Positions 1 to 54,925 of a DNA stretch of 54,925 nt are shown here, one piece after another. The notes under the pieces were generated by a model that was not told the origin of the DNA, did no database searches, and was given only the letters and a program-made list of their open reading frames with translations. The position numbers and the translations under genes are program-made. The DNA is taken from IMG/VR virus record IMGVR_UViG_3300034107_000498, positions 1-54,925 of that record. One strand, given 5' to 3'. Within the stretch, counting starts at the first letter, position 1. Each line of letters begins with the position of its first letter. The DNA comes from a virus.

Positions 1-785
1 TTATTACAGTTGCAAATATACAGACTTTAGTTAAACATACTGCTGAACTTGCCAAAGAGTTCGGAACAGTAATATTAGATGAAGCACACCATTGTCCTGC
101 AACAACATTTGCAGCAACAGTTGATAGTTTTCATGCTCGTTATAGGCTAGCCCTTAGCGGTACTATGATACGAAAAGACGGTAAACATATTTTATTTAAA
201 GACTACTTTGGTACAACAGTACTAAAGCCTCCAGTATCTAATACTATACCGCCTACTATCCATATGGTTAAAAGTGGAATAACACTTAAACCAAATGTTA
301 CTTGGGTAGATAAGATTACAAATCTTACCCAAGACGATAAGTACAGACAATTTATTGCAGATATAGCTAAGTTGCACGTTGCTGAAGGGCATAGTGTTTT
401 AGTTATTGCTGACCGAGTAGAATTCTTAGAGAAAGTAAAAGAGTATGTTGGTGAAACGTGTTTGTTGGTTACTGGGGGAACCAGTTTTGAAGATAGACAG
501 CAAGCCAAGGCCCAAATCCTTGCCAAAGAAAAAATGTGCATTGCTGGTAGCAGGCAAATATTTTCAGAGGGAATTTCAATCAACATCCTTAGTTGCGTAA
601 TTTTAGCAGTTCCTATGTCAAATGATAGTTTACTAGAACAAATTGCTGGTAGGATTATGCGAATGCATGACGGTAAACTAGACCCGATTATAGTAGACAT
701 TCAATTTGCTGGATACGCCGATAAAAAGCAAAATACAGATAGGTTAGGGCTTTATCTCCGCAAAGGCTGGAAAGTGTTAGCGTAG
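1..785 (+). CDS. DEAH-box superfamily 2 helicase (UvsW/RadD-like), 5' end cut by window
   Basis: The reading frame is open from base 3 of the window, so the start lies outside. The visible part begins shortly before motif II, read as LDEAHH, followed by the motif III-like LALSGT. The second RecA-like domain follows, with a helicase C-terminal ending in a QIAGRIMR motif VI, the arginine-finger motif. This fits an ATP-dependent DNA helicase of the UvsW/ComF/RadD type, used in phage genomes for recombination-dependent replication and branch migration. The ATG at base 165 lies inside the helicase core and is not the start. The Walker A motif must lie upstream of the window. A promoter for the next gene sits about 13 bp after the stop. 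The exact helicase subfamily is inferred. Confidence 0.9.
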   Translation, partial: ITVANIQTLVKHTAELAKEFGTVILDEAHHCPATTFAATVDSFHARYRLALSGTMIRKDGKHILFKDYFGTTVLKPPVSNTIPPTIHMVKSGITLKPNVTWVDKITNLTQDDKYRQFIADIAKLHVAEGHSVLVIADRVEFLEKVKEYVGETCLLVTGGTSFEDRQQAKAQILAKEKMCIAGSRQIFSEGISINILSCVILAVPMSNDSLLEQIAGRIMRMHDGKLDPIIVDIQFAGYADKKQNTDRLGLYLRKGWKVLA

Positions 786-797
786 ATAAAATTTCAC

Positions 798-826
798 TTG
801 TCAAATGATATCTAAAATGGTATAAT
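798..826 (+). promoter_or_regulatory. Sigma70-type promoter for the SSB region
   Basis: TTGTCA (798-803) and a perfect TATAAT (821-826) are separated by 17 bp. Transcription should begin near 833, only about 13 nt before the ATG at 846. There is no clear Shine-Dalgarno sequence between them. Confidence 0.8.
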
Positions 827-845
827 ATTTATTAAGTTTCAGTAT

Positions 846-1229
846 ATGACCCTTTTCTTCAACCTTGGATTGCTTGAGTCCGAAACACAATGCGACTCCG
901 TAAAACTAGTTGAAACTTTAAGATTGCATTTTATTAGAAAATCTATTCCTAAAAACAAATACAGTAAAATCAAACCGATTTTTAACTTAAAAGGTAATAG
1001 TTTTCTAATAAACCCTGCTCGATTATTTACTGATACCAGCACAGATATTGTACACAAAGCACAATACATAAGATTAGCGGGGCGTAGAAATTACGCCATA
1101 TATAAACATTACGGTTACACATATCTAGACCTATCTTTTTATTCAGATATTGACTTAAACGCAATAAAATCAAATCCGCTACTAAAAATAACAGAAAACA
1201 AAATTAACTTCAAATACGAGGAAAAATAA
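846..1229 (+). CDS. Conserved phage protein of unknown function upstream of SSB
   Basis: A 127-residue basic protein with no signal peptide or membrane segment. The second half is rich in aromatic and charged residues (QYIRLAGRRNYAIYKHYGYT), the kind of block seen in conserved cytoplasmic phage proteins. The gene ends two bases before the SSB start and sits just after a consensus promoter, so it is probably co-transcribed with SSB and acts in replication or recombination. That role rests on position only. The predicted leader is very short and lacks an obvious ribosome binding site. I do not recognise a defined family. Confidence 0.75.
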   Translation: MTLFFNLGLLESETQCDSVKLVETLRLHFIRKSIPKNKYSKIKPIFNLKGNSFLINPARLFTDTSTDIVHKAQYIRLAGRRNYAIYKHYGYTYLDLSFYSDIDLNAIKSNPLLKITENKINFKYEEK

Positions 1230-1231
1230 AA

Positions 1232-1873
1232 ATGGCACTTAGTTTTAAAAATACCAAAGGTAAAGCACAATCAAACAAAGTCGAATCTTACGAATACAAA
1301 GATGGCGAAAATACAGTCCGCTTAATTGGCGGAGTTCTTCCACGATATATTTATTGGCTGAAAGGCACTAATAACAAAGATATTCCAGTTGAATGTTTGG
1401 CATTTAGTCGTGAAAAGGAAAAGTTTGATAATATTGAAAAAGATCATGTTAGCGAGTACTTTCCAGAAGCAAAATGCTCTTGGAGCTATTCTGTAAATTG
1501 TATCGACCCTAAGTCGCAGAAAGTTGTTGCTTTAAATCTCAAAAAGAAACTGTTCGAGCAAATCGTTACAGCGGCTGAAGATTTAGGAGACCCTACTGAC
1601 CATGATACAGGTTGGGATGTTGTGTTTAAGCGTGTAAAGACAGGCCCCCTGCCTTTTAATGTTGAATATACACTGCAAGTTTTGCGTTGCAAAGCCCGCC
1701 CATTAACTGACGAAGAGCGTGCTATGGCTAATGCTGCTAAGAATATTGATGAGAAATTTCCTCGTCCTACCGAAGCAGATGTAAAAGCCTTGTTGGAGAA
1801 AATTACTACCAACACTGAAGAAGACGGCGAAGCCCCTTCTTCTGAGCAAGAAGCAGTCAAAGAACTTGGTTAA
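1232..1873 (+). CDS. Single-stranded DNA-binding protein, gp32-like
   Basis: A 213-residue protein of the T4 gp32-like type found in many aquatic phages. The core (about residues 20-160) has the pattern ENTVRLIGG...YIYWLKG, then a Cys-containing segment and the KRVKTGPLPFNVEYTL strand region, consistent with an OB-fold. The C-terminus, from about residue 190, is acidic (EEDGEAPSSEQE), the usual protein-protein interaction tail of phage and bacterial SSBs. It should coat single-stranded DNA and recruit replication and recombination partners. A GAGGAAA ribosome site lies upstream of the ATG. A strong hairpin terminator directly follows, so SSB probably ends the short transcript. The family call comes from layout and tail rather than an alignment. 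Confidence 0.75.
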   Translation: MALSFKNTKGKAQSNKVESYEYKDGENTVRLIGGVLPRYIYWLKGTNNKDIPVECLAFSREKEKFDNIEKDHVSEYFPEAKCSWSYSVNCIDPKSQKVVALNLKKKLFEQIVTAAEDLGDPTDHDTGWDVVFKRVKTGPLPFNVEYTLQVLRCKARPLTDEERAMANAAKNIDEKFPRPTEADVKALLEKITTNTEEDGEAPSSEQEAVKELG

Positions 1874-1879
1874 AAACTT

Positions 1880-1918
1880 AAGCCCGCTAAACGAAATGCT
1901 TAGCGGGCTTTTCTGTCT
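1880..1918 (+). terminator. Intrinsic terminator after SSB
   Basis: A perfect 11-bp stem, AAGCCCGCTAA paired with TTAGCGGGCTT across a 9-nt loop, followed by TTCTGTCT. The downstream gp47-like gene has no obvious promoter of its own, so some readthrough is likely. Confidence 0.85.
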
Positions 1919-1929
1919 CATAAGGCAAT

Positions 1930-2886
1930 ATGAAAGTATTATTTACAGCTGACGTCCATATCAAATTGGGTCAGAAAAACGTACCTATTGAGTGGGCAAA
2001 GAATAGGTTTAATATGCTCTGGCGTCAACTAGAAGCTATTCAAGAAGAGTGTGATCTTTTTGTTATTGGTGGAGATGTTTTTGACAAACTTCCTAATATG
2101 GAAGAACTAGAGACGTATTTTGATTTAGTTAACTCTTGTAAGATTCCAACAATTATTTATGCTGGAAATCATGAGGCTGTTAAGAAAGATACAACCTTTT
2201 TAACAAACTTAAAGCAAGTTACTAACAGACTAAATCCGCAAGTAGAGATTATTGATGACTACTGCAAAATAGAAAATATGGATTTTATACCATATAATAA
2301 ATTAAAAGAATTTGAAAAGAATCCTTTTGAAATTCGTGGAAACATTTGCTTTACTCACGTTCGCGGTGAGATTCCACCCCATGTAAAGCCTGAAATGGAT
2401 TTAGAGTTATTTGCTAGCTATGACGTTGTTTTAGCAGGTGACTTGCACAGTTATGAAAACTCGCAAAAAAATATTATCTATCCTGGAAGTCCCGTTACTA
2501 CTAGCTTTCATCGGGGGAATGTGGCTACTGGTGTTGTTTTACTGGATACCGATAGTCTAGAACATGAGTGGCGCAAGCTAGAGTTGCCGCAACTTATTCG
2601 CAAAACAGTAGCCGTACACGACCCCAAACCTCAAACTGACTATGATCATACAATCTATCAAGTTGAAGGTGATATGCAAGAACTTGGCGAATTAGAAGAT
2701 TCAGATTTAATTGATCGCAAAGTAATTAAACGAGACACAGACTCAGCACTAATCCTAGACAAAGAAATGTCTATGTCAGAAGAAATTCGTGAGTATCTTG
2801 CATACATTCTAGAGTTGCCAGAAGATACTATTGAAAACGTACTAAAGGAGTTCCAAAACCATGCAGACAAAATTGAAACTGAATAG
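1930..2886 (+). CDS. SbcD/Mre11-like exonuclease subunit (T4 gp47-like)
   Basis: A 318-residue calcineurin-like metallophosphoesterase. Metal-binding motifs are in order: D8-x-H10, GGDVFD (47-52), GNHE (79-82), H143 in FTHVRGE, and GDLH (170-173). This is the nuclease subunit of the SbcCD/Mre11-Rad50/gp46-gp47 complex, which resects DNA ends for recombination and degrades host DNA. The C-terminal third (from about 260) is acidic and helical, as in subunits that dock onto the ATPase coiled coil. The ATPase partner lies just downstream, separated only by an overlapping glutaredoxin gene. All catalytic residues expected for the family are present. Confidence 0.93.
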   Translation: MKVLFTADVHIKLGQKNVPIEWAKNRFNMLWRQLEAIQEECDLFVIGGDVFDKLPNMEELETYFDLVNSCKIPTIIYAGNHEAVKKDTTFLTNLKQVTNRLNPQVEIIDDYCKIENMDFIPYNKLKEFEKNPFEIRGNICFTHVRGEIPPHVKPEMDLELFASYDVVLAGDLHSYENSQKNIIYPGSPVTTSFHRGNVATGVVLLDTDSLEHEWRKLELPQLIRKTVAVHDPKPQTDYDHTIYQVEGDMQELGELEDSDLIDRKVIKRDTDSALILDKEMSMSEEIREYLAYILELPEDTIENVLKEFQNHADKIETE

Positions 2887-3139
2887 AGCAGAAGTTTGGT
2901 CGCAAGAAAATTGTCCTGCCTGTCAAGAAGCTAAACGCTTACTTACTTCATATGCTATTGAATATGATGAATGTATGATTGGTATGGGCACATACACTAA
3001 AAAAGATTTAATTGAAAAAGTACCTAATGCCCGAAGCGTTCCACAAGTTTTTATTGGTGGTGAGTATATAGGCGGGTTACCAGAACTAAAAAAGAGACTA
3101 CTCGTAAATGATAACTATAAAACAACTACGATGGGCTAA
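2861..3139 (+). CDS. Glutaredoxin
   Basis: A 92-residue thioredoxin-fold protein. The active-site motif CPAC lies at residues 18-21, and the cis-proline motif SVPQVFIGG occurs in the second half, followed by GEYIGG for glutathione binding. It probably reduces disulfides in phage or host enzymes. Ribonucleotide reductase is the classical glutaredoxin client, although class II enzymes often use thioredoxin. The start has AAAGGAG 10 nt upstream. The gene overlaps the gp47-like gene by 26 nt and the gp46-like gene by 32 nt, so it is embedded in the recombination operon. Confidence 0.92.
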   Translation: MQTKLKLNRAEVWSQENCPACQEAKRLLTSYAIEYDECMIGMGTYTKKDLIEKVPNARSVPQVFIGGEYIGGLPELKKRLLVNDNYKTTTMG

Positions 3140-4904
3140 TGCCTTTAGCTACGGAAAAGATAATAAGATTGATTTTATTTCAGCTCCACTTACACAATTA
3201 GTAGGGCGTAATGGGCACGGTAAAAGTTCTATTGCCCTTATTCTAGAAGAAGTATTATTTAATAAAAATTCAAAAGGTATTAAGAAAGCAGATATCCTTA
3301 ACCGACACATTAAAGATAAGTCGTATAGTATTGAACTAGACTTTAATCGAGATGATGTAGACTATACAATTAAGTCTAGTCGCGGCACTGCACAAATAGT
3401 AAAACTATTTAAAGAAGGTGTAGACATAAGTGCACATACGGCAACAGCAACATATAAAATGATCGAAGATATTTTAGGCTTCGATCATAAAAGCTTTGCA
3501 CAAATTGTTTATCAGTCAAATGCATCTAGTCTAGAGTTCTTAACTGCACCTGATACTGCTCGTAAAAAGTTTCTTATTGAAATCCTTAATTTAGGTAAGT
3601 ATACCCGTGCTGCTGAGGTATTTAAAGAAGTAAGTACCCAACTTACAAAAGATATTACAGCCGTACAATCACAAGTAAATACTGTGGCAAGCTGGTTAAA
3701 TAAATATGAGAAAACCGATTTAACACTAAAAGAAATTATTGCAAGTCCTGAGTTAAATACTGTGATAATAACAGAAGCTGCTACGCTAGATTCTAGCATA
3801 AACAGTATTGAGTCTACTAATAAAAAGATTTCTCAAAACAATACTTACAAGCAGCTACAGTCAAAGATTAAATTACTGCCAATTCCTGAAAAGCCTGAAG
3901 AAGGCGTAGAAAGCTATCAAGCAGAAGTAGCAAAACTATCTAAAACAGTTAGTGATGCTCAAGCTTTTGTTTTAAAAATGAAAGCACTACACGGAACCTG
4001 CCCTACTTGTTTATCAGATATTGACGAAGAAAAAGTAGCTGAATTAATTGAAGAAAAAACTGGAGAAGCTGAAATAGCTGCTGTAGAAACTATGAGTTAT
4101 ACTCAAAAAATAGTTCAAATTAAACAACAGAAAACAGCTTGGCAAGAAGCTCAAAAATCTCAAGAAGATTGGGAAAAGTATCATGCTTTAATTGATACAG
4201 AGTTACCAGAGATATTACTAGACAAACAAACCCTACAACAACAGTTTACAGAATTACAAAATTCAATTGCTGCTACTAAACGTAAAATTGTTGAAGCAGA
4301 GCAATATAATAAAGAAGTAACTGCACACAACACTAAAGTAGATTTAGTATCAAAACAATTGGTTGAAATGAACCAAGAACTAGAAACTTATAGTGGTAAA
4401 TTGCATGAGTTAAGCGAAAGAATGAGTATTTTAAATGTTTTAACAAAAACATTTAGTACAACAGGTTTAGTAGCCTATAAAATTGAGAGTTTAGTAAAAG
4501 ACTTAGAAGAAATTACAAATAAATATTTGGTTGATCTAAGTGATGGAAGATTTCAAATTGGTTTCAAAATTAGTGCTAGCGACAAATTAAATGTTGTTAT
4601 TACTGATAATGGAAAAGATATTGAAATACTGGCTCTTAGTGGTGGTGAGAAAGCAAGAGTTAATGTAGCTACTTTATTAGCTATTAGAAAATTAATGCAA
4701 ACATTATCCAGTTCTAGAATCAATCTATTAATACTGGATGAAACTGTGGAAACACTCGATACTGACGGAAAAGAAAAGTTAGTAGAAGTGCTACTACAAG
4801 AAGAACATTTAAATACATTCTTAGTAAGTCATGGCTTCAGCCATCCACTACTAGAAAAAATTAATGTTATTAAACGTAACAACATATCCAAAATAGAGGT
4901 ATAA
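3108..4904 (+). CDS. SbcC/Rad50-like ATPase subunit (T4 gp46-like)
   Basis: A 598-residue SMC-like ATPase. Walker A is GRNGHGKSS (33-41). The ABC signature LSGGEK is at 510-515 and Walker B at about 540-545 (LLILDE, D544-E545). Between them are two long coiled-coil arms split by a zinc-hook CPTC at 298-301, through which two molecules can dimerise. Together with the gp47-like subunit it forms the end-resection nuclease. The start codon begins inside the glutaredoxin gene, and the N-terminus (MITIKQLRWANAFSYG) matches the usual beginning of this family. The length is close to that of T4 gp46. Nothing is missing. Confidence 0.95.
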   Translation: MITIKQLRWANAFSYGKDNKIDFISAPLTQLVGRNGHGKSSIALILEEVLFNKNSKGIKKADILNRHIKDKSYSIELDFNRDDVDYTIKSSRGTAQIVKLFKEGVDISAHTATATYKMIEDILGFDHKSFAQIVYQSNASSLEFLTAPDTARKKFLIEILNLGKYTRAAEVFKEVSTQLTKDITAVQSQVNTVASWLNKYEKTDLTLKEIIASPELNTVIITEAATLDSSINSIESTNKKISQNNTYKQLQSKIKLLPIPEKPEEGVESYQAEVAKLSKTVSDAQAFVLKMKALHGTCPTCLSDIDEEKVAELIEEKTGEAEIAAVETMSYTQKIVQIKQQKTAWQEAQKSQEDWEKYHALIDTELPEILLDKQTLQQQFTELQNSIAATKRKIVEAEQYNKEVTAHNTKVDLVSKQLVEMNQELETYSGKLHELSERMSILNVLTKTFSTTGLVAYKIESLVKDLEEITNKYLVDLSDGRFQIGFKISASDKLNVVITDNGKDIEILALSGGEKARVNVATLLAIRKLMQTLSSSRINLLILDETVETLDTDGKEKLVEVLLQEEHLNTFLVSHGFSHPLLEKINVIKRNNISKIEV

Positions 4905-4905
4905 T

Positions 4906-5211
4906 ATGATTTTAGAAGAAATTGACGGAGACGTAAAAGTCGTCCTTAACGGAAAAACCCTAGCAATAGGTGATACTATTGAAGATAACCAGTATCCTTT
5001 TGTTGGTGTATCAGGTAAAGGTAAAGCTGTTTTCCGAGTAGACCCTAGTTGCACTGTTGAGTGTAAAGGCGTAGAAATTATTGTTGAAACTGATTCACCT
5101 GCAGCAGTAGTTGAAAAAGTTGTTGTTAAAACAGTATCCAAAACTGTTATACCACCTGCTGAACCAACACCTGCTGAACCAACACCTGCTGAATCAGCAC
5201 CTGAGGCATAA
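4906..5211 (+). CDS. Small protein with Pro-Ala-Glu repeat tail, unknown function
   Basis: A 101-residue acidic protein beginning one base after the gp46-like stop. The first 60 residues look like a small beta-rich domain (DGDVKVVLNGKTLAIGDTIE). The C-terminus is a low-complexity tail with three PAEPTPAE-type repeats, encoded by a short direct DNA repeat around 5155-5200. It is expressed in the recombination operon, but I do not recognise the fold or a function. The repeat tail could act as a flexible linker. Confidence 0.7.
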   Translation: MILEEIDGDVKVVLNGKTLAIGDTIEDNQYPFVGVSGKGKAVFRVDPSCTVECKGVEIIVETDSPAAVVEKVVVKTVSKTVIPPAEPTPAEPTPAESAPEA

Positions 5212-5212
5212 T

Positions 5213-5539
5213 ATGGCAACAGAATTCCAAATTAAAATTACAGCTATAGCTACTAGTACAATCTATGATTTAGCTGGAGTAATAAAACGTGTTGACTTTG
5301 TAGTTCGTGGAACAAAAGAAAATCATGTATATGAAATACCAGAAAGCGTTAGTTTAGCAAATCCATCTCCAGATACTTTTAAAGTACTATCTAGCGTAGT
5401 TGAGGCCGATGTTATTGACTGGGTTTCTAATAATTACGATAACTTACCTAGTACAAAAGCTCACGTAGAATATATGTTAGATAAACAGATATCTCAAGGT
5501 GAGTTAATACCTACACCAATGCCTTGGACTACTGAGTAA
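5213..5539 (+). CDS. Conserved hypothetical phage protein
   Basis: A 108-residue protein. The start chosen is the ATG at 5213, just after the preceding stop, with GAGG about 7 nt upstream. A longer in-frame extension would run back through the repeat tail of the previous gene and is unlikely. The protein is soluble, begins MATEFQIKITAIATST, contains a beta-rich first half and ends in a helical segment. Its stop overlaps the start of the next gene. It belongs to the recombination operon by position. I cannot assign a function. Confidence 0.7.
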   Translation: MATEFQIKITAIATSTIYDLAGVIKRVDFVVRGTKENHVYEIPESVSLANPSPDTFKVLSSVVEADVIDWVSNNYDNLPSTKAHVEYMLDKQISQGELIPTPMPWTTE

Positions 5540-5997
5540 TGGCAGTAGATCCTAGGGCTAAAGGCGCTAGAACAGAGACCACAGTACGTGATTTGTTAAA
5601 AAAGCATACTGGTTTAGCTTGGGAAAGAGTACCTGGATCAGGTGCTCTTGACCCTAAACATCAGCTTAAGGGCGATTTATACGTTCCTGGGCGAACCAAC
5701 CTTTGGTGTGTAGAAGTTAAAGGCTATGCGGAAGATCACCTTACTTCACACTTACTAACATCCAAGACTCCGCAACTAGTAGAATTCTGGCAACAGACTA
5801 CTCGTCAAGGCACTCAAGTAAACAAAAAACCTTTGCTGATTTTTAAATTTGATCGCAGCAAAGTATTTGTTGCTTTTGATGAAATGCCTAACTCACAAAA
5901 CTATCGTTGTTTATACTATAACCACGAAGACCACGAATTCTATGCTGCATTGCTAGAAGATTGGTTAAAGTGGGAGCAACCAGTATTTGTAACTTGA
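5539..5997 (+). CDS. PD-(D/E)XK nuclease, Holliday-junction-resolvase-like
   Basis: A 152-residue protein with a compact nuclease core in its first 65 residues: an early Glu (E13), RVPGSGA (30-36), KGDL (44-47) and VEVKG (58-62). The spaced Asp and Glu-x-Lys are the catalytic metal ligands of the PD-(D/E)XK fold, and the order resembles archaeal Hjc-type resolvases. A structure-specific endonuclease that trims or resolves branched replication intermediates is the likely role, in line with the helicase, SSB and gp46/gp47 genes nearby. It could also be a general endonuclease. The start overlaps the preceding stop (TAATG). Confidence 0.75.
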   Translation: MAVDPRAKGARTETTVRDLLKKHTGLAWERVPGSGALDPKHQLKGDLYVPGRTNLWCVEVKGYAEDHLTSHLLTSKTPQLVEFWQQTTRQGTQVNKKPLLIFKFDRSKVFVAFDEMPNSQNYRCLYYNHEDHEFYAALLEDWLKWEQPVFVT

Positions 5998-6022
5998 CAA
6001 AACAACTTAACAGTGGTATAAT
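5994..6022 (+). promoter_or_regulatory. Consensus sigma70 promoter for exonuclease-dUTPase-RNR
   Basis: A perfect TTGACA (5994-5999) and a perfect TATAAT (6017-6022) are separated by 17 bp. The -35 box overlaps the stop of the preceding nuclease gene. The predicted start near 6029 leaves a leader of about 16 nt without a clear ribosome site. Confidence 0.9.
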
Positions 6023-6044
6023 AACAGATTAACACGCAAACTAT

Positions 6045-6890
6045 ATGTCAAAAACATTCTCAAAAATTACCGAATCAAACAATACTCTGTTAGTTGTTGA
6101 CTCTCTTAATCTTGCATTTCGCTATAAACATAGTGGTGCAACAGATTTTGCAGAGGACTACTTACGCACAGTTCAAAGTCTTAAAAAATCATATAAAGCA
6201 AGTCATGTGATTATTGCTGGCGATATGGGCTCATCAAGCTATCGCAAAGCTATTTATCCTGAGTACAAACAAAATCGTAAAGATAAATTTGCGGAACAAA
6301 CAGACGCTGAAAAAGCAGCTTTTGAATTGTTCTTTGAAGACTTTACCAAAACACTAGAACATATTGCTGAAACTACTGAGTTTCCAATTTTACGCTTTCA
6401 AGGCGTTGAGGCGGATGACATTGCAGCATATATTGTATCAAAAAAATCAAAACTCCCTATTGATGATATCTGGCTAGTTAGTTCAGATAAAGACTGGGAT
6501 TTATTAGTTCAACCTAACGTATCAAGATTCTCTTATGTTACACGCAAAGAAGTTACAGTCGATAACTGGAATGACCATTATGACTTTAATCCCGAAGATT
6601 ACATTAGTATTAAGTGCCTTACTGGTGATACTGGTGATAATGTTTTTGGCGTGCCTGGCATTGGACCTAAACGAGCAGTCGGCTTGGTTAATGAATATGG
6701 CAGTACCTATGACATTATTGCAAGCATCCCTCTTTCAGGTAAATATAAATACATCCAAGCCCTAAATGAATGTAAAGATACATTAGCATTAAACTATAAA
6801 TTAATGGATTTAGTCACCTTTTGCGAAGAAGCAATCGGTACTGAAAATTGCAAACAAATTGACGAAACCTTAGAGCTATATTTAAAATGA
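6045..6890 (+). CDS. 5'-3' exonuclease / flap endonuclease (FEN family)
   Basis: A 281-residue protein of the T5 D15/T4 RNase H/Pol I N-domain family. Acidic metal ligands appear in the normal order: D19 (VVDSLN), D60, the YPEYKQNRK helical arch (71-79), EADD (122-125), SDKDWD (147-152) and GDTGDN (194-199). A helix-hairpin-helix, GVPGIGPKRA (202-211), binds the duplex. It should remove RNA primers and process flaps during replication. It is the first gene after a perfect promoter, in an operon with dUTPase (ATGA overlap) and ribonucleotide reductase. Confidence 0.93.
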   Translation: MSKTFSKITESNNTLLVVDSLNLAFRYKHSGATDFAEDYLRTVQSLKKSYKASHVIIAGDMGSSSYRKAIYPEYKQNRKDKFAEQTDAEKAAFELFFEDFTKTLEHIAETTEFPILRFQGVEADDIAAYIVSKKSKLPIDDIWLVSSDKDWDLLVQPNVSRFSYVTRKEVTVDNWNDHYDFNPEDYISIKCLTGDTGDNVFGVPGIGPKRAVGLVNEYGSTYDIIASIPLSGKYKYIQALNECKDTLALNYKLMDLVTFCEEAIGTENCKQIDETLELYLK

Positions 6891-7360
6891 ACGGAACAAC
6901 AACTATTTCAAACGGTACTTACAATGTAAATACCATGAGCTATACGCAACTAGAGTGTATGCTAAAGCCAGGAGCTCAGCTTCCTTATCGTGCACATCCC
7001 ACAGATGCTGGAGCAGATTTAATGAGCAACGAAGATTTGGAAATTTATCCAAACGAGCAAAAACTTGTTGATACGGGTATAGCGATTAAAATTCCACAAG
7101 GCTTCGCAGGCTTTGTGTATAATAGAAGCTCTCAAGGAAAAAAGGGAATTACTATCCCTCACAGCGTAGGCGTGATAGATAGTGGTTATCGTGACACAAT
7201 TAAAGTTTTGTTAAAAAATATCGGTGATGACCCTTATAAAATTACAACTGGTGATAGAATTGCCCAGTTGGTTATTCAGAAGGTTGAACTAGTAGGCTTT
7301 AAAGATATTTGGAACGACTCTACCCGAGGCACAGGAGGCTTCGGTTCAACAGGAACATAA
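6887..7360 (+). CDS. dut: dUTP diphosphatase (trimeric dUTPase)
   Basis: A 157-residue protein with all five dUTPase motifs: DAGAD (40-44), RSSQG (80-84), GVIDSGYRD (95-103), GDRIAQLV (122-129) and RGTGGFGSTG (147-156). It hydrolyses dUTP to dUMP, keeping uracil out of phage DNA and feeding dTMP synthesis. The first 25 or so residues precede the usual domain start, and an internal ATG at 6935 could also serve. The upstream ATG overlaps the exonuclease stop as ATGA, which favours it. It sits directly before ribonucleotide reductase, forming a nucleotide supply unit. Confidence 0.95.
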   Translation: MNGTTTISNGTYNVNTMSYTQLECMLKPGAQLPYRAHPTDAGADLMSNEDLEIYPNEQKLVDTGIAIKIPQGFAGFVYNRSSQGKKGITIPHSVGVIDSGYRDTIKVLLKNIGDDPYKITTGDRIAQLVIQKVELVGFKDIWNDSTRGTGGFGSTGT

Positions 7361-7367
7361 GGAAATC

Positions 7368-9332
7368 ATGGCATTTAGCACAAGAGCGCAAGTAATAACA
7401 CGTCGTACATATAATAGACCAACTTCAGACGACGGAAAACAATTTGAAACGTGGCAAGAAACAGTAGCCCGAGTTATTGATCACCAAGAATGGTTGTGGC
7501 AACGCGCTGCTAAGCGAGATCTAACAGATGTAGAATATTCAGAACTTTATGATCTTGAACAGCTGATGCTGGATCGTAAAGTAGCTATGAGTGGTCGTAC
7601 TCTTTGGTTAGGCGGCACTGATGTAGCTAAAACTCGTGAAGCTTCACAATTTAATTGCAGCTTTACTCATGTAGAGACTGTATATGATGTAGTAGACTGC
7701 TTATGGCTTTTACTGCAAGGATGCGGAGTAGGATTTAAACCAATTGTTGGTACTTTAAATGGTTTTTCAAAGCCGATTAAAAATATCCGTGTAGTACGTA
7801 GTACTCGCACAGCCAAAGGTGGAAATGAGCACAATACTGAAACATTTGATCAAGAAACTAAAACGTGGACTATTCAAGTTGGGGATTCTGCAGAAGCCTG
7901 GGCAAAATCTATCGGTAAGCTTATTGCTGGTAAGTACGCTGCTGATAGTCTCGTACTCGACTTTAGTCAGCTACGCCCTGCTGGGGAAAGGTTAAAAGGC
8001 TATGGATGGATTTCAAGTGGAGACACTGCTATATCAACTGCATATGTGGCTATTGCAAACATCCTTAATGGGCGCGCTGATAGTTTACTTACTAGGATGG
8101 ATATTCTCGACATTGTTAATCATCTTGGCACTATTCTTAGCAGTCGCCGTAGTGCAGAAATTGCTTTGTTCGACTATGGACAACCCGAATGGGAAGAATT
8201 TGCTGTAGCTAAAAAAGACTGGTGGTTGTACAATAACTCACACCGCCAACAATCTAACAATTCACTAGTATTTAAAGAAAAACCGCTAAAAGCTGACTTG
8301 CAAAAGATTTTTGATCTAATGCTAGAAGCAGGCGGTTCAGAACCAGGATTTATCAATGAAGTTGAAGCTCTCCGTCGCGCTCCATGGTTCAAAGGTGCAA
8401 ACCCTTGCGTGGAAATCTTACTCGGTAATAAATCATTTTGTAATCTTACCGAAACAGACATTGCTAAATTTAAAGGCGATACCGCTGGACTTCACAACGC
8501 CATCAGGCTTGCAGCTCGCGCTAACTATCGCCAAACTTGTGTAAACTTACAAGACGGGATTTTACAAGAATCTTGGCACTTAAATAACTACTTTATGCGT
8601 TTGTGCGGAGTTGGTTTAACAGGTATTGCTAAACGCCCTGATATGAATGGTTACGACTATGAGTATTTGAAGCGTACTGCAACTGGTGCTGCTATTGGCA
8701 TGGCTCAAGAACTAGATTTACCTAGTCCCAAGAATATTACTTGTGTTAAGCCTAGTGGAACATTGTCCAAGATTATGGATACCACAGAAGGAATTCACAA
8801 GCCTCTAGGAAAGTATATTTTTAATAATGTTCAATTTAGTAAATTTGACCCTATTGTTGAAGTACTGCGCGATGCTAATTATAACGTTGTTAATCACCCC
8901 ACTGATGATAGCGGTGTACTTATTACATTCCCTGTTGAGTGGATTGATGTTCCTTTCCATAAAGTTAATGGAAAAGAAGTCAACCTTGACACAGCAATCG
9001 AACAACTCGAAAAGTATAAGTTAATCCAAACTTCATGGACTCAGCAAAACACCTCAGTAACAATTAGCTATGATCCTAGTGAAGTCCCTGCAATTATTGA
9101 CTGGTTATTAGATAACTGGGATTGTTATGTAGGTGTTTCATTCATCTATCGTACTGATCCTACTAAAACAGCTAAAGATCTCGGATACTTATACTTACCA
9201 CAAGAAGTTGTGGATGAGCAAACATTCCGTAATTATGTTCAACAATTAAGCCCAGTAAGCCTAGAAAATGCCAATAGTTTTGATGAAATTATGGGCGAAG
9301 AATGTTCAACGGGAAGTTGTCCTATCCGATAA
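7368..9332 (+). CDS. Class II (adenosylcobalamin-dependent) ribonucleoside-triphosphate reductase
   Basis: A 654-residue protein resembling the monomeric RtpR/NrdJ type. The redox pair corresponds to C97 (FNCS) and C358 (SFCNLTE). The finger-loop cysteine is C347 in NPCVEI, with E349 nearby. The C-terminal shuttle cysteines are C646 and C651 in the ECSTGSCPIR tail. These match the catalytic arrangement of the Lactobacillus leichmannii enzyme, though this protein is shorter than that roughly 740-residue homologue. It makes deoxyribonucleotides and needs coenzyme B12 from the host. AAGGAAA precedes the ATG. A homing endonuclease gene follows. Confidence 0.93.
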   Translation: MAFSTRAQVITRRTYNRPTSDDGKQFETWQETVARVIDHQEWLWQRAAKRDLTDVEYSELYDLEQLMLDRKVAMSGRTLWLGGTDVAKTREASQFNCSFTHVETVYDVVDCLWLLLQGCGVGFKPIVGTLNGFSKPIKNIRVVRSTRTAKGGNEHNTETFDQETKTWTIQVGDSAEAWAKSIGKLIAGKYAADSLVLDFSQLRPAGERLKGYGWISSGDTAISTAYVAIANILNGRADSLLTRMDILDIVNHLGTILSSRRSAEIALFDYGQPEWEEFAVAKKDWWLYNNSHRQQSNNSLVFKEKPLKADLQKIFDLMLEAGGSEPGFINEVEALRRAPWFKGANPCVEILLGNKSFCNLTETDIAKFKGDTAGLHNAIRLAARANYRQTCVNLQDGILQESWHLNNYFMRLCGVGLTGIAKRPDMNGYDYEYLKRTATGAAIGMAQELDLPSPKNITCVKPSGTLSKIMDTTEGIHKPLGKYIFNNVQFSKFDPIVEVLRDANYNVVNHPTDDSGVLITFPVEWIDVPFHKVNGKEVNLDTAIEQLEKYKLIQTSWTQQNTSVTISYDPSEVPAIIDWLLDNWDCYVGVSFIYRTDPTKTAKDLGYLYLPQEVVDEQTFRNYVQQLSPVSLENANSFDEIMGEECSTGSCPIR

Positions 9333-9350
9333 GATAGTAAAAATCTTGTA

Positions 9351-9379
9351 TTGCAATTATTGTGCTTATGGTATATAAT
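9351..9379 (+). promoter_or_regulatory. Promoter for the homing endonuclease gene
   Basis: TTGCAA (9351-9356) and TATAAT (9374-9379) lie 17 bp apart in the 80-bp gap between ribonucleotide reductase and the endonuclease. Confidence 0.65.
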
Positions 9380-9412
9380 ATAAGTATATTATTAAAATAG
9401 GCGCAATAATTC

Positions 9413-10120
9413 ATGATATCAGGAATATATTTATTACGATTTAAAGATGGTTCTGTGTATGTAGGACAGTCAAGAGATATATACAGAAGGTATACTACCC
9501 ACTGTAATAAACTTGAGAAGGGTACCCACTCTAACTCTAAAGTATCTTCTGCATACTCTAAGTACGGAAAGCCTGTCTTAGAAGTCCTATTAGAATGTGC
9601 TACCAGCACTTTAGATATTAATGAAAAAGAAGCAATACAAATATATGATTCTATCAATAATGGTCTAAATATTGCACCTGCTGGAGGAGAGTTTCCTATA
9701 TTAAATGGAGAATCTAACGGGTTTTCAAGGTATTCTGATAGTGAAATTATATCTGCTATGGAGTACTTAGCCAATAATTTAAACCAGCCCTTAAAAGTAT
9801 CTGCAGACATACTAGGTATTAACTATTCCACTATTAAGAATATATCAAATGGTACATCTCACAGATGGTTATCACAAAAGATTCCTGATACATATAATAA
9901 AGTACTATCTCATAAAGGCAAGCGTATAATTAATACTAGTGGTAGTAAAGGTAGATCATATACAGCTATATCACCAACAGGAATAATATACACTAATATA
10001 ACAAATATAACTACTTTTGCTAAAGAACATGGATTAAATCGTGGAGCTTTAGGTGAAGTAGTACGAGGAAATGCTCATCAACACAAAGGCTGGACCTCTA
10101 TTCCCAATCCCTTAATTTAA
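9413..10120 (+). CDS. Free-standing GIY-YIG homing endonuclease
   Basis: A 235-residue Seg-like protein. The GIY-YIG nuclease domain is N-terminal: GIYLLRF (4-10), VYVGQS (15-20), conserved Arg residues at 25-26 and the catalytic Glu in NEKEAIQIYDS (E71 or E73). A helix-turn-helix segment follows (about 126-150, LKVSADILGINYSTIKNIS), with a NUMOD-type DNA-binding tail of repeated short modules (about 180-230). Such enzymes cut a site in related phages that lack the gene and spread by repair. The gene has its own promoter, is more AT-rich than its neighbours and is not inside an intron. It is mobile by inference. Confidence 0.9.
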   Translation: MISGIYLLRFKDGSVYVGQSRDIYRRYTTHCNKLEKGTHSNSKVSSAYSKYGKPVLEVLLECATSTLDINEKEAIQIYDSINNGLNIAPAGGEFPILNGESNGFSRYSDSEIISAMEYLANNLNQPLKVSADILGINYSTIKNISNGTSHRWLSQKIPDTYNKVLSHKGKRIINTSGSKGRSYTAISPTGIIYTNITNITTFAKEHGLNRGALGEVVRGNAHQHKGWTSIPNPLI

Positions 10121-10128
10121 TAAAAAAT

Positions 10129-10299
10129 ATGGAACCACAAAAAGATTTTATTTTAACACTAACTTTAACTGTAGAAGAAGCAAATACAATTTTAGCGGGA
10201 CTACAAGAACTACCTGCTAAAGTTTCTAACCCACTAACTAATAAGTTAGTAAGACAAGCACAGGAACAGCTTGCCAAAGAGCAAGTACCCGAAGAGTAA
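10129..10299 (+). CDS. Small conserved phage protein (56 residues)
   Basis: A 56-residue protein beginning MEPQKDFILTLTLTVEEAN and ending in an acidic PEE. It has a short beta-strand-like segment, then a helical pair with the LPAKVSNPLTNKL pattern that I associate with small proteins recurring in many aquatic phages; their function is unknown. The gene begins 9 bp after the homing endonuclease stop and has no strong ribosome site. It ends 7 bp before a strong terminator. Its codons are sensible and no overlapping alternative exists. It may originally have followed the reductase gene before the endonuclease entered. Confidence 0.7.
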   Translation: MEPQKDFILTLTLTVEEANTILAGLQELPAKVSNPLTNKLVRQAQEQLAKEQVPEE

Positions 10300-10306
10300 G
10301 CAAAAT

Positions 10307-10346
10307 AAAAGCCCCCAAGTTTAATAGCTTGGGGGCTTTTTCTTTT
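10307..10346 (+). terminator. Intrinsic terminator closing the nucleotide metabolism transcript
   Basis: A perfect 13-bp stem, AAAAGCCCCCAAG with CTTGGGGGCTTTT and an 8-nt loop, followed by TCTTTT. The stem includes an A-tract upstream, so it may act in both directions. Confidence 0.92.
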
Positions 10347-10440
10347 GGAACAGAATTTTATAGTAACGTGCATTTTGACTCCTGTAACCAGAAAATTAAG
10401 GTTGTTGTGACATATCAATCATGTTATAATAGTTACGGTT
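10347..10440 (+). repeat. Duplicated promoter block, copy 1
   Basis: This 94-bp block aligns without gaps to 10747-10840, exactly 400 bp downstream, with 78 of 94 positions identical by eye. Both copies share a CCAGAAAATTAAGG core followed by a -35/-10 pair, and each precedes a separate gene. Confidence 0.8.
10402..10430 (+). promoter_or_regulatory. Promoter in duplicated block, copy 1
   Basis: TTGTTG (10402-10407), 17 bp, TATAAT (10425-10430). The -35 is weaker than at the consensus promoters of this phage, which leaves room for an activator acting on the conserved upstream block. Confidence 0.7.
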
Positions 10441-10463
10441 AATAAACTTTAAAGGAATAAATT

Positions 10464-10718
10464 ATGAGAACATATTGGGTATATAAGTACAATAAAACGC
10501 CTGAAAGCGATACTATAGAATACAATGATGAAGCTACTATGGTTGAAAATAATCTAAGAACCATGAGACGGGCTATAGAAAGTATAGATGAAGTAATCAA
10601 CAATAAAGACAATGTACCTGAATGGGTACAGGAAAAAATTGCTGTAACTAAGTCAATGCTGGTTAGTGTATCGGAGTATATGCAATCAAAACAACGTAGT
10701 AAAAAAGAGCTATATTGA
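10464..10718 (+). CDS. Small helical phage protein, unknown function
   Basis: An 84-residue protein with AAAGGAAT 6 nt before the ATG. It starts with a short strand-like region (MRTYWVYKYN) and then two long amphipathic helices. The segment EWVQEKIAVTKSMLVSVSEYM (from about residue 53) resembles a helical motif found in small structural or scaffold-like proteins of aquatic phages. It has no membrane segment. It is a monocistronic unit between the two copies of the duplicated promoter block, which suggests its own regulation. Function not recognised. Confidence 0.7.
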   Translation: MRTYWVYKYNKTPESDTIEYNDEATMVENNLRTMRRAIESIDEVINNKDNVPEWVQEKIAVTKSMLVSVSEYMQSKQRSKKELY

Positions 10719-10746
10719 TTTTATGGTTTAGTGGATTGTTATTGGC

Positions 10747-10840
10747 GGAACATAATTTCTTAGTTACTTGCATTTTAATTCCTGTAGCCAGAAAATTAAG
10801 GTTGCTGTCATATATCAAACATGCTATAATATTCACAGTT
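10747..10840 (+). repeat. Duplicated promoter block, copy 2
   Basis: The second copy of the 94-bp block at 10347-10440. It begins 29 bp after the stop of the preceding small gene and drives the Gly-rich protein gene. Confidence 0.8.
10802..10830 (+). promoter_or_regulatory. Promoter in duplicated block, copy 2
   Basis: TTGCTG (10802-10807), 17 bp, TATAAT (10825-10830). Transcription should begin near 10837, at the base of the first leader hairpin. Confidence 0.7.
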
Positions 10841-10873
10841 GCCAAGGTTTTGGTAACTGCGCGTGATACGCAG
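10838..10873 (+). promoter_or_regulatory. Two stem-loops at the 5' end of the leader
   Basis: GTTGCCAA/TTGGTAAC (10838-10857, one G-T pair, 4-nt loop) is directly followed by CTGCG/CGCAG (10857-10873). The first stem begins at the predicted transcription start, a position where hairpins often protect mRNA from decay. Confidence 0.55.
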
Positions 10874-10901
10874 TATCATTTCTGCTTTAAAAGGAAGTTG
10901 T

Positions 10902-11753
10902 ATGGCAGATGAGACTGGCGTACCAGAATTAAATTCAACAAATAATGTTGGGTATGATATGAGTGCGCTTCAAACTAAAATTGATCAAGCTAATAACTAC
11001 TATTCAAAAGTTATGAGTGAGATTACAAAACTAAAGGATAAAAACATGGCAGAAATTATGACTCCCGGTATGATTATGGGTGGTAACGGTGATGGTGGTA
11101 TGGGCATTGGCGGTGGATTAATCGGTGGATTGATCTTGGGCAGTTTGCTGCGTAACAACGGAAATTTGTTGGGCGGTGACGGAGCAGGTGCAGCAGCAGG
11201 TGCAGTTCTTCGCAGTCCTCCAGAACAAGTACAAGCAAATATGAGTTTAATGGCAGCTATTGGTGCCGTTGATAAGTCAGTTGCAGTATCAACAACAGCA
11301 TTTGAAGCATCACAAGCTGCTCAAAGTTTAGGTTTAACAAATCAGTTTAACAATACTACTGCTGCTTTGTCAGCACAGTTAATGACGCTTCAAAGAGAAG
11401 TAATGGAAAACCGTTATGAACTGTCTAAAGACATTACAGCAGATGGTGCAGCAACTCGTGCTTTAATTGTATCACAATACGAAAATACATTAAACCGTCA
11501 ACTTGGTGATGCAAACGCTGAAATTATTGCATTAAAAAATCGTTCAGCGCTTGATGCAGCTACTAGCGGTATTACTCTTACAAATACCAATAACATCAAT
11601 CAGATGCAACAACAGTCACAACAACAACAACAGTACGCACATTTGGCAAACTTGATCTATGGGTTAGGTCAAAACATCACAAATGGTGCAATTAATGTTG
11701 GAAGTGGTACACTTACTGCTAACCCAGTTAACACAAATACTAGCATCCGTTAA
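10902..11753 (+). CDS. Gly-rich, helical phage protein, possibly structural
   Basis: A 283-residue protein. The start chosen is the ATG at 10902 because AAAAGGAAG lies 4 nt upstream; an in-frame ATG at 10863 falls within the leader hairpin region. Residues 50-100 form a Gly/Met-rich, weakly hydrophobic stretch (MGIGGGLIGGLILGSLL) that could insert into a membrane or pack as a glycine-zipper. The middle, about 110-210, is helical and Ala/Gln-rich, and a poly-Gln block lies near residue 240. Its own promoter, leader hairpins and terminator suggest strong expression. A virion or host-membrane role is inferred; no family is recognised. Confidence 0.75.
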   Translation: MADETGVPELNSTNNVGYDMSALQTKIDQANNYYSKVMSEITKLKDKNMAEIMTPGMIMGGNGDGGMGIGGGLIGGLILGSLLRNNGNLLGGDGAGAAAGAVLRSPPEQVQANMSLMAAIGAVDKSVAVSTTAFEASQAAQSLGLTNQFNNTTAALSAQLMTLQREVMENRYELSKDITADGAATRALIVSQYENTLNRQLGDANAEIIALKNRSALDAATSGITLTNTNNINQMQQQSQQQQQYAHLANLIYGLGQNITNGAINVGSGTLTANPVNTNTSIR

Positions 11754-11770
11754 TATTTAATGTGTTTAAT

Positions 11771-11807
11771 AAGCCCCGCAGCCACAAGTTGTGGGGCTTT
11801 TTATTTT
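11771..11807 (+). terminator. Intrinsic terminator after the Gly-rich protein
   Basis: AAGCCCC pairs with GGGGCTT, followed by TTTTATTTT. The inner sequence CCACAAGTTGTGG can form an alternative stem. Confidence 0.85.
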
Positions 11808-11818
11808 AAGGAATAAAT

Positions 11819-12322
11819 ATGGATCAAAGACAAAGACAAAGTATGCCTTTTGGTTGGCCTATGGCTCCATTTATACCTGCCATAATGCCTGCTCCTATAG
11901 TGCCTTTTTGTCCTCCTGTGTTAGATGATTGTGACTTAGTTATTAACAGTAACATTATAGGACCTCCTGGACCTCCTGGACCTCCTGGACCTCCTGGACC
12001 TCAAGGTGAACCAGGACCCCAAGGCCCTGCTGGCAGTTTAGCAGATGTTCCTGTTACACTAATAGACGAAGCAACATATATTCCAGATTTAACAGAATAT
12101 TTTTTAGGTGTTATTTATGATGGTTCGGTTACGATTACTTTACCTGCGGGTACTCTGGGCAAAGTTTATGTTGTCAAAGATGCTGTTGGAGACGCTAACA
12201 CGAATCCGATTACTGTGGTAGCTACTGGTTCGACTATTGATAGTTTAACCAATTATGTATTAAACACAGATTGGGGATCTATTAGTTTAATTTACAACGG
12301 TATAGAATGGAACGTAGTATGA
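11819..12322 (+). CDS. Collagen-like phage protein
   Basis: A 167-residue protein with a Pro-rich N-terminus (about 8-35) and a collagen-type stretch of eight Gly-X-Y triplets at residues 48-71 (four GPP, then GPQ, GEP, GPQ, GPA). The GPP part is encoded by an exact 9-bp type DNA repeat near 11960-12000. The C-terminal domain (about 75-167) is beta-rich and ends SLIYNGIEWNVV. Phage collagen-like segments form trimeric triple helices in fibres or capsid decorations. The next two genes share domain motifs with this one, so the three may be a set of surface proteins. No promoter is visible between the terminator and this gene. Confidence 0.85.
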   Translation: MDQRQRQSMPFGWPMAPFIPAIMPAPIVPFCPPVLDDCDLVINSNIIGPPGPPGPPGPPGPQGEPGPQGPAGSLADVPVTLIDEATYIPDLTEYFLGVIYDGSVTITLPAGTLGKVYVVKDAVGDANTNPITVVATGSTIDSLTNYVLNTDWGSISLIYNGIEWNVV

Positions 12323-12870
12323 GCTATAATCAACCTTTGGCTTCAACTACTGATTATGGTGCTGTAAAAGTTGGCGGTGGTTTAAGTGTTACAGATGGCG
12401 TTATTAGCGCAGGAAGTGGCTTGCTTAACTATGGGTTTTATAGCAATGGCACGCAAACGAATCCAGTTGCAAATCAAGTTAACATAGGCACATTTAGTAC
12501 TACAGGACCTAACAACGGTGTTACACTAATAGGTAATAACATTTTACGAGTAACCAATGCTGGCGTGTACACAGTGCTATTTACTACCACAATGGCAAAA
12601 ACCAGTGGCGGTACTAGCGCAATGAGTATTTGGTTACGATATAATGGAGTAGATGTACCTGGCTCGCGCCAAGACTTAGAGTTAATAAATACTTTATCAA
12701 TAATATTTACCAGTGGCAATTTTACTTTGCCAATGGCTGCTAACAGTGACTTACAGTTTTGTTGGTCTAGTGCAGATACAACAGTAAATCTCAGTGCATT
12801 ACCTGCGGCAATAAATCCTATACGACCCCCAGGTAGTAGTTTAAAAGTTACAATGACTAGAATTAGTTAA
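12319..12870 (+). CDS. Virion surface-type protein, beta-sandwich (C1q/TNF-like)
   Basis: A 183-residue protein. The start at 12319 overlaps the collagen-like stop as ATGA; an ATG 12 nt upstream is also possible. The N-terminal 30 residues (PLASTTDYGAVKVGGGLSV) form a shaft-type motif common in fibres and shared with the next gene. The rest (about 40-183) has the alternating strand pattern and GNILRVTNAGVYTVLF-like segments of trimeric C1q/TNF-type jelly rolls, which often end phage fibres or decorate capsids. The receptor or ligand is unknown. Fold assignment is inferred. Confidence 0.75.
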   Translation: MSYNQPLASTTDYGAVKVGGGLSVTDGVISAGSGLLNYGFYSNGTQTNPVANQVNIGTFSTTGPNNGVTLIGNNILRVTNAGVYTVLFTTTMAKTSGGTSAMSIWLRYNGVDVPGSRQDLELINTLSIIFTSGNFTLPMAANSDLQFCWSSADTTVNLSALPAAINPIRPPGSSLKVTMTRIS

Positions 12871-12883
12871 AAAAGGAAAAATC

Positions 12884-13288
12884 ATGGCATTTAATAGCCC
12901 ATTAAGTTCAACCACTAGTTACGGAGTGGTTAAGGTTGGTAACGGTGTAAACGTAACCAACGGAGTTATTTCTGTAGTAGGAAATGGCGTAGTTAATACA
13001 ACATTAGTTAACAATGCAGCAAGCCCTTATACACTTGATAGTGCTGCTGTAACTCCCAACTATTACCTTGGTGTAGAAGGTACCGGCGCAGCAATTAGCA
13101 TATTATTAACAGCGGGTACAGAAGGCCGAGTAGTTGTAATTAAATCAGAAGCAGGACAAACCAGCGATATTACAATTACTCCTAACGGTGCAGAAACTAT
13201 TGAAAACACAGCTACTTATACAATATTAGCTGCAACAGACGGCGCAGTTACATTAATATTTAGCGGCACAAACTGGAACGCTGTATAA
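12884..13288 (+). CDS. Virion surface-type protein related to both upstream neighbours
   Basis: A 134-residue protein with AAAAGGAAAA before the ATG. Its N-terminus (PLSSTTSYGVVKVGNGVNV) matches that of the preceding gene, while its C-terminus (VTLIFSGTNWNAV) matches the end of the collagen-like protein. The middle region (TPNYYLGVEGTGAAISILLTA) also parallels the C-domain of the collagen-like protein. It is therefore a shuffled combination of modules from both neighbours. It is probably beta-structured and secreted into the virion rather than catalytic. Its stop overlaps the Dps-like start. Confidence 0.75.
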   Translation: MAFNSPLSSTTSYGVVKVGNGVNVTNGVISVVGNGVVNTTLVNNAASPYTLDSAAVTPNYYLGVEGTGAAISILLTAGTEGRVVVIKSEAGQTSDITITPNGAETIENTATYTILAATDGAVTLIFSGTNWNAV

Positions 13289-13725
13289 TGGAAGAACTAC
13301 ACACAGCCCTTAAAAAGGCTTTTGCAACAACCTATGCGTTTTTAGTAAAAGCAGAAAATTTTCATTGGAATGTAACTGGTGTTAACTTTGTGCAATATCA
13401 CAAATTGTTTGGTGAAATTTACGACGAAGTTGAAGACGAACTAGACGATTTTGCTGAAACACTACGTGCACAAAGTATTTATGTGCACGCAAGTTTTCAA
13501 CATTTAAAAGAAATGTCTGCTGTAGAAGATACACTAGAAATTTTACCTGCAAAAGAAATGTTGCGAGTACTTTATATAGATAATGTTAAAGTACATGAAA
13601 CATTATTAACAGCATATCAGTTAGCTGAAACTTATAGAAAACCAGACTTATGTGCTTTTTTAAGTGAACGTATAGAAGAACACCGTAAACACGGTTGGAA
13701 ACTTTTTTCAAGCCTGGAACCATAA
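13288..13725 (+). CDS. dps: Dps-like mini-ferritin
   Basis: A 145-residue four-helix protein of the Dps family. The inter-subunit ferroxidase ligands are all in place: H26 in FHWNVTG, H38 in QYHKLF, D53 and E57 in ELDDFAE, with the standard spacing (12, 15 and 4 residues). Dps dodecamers oxidise Fe(II) with peroxide, store iron and shield DNA. In an infected cell it could protect phage DNA from oxidative damage or hold iron, which is of note because a heme oxygenase elsewhere in this genome would release iron. The start overlaps the stop of the surface protein (TAATG), so translation is coupled. No Lys-rich N-terminal DNA-binding tail is present. Confidence 0.93.
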   Translation: MEELHTALKKAFATTYAFLVKAENFHWNVTGVNFVQYHKLFGEIYDEVEDELDDFAETLRAQSIYVHASFQHLKEMSAVEDTLEILPAKEMLRVLYIDNVKVHETLLTAYQLAETYRKPDLCAFLSERIEEHRKHGWKLFSSLEP

Positions 13726-13760
13726 AAAAGCCCCTATAGATTGCTCTATAGGGGCTTTTT
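13725..13760. terminator. Bidirectional terminator between convergent transcripts
   Basis: A perfect 16-bp stem, AAAAAGCCCCTATAGA with TCTATAGGGGCTTTTT around a 4-nt loop. A and T tracts flank both sides, so it can stop rightward transcription after dps and leftward transcription after the - strand late genes. Confidence 0.93.
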
Positions 13761-13762
13761 CT

Positions 13763-14398
13763 TTATGTTGGAGTATCTTCGTTGCTGTCTTCGTCATCAA
13801 CACTATCTTCATCGTGCATACTATGTAAATTACCAAATACATTTACTAGCATATCGCGATAAGGTTGCTCTACCATATGTAAATCTACTAAATATACATC
13901 TAGGTGATCAAGTCGTAATAGCTCTGCATGATACATAAATTGACCAAATGCTTCTAGTTCTTCACTAATATACTCATTTGCATAATTTTCAAGTACTTGA
14001 GCTGCTACTATACGTGCCATTTTAGGTACAATACCTTTTTCACTTAGTTTTACTAAGTGTAGTGCTTTACCTTCACGTTCTCGCATAATTTGGTTGCGTT
14101 TAGCAGTACTCCAAGAGTATCCGCCGTCTCCGCCCCATAAATCCCAAGCAACACGACCTTTGCTTGGAAAACCTTCCTCACCACTATTAAAACCAGTAGC
14201 ACGTTTGTCTACTTCGTGACGACTAAAGAATGAAAACATTCGCAGTACAGTTGAAGCTGTTAGTGGATCACGATCTTTTAGTTGATTTGCTCGTGCTAAA
14301 CCAACTAGTGTCCCGCCTGGTTTACCATCCGCTCGCCATTTAAGTGCACGACGGGCTGCACTTGCCATGCCTGATGTAGGCTTATAAGTTGTTGCCAT
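13763..14398 (-). CDS. Phage protein with a conserved head-protein-type domain
   Basis: A 211-residue protein. Residues 1-100 hold a recurrent phage domain read as GGTLVGLARANQL, then MFSFFSRHEVDKRATGF, and GRVAWDLWGGDGG. I know this pattern as an add-on to capsid maturation, portal or scaffold-like proteins, often near the head genes; its biochemical role is not established. The second half is helical and the C-terminus is very acidic (DEDSVDDEDSNED). It follows phoH by 2 bp on the same strand, so it belongs to the PhoH transcript, not to the head operon. Confidence 0.7.
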   Translation of the reverse strand: MATTYKPTSGMASAARRALKWRADGKPGGTLVGLARANQLKDRDPLTASTVLRMFSFFSRHEVDKRATGFNSGEEGFPSKGRVAWDLWGGDGGYSWSTAKRNQIMREREGKALHLVKLSEKGIVPKMARIVAAQVLENYANEYISEELEAFGQFMYHAELLRLDHLDVYLVDLHMVEQPYRDMLVNVFGNLHSMHDEDSVDDEDSNEDTPT

Positions 14399-14400
14399 AA

Positions 14401-15087
14401 TTAGTCTCTATAAGCTAAAATAATCTGTTTACACATTTTAGATCTGACAATATCATCATCCATGAATCTTACGACTTCAATGTCTGGGATACGATCTAGT
14501 CTGTGAATTGCATCTGATAGTCCTGAGTCAGGAATATCTGCTTGATCTACGTCGCCACTAATAATCATTTTACAGTTTTTACCAATGCGTGATAGCAGCA
14601 TTTTCATTTCTTCTTTTGTGGCATTTTGTGCTTCATCTAAGAGAACAATGCAATTGTCAAAAGTTGCACCTCGCATAAAGCCCAGTGGCTTAGGCTCAAT
14701 CGTTTTTGCTTTTAGTGCGTACTCGTAAAACCCTTTTCCAAGGCTACGAGCAAATACGTTATCAAAAGGTTCTAGATAAGGAGCATACTTCTCCTCTAGT
14801 GTACCTGGTAAAAATCCTAGCCCACGTCCTGTTTCTACGTTGGGTCTAGTCAGAATTATTTTCTGAATACGTCTATGAAAGAGTTCTCCCGCAGCATATG
14901 TTGCTGCTACATACGTCTTACCTGTTCCAGCACTTCCTACACCAAATACTATTTGATTAGATTGAATTGCTCTTAGGTATTCTGCCTGTATAAAGTTTAG
15001 GGGTTTTACGTCTGTAAATCCATACTCTACTGGGTTACGTTCCAATTGAATTACATTGTCGCGTCTTGCTCTTTTACCACTTGCCAT
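14401..15087 (-). CDS. phoH: PhoH-like ATPase
   Basis: A 228-residue P-loop ATPase. Walker A is GSAGTGKT (51-58), the conserved block KIILTRPNVETGRGLGFLPG lies at 76-95 with the PhoH-type segment EKYAPYLEPFDN next to it, and Walker B is VLLDEAQNA (148-156). The core is complete and has no extra nuclease domain. PhoH is a helicase-like ATPase, often phosphate-responsive in bacteria and common in aquatic phages; its role in phage infection is debated. A perfect promoter lies about 43 bp upstream and AAGGAAG precedes the ATG. This gene has its own promoter, separate from the lysis genes next to it. Confidence 0.95.
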   Translation of the reverse strand: MASGKRARRDNVIQLERNPVEYGFTDVKPLNFIQAEYLRAIQSNQIVFGVGSAGTGKTYVAATYAAGELFHRRIQKIILTRPNVETGRGLGFLPGTLEEKYAPYLEPFDNVFARSLGKGFYEYALKAKTIEPKPLGFMRGATFDNCIVLLDEAQNATKEEMKMLLSRIGKNCKMIISGDVDQADIPDSGLSDAIHRLDRIPDIEVVRFMDDDIVRSKMCKQIILAYRD

Positions 15088-15129
15088 AAACTTCCTTGTA
15101 AGGTTGATAAAATTGATCTGCCTATTTAT

Positions 15130-15158
15130 ATTATAGCAGACCTAGATGTGTCTGTCAA
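15130..15158 (-). promoter_or_regulatory. Consensus sigma70 promoter for phoH
   Basis: On the - strand TTGACA (15153-15158) and TATAAT (15130-15135) are both perfect, 17 bp apart. The transcript would start near 15123, leaving a leader of about 36 nt with an AAGGAAG ribosome site. Confidence 0.93.
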
Positions 15159-15166
15159 ATATAAAT

Positions 15167-15394
15167 TTACTTCTTCTTAGCTTCTTCAACTTTAGTACCT
15201 TCAAGTTTTTGGTGCACTTTAATAGTTTTGCACTCTTCTTGAGGTTTGCCTGCTTTGTCTAGTACAGGCTTTCCAGCTTTATCTGTTTTTTCTTTACAGA
15301 CTTTTTTGGTTTCTGCTGTAGCATGTGCTAAATTGTTCCACGCTGGAAACGCAAAACCTGCAACCATACATACTGCCCAAAATAATTTTTTCAT
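15167..15394 (-). CDS. Small secreted protein with DKAGKP repeat
   Basis: A 75-residue protein with a clear N-terminal signal peptide (MKKLFWAVCMVAGFAF, cleavage likely near AHA at 24-26). The mature part is Lys-rich with three DKAGKP-type units (TDKAGKPVLDKAGKPQEEC) and two cysteines. It ends the lysis cluster and begins with an ATGA overlap. A periplasmic or outer membrane role during lysis is inferred from position. No family recognised. Confidence 0.7.
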   Translation of the reverse strand: MKKLFWAVCMVAGFAFPAWNNLAHATAETKKVCKEKTDKAGKPVLDKAGKPQEECKTIKVHQKLEGTKVEEAKKK

Positions 15395-15609
15395 TTCTTT
15401 TCCTTAGTTGATGCAAACTTTTCGCTTGCTGTAAATCCTAATCCTGCAATTACAATAAACATCATAGAATCAAATAGTTTTGCGTCTATGGGATAACCAA
15501 GTATCATAGCTATAAAAGCACCAGCACATAGTAAAAAAGCTAAAAAAGTAATTACTCGTTTGCTACTAACGGCTGAGTCTTCTGATAACATAATTTTTAC
15601 GTTATCCAT
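15391..15609 (-). CDS. Small membrane protein, holin-like
   Basis: A 72-residue protein with two hydrophobic helices (about residues 21-39 and 45-62) separated by a short turn, and charged ends (SSKRV at the N side, SEKFASTKEKK at the C side). This is the shape of class II holins, the inner membrane proteins that open holes for the endolysin. It lies downstream of another two-helix protein and starts at the very base following that gene's stop. Which of the two is the holin, and whether the other is an antiholin, cannot be read from sequence. Confidence 0.65.
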   Translation of the reverse strand: MDNVKIMLSEDSAVSSKRVITFLAFLLCAGAFIAMILGYPIDAKLFDSMMFIVIAGLGFTASEKFASTKEKK

Positions 15610-16068
15610 TTAGATTTCCGGATGCGGTGCTTGTTGTGGGGCGGGCTTTCCGTTAATATAAGTAATATTAGTAACAGGAGCTGTTGAAGTTCCATTAAAA
15701 CCAGCAGTTGTTGAGAATCCTGGTGAAAAGGTAGGCTCAATCTTAACTGGATTAGCTTTGGCATAAGTATTTGAATTTTCTTGCGCTTGCTTAATCATGT
15801 CACGTTTCATGTCCATTTCTTCTTTGCTACCGCCTGCTAACATAATTCCTGACAATGTACCTGTTAAGAAGGTAGCAATCGGAATAATCATCTCAAAAAA
15901 CTTTTGATCGATTGGGCTAATAGCGTTTAGTGGCTGGGTAATAAAAATAATAGAGTACAAAACTACAAACACAATGCCAGTTAGTGTAAGCGCAAGACAA
16001 ATCCCAATAAAGAATTTTAGGCGCGCCATTAGCTGATCTTCAGTATAGATAATTGTGTTACTTTCCAC
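15610..16068 (-). CDS. Two-helix membrane protein, holin candidate
   Basis: A 152-residue protein. The start chosen is GTG at 16068 because AAGGAG lies 7 nt upstream and it overlaps the previous gene by only 11 nt; an in-frame ATG at 16146 would overlap by 89 nt with no comparable ribosome site. Two transmembrane segments (about 20-43 and 61-80) are followed by a long soluble tail that is Pro-rich at its end (NGKPAPQQAPHP). This is longer than a classical holin. It may act as holin or as another lysis regulator. Family not recognised. Confidence 0.7.
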   Translation of the reverse strand: MESNTIIYTEDQLMARLKFFIGICLALTLTGIVFVVLYSIIFITQPLNAISPIDQKFFEMIIPIATFLTGTLSGIMLAGGSKEEMDMKRDMIKQAQENSNTYAKANPVKIEPTFSPGFSTTAGFNGTSTAPVTNITYINGKPAPQQAPHPEI

Positions 16069-16363
16069 GGGTAGCTCCTTGTGTTTGCTGAGGTGTGCAC
16101 GCAGCCACTGGTGCAACTGATTGATTAAATGTTTGAGTTTGTCCATCTTTGGGAGGTCCTAGTCTTGGATCGCGTTGGCCTTTAAAAATATGCTCTGGGC
16201 ACGTTCGGGTAACATCACAGATAGGTACTTTGCAGTAATCTTTGTCCCAATTTGTGGGATCTTGGCAAGGATATCGAAAACTGTCTTTGCCACAAAAAGC
16301 TAGAGCCACGGGTATTGATAGCAAAAGTATTGCCCATTTAAATAGTTTTAAATCGTTGTGCAT
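16058..16363 (-). CDS. Small secreted Cys-rich protein of the lysis cluster
   Basis: A 101-residue protein with a signal peptide (WAILLLSIPVALA, about residues 10-22) and a mature part carrying six or so cysteines in the pattern CGKDSFRYPCQDP...C...C...C...C. This Cys pattern recurs in small proteins next to lysis genes of aquatic phages; its function is unknown. An exported disulfide-stabilised domain, possibly membrane-attached, is likely. It starts immediately after the stop of a 49-residue membrane protein. Confidence 0.75.
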   Translation of the reverse strand: MHNDLKLFKWAILLLSIPVALAFCGKDSFRYPCQDPTNWDKDYCKVPICDVTRTCPEHIFKGQRDPRLGPPKDGQTQTFNQSVAPVAACTPQQTQGATRGK

Positions 16364-16513
16364 TTATAGCCCTATTTTTCCTAATAATAAATTAACAATT
16401 TTATCTGATAGATCGTCGGGTAGAAACTTAAGAAAACCTAAGAAGTATAGTGCAACGCACCCGTATACAAATATTTTTAAGCACATATCAAAAGTTTTTT
16501 GATATTCGTTCAT
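16364..16513 (-). CDS. Short membrane protein (49 residues)
   Basis: A 49-residue ORF that overlaps the upstream gene's stop as ATGA and ends just before the next ATG (TAAATG), filling the gap exactly. It has one hydrophobic helix, about residues 13-31 (IFVYGCVALYFLGFLKFL), with a short charged N-terminus and a C-terminal amphipathic end. The tight fit with both neighbours is the main evidence that it is real. Function unknown; a lysis accessory or membrane anchor is possible. Confidence 0.65.
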   Translation of the reverse strand: MNEYQKTFDMCLKIFVYGCVALYFLGFLKFLPDDLSDKIVNLLLGKIGL

Positions 16514-17007
16514 CTGCCACACCTATTGCCTGTTTGACAATACTGCATTAGTTCGTAACCACCAATAAACATTATAAATAAAACAAAAGCAGCTCCACCA
16601 AGTATCATAGCCCATTCATTTAATTCTTCTTCTTTTTGCTTACGTGCACGTTCTTGAGCATTAAAAAGTCTTAGATCATTAGCATCATCTGCATCCATCT
16701 GTGCTTGACGATCTTTAATCTTCTGCCAAACATCAATTTTGCCTGTTTGCATAAACAACATTTTTAGTTCTTCTTCAAATGCTCTGGCTTGTTCTAGGGC
16801 CATTTCAATTTGTAGAGCAGTGCCCATGTTGTTGCCTTTGCCAGACTTCTTTGCTTCCATTAAAGCTTTAGTCGCCGTGCTTTTAGCATCAAACATTTTG
16901 CCAATCATGGGTGCTAGTGACCCTAAATCGTTAGCAACTTTCGAAGCTTTTTTGACCATAGAAATGGCCGTTTGTATCCCCGCTAGTGCGGTCATTGGAT
17001 CTATCAT
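16510..17007 (-). CDS. Coiled-coil protein with C-terminal membrane helix
   Basis: A 165-residue protein. Residues 1-55 are moderately hydrophobic, residues 55-130 are a charged helix likely to form a coiled coil (RARKQKEEELNE), and about 131-152 is a transmembrane segment (WAMILGGAAFVLFIMFIGG). The last residues are cysteine-containing (YCQTGNRC). GGGGG-rich sequence precedes the ATG. It lies between the endolysin-adjacent secreted protein and the holin-like genes. A role in lysis or in the virion is possible; I cannot identify the family. Confidence 0.7.
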   Translation of the reverse strand: MIDPMTALAGIQTAISMVKKASKVANDLGSLAPMIGKMFDAKSTATKALMEAKKSGKGNNMGTALQIEMALEQARAFEEELKMLFMQTGKIDVWQKIKDRQAQMDADDANDLRLFNAQERARKQKEEELNEWAMILGGAAFVLFIMFIGGYELMQYCQTGNRCGR

Positions 17008-17015
17008 AGTACCCC

Positions 17016-17153
17016 CTATCGGCGTTTTTTACGCCATTCTAAACAAATTACTTTTCTTGAATACACGTCTCCAGTCCATGCCCACCTAACACATTCATAT
17101 TCGTCAGGTTTAGCATAACTTAATGTTAATGAAATTAACCAAGCGGCAAGCAC
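17016..17153 (-). CDS. Short secreted protein (45 residues), GTG start
   Basis: A 45-residue ORF in the same frame as the endolysin, starting with GTG one codon after the endolysin stop. AGGAG lies 8 nt before the GTG, overlapping the endolysin's last codons. The N-terminus is a short signal-like helix (MLAAWLISLTLSYA), and the mature part reads DEYECVRWAWTGDVYSRKV with two Cys. I associate this CVRW..TGDVY pattern with small proteins near phage lysis genes. It could also be a readthrough extension of the endolysin, as only one stop codon separates them. Confidence 0.65.
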   Translation of the reverse strand: MLAAWLISLTLSYAKPDEYECVRWAWTGDVYSRKVICLEWRKKRR

Positions 17154-17156
17154 CGC

Positions 17157-17771
17157 TTAGGCTCCTAGTACATGCTTGGCATGTTCATAGTGTTTTTTAC
17201 GATCTTCTAATCCAATAGTACCGCCATTGATGCGTTTGGTAAGTGTTAAGATATCATCTTTATCCGCCCACTGATTTAAGTTGTTAGTTTCCCAGAACCA
17301 GCAAGCTGATTGGGCTGCACCTTCAAAAGTTTCCATATATTGAGAAGCTTCTTCAGGCGATAAGTTTATTGAGGCAGCAAACCAAAAGTAGTTATCTTTG
17401 CCAGTTAATTGAATTAATCCGCGACCGCTGTAACGATAGCCATCGCCTGTTTCAGGTCCGCCATTACCCATCCTATTAGCATAGACTAGATTGGCAATTT
17501 TTTCTGGCTTGTTTGCATACTGTTGAGCCATCTCGTCTGTGGGAAAATATTTAGGAAAAATCTTCCTAAGTGTAACTGCACGATAATTTAAGTTTTCTTT
17601 GATTGCACGAAAACCACCTGACTCATGCGCACATTGCGCTAAAAATGCTGCCATGCGCTGTGGAGTATTAATTTCGTATTCTGGTAGTAGCTGTACTAAT
17701 GCTTTGTGCCAGTACTCTATGTATGGATTTTTCTCAACAATTTGTTTTAGTTGCTGTAATGTTAATTCCAT
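17157..17771 (-). CDS. Endolysin, GH19 chitinase-type muramidase
   Basis: A 204-residue single-domain glycoside hydrolase family 19 enzyme. The catalytic Glu is E50 in CAHESGGF, with a second acidic residue in KENLNY (E59). Substrate-binding blocks YANRMGNGGPETGDGYRYSGRG (98-117) and IQLTGKDNY (120-128) are intact. GH19 endolysins cut the glycan chains of peptidoglycan. No signal peptide or wall-binding domain is present, so it needs a holin to cross the inner membrane, as expected in Gram-negative hosts. Its start shares one base with the o-spanin stop. Confidence 0.93.
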   Translation of the reverse strand: MELTLQQLKQIVEKNPYIEYWHKALVQLLPEYEINTPQRMAAFLAQCAHESGGFRAIKENLNYRAVTLRKIFPKYFPTDEMAQQYANKPEKIANLVYANRMGNGGPETGDGYRYSGRGLIQLTGKDNYFWFAASINLSPEEASQYMETFEGAAQSACWFWETNNLNQWADKDDILTLTKRINGGTIGLEDRKKHYEHAKHVLGA

Positions 17772-18034
17772 TATTTAACGCTTTCATAAATGGTTTTTTG
17801 TTCACGATACCAGCGCTGCCAAGCTTCTAATTTAACAGCACACATATAGTATTCAGTATAATTAACCGTTACAATTTTTGCAACATCTGACAATTTGGCT
17901 TCTTCTTGCAATTTTTGTAAGTTAGGGCATGGCTCTTGCACTAGTGTACCTGGAGCTTGTGGAAACTTTGCAGTAACTGGAACGGTTGTGCAAGCACTTA
18001 GTAGTAAAATTATTGATATTAATAAAAACTTCAT
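17771..18034 (-). CDS. Outer-membrane lipoprotein, o-spanin (Rz1-like)
   Basis: An 87-residue protein with a lipoprotein signal peptide ending in the lipobox LLSAC (C15), so the mature protein would be lipidated and held in the outer membrane. The mature part is short, Pro-containing at first (TVPVTAKFPQAPGT), then helical. It follows the inner-membrane spanin candidate with a 4-nt overlap and precedes the endolysin. Together the pair would fuse inner and outer membranes in the last step of lysis. The presence of spanins indicates a Gram-negative host. Confidence 0.82.
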   Translation of the reverse strand: MKFLLISIILLLSACTTVPVTAKFPQAPGTLVQEPCPNLQKLQEEAKLSDVAKIVTVNYTEYYMCAVKLEAWQRWYREQKTIYESVK

Positions 18035-18450
18035 TTCTTTGGTGCCTCTGCTGCACGATTATGTGTGAGTACAAATTCTTTGGGAATCACACAGTTAGCA
18101 TCAAACTTAACAACTTCACGGTCTACATACTTGATGATATCTTGACCGCGTTGCTTTATAACTTGAGTTTTAACAACAGTTTTTTCCACAATATCAGTAT
18201 TGAGATTAGCAGACTTAGCGGCCGCTTCCGCAACTTTAACTTCTAAGTCTTTGACCTTAGCTAACCAAGCGTCATTGTTGCTAATAGCACCTATCATGTA
18301 GATGCTAACAGCAACCGCTGCTATGCTTGCTGCTTGAATCAACTGTGCATTGGGTAGTAATTTAATAAACTTAGTAGCTATAAATGCTGCTATGCCTGCA
18401 AATAGTGCTAAGTAAAATATCCAGTTTGGTAAAAATTGTAAAATCCACAT
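18031..18450 (-). CDS. Inner-membrane spanin (Rz-like)
   Basis: A 139-residue protein. Residues 8-30 and 36-58 are hydrophobic, so it has two membrane helices, one more than the classical single-helix i-spanin. Residues 65-110 form a periplasmic helical region (KVKDLEVKVAEAAAKSAN), and the C-terminal part has the block YVDREVVKF and CVIPKEFVLTHNRAAE found in spanin-like proteins of aquatic phages. It lies upstream of the lipoprotein o-spanin with overlapping stop/start. Function inferred from architecture and position. Confidence 0.75.
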   Translation of the reverse strand: MWILQFLPNWIFYLALFAGIAAFIATKFIKLLPNAQLIQAASIAAVAVSIYMIGAISNNDAWLAKVKDLEVKVAEAAAKSANLNTDIVEKTVVKTQVIKQRGQDIIKYVDREVVKFDANCVIPKEFVLTHNRAAEAPKK

Positions 18451-18545
18451 TATTTAAGCCCTCCGTAATGATACCAGTAATCTACCCATTGCTGCTCATA
18501 CTTCAGGAAATAATTCTTTATGTATGTAATCGTGGACTTGATCAT
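18450..18545 (-). CDS. Possible 31-residue protein bridging pcyX-like gene and i-spanin
   Basis: An ORF that starts inside the 3' end of the bilin reductase gene (50 nt overlap) and ends with a TAATG shared with the i-spanin start. It encodes a Tyr/Trp-rich peptide (first half KSTITYIKNYF, second half WVDYWYHYGGLK). AGGA lies 7 nt before the ATG. It may be a real microprotein, or serve only as a coupling leader for the spanin. Evidence is the exact coupling; no homologue is known to me. Confidence 0.4.
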   Translation of the reverse strand: MIKSTITYIKNYFLKYEQQWVDYWYHYGGLK

Positions 18546-19182
18546 CGTTAAATCCTAGTGTTTTCAATACTCTGGGAGTATGTGGGTTACATTTTTGTTG
18601 CTGACAGTAATAATTTTGTTTTTCTGTAAAATTATTCTGTGTTACCATATCCTCATATTTTAATGCTGGGCGATATTTTGATATGTTATCTAAGTAGTAA
18701 ATTAACGACTTCTTGGATATTTCTAATATTATACTCATTTCAAAATCAGTATTAATATTTCCAGCAGCAACCATGCGGTTTGAAAATATATTACGTGCCC
18801 ATTCAGGCAGTTCTCGTGGCTTTGCCCACGAGGTAGGTTCTACAAACTCTTGAAACCATTTGCACATTGGGTGCTCAGGGTCGCCTGTAGGTGAAAAATC
18901 TAAAAACGCTCCTGTGATCTTATTTGTTCCTGCTACAATGTCAAAGCCGTAAATTGGGGCTGCATCGTAAACGTGCGGGAATATACACAAGTGCATCATA
19001 TAAAGTTTTTTGGATTCTGACACGTCAATAACATCTAAGTTACCACGTCGGATCCAAGCACTAGAAAAATTCTTAGTGTACCAACCAGAATCGTATTCTG
19101 TTGGCAAAGGAAAAGCTCGTGCTGCAAGAATTGTTTCCAATTCTTGTGCATGAGCTTTTAGTTTACTGAATATTGTACTCAT
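18496..19182 (-). CDS. pcyX: Ferredoxin-dependent bilin reductase, PcyX-like
   Basis: A 228-residue single-domain enzyme. Family motifs are clear: HLCIFP (64-69), PIYGFDIVAG (76-85), GAFLDFSPTG (91-100), PRELPEWARNIFS (122-134) and YYCQQQ (191-196). H64 and D81 are spaced 17 apart and match the catalytic His88 and Asp105 of PcyA. The Glu of the PcyA triad appears replaced by Asp (D53), as described for phage PcyX, and N199 stands where PcyA and PebS have a second Asp. PcyX reduces biliverdin by four electrons to phycoerythrobilin. The exact product here is inferred. It overlaps the heme oxygenase gene by 20 nt and needs host ferredoxin. Confidence 0.9.
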   Translation of the reverse strand: MSTIFSKLKAHAQELETILAARAFPLPTEYDSGWYTKNFSSAWIRRGNLDVIDVSESKKLYMMHLCIFPHVYDAAPIYGFDIVAGTNKITGAFLDFSPTGDPEHPMCKWFQEFVEPTSWAKPRELPEWARNIFSNRMVAAGNINTDFEMSIILEISKKSLIYYLDNISKYRPALKYEDMVTQNNFTEKQNYYCQQQKCNPHTPRVLKTLGFNDDQVHDYIHKELFPEV

Positions 19183-19702
19183 TGGCTAACTCTGTAAATA
19201 GTTCAATAGCAAAAGCAAAACATTCGTTGGCTTCTGCAGCCATTGATATATCTAATTTTTCACGAAGTGCGGTAATTAACTCGCTGCGATTTTCAAAATC
19301 ATACATTGTAGTAGTGCCAGGAACAACACGTTTAATCATCTGACCGCCGTAAAGGTCACCCATATGACGAACATATAAGTGCGCTAGTAATTGACTATCA
19401 GTTAAATTTCGTGTGGTTATATATTGAATATATTTTTGGGTACTAGTATACGTTGTTGTTTTGCACTTTGGTAAATTTTCAAAGTCTGCTAATATTTTTT
19501 TGTTACGCTCTATTCCAGTCAAGCCACTTAAAAGGCCTCGGCTGTTAGCCACGGCCTCAAGTGTTTGATAAATTGCGTGTTGATTAAACAAAAAGTCAGC
19601 ATAAATATTTTCAGAAATATTACCGCTTAACAATAGTTTTGTAAAAGATTGTTGTTCAGCTAACACATGGTTTTCATGTGTTAGTGTTTTTAGTGTTGTC
19701 AT
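19163..19702 (-). CDS. ho1: Heme oxygenase (biliverdin-forming)
   Basis: A 179-residue all-helical protein. The proximal heme ligand is H12 (THENHVLAEQ aligned to the canonical ATKEVHTQAE), and the distal helix carries GDLYGGQ (115-121), matching the conserved GDLSGGQ of heme oxygenases. It is shorter than the approximately 230-240 residues of cyanobacterial HO1, as other phage versions are. It should open heme to biliverdin IX-alpha, CO and Fe(II), using reductant from host ferredoxin. Its start shares a base with the previous tail-chaperone stop and has no clear ribosome site, so translation depends on coupling. Its product is the substrate of the adjacent bilin reductase. Confidence 0.93.
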   Translation of the reverse strand: MTTLKTLTHENHVLAEQQSFTKLLLSGNISENIYADFLFNQHAIYQTLEAVANSRGLLSGLTGIERNKKILADFENLPKCKTTTYTSTQKYIQYITTRNLTDSQLLAHLYVRHMGDLYGGQMIKRVVPGTTTMYDFENRSELITALREKLDISMAAEANECFAFAIELFTELANEYNIQ

Positions 19703-20067
19703 TAGGTTGGTGCTTGTGGTACTACAATTTCTGCAATAGTTGTAGCTGCTGCAAAAGTTTGTGGCATATCACGTAATTGTTGACGATAAGTTGCCCACTC
19801 AGCTTTTTTAGCTGCAGTTAGTGGGCTGTCCGCTACCTGAGTCCAATCAGATTCTTGTAATAGATGTGCTCGTAAACTACGAATACCCATATCAAGTTGA
19901 GCTTTAGTAATTTCTGGCTCCGCTGGAACAGGAATGTGCTCAATCCAGCCGAGTTCAGTTAAACCAACAGTGTCTGTTAAACCTGTTCTGGCTAAAACTT
20001 GACGATAAGGAACTAAGCTTTCTATTACTACGCCATTTACTACATAGTTAAATAATACATTATCCAT
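19702..20067 (-). CDS. Tail fibre assembly chaperone-like protein
   Basis: A 121-residue protein. The second half carries the common phage tail chaperone signature (LLQESDWTQVADSPLTAAKK, then EWATYRQQLRDMP). The first half is beta-rich and includes YVVNGVVIESLVPYRQVL. Such proteins help fold and trimerise the adjacent fibre. Its start overlaps the stop of the glycine-rich fibre as TAATG, which pairs them. It is the last tail gene before the bilin genes. Confidence 0.8.
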   Translation of the reverse strand: MDNVLFNYVVNGVVIESLVPYRQVLARTGLTDTVGLTELGWIEHIPVPAEPEITKAQLDMGIRSLRAHLLQESDWTQVADSPLTAAKKAEWATYRQQLRDMPQTFAAATTIAEIVVPQAPT

Positions 20068-20984
20068 TACATATCTCCTGTGCCAGTTGACGGAAATTTT
20101 CTACCGGTACCCCAAATAATACGAACACAGCCGCGTCCACCAACTTGTATACCGTGACCAAATGCTGAGTTGTCGCCAGGACCGCCACCGCCACCGCCGT
20201 AAAGACCGCCAGGTCTTTCGCCAGTACCATAGCTGTACCAAGGATTTTCACCCATTCTGCCGTCTTCACCACCTGATCCGCCTTTGCCGCCGTCATATGA
20301 TGTACCGGCACCTGAAGCACCTTGACCAAATGGTCCTGTACCACCACCACTAGAATAACCGTGTGTACTAGAATAGTTACCACCACCGCCAGCACCACCG
20401 CCACTGCCAGCACTTCCACCAGAGTTACCACCATTGCCAGTATATCCTCCAGCACCTCCACCAGCTTGGCTACTTGCGCCAGAACCACCGTTACCACCGC
20501 CATCACCTGTCCAAGTACCGCCACTTTTATTTGGAGAACCACCGCCTCTGACAGTAGCCGTATCAATAAAAAAGCTAGTTCCGCCAGCAGGATCAGTACC
20601 GCCTAGGTTACCACCTTTACCTACTTGAACAGTATAAGTTTTGCCCGGCTCAACTGAAATGTTGTTTTTCCAACCTAATCCACCACCACCACCACCTCCG
20701 TTACCAGACGAAGTAGCTCCACTGCTAGAAGCTCCGCCACCAATACAAACTACACATACTGAAGTAACGCCAGGCGGGCAAGTCCAAGCATAGGTACCGG
20801 CTCCAAAACCATAAAAAGCCTGGCCTACAGGTCCTGAAGGACCGCCTTCGACAGGTGGGGGTACAAAAGTAAGATTACCTTTACCATCAGTTAATAATGC
20901 TTGACCAGCAGTACCGTCTCGTAAAGGAAGTGTAAATTCAGCACCTTCTCGTCTTTGTAATTGATCTGTTACAATTTTTGTCAT
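20067..20984 (-). CDS. Glycine-rich receptor-binding tail protein
   Basis: A 305-residue protein. The first 45 residues (MTKIVTDQLQRREGAEFTLP...GQALLTDGKGNLTF) match the N-terminus of the neighbouring 308-residue fibre, suggesting the same attachment point. Residues 55-285 consist of glycine-rich runs (GGGGGG, SGGSAGSGGG) with short aromatic turns, like the polyglycine-sandwich tips of phage adhesins. The C-terminus (VGGRGCVRIIWG) is a common end for this type. It likely contacts the host receptor. The encoding DNA has strong GCC/ACC-rich complexity on the + strand that explains several misleading + strand frames. Confidence 0.85.
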   Translation of the reverse strand: MTKIVTDQLQRREGAEFTLPLRDGTAGQALLTDGKGNLTFVPPPVEGGPSGPVGQAFYGFGAGTYAWTCPPGVTSVCVVCIGGGASSSGATSSGNGGGGGGGLGWKNNISVEPGKTYTVQVGKGGNLGGTDPAGGTSFFIDTATVRGGGSPNKSGGTWTGDGGGNGGSGASSQAGGGAGGYTGNGGNSGGSAGSGGGAGGGGNYSSTHGYSSGGGTGPFGQGASGAGTSYDGGKGGSGGEDGRMGENPWYSYGTGERPGGLYGGGGGGPGDNSAFGHGIQVGGRGCVRIIWGTGRKFPSTGTGDM

Positions 20985-21007
20985 AAATTATCCTAATAAG
21001 GTAAAAT

Positions 21008-21032
21008 GAGTGGGATATAAATATCCCACTCT
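21008..21032 (-). terminator. Hairpin between the two fibre cassettes, possible attenuator
   Basis: An 11-bp palindrome, GAGTGGGATAT with ATATCCCACTC, followed on the - strand by ATTTTACC. The T-run is short, so partial termination is more likely than a full stop, and downstream genes have no visible promoter. Confidence 0.5.
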
Positions 21033-21036
21033 GTTA

Positions 21037-21435
21037 TTAGATAGACAAAACTGGAAAGACAATATCGTTTGGATAGTCTTTTTGTTTTGCGACATTATCT
21101 AAGGCTAGTCTATATTCTGAAATAGATTTTTTCTTGTCCTCAGAATAGGTATCCCATAATTCGGGACTAGTAAGTTCTTTTAGTTGTGTTTTAAGTTGAT
21201 CTAACTTACGTTCTGCTGTTCTAGATAGCTCTATTTTTTCCCACTCTTGGCGAAACTCTTTCAGTTCTTCGTCAGTTAATTCGACTATTTTATCATTAAC
21301 TAATTTAATTTTACTATGATCTTTAAAACTAGCAGGGATTTCGTAAAATCCCTGCTTGTTTTGATCACTATCATCATCAGGTAAAATATTTTGAACTTGA
21401 GTTAGTCTGCCTATTTTATCAAACTTTGCAAACAT
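21037..21435 (-). CDS. Probable tail fibre assembly protein
   Basis: A 132-residue acidic, helical protein. The N-terminal 50 residues contain a small beta region (MFAKFDKIGRLTQVQNILPDD, FYEIPASFKDH), and about 55-110 form charged helices (EELKEFRQEWEKIE). The position directly after a fibre gene, with shared stop/start bases, and the size fit a dedicated chaperone for the 308-residue fibre. The family is not certain. Confidence 0.65.
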   Translation of the reverse strand: MFAKFDKIGRLTQVQNILPDDDSDQNKQGFYEIPASFKDHSKIKLVNDKIVELTDEELKEFRQEWEKIELSRTAERKLDQLKTQLKELTSPELWDTYSEDKKKSISEYRLALDNVAKQKDYPNDIVFPVLSI

Positions 21436-22361
21436 TATCTATCTCCGTATTGTGTAGCACACTGAGTATAGTATATGTTTGGAGCAACACTGTTAGTAGC
21501 ATTACCAGTATTACGATTAGTACGCAATGTTTCTAACATACGCAAATCACACATTAAACTACCATCAATAAAGGTATCTAAACCAAAATAGAAGTGCGAG
21601 TCTTGGAATCTATAAGTTGTTTCATAGCAATGTGAAGTAGCAAACAATATTAACACTGTAGTGTTTGCAGGCACTGTAATAGAACATGATCCAGCAGCAA
21701 AAACAGTATCAGTAGTATAAGTATAAGGTTGACTCCACACACCTCCAACTACAGCACTATAAGCTACTCCGGATGTGGGAGTGTATAATCCAATAGCTGC
21801 TCCACCATAGCTACTATAGTCTGAACTATGATAAAAATTAAGAGTTCTAGTGACAGAAGCATTAGTTGTGTTACGAACTGGAAATAATGAAAAAGTAGCA
21901 CCAGTATAATTATTGGTAGTATTATTATCATTATACTGATTGTGTCTGTGATGACCTAAACGCTTGTTATTAGCGTAGTAAGGTTGACGTAGAATGTCTC
22001 CATTGCGGTTATAGACAAACATACGGTCGCTGGTAGCAGTAGGCATACCATCACCCATACACATATTAAAAGCTGCGCCAGTACTATTACCATCACTAAC
22101 AGTATTACCTACATAACGTGCTGAGTAAATTTGGCCTCCAGGACCATCACTGGTCCAAGAAGGTCCGCTATATGTATTAGCTTGTGCAGTGCTTGATACA
22201 ATCATACCGATTGTATTGCCTTCTATAGGAATTGGTCGAAAGCTACCGATTGATAAATTACCGCTGGCGTCACTAATTAGTCCGCCTGCGGAGGCTGTTG
22301 AAGGTAGTGTGAATGTTGAACCACCTGGTTTTTGAATTTGATCTACTATAAGTTTACCCAT
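21435..22361 (-). CDS. Tail fibre / receptor-binding protein
   Basis: A 308-residue protein that begins MGKLIVDQIQKPGGSTFTLP with a GNLSIG shaft motif, paralleling the N-terminus of the glycine-rich fibre. The body is beta-rich and Tyr/Asn/Thr-rich (NNTTNNYTGATF, TNASVTRTLNFYHSSD), as in trimeric tips. A CYETTYRFQDSHFYFG segment suggests an ordered C-terminal domain. No enzymatic motif is visible. Its stop overlaps the chaperone start. It is likely one of two alternative or co-assembled receptor-binding proteins. Confidence 0.78.
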   Translation of the reverse strand: MGKLIVDQIQKPGGSTFTLPSTASAGGLISDASGNLSIGSFRPIPIEGNTIGMIVSSTAQANTYSGPSWTSDGPGGQIYSARYVGNTVSDGNSTGAAFNMCMGDGMPTATSDRMFVYNRNGDILRQPYYANNKRLGHHRHNQYNDNNTTNNYTGATFSLFPVRNTTNASVTRTLNFYHSSDYSSYGGAAIGLYTPTSGVAYSAVVGGVWSQPYTYTTDTVFAAGSCSITVPANTTVLILFATSHCYETTYRFQDSHFYFGLDTFIDGSLMCDLRMLETLRTNRNTGNATNSVAPNIYYTQCATQYGDR

Positions 22362-22377
22362 TTTAGGCTCCTAAAAT

Positions 22378-25300
22378 TTAAAAGAGATATGTACGAGGAA
22401 TATCAATGATATTTACAATAGATGTTGAATCTACTGTAACTGTAGCCCAGTCTGGGATACTGTACTGTTGCCTGGTACTAATAAAATTACCAGTTAAAAT
22501 TGTGTCAACTACGACACTGTTGTTAAGTTTTTGTATAGGTGTGCCACCTGGTACGTCTAATACCGTTAGGATTCCGTCTACCGAATAATTTTGTGTAATT
22601 ACGCTGTCTGTTGAAATAACGTGTACTTTGTCTGTATCTACTACAGTATTTGTATTTGCAAGTGGTGTAAATATGTTGAATATGTCTGCATCTGCAACTG
22701 TTTTTTCTACGTAAGTTCTAACTGCATACTCTGTTGGAACAGCAGTATTTGAGTTACCTGCCATCGTACCGTCGCTACTAAACTCATTAATAGTTTCACC
22801 TAGTTGAGCACCAATAGAACCCAATTTCAAACTAGTCAAACCACTCAAGTCAAACGCATTGGCATTAAGCGTAGCGCGTCCAGTTGCTTGGTCAATACGG
22901 AAGTATTCACCTACACGGAAGTTACCGTCTTGGTCAGTACTAACATAGAACACACGACCTGGGAATACTTCGTTTGTTTCATTACCTTGAGCACTAGCTT
23001 GTAGTGGCTCGTTAGGGTAATTAGTAGTAAGTGTACCACCTGTACCAATAGACAAAAAGTCATGACCAGTTAAACGAATCTGTGAATACTTGCTACGTAA
23101 TGTAACAGCCGTACCACTAGCACTACCGGAAGGTTTTTCTTGTGCTAAAATTACTGCAACTATAGAACTACTATTTACATAAGTTCCTGCTATACTTTGT
23201 ATAACATATGAATATGTGTCGCCTGCAATTTGAATACTTTGTCCAGGCTTAGGTGCTGCTGTTAATCCTGTTAACACTAACACAAAACCTTTTTGGTTTT
23301 CTAATGCACCCGCACTTACAGTACCTACACCACCATTTTGAAACTCTAGTGTATGGCCTAGTGCAAAAGTACCGCTTGTATTACGTACATACAATTTGTT
23401 TGCACTATATTGTATGTTTGTTACTGTACCAGTTGCACCGTTACTAGTAGTAAAAGTATCACCTTCATTAATTGTGCCACCTTGGTAAACAAAGTTTAAT
23501 TGTTGGCCAACCATAGTTCCAGTTACTGCGGTTTCTGAAGTTCCGAATCCTTGTGCTACTGCACCCCAAGTTCCGTAACTGTTATTACCGTTTAGTGCAC
23601 GAATAAATCCGCCACCAGTACCAATATATCCAAAGTAACAGTAATAAGTAAAGCAACTTACAATCTCAGACTTACCTTCATCTTTTACCCAATAACCAAC
23701 ACCATTATCAGAAATAATAGTGTAGCCATGGAAGATCATGGTTTTAGCACCAGTAGTATGAACAGTACCATCAATTAAAGCACCAATAGCACCTGAACCG
23801 ATAAATGAGCACTCTAACACATAGGGTGATTTAGTAGTAATTGGAGATGCTGGATTAAAAGCAACTACCACACCTTTAACTGTAGAGGTTGTAATATCAC
23901 TAGGAGTTGAGCCAGGTACCCAACCAGTCATACCTTTAAAGGTCATTTTGTTTAATATTGAACCATTGCTCAATCTAAACATTGTTGATTGACTGTTTGG
24001 TGTAACACCATCATCACTTAAACCAGTTTTTGCATGAACATTTACTGTACGCTGGTTATCTCCAACAATAGCCACATTTGGTGGAACTGTAATAGGTAAC
24101 TGCTCGTTATAAGTGCCTGTTTTAACAAAAATTGTAGAACCTTCTTCAGCCCGTTGGCAAGCATATTTAATGGTAGCAAACGGAGTAGCCATATTGCTAC
24201 CACTAGTTATTTGATCAACACCGTGAGGTGCAACATAATAAACATTTGAAGATTCGGTAGCTCCAAGCCAAGCTGCTGCGTTTCCACTAGCTGCTACGGT
24301 TAAACTTCTACCTACTTTATTATCACCTGCATTAAGTGGTGCCGAATTATAATCGTTATTTAAAAGATCATAATATAAAACGTCACCTAAATTAGTACCT
24401 GGTATAGTTTGTAATTGACCAGAGTTATTTACAACCGATACGCCTAAAAACTTGTAGTTTTGATAAGGCATTCCGTATGTTTTAATTTCTTCTAGTTCTT
24501 TTTTAGCGTATTGAAAAGCTTCGCGTACAGTATTAAATAAATATGCACTAGGAATTTTTATTACTTTGTCGACACTAGATACTGCGGCAAAATAAGTATT
24601 TGTAAACTTCCCTGCAGGAATATTATTTAGATCATATCCAGTCCCAACATTAACGTATCCATTATATTGTGGAACAGGTGTAAGTGTTGTAGTTGCCGCA
24701 AATCCTGTAGCACCACCAGTATCAGTTGCAATAATATTTGCATAACTATAGTGACGACCACCATTAGTAACTGTAACACCTAAAATACCGCTAGGTGTAG
24801 CACTAACTGTAAAAGCTGCTTCTGTACCTGGAGTAGTACTATTTACTGTTACGGTAGCAAAAGTATAATTAGTACCTGCGTTTACTAATGTAATGCTTTC
24901 AATTGTATTACCAGCACTACGTGTAAGAGTTGCTGTACCGGCAACACTATACTGATTACCTACAATTGATACCGTAGGAGTAGTAGTATAATTTTTACCG
25001 CGATTTGTAACTGTTATAGCTCCAATTGGATAACCACTTAGAATTGGATTAGCTGTAGCACCAGTACCCCCGCCACCAGTAATTGTCATGGTAGCAAAAG
25101 TATATCCGTGACCAGGATTAGTAATAACAATGTCTGTTACACCACCCGCAGTAATTTGAGCAATAGCGGTAGCTTCGTGACCGTCACCATTAATAGTTAC
25201 AGTTGGAATACTTGTATAGCCACTGCCAACAGCAGTAATTGCATAACTTTCAATAACACTTTTACGAGTATGTACAGTTGCTGCTGCACCAGTACCGTCA

Positions 25301-28300
25301 CCAGTAATTGTTACTGTTGCAAAAGTATAGCCGCTACCAGGAGTAACTAAGTTAATATCAGTTATGGCACCAGCAACAATAGTTACTGTTGCTTGAGCAC
25401 CAGTACCATCACCACCAATTGTAGCTTGAGCAGTAGTATATCCGCTACCTAAACTATCCATGTGTACTGCCGCAATTGGTGTACCTAAATTAAGAGTAAC
25501 TGCAAGAGTACCGCCTGTACCGCCTCCACCAACTACTGTTGCAGTAGGTGCTGTTGTATAACGCGAGCCTGGGTTTGTGAGTTCAATTGATTGAAGATTT
25601 TTACCTGGTGGTACAACAATAGAGGCTGTACCTCCTGTACCATCACCGACTAATGTAACTGTTGAATCATTGGCGTAATTAAATCCGCCATTATTAAGTG
25701 CAATAGATTGTAGCGCAGCACCTGCCAAAATGGGGGTTACTGTAGCACCTTGACCATCGCCTTGAACACTTAAACTAGTTGATAGTCCGCTGTATCCACT
25801 GCCTTGGCTAGTAACTGTAACACTACTTAAAACACCTAATTTATATGTTAAGGAATTATCATTATTATCAGCAAGTTTCCAATCAGTAGCATCACGTACT
25901 AAGAACTTATTAGAAGTCTTTACAGGACTAGTAATAGTTAGATCAGCATCACGTAATTCACCAGCTTTTGTACTTACATAAGTACCAGAACCTACTGTTC
26001 CAGAATTAACACCATAACCACTTACTAGCTTAATACCTTCGGCCCGCTTAATATAAACTAAAGAAGCTCCGTCAATGGAAATACCATGACGTTGATCTTC
26101 TACAGATATAGCGCGATTATTACGACTAGTTCCACGAACAGCAGCAACTTGTGCTTTATTGCCTAAATCTTCGTCTGTACGTGTTGTGCCATTTGTTAAT
26201 GAAGCACCGCTAAAGTAAAAATATCTATAACCATCAATACTTGATAGTGTGCTAGTTATTAGCGTTGTTTTTTCGTAACGTACACCACTAATCCAGTATA
26301 TAAACTTTGTTTGTCCACTTACAGGATAAATAGCAAGAGTTTTAGCTATTGCAGCAGTCTCGTAAGGTGTACCAGTAGCAAACTTTGAATCTTCACGAAC
26401 AGTAATAGCACCGTTCTTATCGATTGAGTAAACACGAGTACCGTTATCACTAAATTCAATATTTCCGCGAGTATCTGGATGTTGGTTATCAAAACCAGTA
26501 GGGTCATCCGTTGTATTTGTAACTGTTGAGCCACTTAAAACATCTAGTACTCCATCAATAACTGCATTGTTATTGATATTGGTTGTACCAGTTGCAGAAC
26601 CAATCTGAATGTCAGTTGCGGCACCTGCAATGTTAACTGTTGTAGCAGTTGTATTTAGTAAATTGAAAGTTGTTAGGTTAGTGGTAATATCACCACCTTT
26701 AACCTGTACATCACCATCAACTACTAAGTTATTTTTAACTGTAGTATTACCAGTTGTGGCACCAATATTAACTGCAGTAGCTGCACCAGCTAAATTAACA
26801 GTAGTAACTGTTGTATTTGCTAAATTAAATGTAGTTCCAGAAACGGTTAAATCACCGCCGTCAACGTTAAGGTCGCCATCAACGTCTAAAGTGCCTGAAA
26901 CACGAGTGTTACCTAGTGTAGAAGTACCGTCAGTTGTAAGGGTTGTGCCGTTTGTAAGATTTAAGCTACCACCATTAATATTAATGGTTGCACCATTTTG
27001 AGCAGTATAAGTAGCAGTAACACCACTAGCAACTATTGGTCCAGTAACTGTACCACCACTTGTACGATTTAGAAATAAGTCTGCATAAGCTTTAGTAGCT
27101 GCATGTAGTGGATCTGTTGGAGCTGCAAATAAGGTAAGCATACCCAACATTGCATCGCCGTCTTTAGACAAGAAGCCTTCAGCACCAGTAGCAAAACTAC
27201 TCCAGTCTGTATTTGTTCCACCAGCTGGATTACTTCCACCAAGACTATCTACGTTTGCAATGAATGAACTAGCACCTGCCTTAACAACGTCATCTTTGTA
27301 GTACTGTGTAGTACTAGCCCAAGGGCCCATCCAACGAATGCCGCTGTTAAACTTTTGCCATCTATTAGCAGCTAAGTCCGTAGCAAATACTGTGGAAGCG
27401 TGTGGAAGAATCGAAATATAAGTATTACCACCGTAGGTAACAACTTCATCTGTTGCGTACTGTGTAGTAGTAGACCAAGGTCCACTAACTTTAAATCCTG
27501 CAACAATTTTGTCCCAAGTAGCAGTAACAGTAGGGTTAACGTTTTGGTTATCTGATTTTGCGCGATATAGTGAACCACCATACCCAATAACTTCATTAAT
27601 TTTATAAGAAGTAGCGCTAGACCAAACACCTTGATAGGAGAATCCTGAACTATATACTTGCCACTTAGTAGCATCAGTAGGTAAGTTCCCCGTTGTTACT
27701 TCAAGTGCAATATAAACGTTGCCACCATAGCTAACAATATCGCCCTGAAAATATCCAGTAGCATTAACATAGTTACCTTTGTAACTATTACCTGCTGTTA
27801 ATAATTCCCAGTTTGCGGCAACTGTTGGTAGCGTGTTAGACTGTGTTAATTTGCTACGATAAATGTTATTGCCATATACAACAATATCGTTTACATAGTA
27901 TTCAGTTACAGCATTGAAATTACCATTAAATTTAATACCACCTACATAGAGTTCCCAGAAACCAGTGTTACTAGGAGCATTGTTAGTAGTTTCAACTTTA
28001 GCACGGTAAATATTAGCACCGTATGCAACCAAGTCATTTGGTTTGTATGCAGTAGCTTCATTGTAAATACCACTAGGGCTAACGCCTTCTACAAATTTAT
28101 CCCAATAAGTGGTATTTGTAGGTAAGTTATTTGTTCCGTCTTGTTTAGCAACAAAGATAGATCCCCCATACTTAACAACGTCATTCTTTTGATAAGAAGT
28201 AGATGCTGAGTAAGTACCTTCATACTGAATACCATCTAAAAATCTAGACCAGTAAGTAGCATTAGGAGGAGTAATATTTACAGAATCTTTAACAGCAACA

Positions 28301-28563
28301 TACACTACGCCACCGTGCGCAACGCCATCGCCAATTTTATAATTACCGCTTGTGCTAAAGACACCAGTAAAGTTAAAACCCTCTACCATCAAAGCCCAGT
28401 ACGCAGTGTCTGTTGGCAATACGCCAGCTGTTTTTAATGCAAATGTATAAACGTATACATTTCCACCATACTTAACAATATCGTTAGATTCGTAAGTAGT
28501 GGCGTTGCTCCACTGTCCAGCAAAGTGGAAGCGTAATTTTCCTAGATCAATTAGTTGACTCAT
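22378..28563 (-). CDS. Giant repeat-built tail fibre with beta-helix domain
   Basis: A 2061-residue protein. About residues 1-460 hold roughly nine copies of a 45-50 residue unit with the pattern NDxVxYGGxxYxA...LPTxxxxW, like small carbohydrate-binding modules. From about 460 to 740 come short TNV-type shaft repeats. From about 880 to 1330 there is a run of GSGYT...IxGDGTGAxA repeats. From about 1500 to 1700 a right-handed beta-helix starts VYYVAPHGVDQITSGSNM and continues with the VKTGTYNEQLPI pattern of pectate-lyase-like folds. The N-terminal modules are predicted to bind sugars or the tail, the beta-helix to bind or cleave surface glycan. The catalytic residues cannot be read. It is a polysaccharide-directed fibre by inference. 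Confidence 0.85.
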   Translation of the reverse strand: MSQLIDLGKLRFHFAGQWSNATTYESNDIVKYGGNVYVYTFALKTAGVLPTDTAYWALMVEGFNFTGVFSTSGNYKIGDGVAHGGVVYVAVKDSVNITPPNATYWSRFLDGIQYEGTYSASTSYQKNDVVKYGGSIFVAKQDGTNNLPTNTTYWDKFVEGVSPSGIYNEATAYKPNDLVAYGANIYRAKVETTNNAPSNTGFWELYVGGIKFNGNFNAVTEYYVNDIVVYGNNIYRSKLTQSNTLPTVAANWELLTAGNSYKGNYVNATGYFQGDIVSYGGNVYIALEVTTGNLPTDATKWQVYSSGFSYQGVWSSATSYKINEVIGYGGSLYRAKSDNQNVNPTVTATWDKIVAGFKVSGPWSTTTQYATDEVVTYGGNTYISILPHASTVFATDLAANRWQKFNSGIRWMGPWASTTQYYKDDVVKAGASSFIANVDSLGGSNPAGGTNTDWSSFATGAEGFLSKDGDAMLGMLTLFAAPTDPLHAATKAYADLFLNRTSGGTVTGPIVASGVTATYTAQNGATININGGSLNLTNGTTLTTDGTSTLGNTRVSGTLDVDGDLNVDGGDLTVSGTTFNLANTTVTTVNLAGAATAVNIGATTGNTTVKNNLVVDGDVQVKGGDITTNLTTFNLLNTTATTVNIAGAATDIQIGSATGTTNINNNAVIDGVLDVLSGSTVTNTTDDPTGFDNQHPDTRGNIEFSDNGTRVYSIDKNGAITVREDSKFATGTPYETAAIAKTLAIYPVSGQTKFIYWISGVRYEKTTLITSTLSSIDGYRYFYFSGASLTNGTTRTDEDLGNKAQVAAVRGTSRNNRAISVEDQRHGISIDGASLVYIKRAEGIKLVSGYGVNSGTVGSGTYVSTKAGELRDADLTITSPVKTSNKFLVRDATDWKLADNNDNSLTYKLGVLSSVTVTSQGSGYSGLSTSLSVQGDGQGATVTPILAGAALQSIALNNGGFNYANDSTVTLVGDGTGGTASIVVPPGKNLQSIELTNPGSRYTTAPTATVVGGGGTGGTLAVTLNLGTPIAAVHMDSLGSGYTTAQATIGGDGTGAQATVTIVAGAITDINLVTPGSGYTFATVTITGDGTGAAATVHTRKSVIESYAITAVGSGYTSIPTVTINGDGHEATAIAQITAGGVTDIVITNPGHGYTFATMTITGGGGTGATANPILSGYPIGAITVTNRGKNYTTTPTVSIVGNQYSVAGTATLTRSAGNTIESITLVNAGTNYTFATVTVNSTTPGTEAAFTVSATPSGILGVTVTNGGRHYSYANIIATDTGGATGFAATTTLTPVPQYNGYVNVGTGYDLNNIPAGKFTNTYFAAVSSVDKVIKIPSAYLFNTVREAFQYAKKELEEIKTYGMPYQNYKFLGVSVVNNSGQLQTIPGTNLGDVLYYDLLNNDYNSAPLNAGDNKVGRSLTVAASGNAAAWLGATESSNVYYVAPHGVDQITSGSNMATPFATIKYACQRAEEGSTIFVKTGTYNEQLPITVPPNVAIVGDNQRTVNVHAKTGLSDDGVTPNSQSTMFRLSNGSILNKMTFKGMTGWVPGSTPSDITTSTVKGVVVAFNPASPITTKSPYVLECSFIGSGAIGALIDGTVHTTGAKTMIFHGYTIISDNGVGYWVKDEGKSEIVSCFTYYCYFGYIGTGGGFIRALNGNNSYGTWGAVAQGFGTSETAVTGTMVGQQLNFVYQGGTINEGDTFTTSNGATGTVTNIQYSANKLYVRNTSGTFALGHTLEFQNGGVGTVSAGALENQKGFVLVLTGLTAAPKPGQSIQIAGDTYSYVIQSIAGTYVNSSSIVAVILAQEKPSGSASGTAVTLRSKYSQIRLTGHDFLSIGTGGTLTTNYPNEPLQASAQGNETNEVFPGRVFYVSTDQDGNFRVGEYFRIDQATGRATLNANAFDLSGLTSLKLGSIGAQLGETINEFSSDGTMAGNSNTAVPTEYAVRTYVEKTVADADIFNIFTPLANTNTVVDTDKVHVISTDSVITQNYSVDGILTVLDVPGGTPIQKLNNSVVVDTILTGNFISTRQQYSIPDWATVTVDSTSIVNIIDIPRTYLF

Positions 28564-28564
28564 A

Positions 28565-28795
28565 TTATATTAGCCTCATAAGTAAGTGTCCTTTGTTACC
28601 CCATTCAAACTGAATAGTATCTTTTGACCAAACCCACTGTTTGTAATCATACTTATCAATCACGCCTTCTTCAGGCATTGAGACTGGAGTGTCCCCGTCT
28701 AAAACTTCTACATTCAAATTGCCTGTGTCAGGGTCTAGACGAAACCCGTAGAACACCTTATCGGCTAAATCTGTGCCATCATAAAATCCACCCAT
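28565..28795 (-). CDS. Small tail-associated protein
   Basis: A 76-residue soluble protein with the pattern FYGFRLDPDTGNLNVEVLDGD and a Trp-rich core (YDYKQWVWSKDTIQFEW). It sits between the giant fibre and a set of small virion proteins with overlaps at its start, so it belongs to the tail module. Similar small proteins occur next to fibres in aquatic phages. No enzymatic motif. Confidence 0.65.
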   Translation of the reverse strand: MGGFYDGTDLADKVFYGFRLDPDTGNLNVEVLDGDTPVSMPEEGVIDKYDYKQWVWSKDTIQFEWGNKGHLLMRLI

Positions 28796-29115
28796 TATGA
28801 GACTCCTTGTAATATCGAGAAGACTGCATCAATGCTAGAATCTACCTTAGCAGAGATAACTAATTTATCTCCTGTGGCAAGAACTAACTTATTACCTTTT
28901 GATAATTCGTACGGATCGCCTGCATCTATTCTTTTGTCTTTGTGGATGTAGGTGTCTTCCGATCCCCTACGAATTTTTAATGTAAAAGGTATAGTAGTAC
29001 TCTTTAAGTTTGAAATACTACCACCAATTATAATACATTTTTCTGGTGCTGTAAAACTAATTACTTCGGTAGTTCCGACGGCACGTGATATTGCGTTTAC
29101 AAATACTGTTGCCAT
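28795..29115 (-). CDS. Small beta-rich virion protein
   Basis: A 106-residue protein rich in beta strand (VISFTAPEKCIIIGGSISN, TIPFTLKIRRGSEDTYI, GDKLVISAKVDSS), typical of a small jelly-roll or fibre-joining domain. It shares a base with the next gene. The position in the fibre series suggests a virion structural protein. Family not recognised. Confidence 0.65.
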   Translation of the reverse strand: MATVFVNAISRAVGTTEVISFTAPEKCIIIGGSISNLKSTTIPFTLKIRRGSEDTYIHKDKRIDAGDPYELSKGNKLVLATGDKLVISAKVDSSIDAVFSILQGVS

Positions 29116-29118
29116 ATG

Positions 29119-29349
29119 TTACCCCAATGCAATTGCCATAATAATAGCTTTTTCTGTTGCAATTGACTGAATCAATGCATCACTAGCCCCACCGCCAGAG
29201 CCTAAAGCTCCAATGGTTCCGTCCGCCTTTTTATAGTACATAGTGCCGTCGTAGTCGTTTATAGCTACTTCGCCAAACTGTAAATTTTCGGGTAAGGGAA
29301 TTTTGCCAGGGACTGAGCTTCGTTTAAATTTAATTACTGCGTCTGTCAT
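29119..29349 (-). CDS. Small fibre protein with an FKRSSVPGKIP domain
   Basis: A 76-residue protein starting VIKFKRSSVPGKIPLPENL, then FGEVAINDYDGTMYYKKADG. This fold is the N-terminal domain of many phage tail fibres and hyaluronidase-type fibres, where it folds as a beta-hairpin unit. Here it stands alone with a short glycine-rich and hydrophobic C-terminus. It may form an adaptor that binds larger fibres. Confidence 0.75.
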   Translation of the reverse strand: MTDAVIKFKRSSVPGKIPLPENLQFGEVAINDYDGTMYYKKADGTIGALGSGGGASDALIQSIATEKAIIMAIALG

Positions 29350-29367
29350 GCTAGCTCCCTTTTAAAA

Positions 29368-30699
29368 TTAATAGCTTCCGCCATCAACTTGCACAAGTTC
29401 TACTAATCCATCAGTAACTGTAAACTGTGTAGTAAGAAACTTAGACAAACCTTTGATTAGTGTAGTAGCTGTTGGAATAACTGTTTGTGAAACTGCGGTT
29501 ACTAAACCTTTAGCATTTATTGTTAGCGTAGGAACAGTAACGGAATCACCAAAAGTACCAACATTAGTATTAACAGTTGCTAGTGTAAGAGCTGCTGAAA
29601 CTGCTGCACTTCCATCAACGCTTGTTAATGTAGCTGTTGCATCACCTGTTAAGCTCAAGTCGCGAGCTGTTTTCCATTTGGTAGTTGTTGAAGAATTACC
29701 AACTAATTCAGCGTAAACATTTGTTACTGTTAAGTCTTTGTTTAAAACCCAGTGATCATCACCGCTGTTATATAAAATAGTTGCTGGAACTGTAGGTCCC
29801 CGAACTGTGATACCACCACCATCTGCCATTGCAGCTGAAGTAGCATCTTTTGCTAATTCAATGTTCTTATCACCAATCGCAACAGTAGTTGAGTTAACTG
29901 TAGTAACAGTACCAAGTACTGTTAAGTTACCTGTAATCGAAGCATTACCGTCAATATTAATACTAGTAGCAGTAATATCATTAGAGTATAGTACTCCGTT
30001 GACTGTTACATCATTAAACGTAACATTTGAAGTAAGCCCAAGTGCTTGTGGTAAACTAATTGTAACTGTGTTGTCAGTAACAGCAGTTAGAACACCCGTT
30101 CCACCAGTAATTGTAAGAGTATCTGTTAATAAGCTAACTGTATCTGTACCACTGTTACCAGCAATTGAAAGATTAGTTGCAACACTTACAGTACCTGCAG
30201 CAGTTAATCTGCCTTTTGTATCTACTGTAAAAGTAGGAATATCTGTTGCTGAACCATAACTACCAGCAGTTACTGCAGTATTTGCTAGTGTTAGAGCTGC
30301 AGATACATTTGCGGAACCATCAATTGCTGATAGTGTAGCAGTTGCATCGCCTGTTAGTGATAAATTACGAGCATTTAACCATTTGGTAGTAGTATCTGCA
30401 TTACCAATTAAATCTGCAGTAACGCGACGTGCTGTAAAATCACCGTTTGAATCGCGTTTTACTAATGTACCTATTGTGTTTAGATTGGTAGCTGCATCAA
30501 CCATGTCGGTATAGCGCTTACCACCAATAATAATGTGATTTACTGCATTTCCTGCAGTTTCAAGTCCTAGACCAATATAAAGTCGGTCACCACCATTTGA
30601 TCCATTATCGGTTAAGCCAGAGTAGGCTAATTCACCTGCGCCTAGTACCCCAGGATTACCTGACGTTTCACTGCGCTTAATTCTTAAAATAGAAGCCAT
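29368..30699 (-). CDS. Tail fibre protein with internal repeat
   Basis: A 443-residue protein. It opens with MASILRIKRSETSGNPGVL, the same fibre-start motif type as the small protein after it. A block of about 45 residues around TTKWLNARNLSLTGDATATL (near 104) recurs near residue 345 (TTKWKTARDLSLTGDATATL). In between are TLTITGGTGVLTAVTDNT and TSINIDGNASITGNLTVLGT shaft repeats. The C-terminus is short (GLVELVQVDGGSY) with no chaperone domain. It is probably trimeric and structural. Confidence 0.8.
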   Translation of the reverse strand: MASILRIKRSETSGNPGVLGAGELAYSGLTDNGSNGGDRLYIGLGLETAGNAVNHIIIGGKRYTDMVDAATNLNTIGTLVKRDSNGDFTARRVTADLIGNADTTTKWLNARNLSLTGDATATLSAIDGSANVSAALTLANTAVTAGSYGSATDIPTFTVDTKGRLTAAGTVSVATNLSIAGNSGTDTVSLLTDTLTITGGTGVLTAVTDNTVTISLPQALGLTSNVTFNDVTVNGVLYSNDITATSINIDGNASITGNLTVLGTVTTVNSTTVAIGDKNIELAKDATSAAMADGGGITVRGPTVPATILYNSGDDHWVLNKDLTVTNVYAELVGNSSTTTKWKTARDLSLTGDATATLTSVDGSAAVSAALTLATVNTNVGTFGDSVTVPTLTINAKGLVTAVSQTVIPTATTLIKGLSKFLTTQFTVTDGLVELVQVDGGSY

Positions 30700-30710
30700 A
30701 GCTTAATCCT

Positions 30711-30980
30711 TTAAAATTGACCAGCTTCAAAAATTTGCTTGTCTAGCAAATTAGTAGCTTTCCACATATTTGTTGCTGTGTTATAAATTAACACTCCACC
30801 GTCTTGTAGTTGACTAAGGTCTACATCTCCTGAAGCTGCTATTGAGTTAACGGCAGGCGGAGGCATCATACCACTAGTAATAATTCTAGCAGGCTTATCG
30901 TCTGTGACAACACGATTTACTAGTTGTTCTTGAACTACACTAGTATTGTTACTTTGTGTTACAATTACTTCAGTTGTCAT
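30711..30980 (-). CDS. Small virion protein
   Basis: An 89-residue protein. The N-terminus is polar and beta-like (TTEVIVTQSNNTSVVQEQ), followed by a Pro-rich stretch (MMPPPAVNSIAASGDVD) and a fibre-type segment (GGVLIYNTATNMWKATNLLD). The last segment matches the module common just before shaft repeats in fibres. It overlaps the preceding gene by 4 nt. Adaptor or fibre-base role by context. Confidence 0.65.
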   Translation of the reverse strand: MTTEVIVTQSNNTSVVQEQLVNRVVTDDKPARIITSGMMPPPAVNSIAASGDVDLSQLQDGGVLIYNTATNMWKATNLLDKQIFEAGQF

Positions 30981-31573
30981 CGTGTAACCTCTTGAACTAA
31001 GGTAAGATTTCCATAAATAAACGGAATTACATTGAAACCATTATATAGTTCTAAACTGTAAACTGCTGTTGAAAAAGTAAAAGCTTGTGTTATATTTGCT
31101 AATAACGTAATCTGTATTGTTTTGTTTACATTGTCCAAAACAATTTGTAAATTCTGCGTTGTTGCTTCGTGAATAACTGTAGGACTATCTATTGCTTCAC
31201 GAATTTGCATACGTGCAGCATAACCTGTTAATGGAACTGGTTGATTAAACTCTACTACACCACCGCTTGTATATGCGGTATATGCCAAACTATTTACTTG
31301 ATTTATTTCTACAGTAGTAGTAGTGGGTGTAAGAGTAGATAAGTAATAGGCATCGTCGCCTACGGAATTAATTTCTTTCATACCTGCCGCACCAACTACA
31401 CGAAATCTCCAGCCTACTGGCAGATTGTGAGGTGTGGTAGTAGTAACTACGCAAGGGGCTGCTTTTGCAATAGACGAAATTGGTACATAAACTTTTGTTT
31501 CTGATTCCCAACGAAATGTCTCTTGAAAAGTGCTGCCTTGATAGATTTTATAGTTAATTTTTGCTGGTTGCAT
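30977..31573 (-). CDS. Virion structural protein (tail-associated)
   Basis: A 198-residue beta-rich protein with a central block, about residues 35-110, resembling the small sandwich domain seen in tail proteins with the pattern VVTTTTPHNLPVGWRFRV. The opening KINYKIYQGSTFQETFRW is the kind of start found in baseplate or tail-tip-associated proteins of cyanophages and related phages. It shares its start base with the gene before it. Its function is unassigned. Confidence 0.7.
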   Translation of the reverse strand: MQPAKINYKIYQGSTFQETFRWESETKVYVPISSIAKAAPCVVTTTTPHNLPVGWRFRVVGAAGMKEINSVGDDAYYLSTLTPTTTTVEINQVNSLAYTAYTSGGVVEFNQPVPLTGYAARMQIREAIDSPTVIHEATTQNLQIVLDNVNKTIQITLLANITQAFTFSTAVYSLELYNGFNVIPFIYGNLTLVQEVTR

Positions 31574-31929
31574 TAGCCCACCTTAACCTTTTTAGCTGCT
31601 GCTATAGTAGCCGATATTCGGAACTTATTAACTTCTTCGGTTAGTGCAACAACTTCTGTTTGTAGTTGCTGATTCTCAATGCACAACTGTGCTAGTTGAG
31701 TATTAAGTAAAATCATTTCTTGTTGTAAGCGATTTAACTCAGTTGCAAGTAAGCCATTCTGTTGGCTCATACGCTCTAGTTCTGTGTGCATTAAAGTAAT
31801 CACACTAGTTTCCGCATGGGTACTTTTCCAGTCTTTTAGCAGTTTCTGTATTCCAACTGAGAAAGCAACAACTGCTAACGCAACTAGTGAAACTGTCTGA
31901 ATGAGGCTGTGGTTATCTATCTCTACCAT
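31573..31929 (-). CDS. Membrane-anchored coiled-coil protein
   Basis: A 118-residue protein with one hydrophobic helix (about 11-27, VSLVALAVVAFSVGI) and then a long leucine/glutamine heptad region (about 42-104), a clear coiled coil, ending in a basic tail (AAAKKVKVG). It is the first gene after a perfect promoter. The shape resembles i-spanins or membrane-anchored tail-assembly factors. A spanin pair exists elsewhere, so the first of these is less likely. Function unknown. Confidence 0.7.
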   Translation of the reverse strand: MVEIDNHSLIQTVSLVALAVVAFSVGIQKLLKDWKSTHAETSVITLMHTELERMSQQNGLLATELNRLQQEMILLNTQLAQLCIENQQLQTEVVALTEEVNKFRISATIAAAKKVKVG

Positions 31930-32052
31930 AATCAGATCTCCTTATTAGCAGTGGTTGTATATTTAATTATAATCCAAACGGCAAGTTTGCCCTTTACATC
32001 TAGTTAAAAGCTTGTCAAGAAAAAATATTGAAACGTTCTGACATTTTGGTAT

Positions 32053-32081
32053 ATTATACCACAAGGGCGCATAGTTGTCAA
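32053..32081 (-). promoter_or_regulatory. Consensus sigma70 promoter for distal tail, bilin and lysis genes
   Basis: On the - strand a perfect TTGACA (32076-32081) and a perfect TATAAT (32053-32058) lie 17 bp apart. It is the only consensus promoter I find between here and 15.2 kb on this strand, so it may drive the whole run through the fibres, heme oxygenase, bilin reductase and lysis genes, apart from internal weak sites. The leader is about 117 nt. Confidence 0.92.
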
Positions 32082-32083
32082 TG

Positions 32084-32120
32084 CAAAAAAATACCCTGCC
32101 CATATAATGGACAGGGTATT
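32084..32120 (-). terminator. Intrinsic terminator after the repeat protein
   Basis: On the - strand AATACCCTGTCC pairs with GGGCAGGGTATT across a 7-nt loop (one mismatch) and runs into TTTTTTGC. It ends the tail transcript, just before the next promoter. The T-tract overlaps the promoter's upstream region. Confidence 0.8.
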
Positions 32121-32134
32121 TTGGTTACGACAGT

Positions 32135-32956
32135 TTAGGCACTATACCTAAATGTAGTATTAATAGCCCCAGAAGGCGTAAGCGGATAAGGCACACTACT
32201 AGGAGTAGCTCTTAATGTAATATTTACATAAGGGCCGCTTCCGTTTGTAACTCCAGAAAACGCACTAGGATTACTTGAAGTTGATCCTACTCCAATAGTC
32301 GCACTTGGTACTGAGAAAGCTACACCGTTTTCTACAACTACACCAGTAAAGGTATAGGTAGTCGACACAGTTGCGGGTCTATTAAGTGTTACCAGTACAA
32401 AGACGCTAATTGGTCCTGCTGCTCCACTGTTACTATATCCAATACTCCATGTAGCTGAAGAAGGTGGAACTGGTGCCACATAACCACAACTTGGACTATT
32501 AGAAGTATCTTCATTATAACTACCGCCGCTACCATTAGCTCTTGTAACTCGATAAGTATATGGTGCACTACCATAAGAAACGCAACCTTGGCTTAGAATA
32601 GTTCCAGCTGCTGGATAAGCTACATAACCACAACTTGTACTATTATTAGTATCTTCATTATAACTACCACCACTACCATCAGCTCTAGTAACTCGATAAG
32701 TATAAGGCGCTGTACCATAAGAAACGCAACCTTGACTTAGGATAGTTCCAGCTGTTGGATACGTAATTCCTTGAGTTGCACCTCTAAAAGTACTTAAACT
32801 AATTGCTCCAGAAGCAGCAATTGTACCATTAGGCATAGTAGTATTAGTTTTAACATAAGTACCGCCTCGGTAATATTCACTGAGATTGATGGGATTACTC
32901 CCACCAAACTCTGTTTGAATAGCCGAGAAAGAAAGGTTAGTTGTTGGTAGAGTCAT
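32135..32956 (-). CDS. Tail-associated protein with two 48-residue tandem repeats
   Basis: A 273-residue protein. The first 65 residues follow a tail-protein pattern (MTLPTTNLSFSAIQTEFGG...SLSTFRGATQGI). Two near-identical 48-residue units follow (GTILSQGCVSYG...YRVTRADGSGGSY...CGYVA), each with two Cys and a compact beta pattern that suggests small disulfide-stabilised domains. The final part (about 165-273) is an Ig-like region (WSIGYSNSGAAGPISVFV). The gene overlaps the large fibre by 20 nt. Probably a structural or receptor-associated protein. Confidence 0.75.
   Translation of the reverse strand: MTLPTTNLSFSAIQTEFGGSNPINLSEYYRGGTYVKTNTTMPNGTIAASGAISLSTFRGATQGITYPTAGTILSQGCVSYGTAPYTYRVTRADGSGGSYNEDTNNSTSCGYVAYPAAGTILSQGCVSYGSAPYTYRVTRANGSGGSYNEDTSNSPSCGYVAPVPPSSATWSIGYSNSGAAGPISVFVLVTLNRPATVSTTYTFTGVVVENGVAFSVPSATIGVGSTSSNPSAFSGVTNGSGPYVNITLRATPSSVPYPLTPSGAINTTFRYSA
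32478..32765 (-). repeat. 144-bp tandem duplication in the 273-residue protein
   Basis: Two copies, 32478-32621 and 32622-32765, lie head to tail at a period of 144 bp (48 codons). They differ at scattered, mostly third-codon positions, so they are an old in-frame duplication. Confidence 0.85.
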
Positions 32957-35900
32957 ACTTATCCTCTAAGGTTTTAAGTCGTGTATTTAGCTCACGATTC
33001 TGTTCCCATAGTATAGCAATAATATTTAAGTATTTTAATGATAATATGCCAGTATCACCTTCACTAACAATATCTGGATAATGTTTTTGGAACTCTTGAG
33101 CAATAAAGCCCATTCCCTTATCGCCAGTATCTGTACGAGTATAAGTTACACCATATATATCTTCCGAACCTTTAAAAGCACTGCTAATTGGTTTAATATT
33201 AGTTTTTAGCTTTTTATCAGAATATGCTGTAATCTCTCCACTTGCAGTAATTGAACCAGTAACAGTAAGTGATCCTGTTGACATAGCGGAACTTGTTGAA
33301 GCACCTCTACTTGTTACAGTTGCTAAAGTATCTGCTTCTGTAAATGTTGGAGTAGCCCATTGCCCGTCTCCACGTAAGAAAGTTGTACTATTAGCAGTTC
33401 CACCAACATCCCCTAATCCAGCTCTAGTCTCGGCCATAGTAGCCCAAGTTCTAGCACCATTAAACGTAGCTAAAATTCTACTTCCTGTTGCTCCTACATT
33501 ACTTGCTAAAGCTGTATTATTGAGTTCTGAGAATGTAGTTAAACTACTTACATAAGCTAAAGCACCTAAGCCTAAAGTACTTTGTAGGGCTGCAGCTGTT
33601 GGTGCAGCTAAGGTTAAGTTTCCTGTTGTTGTAACACTGCCACTTAAACTAAATCCTAATCCGCTCCCTGTACCGCCGACACTAGTTACTGCAGTAGTAA
33701 TGTAACCTGCTCCATTTGTTAACTGATTATTGTTGGTTACATTAGTTGCCCCCGCAGCAATACCGTCTAGCTTAGTAGCATAAGTACCAGTCATGTAGCC
33801 ATTTACACCTGAACTAGCAGCTGCCATACTAATAACACCGCTAACATAACTTAATGGTGCAGTTGCGCTAATACTACCTAAAGTAATAAAGCTTGCTCCA
33901 TTTGTTAACTGATTAGTGTTAGTTACGTTAGTTGCACCAGCAGCAATGCCGTCTAGCTTAGTAGCATAAGTACCAGTCATGTAACCGTTTACGCCAGAAC
34001 TAGCAGCTGCCATACTAATTGTTACAGCTCCTGTTGAAGCTGAAGCGCTAATAGGTGCAGTACCTGCTATTGAAGTAACTACTAATCCTACTGGTGAGGC
34101 CCAAGTACCATCATTACGTAAAAAGGTAGCTGTTGAACCTGCTGGAGCATCAATACCTGCAGTACCCCAATAAAACTTACCCCAGCTAGCTAAGCTAGTT
34201 CCTAGGTTCATTTTAGTACCGCTAGTAGCATTACCACTAAAGCTAGGCGCTGAATCAAAATTAGTAGTAACTAATACTCCGGCAGTATACGCACCTGTAC
34301 TGTTATTAAAACCACTGGCAATACCTACGGCACTACCTTTACTAGTCATACCAGGAGCAGTTATTCCTGGAAGATTATAGCTTAAACGTAAATCAGTTGC
34401 ACCACTTTGATTAAGATATAAACCGTTGTCGCTATAAGTTAAGTAAGTAGTACCGCTAACAGTGCTGCCTGTAGCAGAGTAATAAGTTAATTCGTTAGTA
34501 TTACCAGCATTTACATTACCAGTGTTAACAGTAGCACCAGCAGCAATACCGTTTAATTTACTAACATAAGTACTGGTCATGTAACCATCTACACTAGATG
34601 TGGCGGCTGCCATGCTAATTGTTACTGCTCCAGATGTAGTAGATGCACTAACTGGAGCTGTTCCTGTAACAGAAACTAAGCCTCCTGCTGGAGCTATCCA
34701 AGTACCATCGTTTCTTAAGAATTTAGTAGTATCTCCACTAGGGGCAGCGATACCTGTAGTAACCGTACCCCAATAGAATTTGTCCCAAGTAGCAATACTA
34801 GTACCTAAATTCATTTTAGTACCGCCAGTAGCGTTACCACTAAAGCTAGGTGCTGAATCATAGCTATTGGTAACTAATACTCCGGCAGTATACGCACCTG
34901 TACTGTTATTAAAACCACTAGCAATACCTACAGCACTACCTTTACTAGTCATACCAGGAGCAGTTATTCCTGGAAGATTATAGCTTAAACGTAAATCAGT
35001 TACGCCACTTTGATTAAGATATAAACCGTTGTCGCTATAAGTTAAATACTCAGCACCGCTTAAATTAGCTTTAGTTCCTGCAATAGAGTAAAAGGGTATC
35101 TTGTACTGTGCAGCAGCTTCAATATACTTGTTACCAGTAAGATCTTTAAGGTCTGGAACACGTAAAGCAGTTTCAAACTGATTTTCATCTCCAGTAACAT
35201 AAGCGTCTACAACACTATCGAAACTACAGCCTAATAATTGTACTTTAGTGTTATAGTTTGAAATAGTCATACGACTAGAGCTAGGACTATATCCACCTAA
35301 ACCTTTGAATCCGCAGCCACTGATAACATTGTTGTAACTATCTGCAGGAGTTGAAGCGTAAAGTAAAACACTGTATGTTGGGTAAGCACTACCTACTCGT
35401 ACAAAACTGCAACCATTAATATTATTTGTTACACCTGGCTTTGCAGAATTACTCTCAATCCACAAGTCAGCAATTCCCGAATTAACTTCAAAATAAACGC
35501 CATCAAGTGAAATACCAACAGCACTTTCTATTGCAGTAGATCCACTTGGTTCGCTTATCTTTAAACCCCAGTTTGAAGTACTACCTGGTGTAGTACCATT
35601 GCCTTCAATAGCCCCGCCCTGCATAGTAAATACACCCGGGCCAAGTACCCATCCACCAAATAAGGAATTAGCCCCTATTTCACAATTTAACATTGTAATA
35701 GCGTTTGGACTACTTGCGTAACTTCCACCAGTTATGCGTTCAATTAAAAAGCCGCGCTGATTAAAGCGAAAAGCACAAGCACTAAACGTAGAACTTAAAA
35801 AGTTAGCTCCATAAAACCCGTAAGCCCAGCCTGTAAAGTGACATGCCTCTACATATACATAAGCCCCATTAGTTATACTTAAACCTTGTCCTGACTGCGA

Positions 35901-38108
35901 GCCTACAAATTGAAGGTCAGAAATATGTGAGTACAAATTAGGATTTATAGGACTGCCTGTATATCCTGTAATAGTTAAACCATTACCTGTACCCGTTTGA
36001 CGAATTAAACTTGCGCCAATGCCGTCTCCAGCAAAATGAACCCTATAAATTGGATCATTTCCTGCAATAGCAGTATACGTTAAACTAGATGTAATAACAT
36101 ATACTCCGCGAGGAAAGTAAACTGTTCCACCAGTAGTTCTTGCCATGTTAATAGTAGCTTGAATTGCTGCAGTGTCGTCAGTGCTATTGTCGCCTTTAGC
36201 ACCATAATCACGAACACTGTAGCGAAGATCTACATAACCACCAGAACCTGCAACAGTTCCCCACGATCCATCTCCGCGTAGTACTTTTGTAATCTCGTTT
36301 GGAAAAGGTGTAAGACGTACTTTGGTATTACTAGTAGTATAAGTAGGTGCAGTACCGTTTACAAAGCTACCAGTAAATGTGCCAATAGAACCTGAATTAG
36401 TTCCAGAAATTACTCCTACTGTTGGCTTTGTAAGAATAAAGCTACCAGAAGCAAACGTTCCAGTACTTGAAACTTGCCACGTGTTATTTATTCCAGCAGC
36501 AATAGCACTAACAAATAACGGTAATTCATTGAAAGTTTCAAAATCATACTCTAGTTGAAAACTATACGAAACACCTTCTAATGTAAATGAATATAAAAGA
36601 GGTCCAACAACAGTATTTAAATTCGTAAAGTTAACTGTAATCTTTGCCTGTGTACCGCTTCCGGTAAGTATAGCTTGAGTTGTTGGAAAGTCTATTCCAC
36701 GAAAATAAGCAATACCAGATTTACTACCTGCAGCTCCGCTAGTGTTTGTAACTGCATCAATTGCATAACCATCACCAGTACCACCTACAGAAATAGCAGA
36801 GCCTGTGCTAGTGCCTGTATTTACTGCAATAATATTTCCAGTATGGTTTGGAGTATTTACATCTATTTGAAATGCATTATCTGGATTACTAGTACCTGTT
36901 AAGTAACCATAAAATAATCGTCCACCACCATTAGATACTGAAGATAATGCATTGGCTTTACCTAAAGTATTGCTTAAGATGTTAGAACCAACGTTAGCGC
37001 TGCTTTCGATCCAAACAGGATTTATAACGTTTGAATTAGAACTAATGCCAATAACGGCGGTATCTTGTGTAGTTCCGCCTGAGCCACCTAGTGTTAGAAA
37101 CCTAATGTTATTGCTAGAAAAAGCTTCTAATCTATTAGTACCTATAGGAGGCGTACTTACTGTTCCAGGTGTAACAACCTTATTGATCTCAATGCGTTGA
37201 GCAGCAATATCGCCAGTAATAAGACTACCGCGTGCTGTAACATTGTTAAAGAAAGCATTACCAGTATTACGCTGAATTTGCCAACCCAAGGTGTTAGCGT
37301 TGTAGTTATCACTTTGAATAGTAGTAGGAAAGCCTTGTGTTAAGTAAGGCGTACCCCATGTTGTCTTATCTGAAGGAGTATTAAAAATACCATCTACTGC
37401 CCAAAGACTTTCGCCTGCAGCAGGCGTAGTAATAGTTCCCGACCAACCAGATGGGTAACTAGTACTTCCTGTAGTTTGACTATTTAGTTCGCTAATTGTT
37501 GGTGCAGCTAGCTGTTGACTCTGAGTTTTATAAACGATACGAGCACTGTCCCCGCGAACTCCGCCTTCACCTTCAATACGAATAGGTATTTGCCAAGTAA
37601 ATAAGGTTGCAGTACTAGCTTTTGAACCAACGCTAGCCCAAATAGCATCTGTGCCAACAGGCACAGATTCTACATCAGGATACCAACCACCAGGCGTACT
37701 AGCACTAGGGTCAGGAGTAGCAGGCTGAACAGCCCCTCGCTTAAATACTATTGAAACACTACTGCCTGCGGCTCCTGTTACAGGAGATGCAAAGGCAGGT
37801 GTTGGTGATAGAATACTATATTGAGATTCTTCAATAGCACTGATAAAAGCATACTTTACATAGTATGTTGTACCTGCTACCAACGGAGTTGGTGTAGGAG
37901 TGCCATTGGGTATAGACGATATAATAATAGACAGACCACTAGCATCAAATACTAGGTTACTATCTGATGGTGTAAAGCCTGATGTAGTAGAACACCATAC
38001 TTTTACTTTGACTAAGTCATCCCTAATATCATAGGTTCTTAGACTATCATAAGGAGTATCTAATTTTAATATTAGAGAATTTACACCTGCGGATAAGCTT
38101 GCTGCCAT
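32937..38108 (-). CDS. Long tail fibre with pectin-lyase-like domain and S74 chaperone
   Basis: A 1723-residue protein. About residues 1-300 form an Ig-like, fibronectin-like N-terminal region (SLILKLDTPYDSL, SGTITTPAAGESLWAVDG) next to the tail tip protein. Near residue 628 a right-handed beta-helix begins, YSVRDYGAKGDNSTDD then AIQATINMARTTGG and VYFPRGVYVITS, typical of phage pectate-lyase-like tailspikes. Repeats follow. From about 1625 the SDKKLKTNIKPI motif and GFIAQE mark a C-terminal Peptidase S74 chaperone that folds the trimer and then cleaves itself. Two 247-bp near-identical DNA segments lie within. The C-terminus ends in a short coiled coil. Probably the main side or tip fibre. 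Confidence 0.9.
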   Translation of the reverse strand: MAASLSAGVNSLILKLDTPYDSLRTYDIRDDLVKVKVWCSTTSGFTPSDSNLVFDASGLSIIISSIPNGTPTPTPLVAGTTYYVKYAFISAIEESQYSILSPTPAFASPVTGAAGSSVSIVFKRGAVQPATPDPSASTPGGWYPDVESVPVGTDAIWASVGSKASTATLFTWQIPIRIEGEGGVRGDSARIVYKTQSQQLAAPTISELNSQTTGSTSYPSGWSGTITTPAAGESLWAVDGIFNTPSDKTTWGTPYLTQGFPTTIQSDNYNANTLGWQIQRNTGNAFFNNVTARGSLITGDIAAQRIEINKVVTPGTVSTPPIGTNRLEAFSSNNIRFLTLGGSGGTTQDTAVIGISSNSNVINPVWIESSANVGSNILSNTLGKANALSSVSNGGGRLFYGYLTGTSNPDNAFQIDVNTPNHTGNIIAVNTGTSTGSAISVGGTGDGYAIDAVTNTSGAAGSKSGIAYFRGIDFPTTQAILTGSGTQAKITVNFTNLNTVVGPLLYSFTLEGVSYSFQLEYDFETFNELPLFVSAIAAGINNTWQVSSTGTFASGSFILTKPTVGVISGTNSGSIGTFTGSFVNGTAPTYTTSNTKVRLTPFPNEITKVLRGDGSWGTVAGSGGYVDLRYSVRDYGAKGDNSTDDTAAIQATINMARTTGGTVYFPRGVYVITSSLTYTAIAGNDPIYRVHFAGDGIGASLIRQTGTGNGLTITGYTGSPINPNLYSHISDLQFVGSQSGQGLSITNGAYVYVEACHFTGWAYGFYGANFLSSTFSACAFRFNQRGFLIERITGGSYASSPNAITMLNCEIGANSLFGGWVLGPGVFTMQGGAIEGNGTTPGSTSNWGLKISEPSGSTAIESAVGISLDGVYFEVNSGIADLWIESNSAKPGVTNNINGCSFVRVGSAYPTYSVLLYASTPADSYNNVISGCGFKGLGGYSPSSSRMTISNYNTKVQLLGCSFDSVVDAYVTGDENQFETALRVPDLKDLTGNKYIEAAAQYKIPFYSIAGTKANLSGAEYLTYSDNGLYLNQSGVTDLRLSYNLPGITAPGMTSKGSAVGIASGFNNSTGAYTAGVLVTNSYDSAPSFSGNATGGTKMNLGTSIATWDKFYWGTVTTGIAAPSGDTTKFLRNDGTWIAPAGGLVSVTGTAPVSASTTSGAVTISMAAATSSVDGYMTSTYVSKLNGIAAGATVNTGNVNAGNTNELTYYSATGSTVSGTTYLTYSDNGLYLNQSGATDLRLSYNLPGITAPGMTSKGSAVGIASGFNNSTGAYTAGVLVTTNFDSAPSFSGNATSGTKMNLGTSLASWGKFYWGTAGIDAPAGSTATFLRNDGTWASPVGLVVTSIAGTAPISASASTGAVTISMAAASSGVNGYMTGTYATKLDGIAAGATNVTNTNQLTNGASFITLGSISATAPLSYVSGVISMAAASSGVNGYMTGTYATKLDGIAAGATNVTNNNQLTNGAGYITTAVTSVGGTGSGLGFSLSGSVTTTGNLTLAAPTAAALQSTLGLGALAYVSSLTTFSELNNTALASNVGATGSRILATFNGARTWATMAETRAGLGDVGGTANSTTFLRGDGQWATPTFTEADTLATVTSRGASTSSAMSTGSLTVTGSITASGEITAYSDKKLKTNIKPISSAFKGSEDIYGVTYTRTDTGDKGMGFIAQEFQKHYPDIVSEGDTGILSLKYLNIIAILWEQNRELNTRLKTLEDKYDSTNN
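34201..34447 (-). repeat. Near-identical direct repeat in the S74 fibre, copy 1
   Basis: This block matches 34801-35047, exactly 600 bp apart (200 codons), with only scattered substitutions. It encodes the NLPGITAPGMTSKGSAVGI-type segment. Homologous recombination between copies would delete or duplicate 200 residues in frame. Confidence 0.85.
34801..35047 (-). repeat. Near-identical direct repeat in the S74 fibre, copy 2
   Basis: The second copy of the 34201-34447 block, on the N-terminal side in protein terms. The 3' part downstream of each copy has diverged. Confidence 0.85.
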
Positions 38109-38117
38109 ATTTATCCC

Positions 38118-41100
38118 TTAAACAATTGTTTTAATTTTTATGTAATTATAAGTAATGCCGCCTGCTACAGTTGTACCGTAGCTACTTGTATCACTATAAT
38201 TACCGAGTTTATCTACAACTCTGCAAGCTACTCGATAAGTTACTCCAGTATCTGATATTCGATGTTCAGTCAAAGTCACAGGTACGTCAAGTAAATTTAA
38301 TCTGCCTTGCCCATTATTTATTACTTCTGGAATAATAGGTGTAGTGTCCCATAAATCCGTAGTGCCACTATCTTTATATAATCTGTATGCATATCCGGCA
38401 ATTTCTGCAGAAGTAGCAACTATTGTAGGATCTGCCACAATATATGTATTTTCTAAATCTAATGCAATTGCTGGCGGAGTTTGGAAGTTTCTGTTCTTGC
38501 CATCGTTATTGAAAGCAAAATCTTGTGACCAAGGGCCACAAATTGTACGATCAGCATTTGTATATCTGGCTCGTACTTTATAGTTTTTATCAGAAATTAA
38601 ATTAACAAATTCAAAAGTGCTGTTATTTTTATCAATCTCATATAACGTACCAGGATTAGTATCCCAAGCAGACACATCACCATCAACTATATCAAACTGT
38701 ACTTTAGAGGCAACAGCTGGTAAATCTTGCGGATTTGTAAATGCTACAATAGCTTTATTTTGATAGTTTCCGTTAGCAAGTTGATTACTTTGAGCACTTG
38801 TACTATTAATACTGGTAATAATAGGTGATTTTGTAATTGTAGTTTTAACAATAGCAATATTACTAAGTGACATTTTTGGATTAAATGTCAACAAGTCTGT
38901 TAAGTCTGCTGTATATATTTCTGGAGAGTAGTCTACTAGCGTTAATCTTGCACTATACTCATTGCTAGGCTCAATGGCAGTAACAATACATTCTTGCGTA
39001 CTAACATTTGCTAAACCTATCATAAATAAGTTATCGGTTTTTACTCCATCAGCACTGAATATTTCAGGTACTGTAATTGTAGAAGTATATCCAGTAGTTC
39101 CGGTATATAAAAAGTTTCTAGTAATACTACCAGTGCCCGAAGTACTAGTTATATTATTTGTACGAATAAGAATACTATAGTTAGTGTTGTTAATTAAACC
39201 TACTGGTTCTGTCAATGTTAAAGTAGTACCTGTTACTACATCACCAACTCCAGGACCTAATCTTCCACTACCAATACCCCACTGAGGCACGCTGTGGCTG
39301 ATCTTTACCTTATCTCCACGAGTACATACTAAATGTTCAAAATCTACATTAATTGTGTAAACTTCTGGTCGTAATTTTAACTGAGCAAAATGCCATCTTG
39401 CTAAACGCGTAGCTTGATCTGCGTTTGTAACTCCAGGTAAGTTTAGTTGTTCAAACAATGTAGCACCTATTTTACCGCCTTCTGTTGCTGGCCCATATCC
39501 ATAGTTATGCACAATAATTTCATTAGTTTGATAAGCTAAATCTTCGTCACTAATGGTAATACGAAAAGCGTGTGGTAATACTGGTAAAATTTTAGTAGCT
39601 TCAAAGCCCCAGCTATTGTGTTCAGTAAAATGCTGAACTGTATGTGTACGTTCTGCATCGATTACAACACCCCATTTACCATCAATGTAAGTAGGACTAG
39701 CTTTACCTGCTGCACAAATATCTCGTAGCGTATCCATAACACTTTGTGTACTACTTAAAACACTGTTATAAGTAAATTTAGGTGCATAAGTTACTGTTCC
39801 AGTACCTGGTTGGCCTCCAGTAACTTTTACTTCAAATGAATTACCTACATTATAAATAGCTCCTGTAGTTCCGGCTAAAATGTTCCAGGATGCTTGTGTA
39901 GTTGTACCTAGACTTTTAATAGTATAATACCGGCCTTTTTGCATACTGGGTGTAGCTACAGTTTGTGCTACAGGATTGCAGAAGTTATGCCAAGCAGTTA
40001 AACTAGGAATATCTAATTCTGAAGGAGTAACTCTGAAAGCATTTGCAGGATGCATTAACACATAAGCAAATAAACTAGCAGGATTATTAGTTTCGCGCAA
40101 ATTTTCCCAACTACCAGCGGTTCTATCATAGTCCCAAGTAATTGTTTGTACTAGTGCATTTATACCATCAATCTGTCCGTTTACTTTATTACTGCTTTGG
40201 ACTCGTATTCCTGTTTTTGCCAAATAAGTACCAGGAGGATTTACCATAGGCAGTTTTTGGCTATCGTATGCTGTAACGTTTGATAATATAGCTTTATGGA
40301 ATTTCTTTTGATCAACTTCATCTTCGGTTTCGTCTGAATTTGTACGACGAACACGTACTTGATACCTACCTCTTGGTAAATTTTCTACAGAGTGTACCCA
40401 GTTAAATGCGTCTTTGCGTCTTTCAAACCACGCACCAGTACCAAAAGTAAGAATAGTGTTTTGACTAGGCTGTATGTTAACGCCATTATTAGCTGTATAG
40501 GTAATCAGAGCACCAATACCCTTATCGTTGGCTTGATTGTTAACACCGCTTAAAGTAATGCTATGAAAACCTGCTGTTAGTTTGATTAAGCCTTGTATTG
40601 CGGCAATTGTATTCTTTTCTCCAGATTTAGGAATCTGTACCGCACGTATACCATCAATTAAAATTTCGCCTTGATCATCACATGCAGCAGTTACTTCGTA
40701 ATAGCCTGTGTATGGAAAGTAAAATGATGGTACAGTATATAACCAACTACCTCCATAGGCAGTAGGATTTTCAGCAGTTGCAGCAGGAGTTGTATCTGTA
40801 GTACCCCAGATACCGTGGTCAATTAAAAATGGACTCCACTTTCCGCCACTGCTTTTTCTATCTATTCCTGCTATTCCAAATAAAGTTTTAGTGCTCCACA
40901 CTTCTACAGTAGTAGCTGTTAAATCAACACCGCTAGCATCAGCATAAACTCTGCCAGATGTTATTTTTACAGTTTTGATTGCAGACGTATCCCATTGAAT
41001 ATCCATTCCACTACCAGTAGATTCTAGTGTTTCAATTACTGAATACTGTAAGCCTGTTTTCCCGCTATAAGCGTCTACGGGTTGTGTTGTACCCACTGAT

Positions 41101-42860
41101 GTAATAGTTCCATTTGTTGTTTGGTATACTTCGTATAGTGGTAGGTATCCAGGAGCTATCTGTGGTCTGTACGTTTTTGTACCGGATGTGCCTACAAGCG
41201 AAGCATAGCTGGTTTTAGCATATTCTGCTTGTATTTCTAGGTTAGCATCTTGTCCTAGAGTTTCGGTAGCTGCTCCATCAAATCTGGCTATGCCACCGCT
41301 AGGCGATAAACAAAAGGTAGTATATCTATATAAGCCAATCTCCATACCACCAGGAGGCACCATTGTAAATAATTGAAATGCCTGGGTATCGTCAGCCTTA
41401 AAACTATAAACATTTACTGACGAGCTGGTATCTTCCTCAGCCCACTCAGTTGCTTGATACTGTCGCATTTGAATTTCTATACCGCAGGTGGTAACACCAA
41501 TGTTACCATTTTTAGTATTGATCTTACGCATACCTTCTGGAAAAGATAATACAATATCAATAGCGTCTGCGCTTTGAGTTAAATTAACTTGCTGCCATTT
41601 TCTTGTGCCTGGATGAGTAGCAGTTACATTGGTAGCGTTATTTGTTAGTTCTAAATTTAGGGGTCGTTGTTCAACGTCACGACCATATTGATTGTTAAAA
41701 GTTCCACTTATGCCGCCTGTTGCACCAAGCACATAGTCACGGGCAAAACCTTCTATTGTAATAGGTCTTGGTACAGATACTGGCTCTCCATAGTAAAAGT
41801 CCTCTATGGGCTTTGAACCAATATTAACGTCTTTGATTGCAAGCGGGCCAAATCCCCATACTACAACACTGTTTAAAATGTTTGTTTCTGTTAGTGATTC
41901 TATGTAAGGAGTAGCACCTAACATTCCTGAAAAGCGTACTTTTCCTAGTACTACGGGTATAGCATTAAACTGACTAGCTTGATTAGCTTGTCCGTTAAGT
42001 AAATTCATGGCATTTGCACTGCCAGGATCATTTGTTCTGGGTGGGCGAATAGGCGCAATAACGTTTTGTAAAACCATGCTTCCTACTTGAATAGCTATGG
42101 TTCCTGCTACAACTGCGGCATTGCCTGCTAATGCTCCACCACTAATAAAACTACCAACATCTGCGGGTACACCAGTAGTAGCAGTAATTGCAATTGCTGC
42201 AAGTGTTATTAGTAGTCGTTTGGTTGACGTACCTTCGGCCACACTTTTATAGGCTATTTCTTGGCCAGCTTGTACCACAGTAGTCGACCAGTTAGCTTTA
42301 GGTACAATTACCCCATCTAACATAATTACTATTTTACTAACTATTTCACCGCTTACTGTATACTTGGATTTTACAAAATCAACAAAGTCCTGGACAGTAG
42401 TACCAGCTACAGTCCAGTCGCGATATACACTAAGCCTTAGTGGGTGTGGAATTCCTACTGCTTGTACTTGTGCTTGTGGAGCATGCTTATAAAAAGCAAC
42501 AAAACGGTTTTTCCACTTTAAGTTATTTAGTGATTCAATTACTGAATCACTGCCACTACGACAGTGTAAAAAGTTATTGTTGCCTACAAACACACCCACG
42601 TGCATAGGCTCACCAAGCATATTGAAAAGACACAAGTCTCCAATATCTGGCGTACTATTCTCTTCCCAGTTATCTTTGTATAACTCTACTACTTGTAAAA
42701 TACGTGCGTCAGTTCCGCCTGAGTATTCTTCACTGTAGCTAGGTAAATCTATGTTGTATTCTTGCTTGTAGAATAAGCGAGCTAATCCCCAGCAGTCAAC
42801 TCCAGATTCAGTTCTGCCATTGTCTAAATATCGTAATCCAATATATTTATCATAATTCAT
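38118..42860 (-). CDS. Tail tip fusion: NlpC/P60 peptidase plus TipJ-type protein (gpK-gpI-gpJ-like)
   Basis: A 1580-residue protein. Residues 1-130 are an NlpC/P60 cysteine peptidase with C23 (GVDCWG), H87 (PMHVGVFVG) and H99 (NNFLHC). Residues 130-260 resemble a gpI-like region with hydrophobic and Gly-rich segments (LLITLAAIAITATTG). From about 270 the TipJ-type host-specificity part begins (QFNAIPVVLGKVRFSGML), includes a PA14-like insert near 690-790 and fibronectin-like C-terminal domains. In lambda these are separate genes K, I and J. Such fusions exist in other siphoviruses. The peptidase opens peptidoglycan for DNA entry; the J part binds the receptor. Confidence 0.9.
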   Translation of the reverse strand: MNYDKYIGLRYLDNGRTESGVDCWGLARLFYKQEYNIDLPSYSEEYSGGTDARILQVVELYKDNWEENSTPDIGDLCLFNMLGEPMHVGVFVGNNNFLHCRSGSDSVIESLNNLKWKNRFVAFYKHAPQAQVQAVGIPHPLRLSVYRDWTVAGTTVQDFVDFVKSKYTVSGEIVSKIVIMLDGVIVPKANWSTTVVQAGQEIAYKSVAEGTSTKRLLITLAAIAITATTGVPADVGSFISGGALAGNAAVVAGTIAIQVGSMVLQNVIAPIRPPRTNDPGSANAMNLLNGQANQASQFNAIPVVLGKVRFSGMLGATPYIESLTETNILNSVVVWGFGPLAIKDVNIGSKPIEDFYYGEPVSVPRPITIEGFARDYVLGATGGISGTFNNQYGRDVEQRPLNLELTNNATNVTATHPGTRKWQQVNLTQSADAIDIVLSFPEGMRKINTKNGNIGVTTCGIEIQMRQYQATEWAEEDTSSSVNVYSFKADDTQAFQLFTMVPPGGMEIGLYRYTTFCLSPSGGIARFDGAATETLGQDANLEIQAEYAKTSYASLVGTSGTKTYRPQIAPGYLPLYEVYQTTNGTITSVGTTQPVDAYSGKTGLQYSVIETLESTGSGMDIQWDTSAIKTVKITSGRVYADASGVDLTATTVEVWSTKTLFGIAGIDRKSSGGKWSPFLIDHGIWGTTDTTPAATAENPTAYGGSWLYTVPSFYFPYTGYYEVTAACDDQGEILIDGIRAVQIPKSGEKNTIAAIQGLIKLTAGFHSITLSGVNNQANDKGIGALITYTANNGVNIQPSQNTILTFGTGAWFERRKDAFNWVHSVENLPRGRYQVRVRRTNSDETEDEVDQKKFHKAILSNVTAYDSQKLPMVNPPGTYLAKTGIRVQSSNKVNGQIDGINALVQTITWDYDRTAGSWENLRETNNPASLFAYVLMHPANAFRVTPSELDIPSLTAWHNFCNPVAQTVATPSMQKGRYYTIKSLGTTTQASWNILAGTTGAIYNVGNSFEVKVTGGQPGTGTVTYAPKFTYNSVLSSTQSVMDTLRDICAAGKASPTYIDGKWGVVIDAERTHTVQHFTEHNSWGFEATKILPVLPHAFRITISDEDLAYQTNEIIVHNYGYGPATEGGKIGATLFEQLNLPGVTNADQATRLARWHFAQLKLRPEVYTINVDFEHLVCTRGDKVKISHSVPQWGIGSGRLGPGVGDVVTGTTLTLTEPVGLINNTNYSILIRTNNITSTSGTGSITRNFLYTGTTGYTSTITVPEIFSADGVKTDNLFMIGLANVSTQECIVTAIEPSNEYSARLTLVDYSPEIYTADLTDLLTFNPKMSLSNIAIVKTTITKSPIITSINSTSAQSNQLANGNYQNKAIVAFTNPQDLPAVASKVQFDIVDGDVSAWDTNPGTLYEIDKNNSTFEFVNLISDKNYKVRARYTNADRTICGPWSQDFAFNNDGKNRNFQTPPAIALDLENTYIVADPTIVATSAEIAGYAYRLYKDSGTTDLWDTTPIIPEVINNGQGRLNLLDVPVTLTEHRISDTGVTYRVACRVVDKLGNYSDTSSYGTTVAGGITYNYIKIKTIV

Positions 42861-43402
42861 TAAAATAGTCCTGGAAAATAGTTAGGTGTAAAACTAAAAC
42901 TAGGGAATGGCTCAGTATTATAATTAACCATACTTAAGTTTAAGGTAACGCTTTCAGCATTATAGCTTGCTGTTGTAATATAAAAGTTCTGTAGTGTTGC
43001 CTCTACATAATCTAAATTACTAGAAACTACTAGTTCTATTAAAACTTTTGTTCGTGACATTAAGTGACTACGAATAACAGTAATTGTTTCTGGTGTAACA
43101 AAGTTTAGTGAAATTGAGCAATCACCCATACCGCTGTCATTTTCATTAGGCAAGTTTAGAGTCATCGGCAAAAACACATATTCATTAGATCGGCTTACTA
43201 CTCCGTAAACTACTTCGTCATCTGTTGTAGAAGATAGTCTTTGAGTATAGTTATCACTTAGTCTAATAGGAGTTGTTGGGGCCGTAGGGCTAGTATTACC
43301 GTTTGGATCATAAATTGTCAGCAACATTATAAGCTGTTCATCTGTTTCAGACGAAAACATAGCTTTAATTGCTTGTGGTGATAGTCTACTTAGTCTACTC
43401 AT
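42860..43402 (-). CDS. Minor tail protein, gpL-like (DUF1833)
   Basis: A 180-residue protein beginning MSRLSRLSPQAIKAMFSSETDEQLI with the following segment LTIYDPNGNTSPTAPTTPIRL, typical of DUF1833-type proteins. In lambda-like tails this sits between gpM-like and gpK-like genes, and this order is conserved here. It probably links the tape measure end to the tip protein. It shares start/stop bases with both neighbours. Confidence 0.8.
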   Translation of the reverse strand: MSRLSRLSPQAIKAMFSSETDEQLIMLLTIYDPNGNTSPTAPTTPIRLSDNYTQRLSSTTDDEVVYGVVSRSNEYVFLPMTLNLPNENDSGMGDCSISLNFVTPETITVIRSHLMSRTKVLIELVVSSNLDYVEATLQNFYITTASYNAESVTLNLSMVNYNTEPFPSFSFTPNYFPGLF

Positions 43403-43767
43403 TATGGTAATATTTCAAACTTTAGGGAGGTATTCCAGTAACCTGGTGCTAGGTATTGTAATTTAAAAAACTCACCGTCACTACCAGGAACTATACGTAC
43501 TTCTACATTTGTAGAGGTACGTGGATGTGGAAAAGTAAATCGCTTAACACCTAGCAAAGTGTCTTCTATAAAAGTTTCTAATGTTGCGCACTGTGCAGTT
43601 GTCATAATAAAGGATAAATCCATTGTATTAACGCGAGTACCTTTACGACGCATTTTTGCAGGACCAGAGTCCGGGTTTGAACGTATAATGTTCAAACCCA
43701 AAGACTCTGAGAATCCTTTTTGTGGTACTTGTGGTAGTGCTTGTGCAGACCATGCTGGAATAGGCAT
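43402..43767 (-). CDS. Minor tail protein, gpM-like
   Basis: A 121-residue protein with the pattern WSAQALPQVPQKGFSESLG, then PAKMRRKGTRV and FTFPHPRTSTNVEVRI. It occupies the position of lambda gpM, directly after the tape measure gene and before a gpL-like gene. The fold is the tail-tube-like distal tail type. It forms part of the tail tip ring. Confidence 0.8.
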   Translation of the reverse strand: MPIPAWSAQALPQVPQKGFSESLGLNIIRSNPDSGPAKMRRKGTRVNTMDLSFIMTTAQCATLETFIEDTLLGVKRFTFPHPRTSTNVEVRIVPGSDGEFFKLQYLAPGYWNTSLKFEILP

Positions 43768-43769
43768 AC

Positions 43770-46700
43770 TTATCTCCTTGCTAATGCAGGTCTGCTATTA
43801 AAACTACCTGCTAGTGATTGTTGAACTGAGCTTCCTGGTCGGGCTACTTCACTTGCAACCATATCACCAATAATAACTTCAATCTTACGATTTCCACGTG
43901 AGTCAGTAGTTTCCTTAGTAGTAGCTTGCTGATTACCATAGTTGTTAACAACTACATCAACACTACCACCTCCACCGCCTGCACGAACTCCAAGGTTGCC
44001 GTTGCTATCACGCTTTAGGGGCATAATAGCTTCAGGACCTGCTTCACCCATTAAGCCTGCACCTTGTGCAAATTTAAATAGAGTTGGAGAATTTACTACG
44101 GAATTAGTAAACATTCCACCCTTGGCAAAAGTTTTTAATCCTATATCAAACGCACCACCTTTGGCAAAACTAGGCCCTGTAGTAGTTACAGAACCTCCAG
44201 CTAAGTCCTGGGCTCTAAATCCATTGGCAGTAATTGGGCCAACGCCAAATCCAAACACACTTCCGATTAAATTCATTAACGCTGGTCTAGCTGCTGCATA
44301 TAATGCTACTGACTGTTGCTGTAACTCATAACGAATTAAACCTTCAATCATGCCATCAATTAAACTTTTAAAATTTAACTTTCCAGTCTTTGTAAATTCA
44401 ATTAGTGCATTACCCATTTCATCAAAACTATTTTTAAATACTTCTCCGTAAGCTAGTTGACGATCTGTTAGAGATTGTGTTAACTCAAGAGCTCTTTTAC
44501 GGCCATCATTAGTTATTGCTAAAGCGGATCTTTGTGACTCAAAATTAGATAGTGCTGCTGCTTTTTCTTTTTCTATTTCTGAAGTATCTTTACCTGCTGC
44601 GGCTAATTTTAATATTCTATTTTCAATTTCTGCTAAAACAGTTGATTTTTCTTTTTGCAAAGCTATTTCTGATTGAAGTATAGTATTATTTAAAGTAGAA
44701 TACTCAAGAGTCTTTCTTTGAGTTTCTGCTTGTTCACCGTAAATCATGCCTAGTGAAGACCTAGCATTAAATAACTCTTGTTCTGCACCAAGTTGAGCAG
44801 CAGTCATTTTTAAAGCGTTTTCTTGTGCTTGAGAGTCAATATCTCTACCAAGCTTTTCTTTTGCAAAGCGTAAATCAATTATTTTGAATTGATCCTGTAG
44901 CCCTTTATTGTCTTTTTCTTTTTCTTGGCGCTGTTCAACGAAATTTAATAACTTTCGTTGTTTGTCAAATTCTATAAAATTTTGGTCAGCTGCTGCATCT
45001 GCAAGAGCAGTTTTTCCTGCAGCTATTTCAAGTAAATACTTACTTTCTGCGCTTAAATTTTCTAATCTTTGAACATCTTTTAAACCTTGCTCTGTAAGAG
45101 AGTTGGTAATGCCGCCAAGAATATTTAAACGAGCTAATTCTTGTTGTCTAATGGAATCTTGGGCCCCTTCCATCTTTTGTAAGTCAGACAATTGCCCTGC
45201 TCGTTTTGCGCGATCAGTTTCTATCCTACCACCAGCCATTTCGCCTTGGACGCCAGTAGCAGCAGCTTGTTGAGTAGCTATTTGCCTGTTAACTGTACCC
45301 ATTTTTAGCTTTAAAGTTGATTCTTTTAAGCTACCATCATTTTGAAGAGGTATATTTACAAAACCACGGCCCTTGCTTTCTTCTAAAGCTTTCTTGAAAA
45401 TTACTGCTGCTCCATACAATTCAGCTGCTTGTTGCTCTTCGCCAGGCTTAGCGGTATTAAAGGCAGTTAGCGCAGTAGATTCATCAATAGATGCTCGTAA
45501 CAATTCTTGACTCTTAATTAAATCAATATTTGTATTAATTGCATTTAATTGAATTTGCAATTCTCGTTGCTTTAGTCTACCTTGTTCAATTGCTGCTTGT
45601 TCACCAGTTAAACTACCGGCTCGTGCTTTATCAATCGTTAATGCGGCTTTTGCTGCTGCTTGTCCTAGTGCTACGTTGATAAGTTCTTTACTTTTCTCAA
45701 AAGCTTTGTCAGCCCCTCTGCTAAACAAGTCTGCAGCCTGCGTAAATACACTAGTTGACAGTCCTGTTTGTTGACGGCTTGCCATGCCACGAGATTCTCT
45801 ATTTACGTCTAAGCTAGCTTGTAGAGCCTTAATTTTATTTGCAACCTCAGGATTTGTAAGACGATCGGGAGCGTTATTATAAAACTCTAGTTGCTTTTTT
45901 AGCTTTAGATCTTCGCGATCTAATTGATTAATAGAGTTTTTATATGTGTTATATGCTTCGAAAGTCAGTTTAAACTGATCTCGCATACCTACAAATTCAT
46001 TTACAAAGTCTTGTCCAAATAAGCGAAATTTTTCAGGATTTTTAGTTAAGTCATCAAATGCAGCATTAATTTCATTTATGCCTCCGCTTGTAACTTTTAA
46101 CATTGCACTACTTACGTCATTAAGTGATTCACCTAATTTAAATAAAGGATTATTGTTTGCAGTAGACTGAATAAATTCCTGATATGCTTTATTGCTAATT
46201 TCTGTACTAGATTTAAAATTTTGTAAATTAGAGCTACTGTTTCCAATTATAGAACTTAATTTTTTCTGGGCATCGCTATACTTCTTAATAACTGGGTCGC
46301 CTTTTTCAAATGCTTTTGTTACACTTGTAATATCAAGGCTTTCTACACCTAAGGCTTGTTTGAGAATAGCTTCGGCTTCGTCTTTTTTGCCCATTTCGGC
46401 AAATACTTGTAAAGAGTCCTGTACTGTAGTATTTAAGCTTTTTGCTAAATTTTTACTTAAGCCGCCGCCAAAAAATGTGGCTATATTGTCTTTTACTTTG
46501 TCATAAGGACTAGTCTGCATTGCTCTGTCAAGCTTTTTAGCAGCGTCAATAGCAGTCTCTACAGAATTTGAAACTTCTAACTGAGCATTTGATAAAGCTA
46601 AGATGCCTTGTATAGTACCTGAGGCAAATGGAGTTTTATTTAATACATCAAAAGTTCTAACAAGATTTTTACTAGCATCAGTTACCCCATCAATTGATTT

Positions 46701-48485
46701 TGAAAATGCTTCAGCTTGGTCTCCTGTATTTGACAAAGCTGAATCAAGTAAACTAATAGCCTGAACTACAACACCTGCTACGATTCCGTAAATGCCAAAA
46801 GCATTTATTAAAGAACCTAACTTTTGGCCGACAATACCAATTACACCTGCAACACGAGTATACCCCGCTTGAAGTCTATTCATTTTACCTGTCGTCTCTA
46901 TTACTGCCTTACCTTCTTCATCATAACGAGTAATTACTTTTAACTTTCCTTCGCGGGCAAGAGCAATTTGTTCATTTAATTTAGCGTATGCAGCTCTAGA
47001 GCCGTATATGGCTTGAGTTTCTGCAGCTGTAGACCTAATACTTTCGCCAGCTAATTTATTTAGTGTGCGTCTATTTATAATGTCATTAGAACCTGGTGTA
47101 GTAAATCCTGGTTCTGTGCCACTAATAACATTTTGAGAAGTTGTTTCAAATGCTGTTGCGGCTCCTGCACGTATTGCTTTTAGCTTTCCAAGGTGTAACG
47201 TAAGCGCTTGTGCTTCGGCGTCGTTTCTGCCTTTTAAATATCGTGCACGATTTTCTAAAGATTTAATTTCTTCGGGCGTAATAGCAAACGGATCTTTACC
47301 TGCTAATGCTGCAAAATCTTTTCGACCTTTGGAAAAACCTTTAGCAGACTTTTCTAATTCAGCAATTTTATCTAATGTAGGTTTTTGTCTTTTATATGCC
47401 TCGGCAGCAGCTGCACCTGCGCTATCGGCTAGTGCACCTAATTTTTCTTGTTGGTCACTATATATTTGGGTAAAAACCATTCGGCTATCATTTGCCGCAT
47501 TTTTTAAATTCTGACGATACTGACCTAATGCAGGTATAGCGCTTTTAAGTATTGACGCCCCAATTGCTGCAATAACTGCTAACAAGGCGGTAGGATTTTG
47601 TGTTAGTACATTAACTAACGGACTTAATACCTTGTTTACTATTTCTAAAGCACCTTGACCTAAGTTTTGTAGACTGGCTAACAACCTATCATAAGGATTT
47701 GCACTTACATCAATAGCACTAAACTTATCTAAGCCTTCTTTTAATACTGCTGTAGCAAAAGCCTGACGTCTTTCAAAATCACTTAAACTACCTGCTGTTT
47801 TTCCTATGCTTCGTGCATAGTCTTGTGTAGCTTTTTCAATTTTTGTAAATAAGCCCAGTTCGTCTAACAGTTCAGGCTCTAACTTACTAATACCACGTGT
47901 TAAACGGCTAATAGCGTCTGGCATAGCAACACCTAATGCTTTGGAAGCTTTATTTGCTACTTGGCCTAGTTGTTCCATTTGCTTTGACGACAGTCCAGCA
48001 GCAGTACCTTTAGTAGTAGCTTCAATAGATTCACGCATACTAATAGCGCCATCAGTGACTTCTACTAGTCTTTTAGCAATTGTACCAAGAGATTGTCCAG
48101 TAACGGCACCTAACTGATCCATACCTTTGATCATGTTAGTAGTATCTGCTGCGTTACTTAATGCGCGAAATGCGGCACCAGCCGCAAATACATTAGCTGC
48201 ATAAGTAGCATATAAGCGTACTAATCCATCAAGCCCTCGAGCTTGATTTGCAAAATCTCGGCCAGATGCACCCGTTGCCCCGGCACTACCCCTGGCAACA
48301 TCATATTCGTTGCCACCCATCATGGCGTTTTTCCAACCGCCTTTACCTTTACCAGCAGGTCTATTCATATCCTTTTGAAGTGAATCAAAAGTTCCTTTGA
48401 ACGCCTTTAAATCCTTATGACTGGCATTAATAGTGCCAAGGTCGGATAGTTTAATATATAATACAGCGGTATCATTATTAGCCAT
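43770..48485 (-). CDS. Tape measure protein
   Basis: A 1571-residue protein, largely alpha-helical and Ala/Lys/Gln-rich over long spans. Hydrophobic segments occur near residues 285-315 (PLVNVLTQNPTALLAVIAAIGAS) and 560-590 (VIGIVGQKLGSLINAFGIYG), likely to interact with the host membrane. The C-terminal region has the FAKGGMFTNSVVNSPTLFKFAQG and GEAGPEAIMPL motifs common in gpH-type tape measures. Tape measure length sets tail length; at about 0.15 nm per residue this implies a tail of roughly 235 nm. The gene has a consensus promoter just upstream, so it may be transcribed separately. Confidence 0.95.
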   Translation of the reverse strand: MANNDTAVLYIKLSDLGTINASHKDLKAFKGTFDSLQKDMNRPAGKGKGGWKNAMMGGNEYDVARGSAGATGASGRDFANQARGLDGLVRLYATYAANVFAAGAAFRALSNAADTTNMIKGMDQLGAVTGQSLGTIAKRLVEVTDGAISMRESIEATTKGTAAGLSSKQMEQLGQVANKASKALGVAMPDAISRLTRGISKLEPELLDELGLFTKIEKATQDYARSIGKTAGSLSDFERRQAFATAVLKEGLDKFSAIDVSANPYDRLLASLQNLGQGALEIVNKVLSPLVNVLTQNPTALLAVIAAIGASILKSAIPALGQYRQNLKNAANDSRMVFTQIYSDQQEKLGALADSAGAAAAEAYKRQKPTLDKIAELEKSAKGFSKGRKDFAALAGKDPFAITPEEIKSLENRARYLKGRNDAEAQALTLHLGKLKAIRAGAATAFETTSQNVISGTEPGFTTPGSNDIINRRTLNKLAGESIRSTAAETQAIYGSRAAYAKLNEQIALAREGKLKVITRYDEEGKAVIETTGKMNRLQAGYTRVAGVIGIVGQKLGSLINAFGIYGIVAGVVVQAISLLDSALSNTGDQAEAFSKSIDGVTDASKNLVRTFDVLNKTPFASGTIQGILALSNAQLEVSNSVETAIDAAKKLDRAMQTSPYDKVKDNIATFFGGGLSKNLAKSLNTTVQDSLQVFAEMGKKDEAEAILKQALGVESLDITSVTKAFEKGDPVIKKYSDAQKKLSSIIGNSSSNLQNFKSSTEISNKAYQEFIQSTANNNPLFKLGESLNDVSSAMLKVTSGGINEINAAFDDLTKNPEKFRLFGQDFVNEFVGMRDQFKLTFEAYNTYKNSINQLDREDLKLKKQLEFYNNAPDRLTNPEVANKIKALQASLDVNRESRGMASRQQTGLSTSVFTQAADLFSRGADKAFEKSKELINVALGQAAAKAALTIDKARAGSLTGEQAAIEQGRLKQRELQIQLNAINTNIDLIKSQELLRASIDESTALTAFNTAKPGEEQQAAELYGAAVIFKKALEESKGRGFVNIPLQNDGSLKESTLKLKMGTVNRQIATQQAAATGVQGEMAGGRIETDRAKRAGQLSDLQKMEGAQDSIRQQELARLNILGGITNSLTEQGLKDVQRLENLSAESKYLLEIAAGKTALADAAADQNFIEFDKQRKLLNFVEQRQEKEKDNKGLQDQFKIIDLRFAKEKLGRDIDSQAQENALKMTAAQLGAEQELFNARSSLGMIYGEQAETQRKTLEYSTLNNTILQSEIALQKEKSTVLAEIENRILKLAAAGKDTSEIEKEKAAALSNFESQRSALAITNDGRKRALELTQSLTDRQLAYGEVFKNSFDEMGNALIEFTKTGKLNFKSLIDGMIEGLIRYELQQQSVALYAAARPALMNLIGSVFGFGVGPITANGFRAQDLAGGSVTTTGPSFAKGGAFDIGLKTFAKGGMFTNSVVNSPTLFKFAQGAGLMGEAGPEAIMPLKRDSNGNLGVRAGGGGGSVDVVVNNYGNQQATTKETTDSRGNRKIEVIIGDMVASEVARPGSSVQQSLAGSFNSRPALARR

Positions 48486-48503
48486 GCATACTCCTATTCG
48501 TAT

Positions 48504-48525
48504 ATTATCAAAATTTTTTGATAAT
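48504..48525 (-). promoter_or_regulatory. AT-only inverted repeat in the tape measure leader
   Basis: ATTATCAAAA and TTTTGATAAT form a perfect 10-bp inverted repeat around 2 bases, about 7-28 nt downstream of the predicted start. It could be an operator or an RNA hairpin. Confidence 0.5.
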
Positions 48526-48538
48526 TTAACTAGAGACC

Positions 48539-48567
48539 ATTATAACATGTGAGCACTCTTTTGTCAA
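48539..48567 (-). promoter_or_regulatory. Consensus sigma70 promoter before the tape measure gene
   Basis: On the - strand TTGACA (48562-48567) and TATAAT (48539-48544) are perfect and 17 bp apart. The gap between the tail chaperone terminator and the tape measure start contains this site. Confidence 0.92.
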
Positions 48568-48583
48568 ACCAAAAAATTTTTAA

Positions 48584-48618
48584 CGCAAAAAAGCCCGCTA
48601 ATTTTTAGCTAGCGGGCT
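48584..48618 (-). terminator. Intrinsic terminator after the G/GT chaperones
   Basis: On the - strand AGCCCGCTA pairs with TAGCGGGCT across a 9-nt loop and is followed by TTTTTTGCG. The stop codon of the GT frame lies inside the loop. Confidence 0.9.
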
Positions 48619-49383
48619 CTTGCATCTTTTTCTTATTATTGATTTCTTCTGATCTTACATTGTCAATTATGCGTATAAGCATAATTACAAGTTTATGTTC
48701 AGAAACATCAATCTCTGTTGCTTCTAAAATGTCTTTAACACCTATTAAGGATTTACCTAAGTAACTGCCACTCATGGTATCCCATTCGTCACGGAGCATT
48801 TTATAGGCGTTAAACGCCTGTTGTACTTCTAGCGGAAAGTCTTCGAAATCAACTGGAATCTCGGACTCTAGTGGTTCGTTACCTAACTCTTCACACATTT
48901 CAAAATATGCGTCTTTGGTCATGCCAACACTCATATTTTGGAAATAATTGACCAACTGCCCGTTTACTTGCTGGAGTTGGTCGTCGAAAAGTTTCCCAAG
49001 TCTGACACCTGTTCACTAATAAATGCGTCAAAGTTACTTGAGTTTTTCATTAAGTAAAGCGCATTTTCAGCTGTGTATCCTAGTTCTGATTCAAGGTCTT
49101 TGCCAGTTAAATCTACTGGAGCTAGTTGCTCAAGATAAGATAACTTAAATCCTGACCAGCCTTTTACAGCTGCTTCAACATAAAGTTGTAAAAATAAGTC
49201 TTCATTGAATTCTTCTGAGGCTTGGCGATTTTTAAAACTAGTTTTGGTAGACTTCTTACGAATCGACAAAAGCGTTTCGCGAGATAAAAATGCCAAATCA
49301 ACTAGAAAACCAGGCATTCCAGGGTATTCAACCTGAACTGATTTAGAAGGAACTAACAGTGTTTTTAAAGAGAGAGTAGTCAT
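48605..49383 (-). CDS. Tail assembly chaperone GT-like, made by -1 frameshift
   Basis: A predicted 259-residue fusion of the 139-residue G-like frame (through N131) with a second frame of 128 residues, joined by a -1 ribosomal slip at GGGAAAC. The added part continues LFDDQLQQVNGQLVNYFQNM and ends KKKMQEPAS. It is acidic and helical (EMCEELGNEPLESEIPVDFED), as in GT-type extensions that bind the tape measure or tail tube. A separate TTG start at 48955 is unlikely. In lambda the ratio of G to GT matters for tail assembly. No slippage rate can be read here. Confidence 0.85.
48964..49383 (-). CDS. Tail assembly chaperone G-like
   Basis: A 139-residue protein made without frameshifting. It opens with a beta-rich part (LSLKTLLVPSKSVQVEYPGMPGF) and continues with helices (ETLLSIRKKS, FLQLYVEAAVKGWSGF). 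Position between major tail protein and tape measure, and size, match lambda gpG. About half of siphovirus G genes end with a slippery site; this one carries it about 30 nt before its stop. The product helps the tape measure fold while the tube assembles. Confidence 0.85.
   Translation of the reverse strand: MTTLSLKTLLVPSKSVQVEYPGMPGFLVDLAFLSRETLLSIRKKSTKTSFKNRQASEEFNEDLFLQLYVEAAVKGWSGFKLSYLEQLAPVDLTGKDLESELGYTAENALYLMKNSSNFDAFISEQVSDLGNFSTTNSSK
48991..48997 (-). promoter_or_regulatory. Slippery heptamer for programmed -1 frameshift
   Basis: GGGAAAC on the - strand, read in the G frame as ttG GGA AAC, follows the X XXY YYZ rule. Slippage leads straight into an open -1 frame extending 128 codons. 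Lambda uses the related GGGAAAG. Confidence 0.85.
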
Positions 49384-49452
49384 TTTATAATAATGTTTTT
49401 GAAAAAGAGAGACTGGAGATCAACCCAGTCTCTGTGAAAATGCAGCTATTAA

Positions 49453-50643
49453 TTAAACGGCTGCGTAATACTTAAGTGTAACTTCGTTCTTAGCTTCAAG
49501 ATCGTATGCACCACCAGCAACACCGCTTGTAGAACCTTGAGCGGTCATAGTAATTGAAGTAGCAATAATCTGTTCAGAAGTAATTGCAGGAATAGTCAAC
49601 TGAGTAGTTGGCATAGCAATTTCAAAACGTGTATCGTTGTTACCGCCTACTTTGATTATAGCTTCAAACTTATTGGCTGTACTGCTTGAGCTAGCTGCTA
49701 ACATATCTTTTAGCAATTCTGCACTAGTACCAGAGCCTGTTTTCAAGTATGCTGTAACGTTAGCAGTAACAGAACGAGTACCTGTAAAATAAGTAATTGG
49801 AGTATTAACAACACCTAAGTTTGCAGGTGTTAAATATGTTAAGTTATTACTAATTGTAATATTACCGCCAGTAATAGCAACATTTCCGTAACTTGTAGCA
49901 GTCAATCCGCCAAAAGTAGAAGAAGCCAATGTCATTGTAGACAACTTGTTAGCAATGTAACGTGCAGATGTATCTTTTAACTTGAAATCATTAGGAGCAG
50001 TAAAACCACCGCCTGTAACAGAACCTGCGCCTGAGATTGTTATAGTTGTTGCAAGCTGACGCATTACAGTGCCTTTTCCAGCCCATGCAATAGCAGCAAT
50101 AGCATCTAAACCAAAATCAATAGTTGCTGAATCAATAGCGCAGTTGTCGATTACATAAGTAACGTCTTCAAACTGAATAATCAAACCAAAAGCTTGTAAT
50201 TGGTGTGCATTTGAGTTTGCAAAACTAACTGTTGAAAAAGGAATTGTTGAAGGTGCAACACCTGCAGTTTGTGTCCAACCATTACCAGTAACACTAGACA
50301 TAGAGTTCCACATTACATATTCTTCAGCATCGATTACATCGTCTGCATCAGGACCTGTTGTAATAGTAGCACCTTCGGTGTACTTGGGGCGAATATAGGT
50401 AGAAAAACTCCAATCTACTGGCTCTAACGAAGTATTAAAACTACGCTGACCACGAGTAGGTGCAGCACCTGCTTCGTTAACAGTAACTGTTTCTTGACCT
50501 GTGTTTTGTGAAAAAGAGAAACCGTCCAAAACTTGGAGTTCTCGTGTTGTTGCGATAGTGTGACCACTTGTGTCCACCTGTCCTGAACTATTCAATTTAG
50601 TCGTGTAAAAAACTCGACTATTACGTAGTAAATTTAATGCCAT
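49453..50643 (-). CDS. Major tail protein (tail tube)
   Basis: A 396-residue beta-rich protein. The N-terminus MALNLLRNSRVFYTTKLNSS followed by GFSFSQNTGQETVTVNEAG and WSFSTYIRPKY is typical of siphovirus tail tube subunits. It lies between the tail terminator and chaperone G, the standard location. The C-terminal part (about 200-396) is Thr/Ser/Gly-rich and may form an Ig-like outer domain. The length is larger than lambda gpV, in line with an added domain. Confidence 0.85.
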   Translation of the reverse strand: MALNLLRNSRVFYTTKLNSSGQVDTSGHTIATTRELQVLDGFSFSQNTGQETVTVNEAGAAPTRGQRSFNTSLEPVDWSFSTYIRPKYTEGATITTGPDADDVIDAEEYVMWNSMSSVTGNGWTQTAGVAPSTIPFSTVSFANSNAHQLQAFGLIIQFEDVTYVIDNCAIDSATIDFGLDAIAAIAWAGKGTVMRQLATTITISGAGSVTGGGFTAPNDFKLKDTSARYIANKLSTMTLASSTFGGLTATSYGNVAITGGNITISNNLTYLTPANLGVVNTPITYFTGTRSVTANVTAYLKTGSGTSAELLKDMLAASSSSTANKFEAIIKVGGNNDTRFEIAMPTTQLTIPAITSEQIIATSITMTAQGSTSGVAGGAYDLEAKNEVTLKYYAAV

Positions 50644-50726
50644 ACTCTTTCCTTTGTGATTTTTGGAAGTATTTAAGCACCTTAACTAGATATTTATCTG
50701 TTGCTATGCTTGCGTAAGTCCGAGAG

Positions 50727-51167
50727 TTATACCAATGCGTAGCGCACTTGTACGTTGATTTCACCGACACCATAAGGAGCTAGTAGCCCTTCATCGGTAG
50801 TTATTGACTGAATTAAAATTTCAGTTGTTGATAAATTATTAGTAGTATCGTATACTAATACACGGTTATCATGAATTACTTTTTCTAGGTCGTCAAGTAA
50901 ATCTTCTAACTGTTGTTGCGCTTCGCTTTCACTGCGAACATATACCTTGATGCTTACATTTAAAAATCCCCATGTAAAATCAGCAGGCATATATTCTCTG
51001 ATCTCTGTGCCTGCGGTAAGATACACGCAAGGGAAATCTTGTACTTCGTCCCAAAATTTAAGTTTGGGATAGCTATTATCAAATAAATTAGTTTTGAAAC
51101 TACCAGTACCATCAATTATTTTAAACTTTTCAGCTAAGGCTTTTACAACGCTTATTCTTCTTGTCAT
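50727..51167 (-). CDS. Tail terminator-like protein (gpU-like)
   Basis: A 146-residue protein of alpha/beta pattern: a helical start (KALAEKFKIIDGT), a beta core (FPCVYLTAGTEIREYM, GFLNVSIKVYVRSESEAQQQ), a helix (LEDLLDDLEKVIHD) and a final strand. This is the fold order of tail terminators that cap the tail tube at the neck. It lies directly upstream of the major tail gene. It overlaps the preceding neck gene by 4 nt. Confidence 0.75.
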   Translation of the reverse strand: MTRRISVVKALAEKFKIIDGTGSFKTNLFDNSYPKLKFWDEVQDFPCVYLTAGTEIREYMPADFTWGFLNVSIKVYVRSESEAQQQLEDLLDDLEKVIHDNRVLVYDTTNNLSTTEILIQSITTDEGLLAPYGVGEINVQVRYALV

Positions 51168-52636
51168 AATGCTACCGCCCTTAATTTATTACTTACTACT
51201 TGTTCTGCAATCTGTCTAATTGATTTAGAGATTAGTAATTTAGGGTCTCTGCTACTAGGTGCTGATTGACGACCTCCGGCACTAAATGTTGCATACGGAT
51301 TTTTCATATAAGAATAAAAGGCACTAATCATTCCTTCTCTGCTGGTACTTAAATACTCTACATTGACAGTACTAGCAAATCTACCTGTACGGTAATTTAA
51401 AACATTACGGCTTGAGCCATCTCCCATATTTGCACTAATTACATCTTGAAGTTGTGTATTTATTAACGCTAATAGATTAGGTACAGTTTCTGTTATTTGT
51501 GGCATTTCTCTGATTTTATTAAAATCAGATTTTGTGGCTTGTACTTTACTCTTTAATTTTTTAAGAGTCTGTATTTTAGTCTTATTACTTTTTGGTTTAT
51601 TTATCTGAGTAGTTTTTTTACCAATAAGTTTTGGAGATTGTTTGTACTGTTTAGTATCTAGTTTACTACCAGTAAGAATATTTAACATATCTTTTACAAC
51701 TAGATCTTTAAAACTAGACGAGCCTTTAGTATTTATTAGTGCCTTGCCTAGTGTTGGTGATTTAGTTAAAATATCTGTTATATCTTTAGTGTTAACTGCA
51801 AATAATTTTCTTAACTCATCTAGTATGGGGGACGTTTGATCACGACCAGACCCTTGATTTTTAACAGCACATTGTATTTCTACAAGATACTTACTGCTAG
51901 ACTTTATATATCCTGCATAAAATTCTTGATTAACAGCGTTAGGTAAATTAGCAGTATTTAAATCATCTGCTTCCAACTTAGCAATATATTGATCTAATAC
52001 GTTAACTAAAGCAGTACGTTCTTTTTTAGATAAAGAATCTGCTTTATCTAAGTTATTTCTAAATTCTTTAGTTAGATTAGTGGCGATGCCTATGACATGG
52101 CCTTTATTAAAATAGTACCCAAAAGAAGCTCTACGTTTACCTTCTGCTTCAATCTTATCTATTTCAATTTGTTTGGCCTTCCCTTTTAAATCAGAGCGCT
52201 TATTGAGTTCTGCTATTTCACCAGTAATATATTTTTCTTCGGCTTTACGATAGGCTTCTTGTACTAGGTAGTCATGTTCAAAAACATCTACTAATCTGGA
52301 GCTAATAGTATCGAAACCTATTGATTTAAATACTACAGCCTTACTATTATTAATAGTAGTAAAAGTTCCTTCTAGTTTACTTGCACCACCGCTACCGCCT
52401 TGTGCTATAGTATATAATAGAACGTCTGCTTCATGCCCATCCATTTGCTTACCAGTAATGGTTTTGTACATATTCATTACAGTATCTTTTGTAAGATAAA
52501 AGTCAGTTTTTCCAGAAACCTGCTGGGTTGCACGCAAACTTTTTGCTGAGTTAGTAATAATATTTTTATCTAGCTTTTCCAACCAGCTTTTATAAATTTG
52601 ACTTTGTATAGTTTTACTAAAGTCTGCTATACTCAT
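51164..52636 (-). CDS. Large neck or minor head protein
   Basis: A 490-residue mostly helical, basic protein located between the head-tail connector and tail terminator, where head closure or tail completion proteins (HK97 gp10-like) are found. It is longer than usual. A Lys/Ser-rich low-complexity middle (KPSKPKSNKTKIQTLKKLKS-type, about 330-360) separates N and C-terminal domains. The C-terminal part NVLNYRTGRFASTVNVEYLS...FSAGGRQSAPSSRDPKLL is the best conserved region. No catalytic motif is seen. Assignment rests mostly on position. Confidence 0.65.
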   Translation of the reverse strand: MSIADFSKTIQSQIYKSWLEKLDKNIITNSAKSLRATQQVSGKTDFYLTKDTVMNMYKTITGKQMDGHEADVLLYTIAQGGSGGASKLEGTFTTINNSKAVVFKSIGFDTISSRLVDVFEHDYLVQEAYRKAEEKYITGEIAELNKRSDLKGKAKQIEIDKIEAEGKRRASFGYYFNKGHVIGIATNLTKEFRNNLDKADSLSKKERTALVNVLDQYIAKLEADDLNTANLPNAVNQEFYAGYIKSSSKYLVEIQCAVKNQGSGRDQTSPILDELRKLFAVNTKDITDILTKSPTLGKALINTKGSSSFKDLVVKDMLNILTGSKLDTKQYKQSPKLIGKKTTQINKPKSNKTKIQTLKKLKSKVQATKSDFNKIREMPQITETVPNLLALINTQLQDVISANMGDGSSRNVLNYRTGRFASTVNVEYLSTSREGMISAFYSYMKNPYATFSAGGRQSAPSSRDPKLLISKSIRQIAEQVVSNKLRAVAL

Positions 52637-53199
52637 GTAAAATCCGCCATATATTGATCTAACACACGTTTGATCGCTGCGGGGAAGTTACTGGAAGCAA
52701 CATAATTAATCTGTGTAGTATTTGGATTTAAGTCACGAGTACTGTGTACAGCACCGTTATTTCGTGAGTAGTATTCTACTAAATCTAATACTGCTAATTT
52801 TAAGTCTGAAGGAATTACTTCATAGCCTGCAAAATAAACTACTTTGTATCCGTTAATTTGTTCTGGAAAGCCGGTTGGACTTAAACTAAGTACATAATCA
52901 TCACGTGCTACGTAGTCCGTAAACTTTACTAAATTAGTGTATGTCTTACCGTAGTCAGCACTATAAGCAACTGAGTTAACTGTAACTACTGGAGTTTCTT
53001 TTAAAATAATCTGTTTGAAGCCACCATCAAACACTTCTGTTTTGGCCTCGTCGTAAAAATCAATGAAAGTACGACGGCAATATGTTTTTACTAAATCGCT
53101 AACTTTGGGTATTAAGAAATCAATTTCTATATCAGAGTTTGTACTGTTAATTCCCATGTAAGCTTTGTATTCTGCTTTTGTTACTAAATTTGTTGCCAT
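52633..53199 (-). CDS. Head-tail connector (gp6/gp15-like)
   Basis: A 188-residue protein. The start chosen is the ATG at 53199 with GAGG 7 nt upstream; a longer in-frame form would read back through the terminator behind the capsid gene. The fold is helical at first (KAEYKAYMGINSTNSDIEIDFLIPKVSDLVKTYCRRTF), then a beta insert (FKQIILKETPVVTVNSVAYS) and helices at the end. This matches the connector family that docks on the portal and lets the tail attach. Confidence 0.85.
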   Translation of the reverse strand: MATNLVTKAEYKAYMGINSTNSDIEIDFLIPKVSDLVKTYCRRTFIDFYDEAKTEVFDGGFKQIILKETPVVTVNSVAYSADYGKTYTNLVKFTDYVARDDYVLSLSPTGFPEQINGYKVVYFAGYEVIPSDLKLAVLDLVEYYSRNNGAVHSTRDLNPNTTQINYVASSNFPAAIKRVLDQYMADFT

Positions 53200-53242
53200 A
53201 AATACCTCGCTTGTTTTATAAAGGCACATAATACCTTTATAA

Positions 53243-53266
53243 AACAAGACCCCGAAGGGTCTTGTT
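53243..53266 (-). terminator. Terminator with UUCG-type loop after the capsid gene
   Basis: On the - strand AACAAGACCC and GGGTCTTGTT enclose a four-base loop (CGAA on the + strand, TTCG on the - strand), followed by TTAT. The T-run is short, so partial readthrough into the connector is possible. Confidence 0.75.
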
Positions 53267-53284
53267 AACAATTACACTAGCAGA

Positions 53285-54925
53285 TCAGGTTGCTGTGTAC
53301 TTGTGTGCTGTAACAGCGTTACCTAAGTTAGTGGTAACACGTGTCATACCGGTACGGAGGCTAGCCACCATAACGCGACGCTGTGTTTCAACTAATTCTT
53401 GGGTATCAATGCGGAGACCGCGCTGGTTACCAACGATAAAGTTGCCTGGGTTAACAGCAATAGCTCCTGCAACACCAGTACCTGGGGAAGCGAACTCTGC
53501 AGAAACCAACACGGGGCTTCCACCGATTTGACCGATTTGACCGGTTAACAGTGTAGCTTGTGAGCCAACTTGATTCATTGTTTGGAAGGTTGTGTCTTCC
53601 AGCAATTGGTAATATGTATCAGTATTAATGATATAAATTACTTCAGCTGGGTCGAGACCCCAAGCACCCAAACCTTGACGCAATGTGCGCAATTTAGCAA
53701 CGTTCATACCAGCAACAACAGTGTTACCAGTGGCAGTTGTGTTAGAAGCCCAGATTGACAATCCTTTAACAGGATCAGAACCGGAACCAGCACCTAACAA
53801 GAAAGCCTTGTCAACGGCGCGAGCAACACGACGAACCATACCATCACGGATGATTGGCATCAAAGCCAACAAAGAATCTTCTTCTTCTTCGTATGCTGTA
53901 TACTCGTTTGTGGCAAGTTTATAAGCATTCAAAGTGATTTCTTTGAGAGCGTGAGTAGCAGTTGCACCAGCGGAACCACCAGCTGCACCAAGGGTAGCAG
54001 GAACGGCGCCAAACTCAGCGTTAGTAACCCAAGTAGCAGTACCTGCTTCTGGATTCACTGGGATTGTCATCACGTTGGTTTGCATAGCGATGTTGCGGAA
54101 AATAGGAGCAACAACTAAGCGACGACGAACTTCAGACTCAAGGTTCAAAGAAACTTCTTGTTCCCATGTAGCTGAAGGCACGTGAGCACCGTATTTTTGC
54201 ACTAAATCGCGGCCAAGACGTGTACCGTCGATTGACTTGCCAGCCATTTTAGCTAAGAAAACTGCCTTTTCTTTGTCACCATAAGACATACCGTCTTTGG
54301 CTTCTTGGAAAGACATTTTTGATTTTGTGATTGCTTCGATTTCTGAAGCTTTTTCTTTCAAAGAAGCCTCTAAACCAGCGATAACTGATTTGCTTGACTC
54401 TTCAGCAGTAGCTAAACGCTTCTCAACTTCGGCCATCAAGCGCTCAGCACCTGTGTCACCAGTAGAGATAGAAGCAACAGCGGCTTTAACGCGTGCATCT
54501 AATTCGGCTTCTGATTTGTCAGCAGCGGCTTTTTCGGCCAATGCTTTTGCCTGTGTATCGGCGATGGCTTTAGCAGTGAGCTCAGCCGCTTTGTTAGCTG
54601 CATCAGCCAACATTTGTTCTAATTGTTTAGGATCCATTTCCCATTCCTTTTTAATTTCGCCGATTGCTTCCGTTGAGGATTCTAGCCCTTTAGCTGAATC
54701 GCTGTCGGGTGCAAACTGCATTTTGAAAGATTTAAATTCTTCGGCTGTATCAAACGCCTTAGAAAGACTAAATAGTGTATTTTGATTAGCTGGTACTGAC
54801 ACTACTGAAATTTCGTGCAGTTCTAGCTCTTTTACCACAAACAACTCTTTGGCTGCATCATATTCCGCATCTACGATTCGGAAGCCGATACTAAATGCCG
54901 TTAAGATGCCATCTTTTACAAGATT
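53285..54925 (-). CDS. Prohead protease - scaffold - major capsid protein fusion, 5' end cut by window
   Basis: 546 residues are visible before the edge. The first 60 are the end of an HK97-type prohead protease: TAFSIGFRIVD, then LELHEISVVSVPANQNTLF. Residues 60-250 are helical, Ala/Lys/Glu-rich (KQLEQMLADAANKAAEL, AEVEKRLATAEESSK), typical of the delta scaffold domain. From about 250 the HK97-fold major capsid protein follows (ATWEQEVSLNLESEVRRRLVV ... RRVMVASLRTGMTR). The parts are usually separate or two genes, so the polyprotein is unusual. An internal ATG at 54637 has its own ribosome site. The protease active site lies outside the window. Confidence 0.9.
   Translation of the reverse strand, partial: NLVKDGILTAFSIGFRIVDAEYDAAKELFVVKELELHEISVVSVPANQNTLFSLSKAFDTAEEFKSFKMQFAPDSDSAKGLESSTEAIGEIKKEWEMDPKQLEQMLADAANKAAELTAKAIADTQAKALAEKAAADKSEAELDARVKAAVASISTGDTGAERLMAEVEKRLATAEESSKSVIAGLEASLKEKASEIEAITKSKMSFQEAKDGMSYGDKEKAVFLAKMAGKSIDGTRLGRDLVQKYGAHVPSATWEQEVSLNLESEVRRRLVVAPIFRNIAMQTNVMTIPVNPEAGTATWVTNAEFGAVPATLGAAGGSAGATATHALKEITLNAYKLATNEYTAYEEEEDSLLALMPIIRDGMVRRVARAVDKAFLLGAGSGSDPVKGLSIWASNTTATGNTVVAGMNVAKLRTLRQGLGAWGLDPAEVIYIINTDTYYQLLEDTTFQTMNQVGSQATLLTGQIGQIGGSPVLVSAEFASPGTGVAGAIAVNPGNFIVGNQRGLRIDTQELVETQRRVMVASLRTGMTRVTTNLGNAVTAHKYTAT

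Follow-up and report, generated by a model that had tools for sequence, protein, structure and literature searches.

The main explanation offered for bilin genes in phages is that they support light harvesting in cyanobacteria, and the locus described here raises the question of what a heme oxygenase (HO) and a ferredoxin-dependent bilin reductase (FDBR) might do for a phage with no photosystem genes in view. The stretch of DNA analyzed (the window) is a 54,925-bp IMG/VR record, a genome fragment. An initial annotation had read the gene pair as a two-gene pathway from heme to a reduced bilin, carried by a lambda-like siphovirus, in a context unknown to it from characterised phages.

The hemO-pcyX pair lies within a late operon, between a tail-fibre chaperone gene and lysis genes (Table 1). 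The chaperone stop codon and the hemO ATG share one base (TAATG), and the homologue of the protein encoded just downstream of pcyX in a relative (L001) also matches an Rz-like spanin family. Pfam scores for Heme_oxygenase and Fe_bilin_red both exceed the curated cut-offs, and the residues by which the pair had initially been recognized are all present: the proximal His and GDLYGGQ in the HO, and HLCIFP and PIYGFD in the FDBR (residues 64-69 and 76-81).

Table 1. Coordinates of the hemO-pcyX locus, its neighbours, and diagnostic residues in the window
Feature	Position	Strand	Evidence or remark
Endolysin	17157..17771	-	phrog_181, E 1.2e-75
Rz-like spanin candidate	17771..18034	-	phrog_812 and phrog_456
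pcyX downstream neighbour, possible inner spanin-type membrane protein	18031..18450	-	phrog_4952, E 1.3e-10
pcyX-type FDBR, 228 aa	18496..19182	-	PF05996, E 3.3e-19
Asp81 codon, aligned to PcyA Asp105	18940..18942	-	invariant in 226/226 aligned FDBRs
His64 codon, aligned to PcyA His88	18991..18993	-	H in 148/148 viral-contig FDBRs
Asp50 codon, aligned to PcyA Glu76	19033..19035	-	D in 148/148 viral-contig FDBRs; PDB phmmer alignment
hemO end/pcyX start overlap, 20 nt	19163..19182	-	from coordinates
hemO, heme oxygenase, 179 aa	19163..19702	-	PF01126, E 1.2e-17
GDLYGGQ, HO residues 115-121, distal-helix GDxxGGQ motif	19340..19360	-	aligns with GDLSGGQ of Synechocystis HO1
His12 codon, aligned with proximal heme-iron ligand of known HOs	19667..19669	-	phmmer alignment
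Tail fibre assembly chaperone, hemO upstream neighbour	19702..20067	-	PF16778, E 2.1e-16
T5-like major head protein, phage-type marker, runs off window end	53285..54925	-	tblastn to Klebsiella, Vibrio, and Aeromonas T5-like phages

Homology, structure, residue conservation, and phylogeny agree on the first gene. Specifically, i) a phmmer search of the PDB matches the protein to Synechocystis HO1 and Leptospira HO (E 1.7e-9); ii) its AlphaFold (AF2) model has an all-helical HO fold (pLDDT 96.6), and among the Foldseek matches listed, the PDB entries are all heme oxygenases; iii) H12, D116, G119, and G120 are invariant, and G115 and Q121 nearly invariant, in 34 aligned HOs; and iv) in a tree where three references are fragments taken from the phmmer PDB alignments, the window HO joins PcyX-linked phage HOs and that of the pelagiphage Mosig, apart from the Synechocystis, Leptospira, and cyanophage HOs (support 100/100). 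With the proximal His, GDxxGGQ motif, and fold characteristic of the HO-1 superfamily, the protein is by sequence a heme oxygenase, and heme cleavage is its predicted activity.

For the reductase, PcyX, PcyA, and PebS had to be weighed as identities. The best solved match in the PDB phmmer search is a phage PcyX (5owg, E 2.8e-51), with PcyA second at about 1e-10; the AF2 model (pLDDT 90.3) has the alpha/beta/alpha FDBR fold, and its top Foldseek match in the PDB is again 5owg (E 1.5e-12, TM 0.85 by target length). In a 52-row tree with long deep branches and an uncertain root, from which alphaproteobacterial PcyA, the CB_2 phage enzyme, and pre-PcyA were left out, a 38-row clade (support 99/97) unites the window FDBR with 5owg, Mosig, and 35 viral contigs; PebS and the PcyA sequences of cyanobacteria and cyanophages fall outside it. 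Asp50, which by alignment offset is PcyX Asp55 in the naming of PMC11480375, occupies the Glu76 position of PcyA; all 148 viral-contig FDBRs have D there and PcyA sequences have E. Asp50 in place of Glu76, together with the tree, rules out PcyA; a separate tree position and only 19% identity rule out PebS; and judged by its alignments and phylogeny the window FDBR is a PcyX. The trees proposed in the initial annotation thus group both proteins with phage homologs, the HO with phage HOs and the FDBR with PcyX.

The same residue bears on the product. Rockwell et al. describe Glu76 as PcyA-specific, required for 18-vinyl reduction, and missing from PcyX (PMC10151467), and the activity by which the CB_2 enzyme makes phycocyanobilin (PCB) has been attributed to its lack of the PcyX Asp55 (PMC11480375); with Asp at the Glu76 position, we therefore predict phycoerythrobilin (PEB) and not PCB. 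PCB or phytochromobilin as the actual product is unlikely: the characterised PcyX is distant in sequence and the CB_2 homologue does yield PCB, but the window FDBR and every one of its 148 viral relatives have Asp in place of the PCB-specific Glu76, and the absence of the PcyX Asp55 is what has been linked to PCB activity in CB_2. Elsewhere in the FDBR data, a PcyA gene on a Nonlabens xiamenensis contig (Bacteroidota, L174) falls within the cyanophage PcyA group and is likely contamination or phage DNA, and three relatives (L046, L047, and L048) encode a 263-aa FDBR with a C-terminal extension absent from most others.

Which phage carries the cassette? The match for the window SbcC is the D12/D13-type exonuclease found in T5-like phages of Vibrio; nine records including the window have the same T5-like head protein, and the sheath family PF04984 is absent from all nine. 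The window and its closest relative, G001 (99,690 bp), are collinear, also across the cassette. G001 carries a D5-like regulator, a two-part NAD ligase, a DnaB-type helicase, portal, terminase, and seven tRNAs; its head-protein gene is split across both contig ends, as expected if the genome is circularly mapped and near-complete. Judged by the head protein, D12/D13-like SbcCD, and absence of a sheath, with the D5-like regulator and split ligase read in G001, the carrier is a T5-like siphovirus. The initial reading of a lambda-like siphovirus was therefore right as to siphovirus; lambda-like fits some tail proteins (J and tape measure), but the head and replication genes are T5-like, and a lambda-like phage is ruled out.

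Homologs in other phages give discordant signals as to host: the nearest tail homologue is from a Curvibacter phage, and the matches overall (Curvibacter, Stenotrophomonas, Rhizobium, and a roseophage) are distant and mutually inconsistent, so that no host is assigned. A T5-like relative (G005) has a tmRNA gene (L260:19473-19888, tag ANDSQFALAA) inside a tRNA cluster, which may point to the host group; used as a host probe against plasmids and the literature, it gave no match. Another relative of the window phage (G010) has 24 tRNA genes within one 20-kb stretch (L251) and one more in L250. G001 has a gene for the UV endonuclease UvdE (L248:15341-16339), to our knowledge unusual in T5-like phages. 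The window itself (7368-9332) encodes a ribonucleotide reductase whose relatives are class II, adenosylcobalamin-dependent enzymes from marine phages, which would be a second tetrapyrrole-dependent step in the same phage.

The cassette is widespread among viral contigs. Scanning IMG/VR with a single sequence gave 72 FDBR loci, and scanning it with an alignment gave at least 594 related ones; no FDBR relative was found in 84,980 bacterial and archaeal genomes by an alignment-based pattern scan using strict patterns. When 102 distinct FDBRs were fetched, HO lay directly upstream in 99 of the 101 informative loci, two had a gene-sized gap, and one locus was cut by a contig end. In most relatives hemO and pcyX overlap by 17-38 nt; in L055 and L158 they are instead separated by about 560-585 nt, space for a further gene. 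Wherever it was computable against 16 relatives, dN/dS was 0.04-0.09 for the FDBR and 0.13-0.37 for the HO; values this low mean that both genes are maintained as proteins, and both are under purifying selection. Chance as the cause of the HO and FDBR matches is excluded by the PDB phmmer searches, the AlphaFold fold matches, and dN/dS well below 1. The two genes have had different histories: the window and L001 are 96% identical in FDBR and just 64% in HO, the window and L008 about 95% in both, and across the window, L001, L003, and L008 similarity drops stepwise toward HO and the tail-fibre genes, a pattern that suggests recombination near the HO/FDBR junction.

Neighbouring genes were compared at 47 dereplicated loci. 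Within two positions upstream of HO we found 14 tail-fibre chaperones, about 20 matches to 2OG-Fe(II) oxygenases, 10-11 proteins each of the ClpS and HSP20 families, and 6 matches to ferrochelatase; downstream genes are mainly spanin-like or tail proteins. Thus phages of quite different kinds have the hemO-pcyX cassette in their late structural regions. In about ten of these loci, ClpS and Hsp20 family genes stand immediately before the pair. The frequent chaperones, oxygenases, and ferrochelatases could be taken to mean that HO provides iron for the virion, for example for iron-bound tail fibres, and that the FDBR merely disposes of biliverdin. We give this very little credence: all window tail proteins together hold a single HxH motif, leaving iron-binding tail fibres unsupported; the oxygenase family PF13640 is absent from the window and from most of the T5-like records, one of which has it; and 2OG-Fe(II) oxygenases are frequent in T4-like phages regardless.

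Neither the window nor its T5-like relatives gave a match to Photo_RC, Phycobilisome, GAF, Fer2, or Aminotran_1_2; ferrochelatase was not found in the window phage, and none of the 28 IMG/VR records searched has a 2Fe-2S ferredoxin, Mosig alone being positive. As controls, P-HM1 gave psbA and psbD and Mosig gave ferredoxin, so the searches work; gene absence is weak evidence in fragments and stronger in the near-complete G001. The initial impression that no photosystem genes are in view thus extends from the window to its T5-like relatives, one of them near-complete. With Aminotran_1_2 unmatched, no third gene of the valaS (ALA synthase) type was found in this set. In a separate record, G026 (L137), an Aminotran_1_2 gene may encode an ALA synthase.

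Could the bilin nevertheless act in a cyanobacterial host as a chromophore for light harvesting, the role argued for pebS and pcyA in cyanophages? PEB, the product of PcyX, is a pigment of phycobilisomes and was incorporated when PcyX was put into Synechococcus 7942 (PMC13197396), but psbA/psbD, phycobiliprotein, and ferredoxin are unmatched in the window and its T5-like relatives, the HO falls outside the cyanobacterial and cyanophage group, and the nearest tail homologue comes from a Curvibacter phage; we regard this role as very unlikely. Alternatively, the bilin could alter signalling in the host by feeding a photoreceptor of the phytochrome type or another protein that binds bilins. None of 29 phage records has a GAF domain, and bacteriophytochromes do not usually bind PEB as chromophore, which makes such a role distinctly unlikely. 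It is favored to some degree by the finding that the HemO-PcyA of the CB_2 phage can provide a phytochrome chromophore (PMC11480375), and by the bilin-binding globins that heterotrophs have alongside pre-PcyA (PMC10151467).

Taking together family membership, catalytic residues, gene order and overlap, and purifying selection, all of them read from the sequence, we think it probable that this T5-like siphovirus carries a working hemO-pcyX cassette that would convert heme to PEB with host electrons, for late turnover of heme and its iron; the two-gene pathway from heme to a reduced bilin in the initial annotation is supported, as a predicted function, by families and catalytic residues. Heme oxygenases convert heme, O2, and electrons to biliverdin IX-alpha, Fe(II), and CO, and FDBRs can reduce biliverdin with four electrons to PEB via 15,16-dihydrobiliverdin (15,16-DHBV). 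In the window phage, hemO and pcyX would be translated together with the late tail-fibre and lysis genes; the HO would cleave host heme; PcyX would carry out the four-electron reduction, with PEB via 15,16-DHBV as the most likely outcome; and, because no phage ferredoxin was found, the electrons must be host-derived, presumably from a suitable host ferredoxin. Removal of biliverdin by a reductase would ease HO product inhibition, and PcyX may in this way draw the HO reaction forward. As the likeliest benefit we prefer late turnover of heme and iron from the host over light harvesting, since the cassette is accompanied by neither a bilin acceptor nor a photosynthesis gene. Counting against this explanation, identity to the closest homologue from an isolate, that of Mosig, is only about 44% for the FDBR (and 38% for the HO), and no iron-using acceptor was found in the window (no PF13640 and no HxH-rich tail fibre). 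As the CB_2 enzyme demonstrates, a relative of PcyX from a virus can be a true PcyA (PMC11480375), and the product of so distant an FDBR could therefore differ.

We wish to stress that the finding is solid and its novelty modest. The cassette and enzyme class are published (PMC11480375, PMC6755814, PMC10151467), and the initial remark that the context was unknown from characterised phages does not hold for the pathway, given those reports and the hundreds of IMG/VR loci. As far as our literature search reached, it does hold for the siphovirus carrier: the search, with most subscription journals outside its coverage, found no publication on hemO-pcyX in a siphovirus, T5-like or otherwise; among the 153 cyanophages of one review, HO, PcyA, and PebS occur only in myoviruses and one podovirus (PMC10452541); and all contigs reported in the Shemin-pathway paper cluster with myovirus pelagiphages. 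New here are i) the T5-like carrier, with a near-complete 99.7-kb relative; ii) the at least 594 related FDBR loci in IMG/VR and the adjacency of HO in 99/101 informative distinct loci; and iii) T5-like members without detectable photosystem, phycobiliprotein, GAF, 2Fe-2S ferredoxin, or ALA-synthase genes. Carriage by T5-like phages without those genes, and conservation across hundreds of viral contigs, make the light-harvesting explanation insufficient. The chances seem to us evenly balanced that the T5-like lineage uses the cassette in non-phototrophic bacteria, with host electrons and for a purpose other than light harvesting, be it the turnover of heme and iron or signalling by a bilin; if so, PEB would have a role in phage infection of heterotrophs. 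With two overlapping genes, hemO-pcyX is a compact test case for why phages dismantle heme.

The window cassette can be compared with several known systems. The cyanophage genes ho1, pcyA, and pebS (P-SSM4, P-SSM2, and P-HM1) likewise represent phage-borne HO and FDBR families, but PcyA of cyanophages has Glu76 and clusters with the cyanobacterial enzyme, PebS branches far outside, HO of cyanophages clusters with that of Synechocystis, and P-HM1 has psbA and psbD close to its HO. The CB_2 phage from a peat bog (hemO-pcyA/X-valaS, PMC11480375) is similar in combining HO with a PcyA/X-type FDBR in a non-marine setting with no expected photosynthesis role, but it has an ALA synthase, whereas the T5-like set lacks an Aminotran_1_2 gene, and its FDBR makes PCB and is without the PcyX Asp55. 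The pelagiphage Mosig EXVC030M (MT647606), a myovirus with a tail sheath, encodes ferredoxin, ferrochelatase, and several 2OG-Fe(II) oxygenases, none of which was found in the T5-like window phage, but Mosig and the metagenomic oceanic phages that yielded the 5owg PcyX match the window in the two genes, their order, and their overlapping ends, and share its FDBR clade and the Asp at the Glu76 position; in Mosig, as in the window, the cassette lies near tail-fibre genes.

What the first reader, a model, noticed from the sequence alone, without database searches (positions are those of the whole stretch)
18900..19040. Active site of the bilin reductase suggests PcyX-type four-electron chemistry
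H64 and D81 match PcyA His88 and Asp105 (17 residues apart). A putative D53 replaces the Glu of the PcyA triad, and N199 stands where PcyA and PebS have a second Asp. Asp for Glu is a described trait of phage PcyX, which yields phycoerythrobilin rather than phycocyanobilin. The D53 alignment involves a one-residue gap and is my inference.
Basis: partly seen in the sequence, partly recalled or inferred. Interest (0 to 1): 0.75.

Follow-up and report, generated by a model that had tools for sequence, protein, structure and literature searches.

The report
PcyX-type bilin reductase in T5-like phage
This phage carries a two-gene set that probably turns heme into a pink bilin pigment using an enzyme of a known phage family (PcyX), but with two unusual residues near its active site and in a kind of phage different from the marine ones described so far.

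Summary
The ORF at 18496-19182 (minus, 228 aa) is a PcyX-type bilin reductase that overlaps a heme oxygenase gene by 20 nt. Closest solved structure: phage PcyX 5OWG (E 2.8e-51; PcyA 6.9e-11). H64 and D81 are confirmed as PcyA His88 and Asp105. The triad Asp was misassigned: phmmer, MAFFT and hhalign put D50, not D53, on PcyA Glu76/PcyX Asp55. Position 50 is Asp in 171 of 171 distinct IMG/VR relatives and Glu in 80 of 80 cyanobacterial and 5 of 5 cyanophage PcyA. N199 sits on PcyA Asn219, so PcyA has no second Asp there; for PebS the claim is plausible. The PcyX assignment stands; a phycoerythrobilin product is likely but unassayed, and the Asp is a marker rather than a shown cause. Verdict: right family, partly wrong residues; a variant of a known kind.

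The parts
18496..19182 (-). PcyX-type ferredoxin-dependent bilin reductase, 228 aa
19163..19702 (-). heme oxygenase, 179 aa, 20-nt overlap with the reductase gene; His12 = Synechocystis HO1 His17, GDLYGGQ motif kept
19033..19035 (-). Asp50: counterpart of PcyA Glu76 and PcyX Asp55 (the residue the finding should have named)
19024..19026 (-). Asp53: conserved in PcyX-type relatives but not at the triad position
18991..18993 (-). His64 = PcyA His88
18940..18942 (-). Asp81 = PcyA Asp105
19039..19041 (-). Asn48 at the position of PcyA His74 (His in 5OWG PcyX)
18526..18528 (-). Tyr219 at the position of PcyA Tyr238 (Phe in 5OWG PcyX)
18997..18999 (-). Met62 at the position of PcyA Ile86; Met in 171 of 171 PcyX-type relatives, Ile in 80 of 80 cyanobacterial PcyA
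18583..18588 (-). Asn199-Pro200: Asn = PcyA Asn219, Pro where PcyA has Asp220

Best explanation
The two overlapping genes form a heme-to-bilin cassette of a T5-like phage. Heme oxygenase opens heme to biliverdin IXalpha. The reductase, a PcyX-type enzyme, then takes four electrons from a host ferredoxin and most likely makes phycoerythrobilin through 15,16-dihydrobiliverdin. Shown here: family, fold, the H64/D81 pair, Asp at position 50, purifying selection, heme oxygenase linkage across relatives. Inferred from characterised PcyA and PcyX: D81 protonates the substrate, H64 contacts the ring lactam, and the order and product of the reductions. Also inferred: the Asn48/Tyr219 pair of the window's subclade rearranges the second shell (the His74 water and the Glu76-Tyr238 contact of PcyA) without abolishing activity. 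What the phage gains is not known.
For: 5OWG PcyX is the best match by sequence (E 2.8e-51) and by profile (7.1e-87); 1.5 A rmsd over 173 aligned residues of 181. Position 50 is Asp in 171 of 171 relatives and Glu in 85 of 85 PcyA. Tree split from PcyA with 99% SH-aLRT. Heme oxygenase in 26 of 26 records and upstream on the same strand in 227 of 233 loci. dN/dS 0.05-0.09. PcyX makes phycoerythrobilin via 15,16-DHBV (PMC6755814; PMC13193486; passages).
Against: The window is only about 40-45% identical to the biochemically or structurally known PcyX group, lies in another subclade, and differs from it at two second-shell positions. The CB_2 phage enzyme was expected to be PcyX yet made PCB. Product choice in this family is called hard to predict (PMC13193486). 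Alphaproteobacterial PcyA and CB_2 are missing from my tree. No ferredoxin gene was found in 26 records, so the donor must come from a host that I could not identify.
Confidence: 0.75

Rival explanations
1. It is a PcyA in function: biliverdin to phycocyanobilin, as found for the freshwater phage CB_2 enzyme that had been expected to be PcyX.
For: CB_2 precedent (PMC11480375, passages). Tyr219 matches PcyA Tyr238 rather than PcyX Phe. H64/D81 are shared with PcyA.
Against: CB_2 lacks Asp55, the window has it as D50; Glu76 is described as specific for PcyA and required for 18-vinyl reduction (PMC10151467, passage); the 5OWG match is far stronger; the window lies on the PcyX side of the tree.
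Confidence: 0.1
2. It is a PcyX relative with altered output: Asn48/Tyr219 make it stop at 15,16-dihydrobiliverdin, or give phytochromobilin or a mixture.
For: Both changed positions belong to the PcyA proton network (PMC9800206, passages); they go together in 24 of 25 scorable Asn sequences and in 0 of 141 scorable His sequences; dN/dS is low.
Against: The changes map to about one origin on the tree, so they may be neutral drift; the primary residues D50, H64 and D81 are intact.
Confidence: 0.12
3. The pigment is beside the point: the cassette serves heme breakdown and iron release, and the reductase only clears biliverdin. This concerns the purpose and is compatible with any product.
For: No phycobiliprotein, photosynthetic reaction centre, Fer2 ferredoxin or 5-ALA synthase match in 0 of 26 records; a ferritin/Dps-like gene is over the cut-off in 8 of 26 and is present in the window; iron supply has been proposed in print (PMC11480375, passage).
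Against: Does not explain why a specific four-electron reductase is conserved; the records are fragments, so absences are weak; ferritin-like genes ring in 14 of 14 control genomes and are not specific.
Confidence: 0.3

Closest known systems
Phage PcyX (PcyX_EBK42635, PDB 5OWG; pelagiphage Mosig homologue)
   Same: Fold, H/D pair, Asp in place of Glu76, Met at the Ile86 position, N-P at 199-200, heme oxygenase gene next to it in Mosig
   Different: About 40-45% identity in sequence, another subclade, Asn48 and Tyr219 instead of His and Phe, T5-like instead of T4-like phage
PcyA (cyanobacteria, cyanophages)
   Same: Fold, His88/Asp105 pair, Tyr at the 238 position, Asn219
   Different: Glu76 instead of Asp, no D53 insertion, Ile86, His74; 24% identity in the structural alignment
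PcyA/X of freshwater phage CB_2
   Same: Phage heme oxygenase plus PcyA/X-type reductase (read in PMC11480375)
   Different: CB_2 lacks Asp55, makes PCB and carries a 5-ALA synthase gene (same passages); sequence not obtained here
PebS (cyanophage P-SSM2)
   Same: Fold, central Asp105; product expected to be the same
   Different: Asn88 instead of His, Asp206 that is not matched by an Asp here, 13% identity

Membership tests
PcyX | Ferredoxin-dependent bilin reductase family and fold | tested here: met
   Pfam PF05996 E 3.3e-19; FDBR structures head the fold search
PcyX | Conserved His-Asp pair (PcyA His88/Asp105) | tested here: met
   H64, D81
PcyX | Asp (Asp55) in place of PcyA Glu76 | tested here: met
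   D50 by three aligners
PcyX | Groups with PcyX and not PcyA in a tree | tested here: met
   99% SH-aLRT split, quick tree with long branches, without alphaproteobacterial PcyA or CB_2
PcyX | Heme oxygenase gene in the same cassette | tested here: met
PcyX | Converts biliverdin to phycoerythrobilin via 15,16-DHBV | not testable with these tools
   needs enzyme assay
PcyA | Catalytic Glu at position 76 | tested here: not met
   Asp50
PcyA | Makes phycocyanobilin | not testable with these tools
   needs enzyme assay
PebS | Catalytic Asp pair Asp105/Asp206 | tested here: not met
   D81 present, but Asn or Pro at the second place in the two alignments; which of the two is the true counterpart is unsettled by sequence
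T5-like phages (Demerecviridae relatives) | T5-type capsid and major tail proteins | tested here: met
   best matches of both proteins in T5-like records at 27-37% identity in the listed rows, My1 is Demerecviridae; formal family membership not tested

The most novel reading that the evidence does not exclude
A clade of PcyX enzymes in T5-like phages has re-wired its second shell (His74 to Asn together with Phe to Tyr at the Tyr238 position), and this changes which bilin is made or the order of the reductions, in phages whose hosts have no phycobilisomes.
Probability: 0.15. Interest if true: 0.65.

Novelty: new variant of a known kind. Interest (0 to 1): 0.42.

Why it matters
PcyX is one of the few enzymes that make phycoerythrobilin from biliverdin alone, and what sets its product is unsettled. 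The Asn48/Tyr219 clade is a natural double change at two positions of the PcyA proton network, so expressing it would test directly what controls product choice. The heme oxygenase and reductase cassette in T5-like phages, with no phycobiliprotein, photosystem or ferredoxin gene found, sharpens the open question of why phages of hosts that probably lack phycobilisomes make bilins.

Tried and rejected
D53 as the triad residue: rejected. Sequence alignment cannot settle the PebS register: one search puts Asp206 on N199, on P200, and hhalign gave no usable match.

Bacterial PcyX: a scan of genome contigs (84,980 species) with two PcyX motifs gave 41 stretches and no relative. A second scan with one motif shared with PcyA gave 115 relatives, of which the best 80 were returned, all cyanobacterial by record title. 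No plasmid match. These are searches with few patterns, so absence is weak. I did not obtain alphaproteobacterial PcyA or CB_2.

Accessory genes: 5-ALA synthase, Fer2 ferredoxin, phycobiliprotein and photosynthetic reaction centre were each found in 0 of 26 records, which are mostly fragments. Host: not determined; no tRNA in the window.

Literature: Ledermann 2018 and 2016 are not held; what I say of the 2018 paper is recalled from its abstract. T5-like carriers of PcyX: the searches listed no paper on them, in a library that lacks most subscription papers. All held papers were seen as passages only, plus the search listings.

Dropped before counts: one search collapsed the loci then held to 171 distinct IMG/VR sequences, partial ones included (3 lack residues 199-200, 5 lack 219). 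The tree left out IMG/VR rows under 200 aa and rows over 90% alike (98 rows kept). In one search the 233 loci include repeat fetches of the same contigs; the cyanophage PcyA/PebS reference loci and the window's own locus were left out beforehand. Only 26 records (the window and 25 of the 72 loci) were searched; one search added two named phages.

Full report
The observation. The window is a virus record of 54,925 bases. The reductase is the 228-aa ORF 18496-19182 on the minus strand; the heme oxygenase ORF 19163-19702 lies directly upstream and the two overlap by 20 nt. Pfam gives Fe_bilin_red E 3.3e-19 and Heme_oxygenase E 1.2e-17. The reductase is under strong purifying selection: dN/dS 0.05-0.09 in seven comparisons with chosen relatives of 75-96% identity.

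Which family. By single-sequence search the best solved structure is phage PcyX 5OWG, E 2.8e-51, with PcyA 2D1E at 6.9e-11; by profile 7.1e-87 and 5.4e-34. The AlphaFold2 model has mean pLDDT 91.0 and pTM 0.89. Against solved structures VIA-align gives 5OWG Z 23.1, rmsd 1.5, 173 aligned of 181 residues, 37% identity; PcyA 2D1E Z 25.2, rmsd 2.4, 215 aligned, 24%; PebS 2VCK Z 18.3, rmsd 3.0, 194 aligned, 13%. The lower Z of 5OWG goes with its shorter ordered chain; Foldseek by E-value ranks a PcyA chain first and 5OWG third. In a tree of 98 sequences the six PcyA rows are split from all PcyX-type rows by a branch with 99% SH-aLRT, and the window lies with the latter, in a different subclade from 5OWG and Mosig (quick method, several long branches, with a warning that long branches meet).

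The active site. The main correction is the register of the triad Asp. RRGNLDVIDVSESKKLYMMH pairs with PcyA RKMHLEL--AKVGKGLDILH. phmmer, MAFFT and hhalign all place D50 on Glu76; D53 falls in the insertion in MAFFT and hhalign, and on Lys79 in phmmer. In 5OWG the same Asp is residue 63 of the construct; the entry numbering against the construct numbering implies an offset of 8 and hence Asp55, which PMC11480375 calls the PcyX-specific catalytic residue (passage). Residues 48 and 50 of the strand (model residues 44-54) should face one side and 53 the other, which also speaks against D53; this facing is inferred, since I had no coordinates.

Counts at these positions, over 171 distinct IMG/VR relatives, 80 cyanobacterial PcyA and 5 cyanophage PcyA: position 50 Asp 171 / Glu 80 / Glu 5; position 53 Asp 171 / gap 80 / gap 5; position 62 Met 171 / Ile 80 / Ile 3 and Val 2; position 64 His in all; position 81 Asp in all; position 199 Asn in 168 of 168 with a residue / Asn 80 / Asn 5; position 200 Pro in 168 of 168 / Asp 80 / mixed. 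The relatives were found with short patterns: some of these cover residues 61-68, the FD of residue 81 or residues 199-200, so counts there are partly selected for. None covers positions 50 or 53.

N199. PcyA has Asn219 there, binding the axial water (PMC9800206, passage); GtPEBB has Asp219 coordinating the matching water (PMC6755814, passage).

PcyA His74 and Tyr238 belong to the hydrogen-bond network around His88 and Glu76 (PMC9800206); His74 mutants of PcyA have solved structures (4EOC, 4EOD, 4EOE). In the window these positions are N48 and Y219. Of 171 relatives 27 have Asn and 144 His; of the 25 Asn sequences with residue 219 readable, 24 have Tyr and 1 (L089) Phe; all 141 His sequences with residue 219 readable have Phe. 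The ten Asn/Tyr representatives form one clade (99%), and the tree needs two changes of the residue-48 state. The coupling thus rests on little more than one origin and is not independent evidence of function.

Genetic setting. Heme oxygenase matches were found in 26 of 26 records searched. In 227 of 233 loci (repeat fetches included) it lies upstream on the same strand; 208 overlap the reductase start, 11 have gaps of 1-39 nt and 8 have gaps of 559-644 nt; in the 6 without it the reductase match starts within 26 bases of the end of the fetched DNA. His12 is kept in 160 of 160 heme oxygenases with a residue there, of 176 distinct ones. The cassette lies between a tail-fibre assembly gene (19702-20067) and genes for a spanin-like protein and an endolysin.

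The phage. Its major tail protein and capsid match T5-like phages at 27-37% identity in the listed rows; Pectobacterium phage My1, one of them, is Demerecviridae. Of the 15 records of the Asn48 group, 10 have the same tail protein family (phrog_3575), against 1 of 11 in the His48 group. T4-like Gp23 is in 0 of 15 and 3 of 11, and in both T4-like controls Mosig and P-SSM2. phrog_3575 also rings in 4 of 14 control genomes, so alone it does not prove a T5-like phage. PMC11480375 assigned its retrieved cassette contigs to pelagiphages of T4-like (myovirus) type by the gp13 tree (passages); no paper listed was about T5-like carriers.

Mechanism. D81 as proton donor, H64 at the ring lactam and ferredoxin as electron source are taken from PcyA and PcyX work; no Fer2 ferredoxin gene was found in the 26 records, so the donor is presumably the host's. 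The product, phycoerythrobilin, follows from family membership only. Against over-reading: CB_2 was expected to be PcyX and made PCB, and structure-function relations in the family are described as not reliably predictable (PMC13193486, passage).

Verdict. The enzyme is a PcyX-type member with a second-shell variation in a T5-like phage lineage; its product needs an assay.

Noticed in passing
window 13288-13725 (+): Ferritin/Dps-like gene (PF00210 E 7.5e-14); the family is over the cut-off in 8 of 26 cassette-bearing phage records. An iron-storage protein beside a heme oxygenase in one phage may be more than coincidence.
   Followed up: partly
window 53285-54844 (-): One ORF (TTG start) seems to hold both head maturation protease and major capsid protein, which lie under two annotated features in T5-like phages.
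   Followed up: no
L089: Only relative with Asn48 together with Phe219, outside the Asn/Tyr clade: a possible independent His-to-Asn change.
   Followed up: no
window 3108-4904, 7368-9332, 14401-15087: SbcC-like protein, ribonucleotide reductase with a B12-dependent-type insertion domain match, and a PhoH-like protein.
   Followed up: no
window 11819-12322 (+) and 20067-20984 (-): Collagen-like Gly-Pro-Pro repeats (PF01391, just under its cut-off) and a very glycine-rich protein next to the tail-fibre assembly gene.
   Followed up: no
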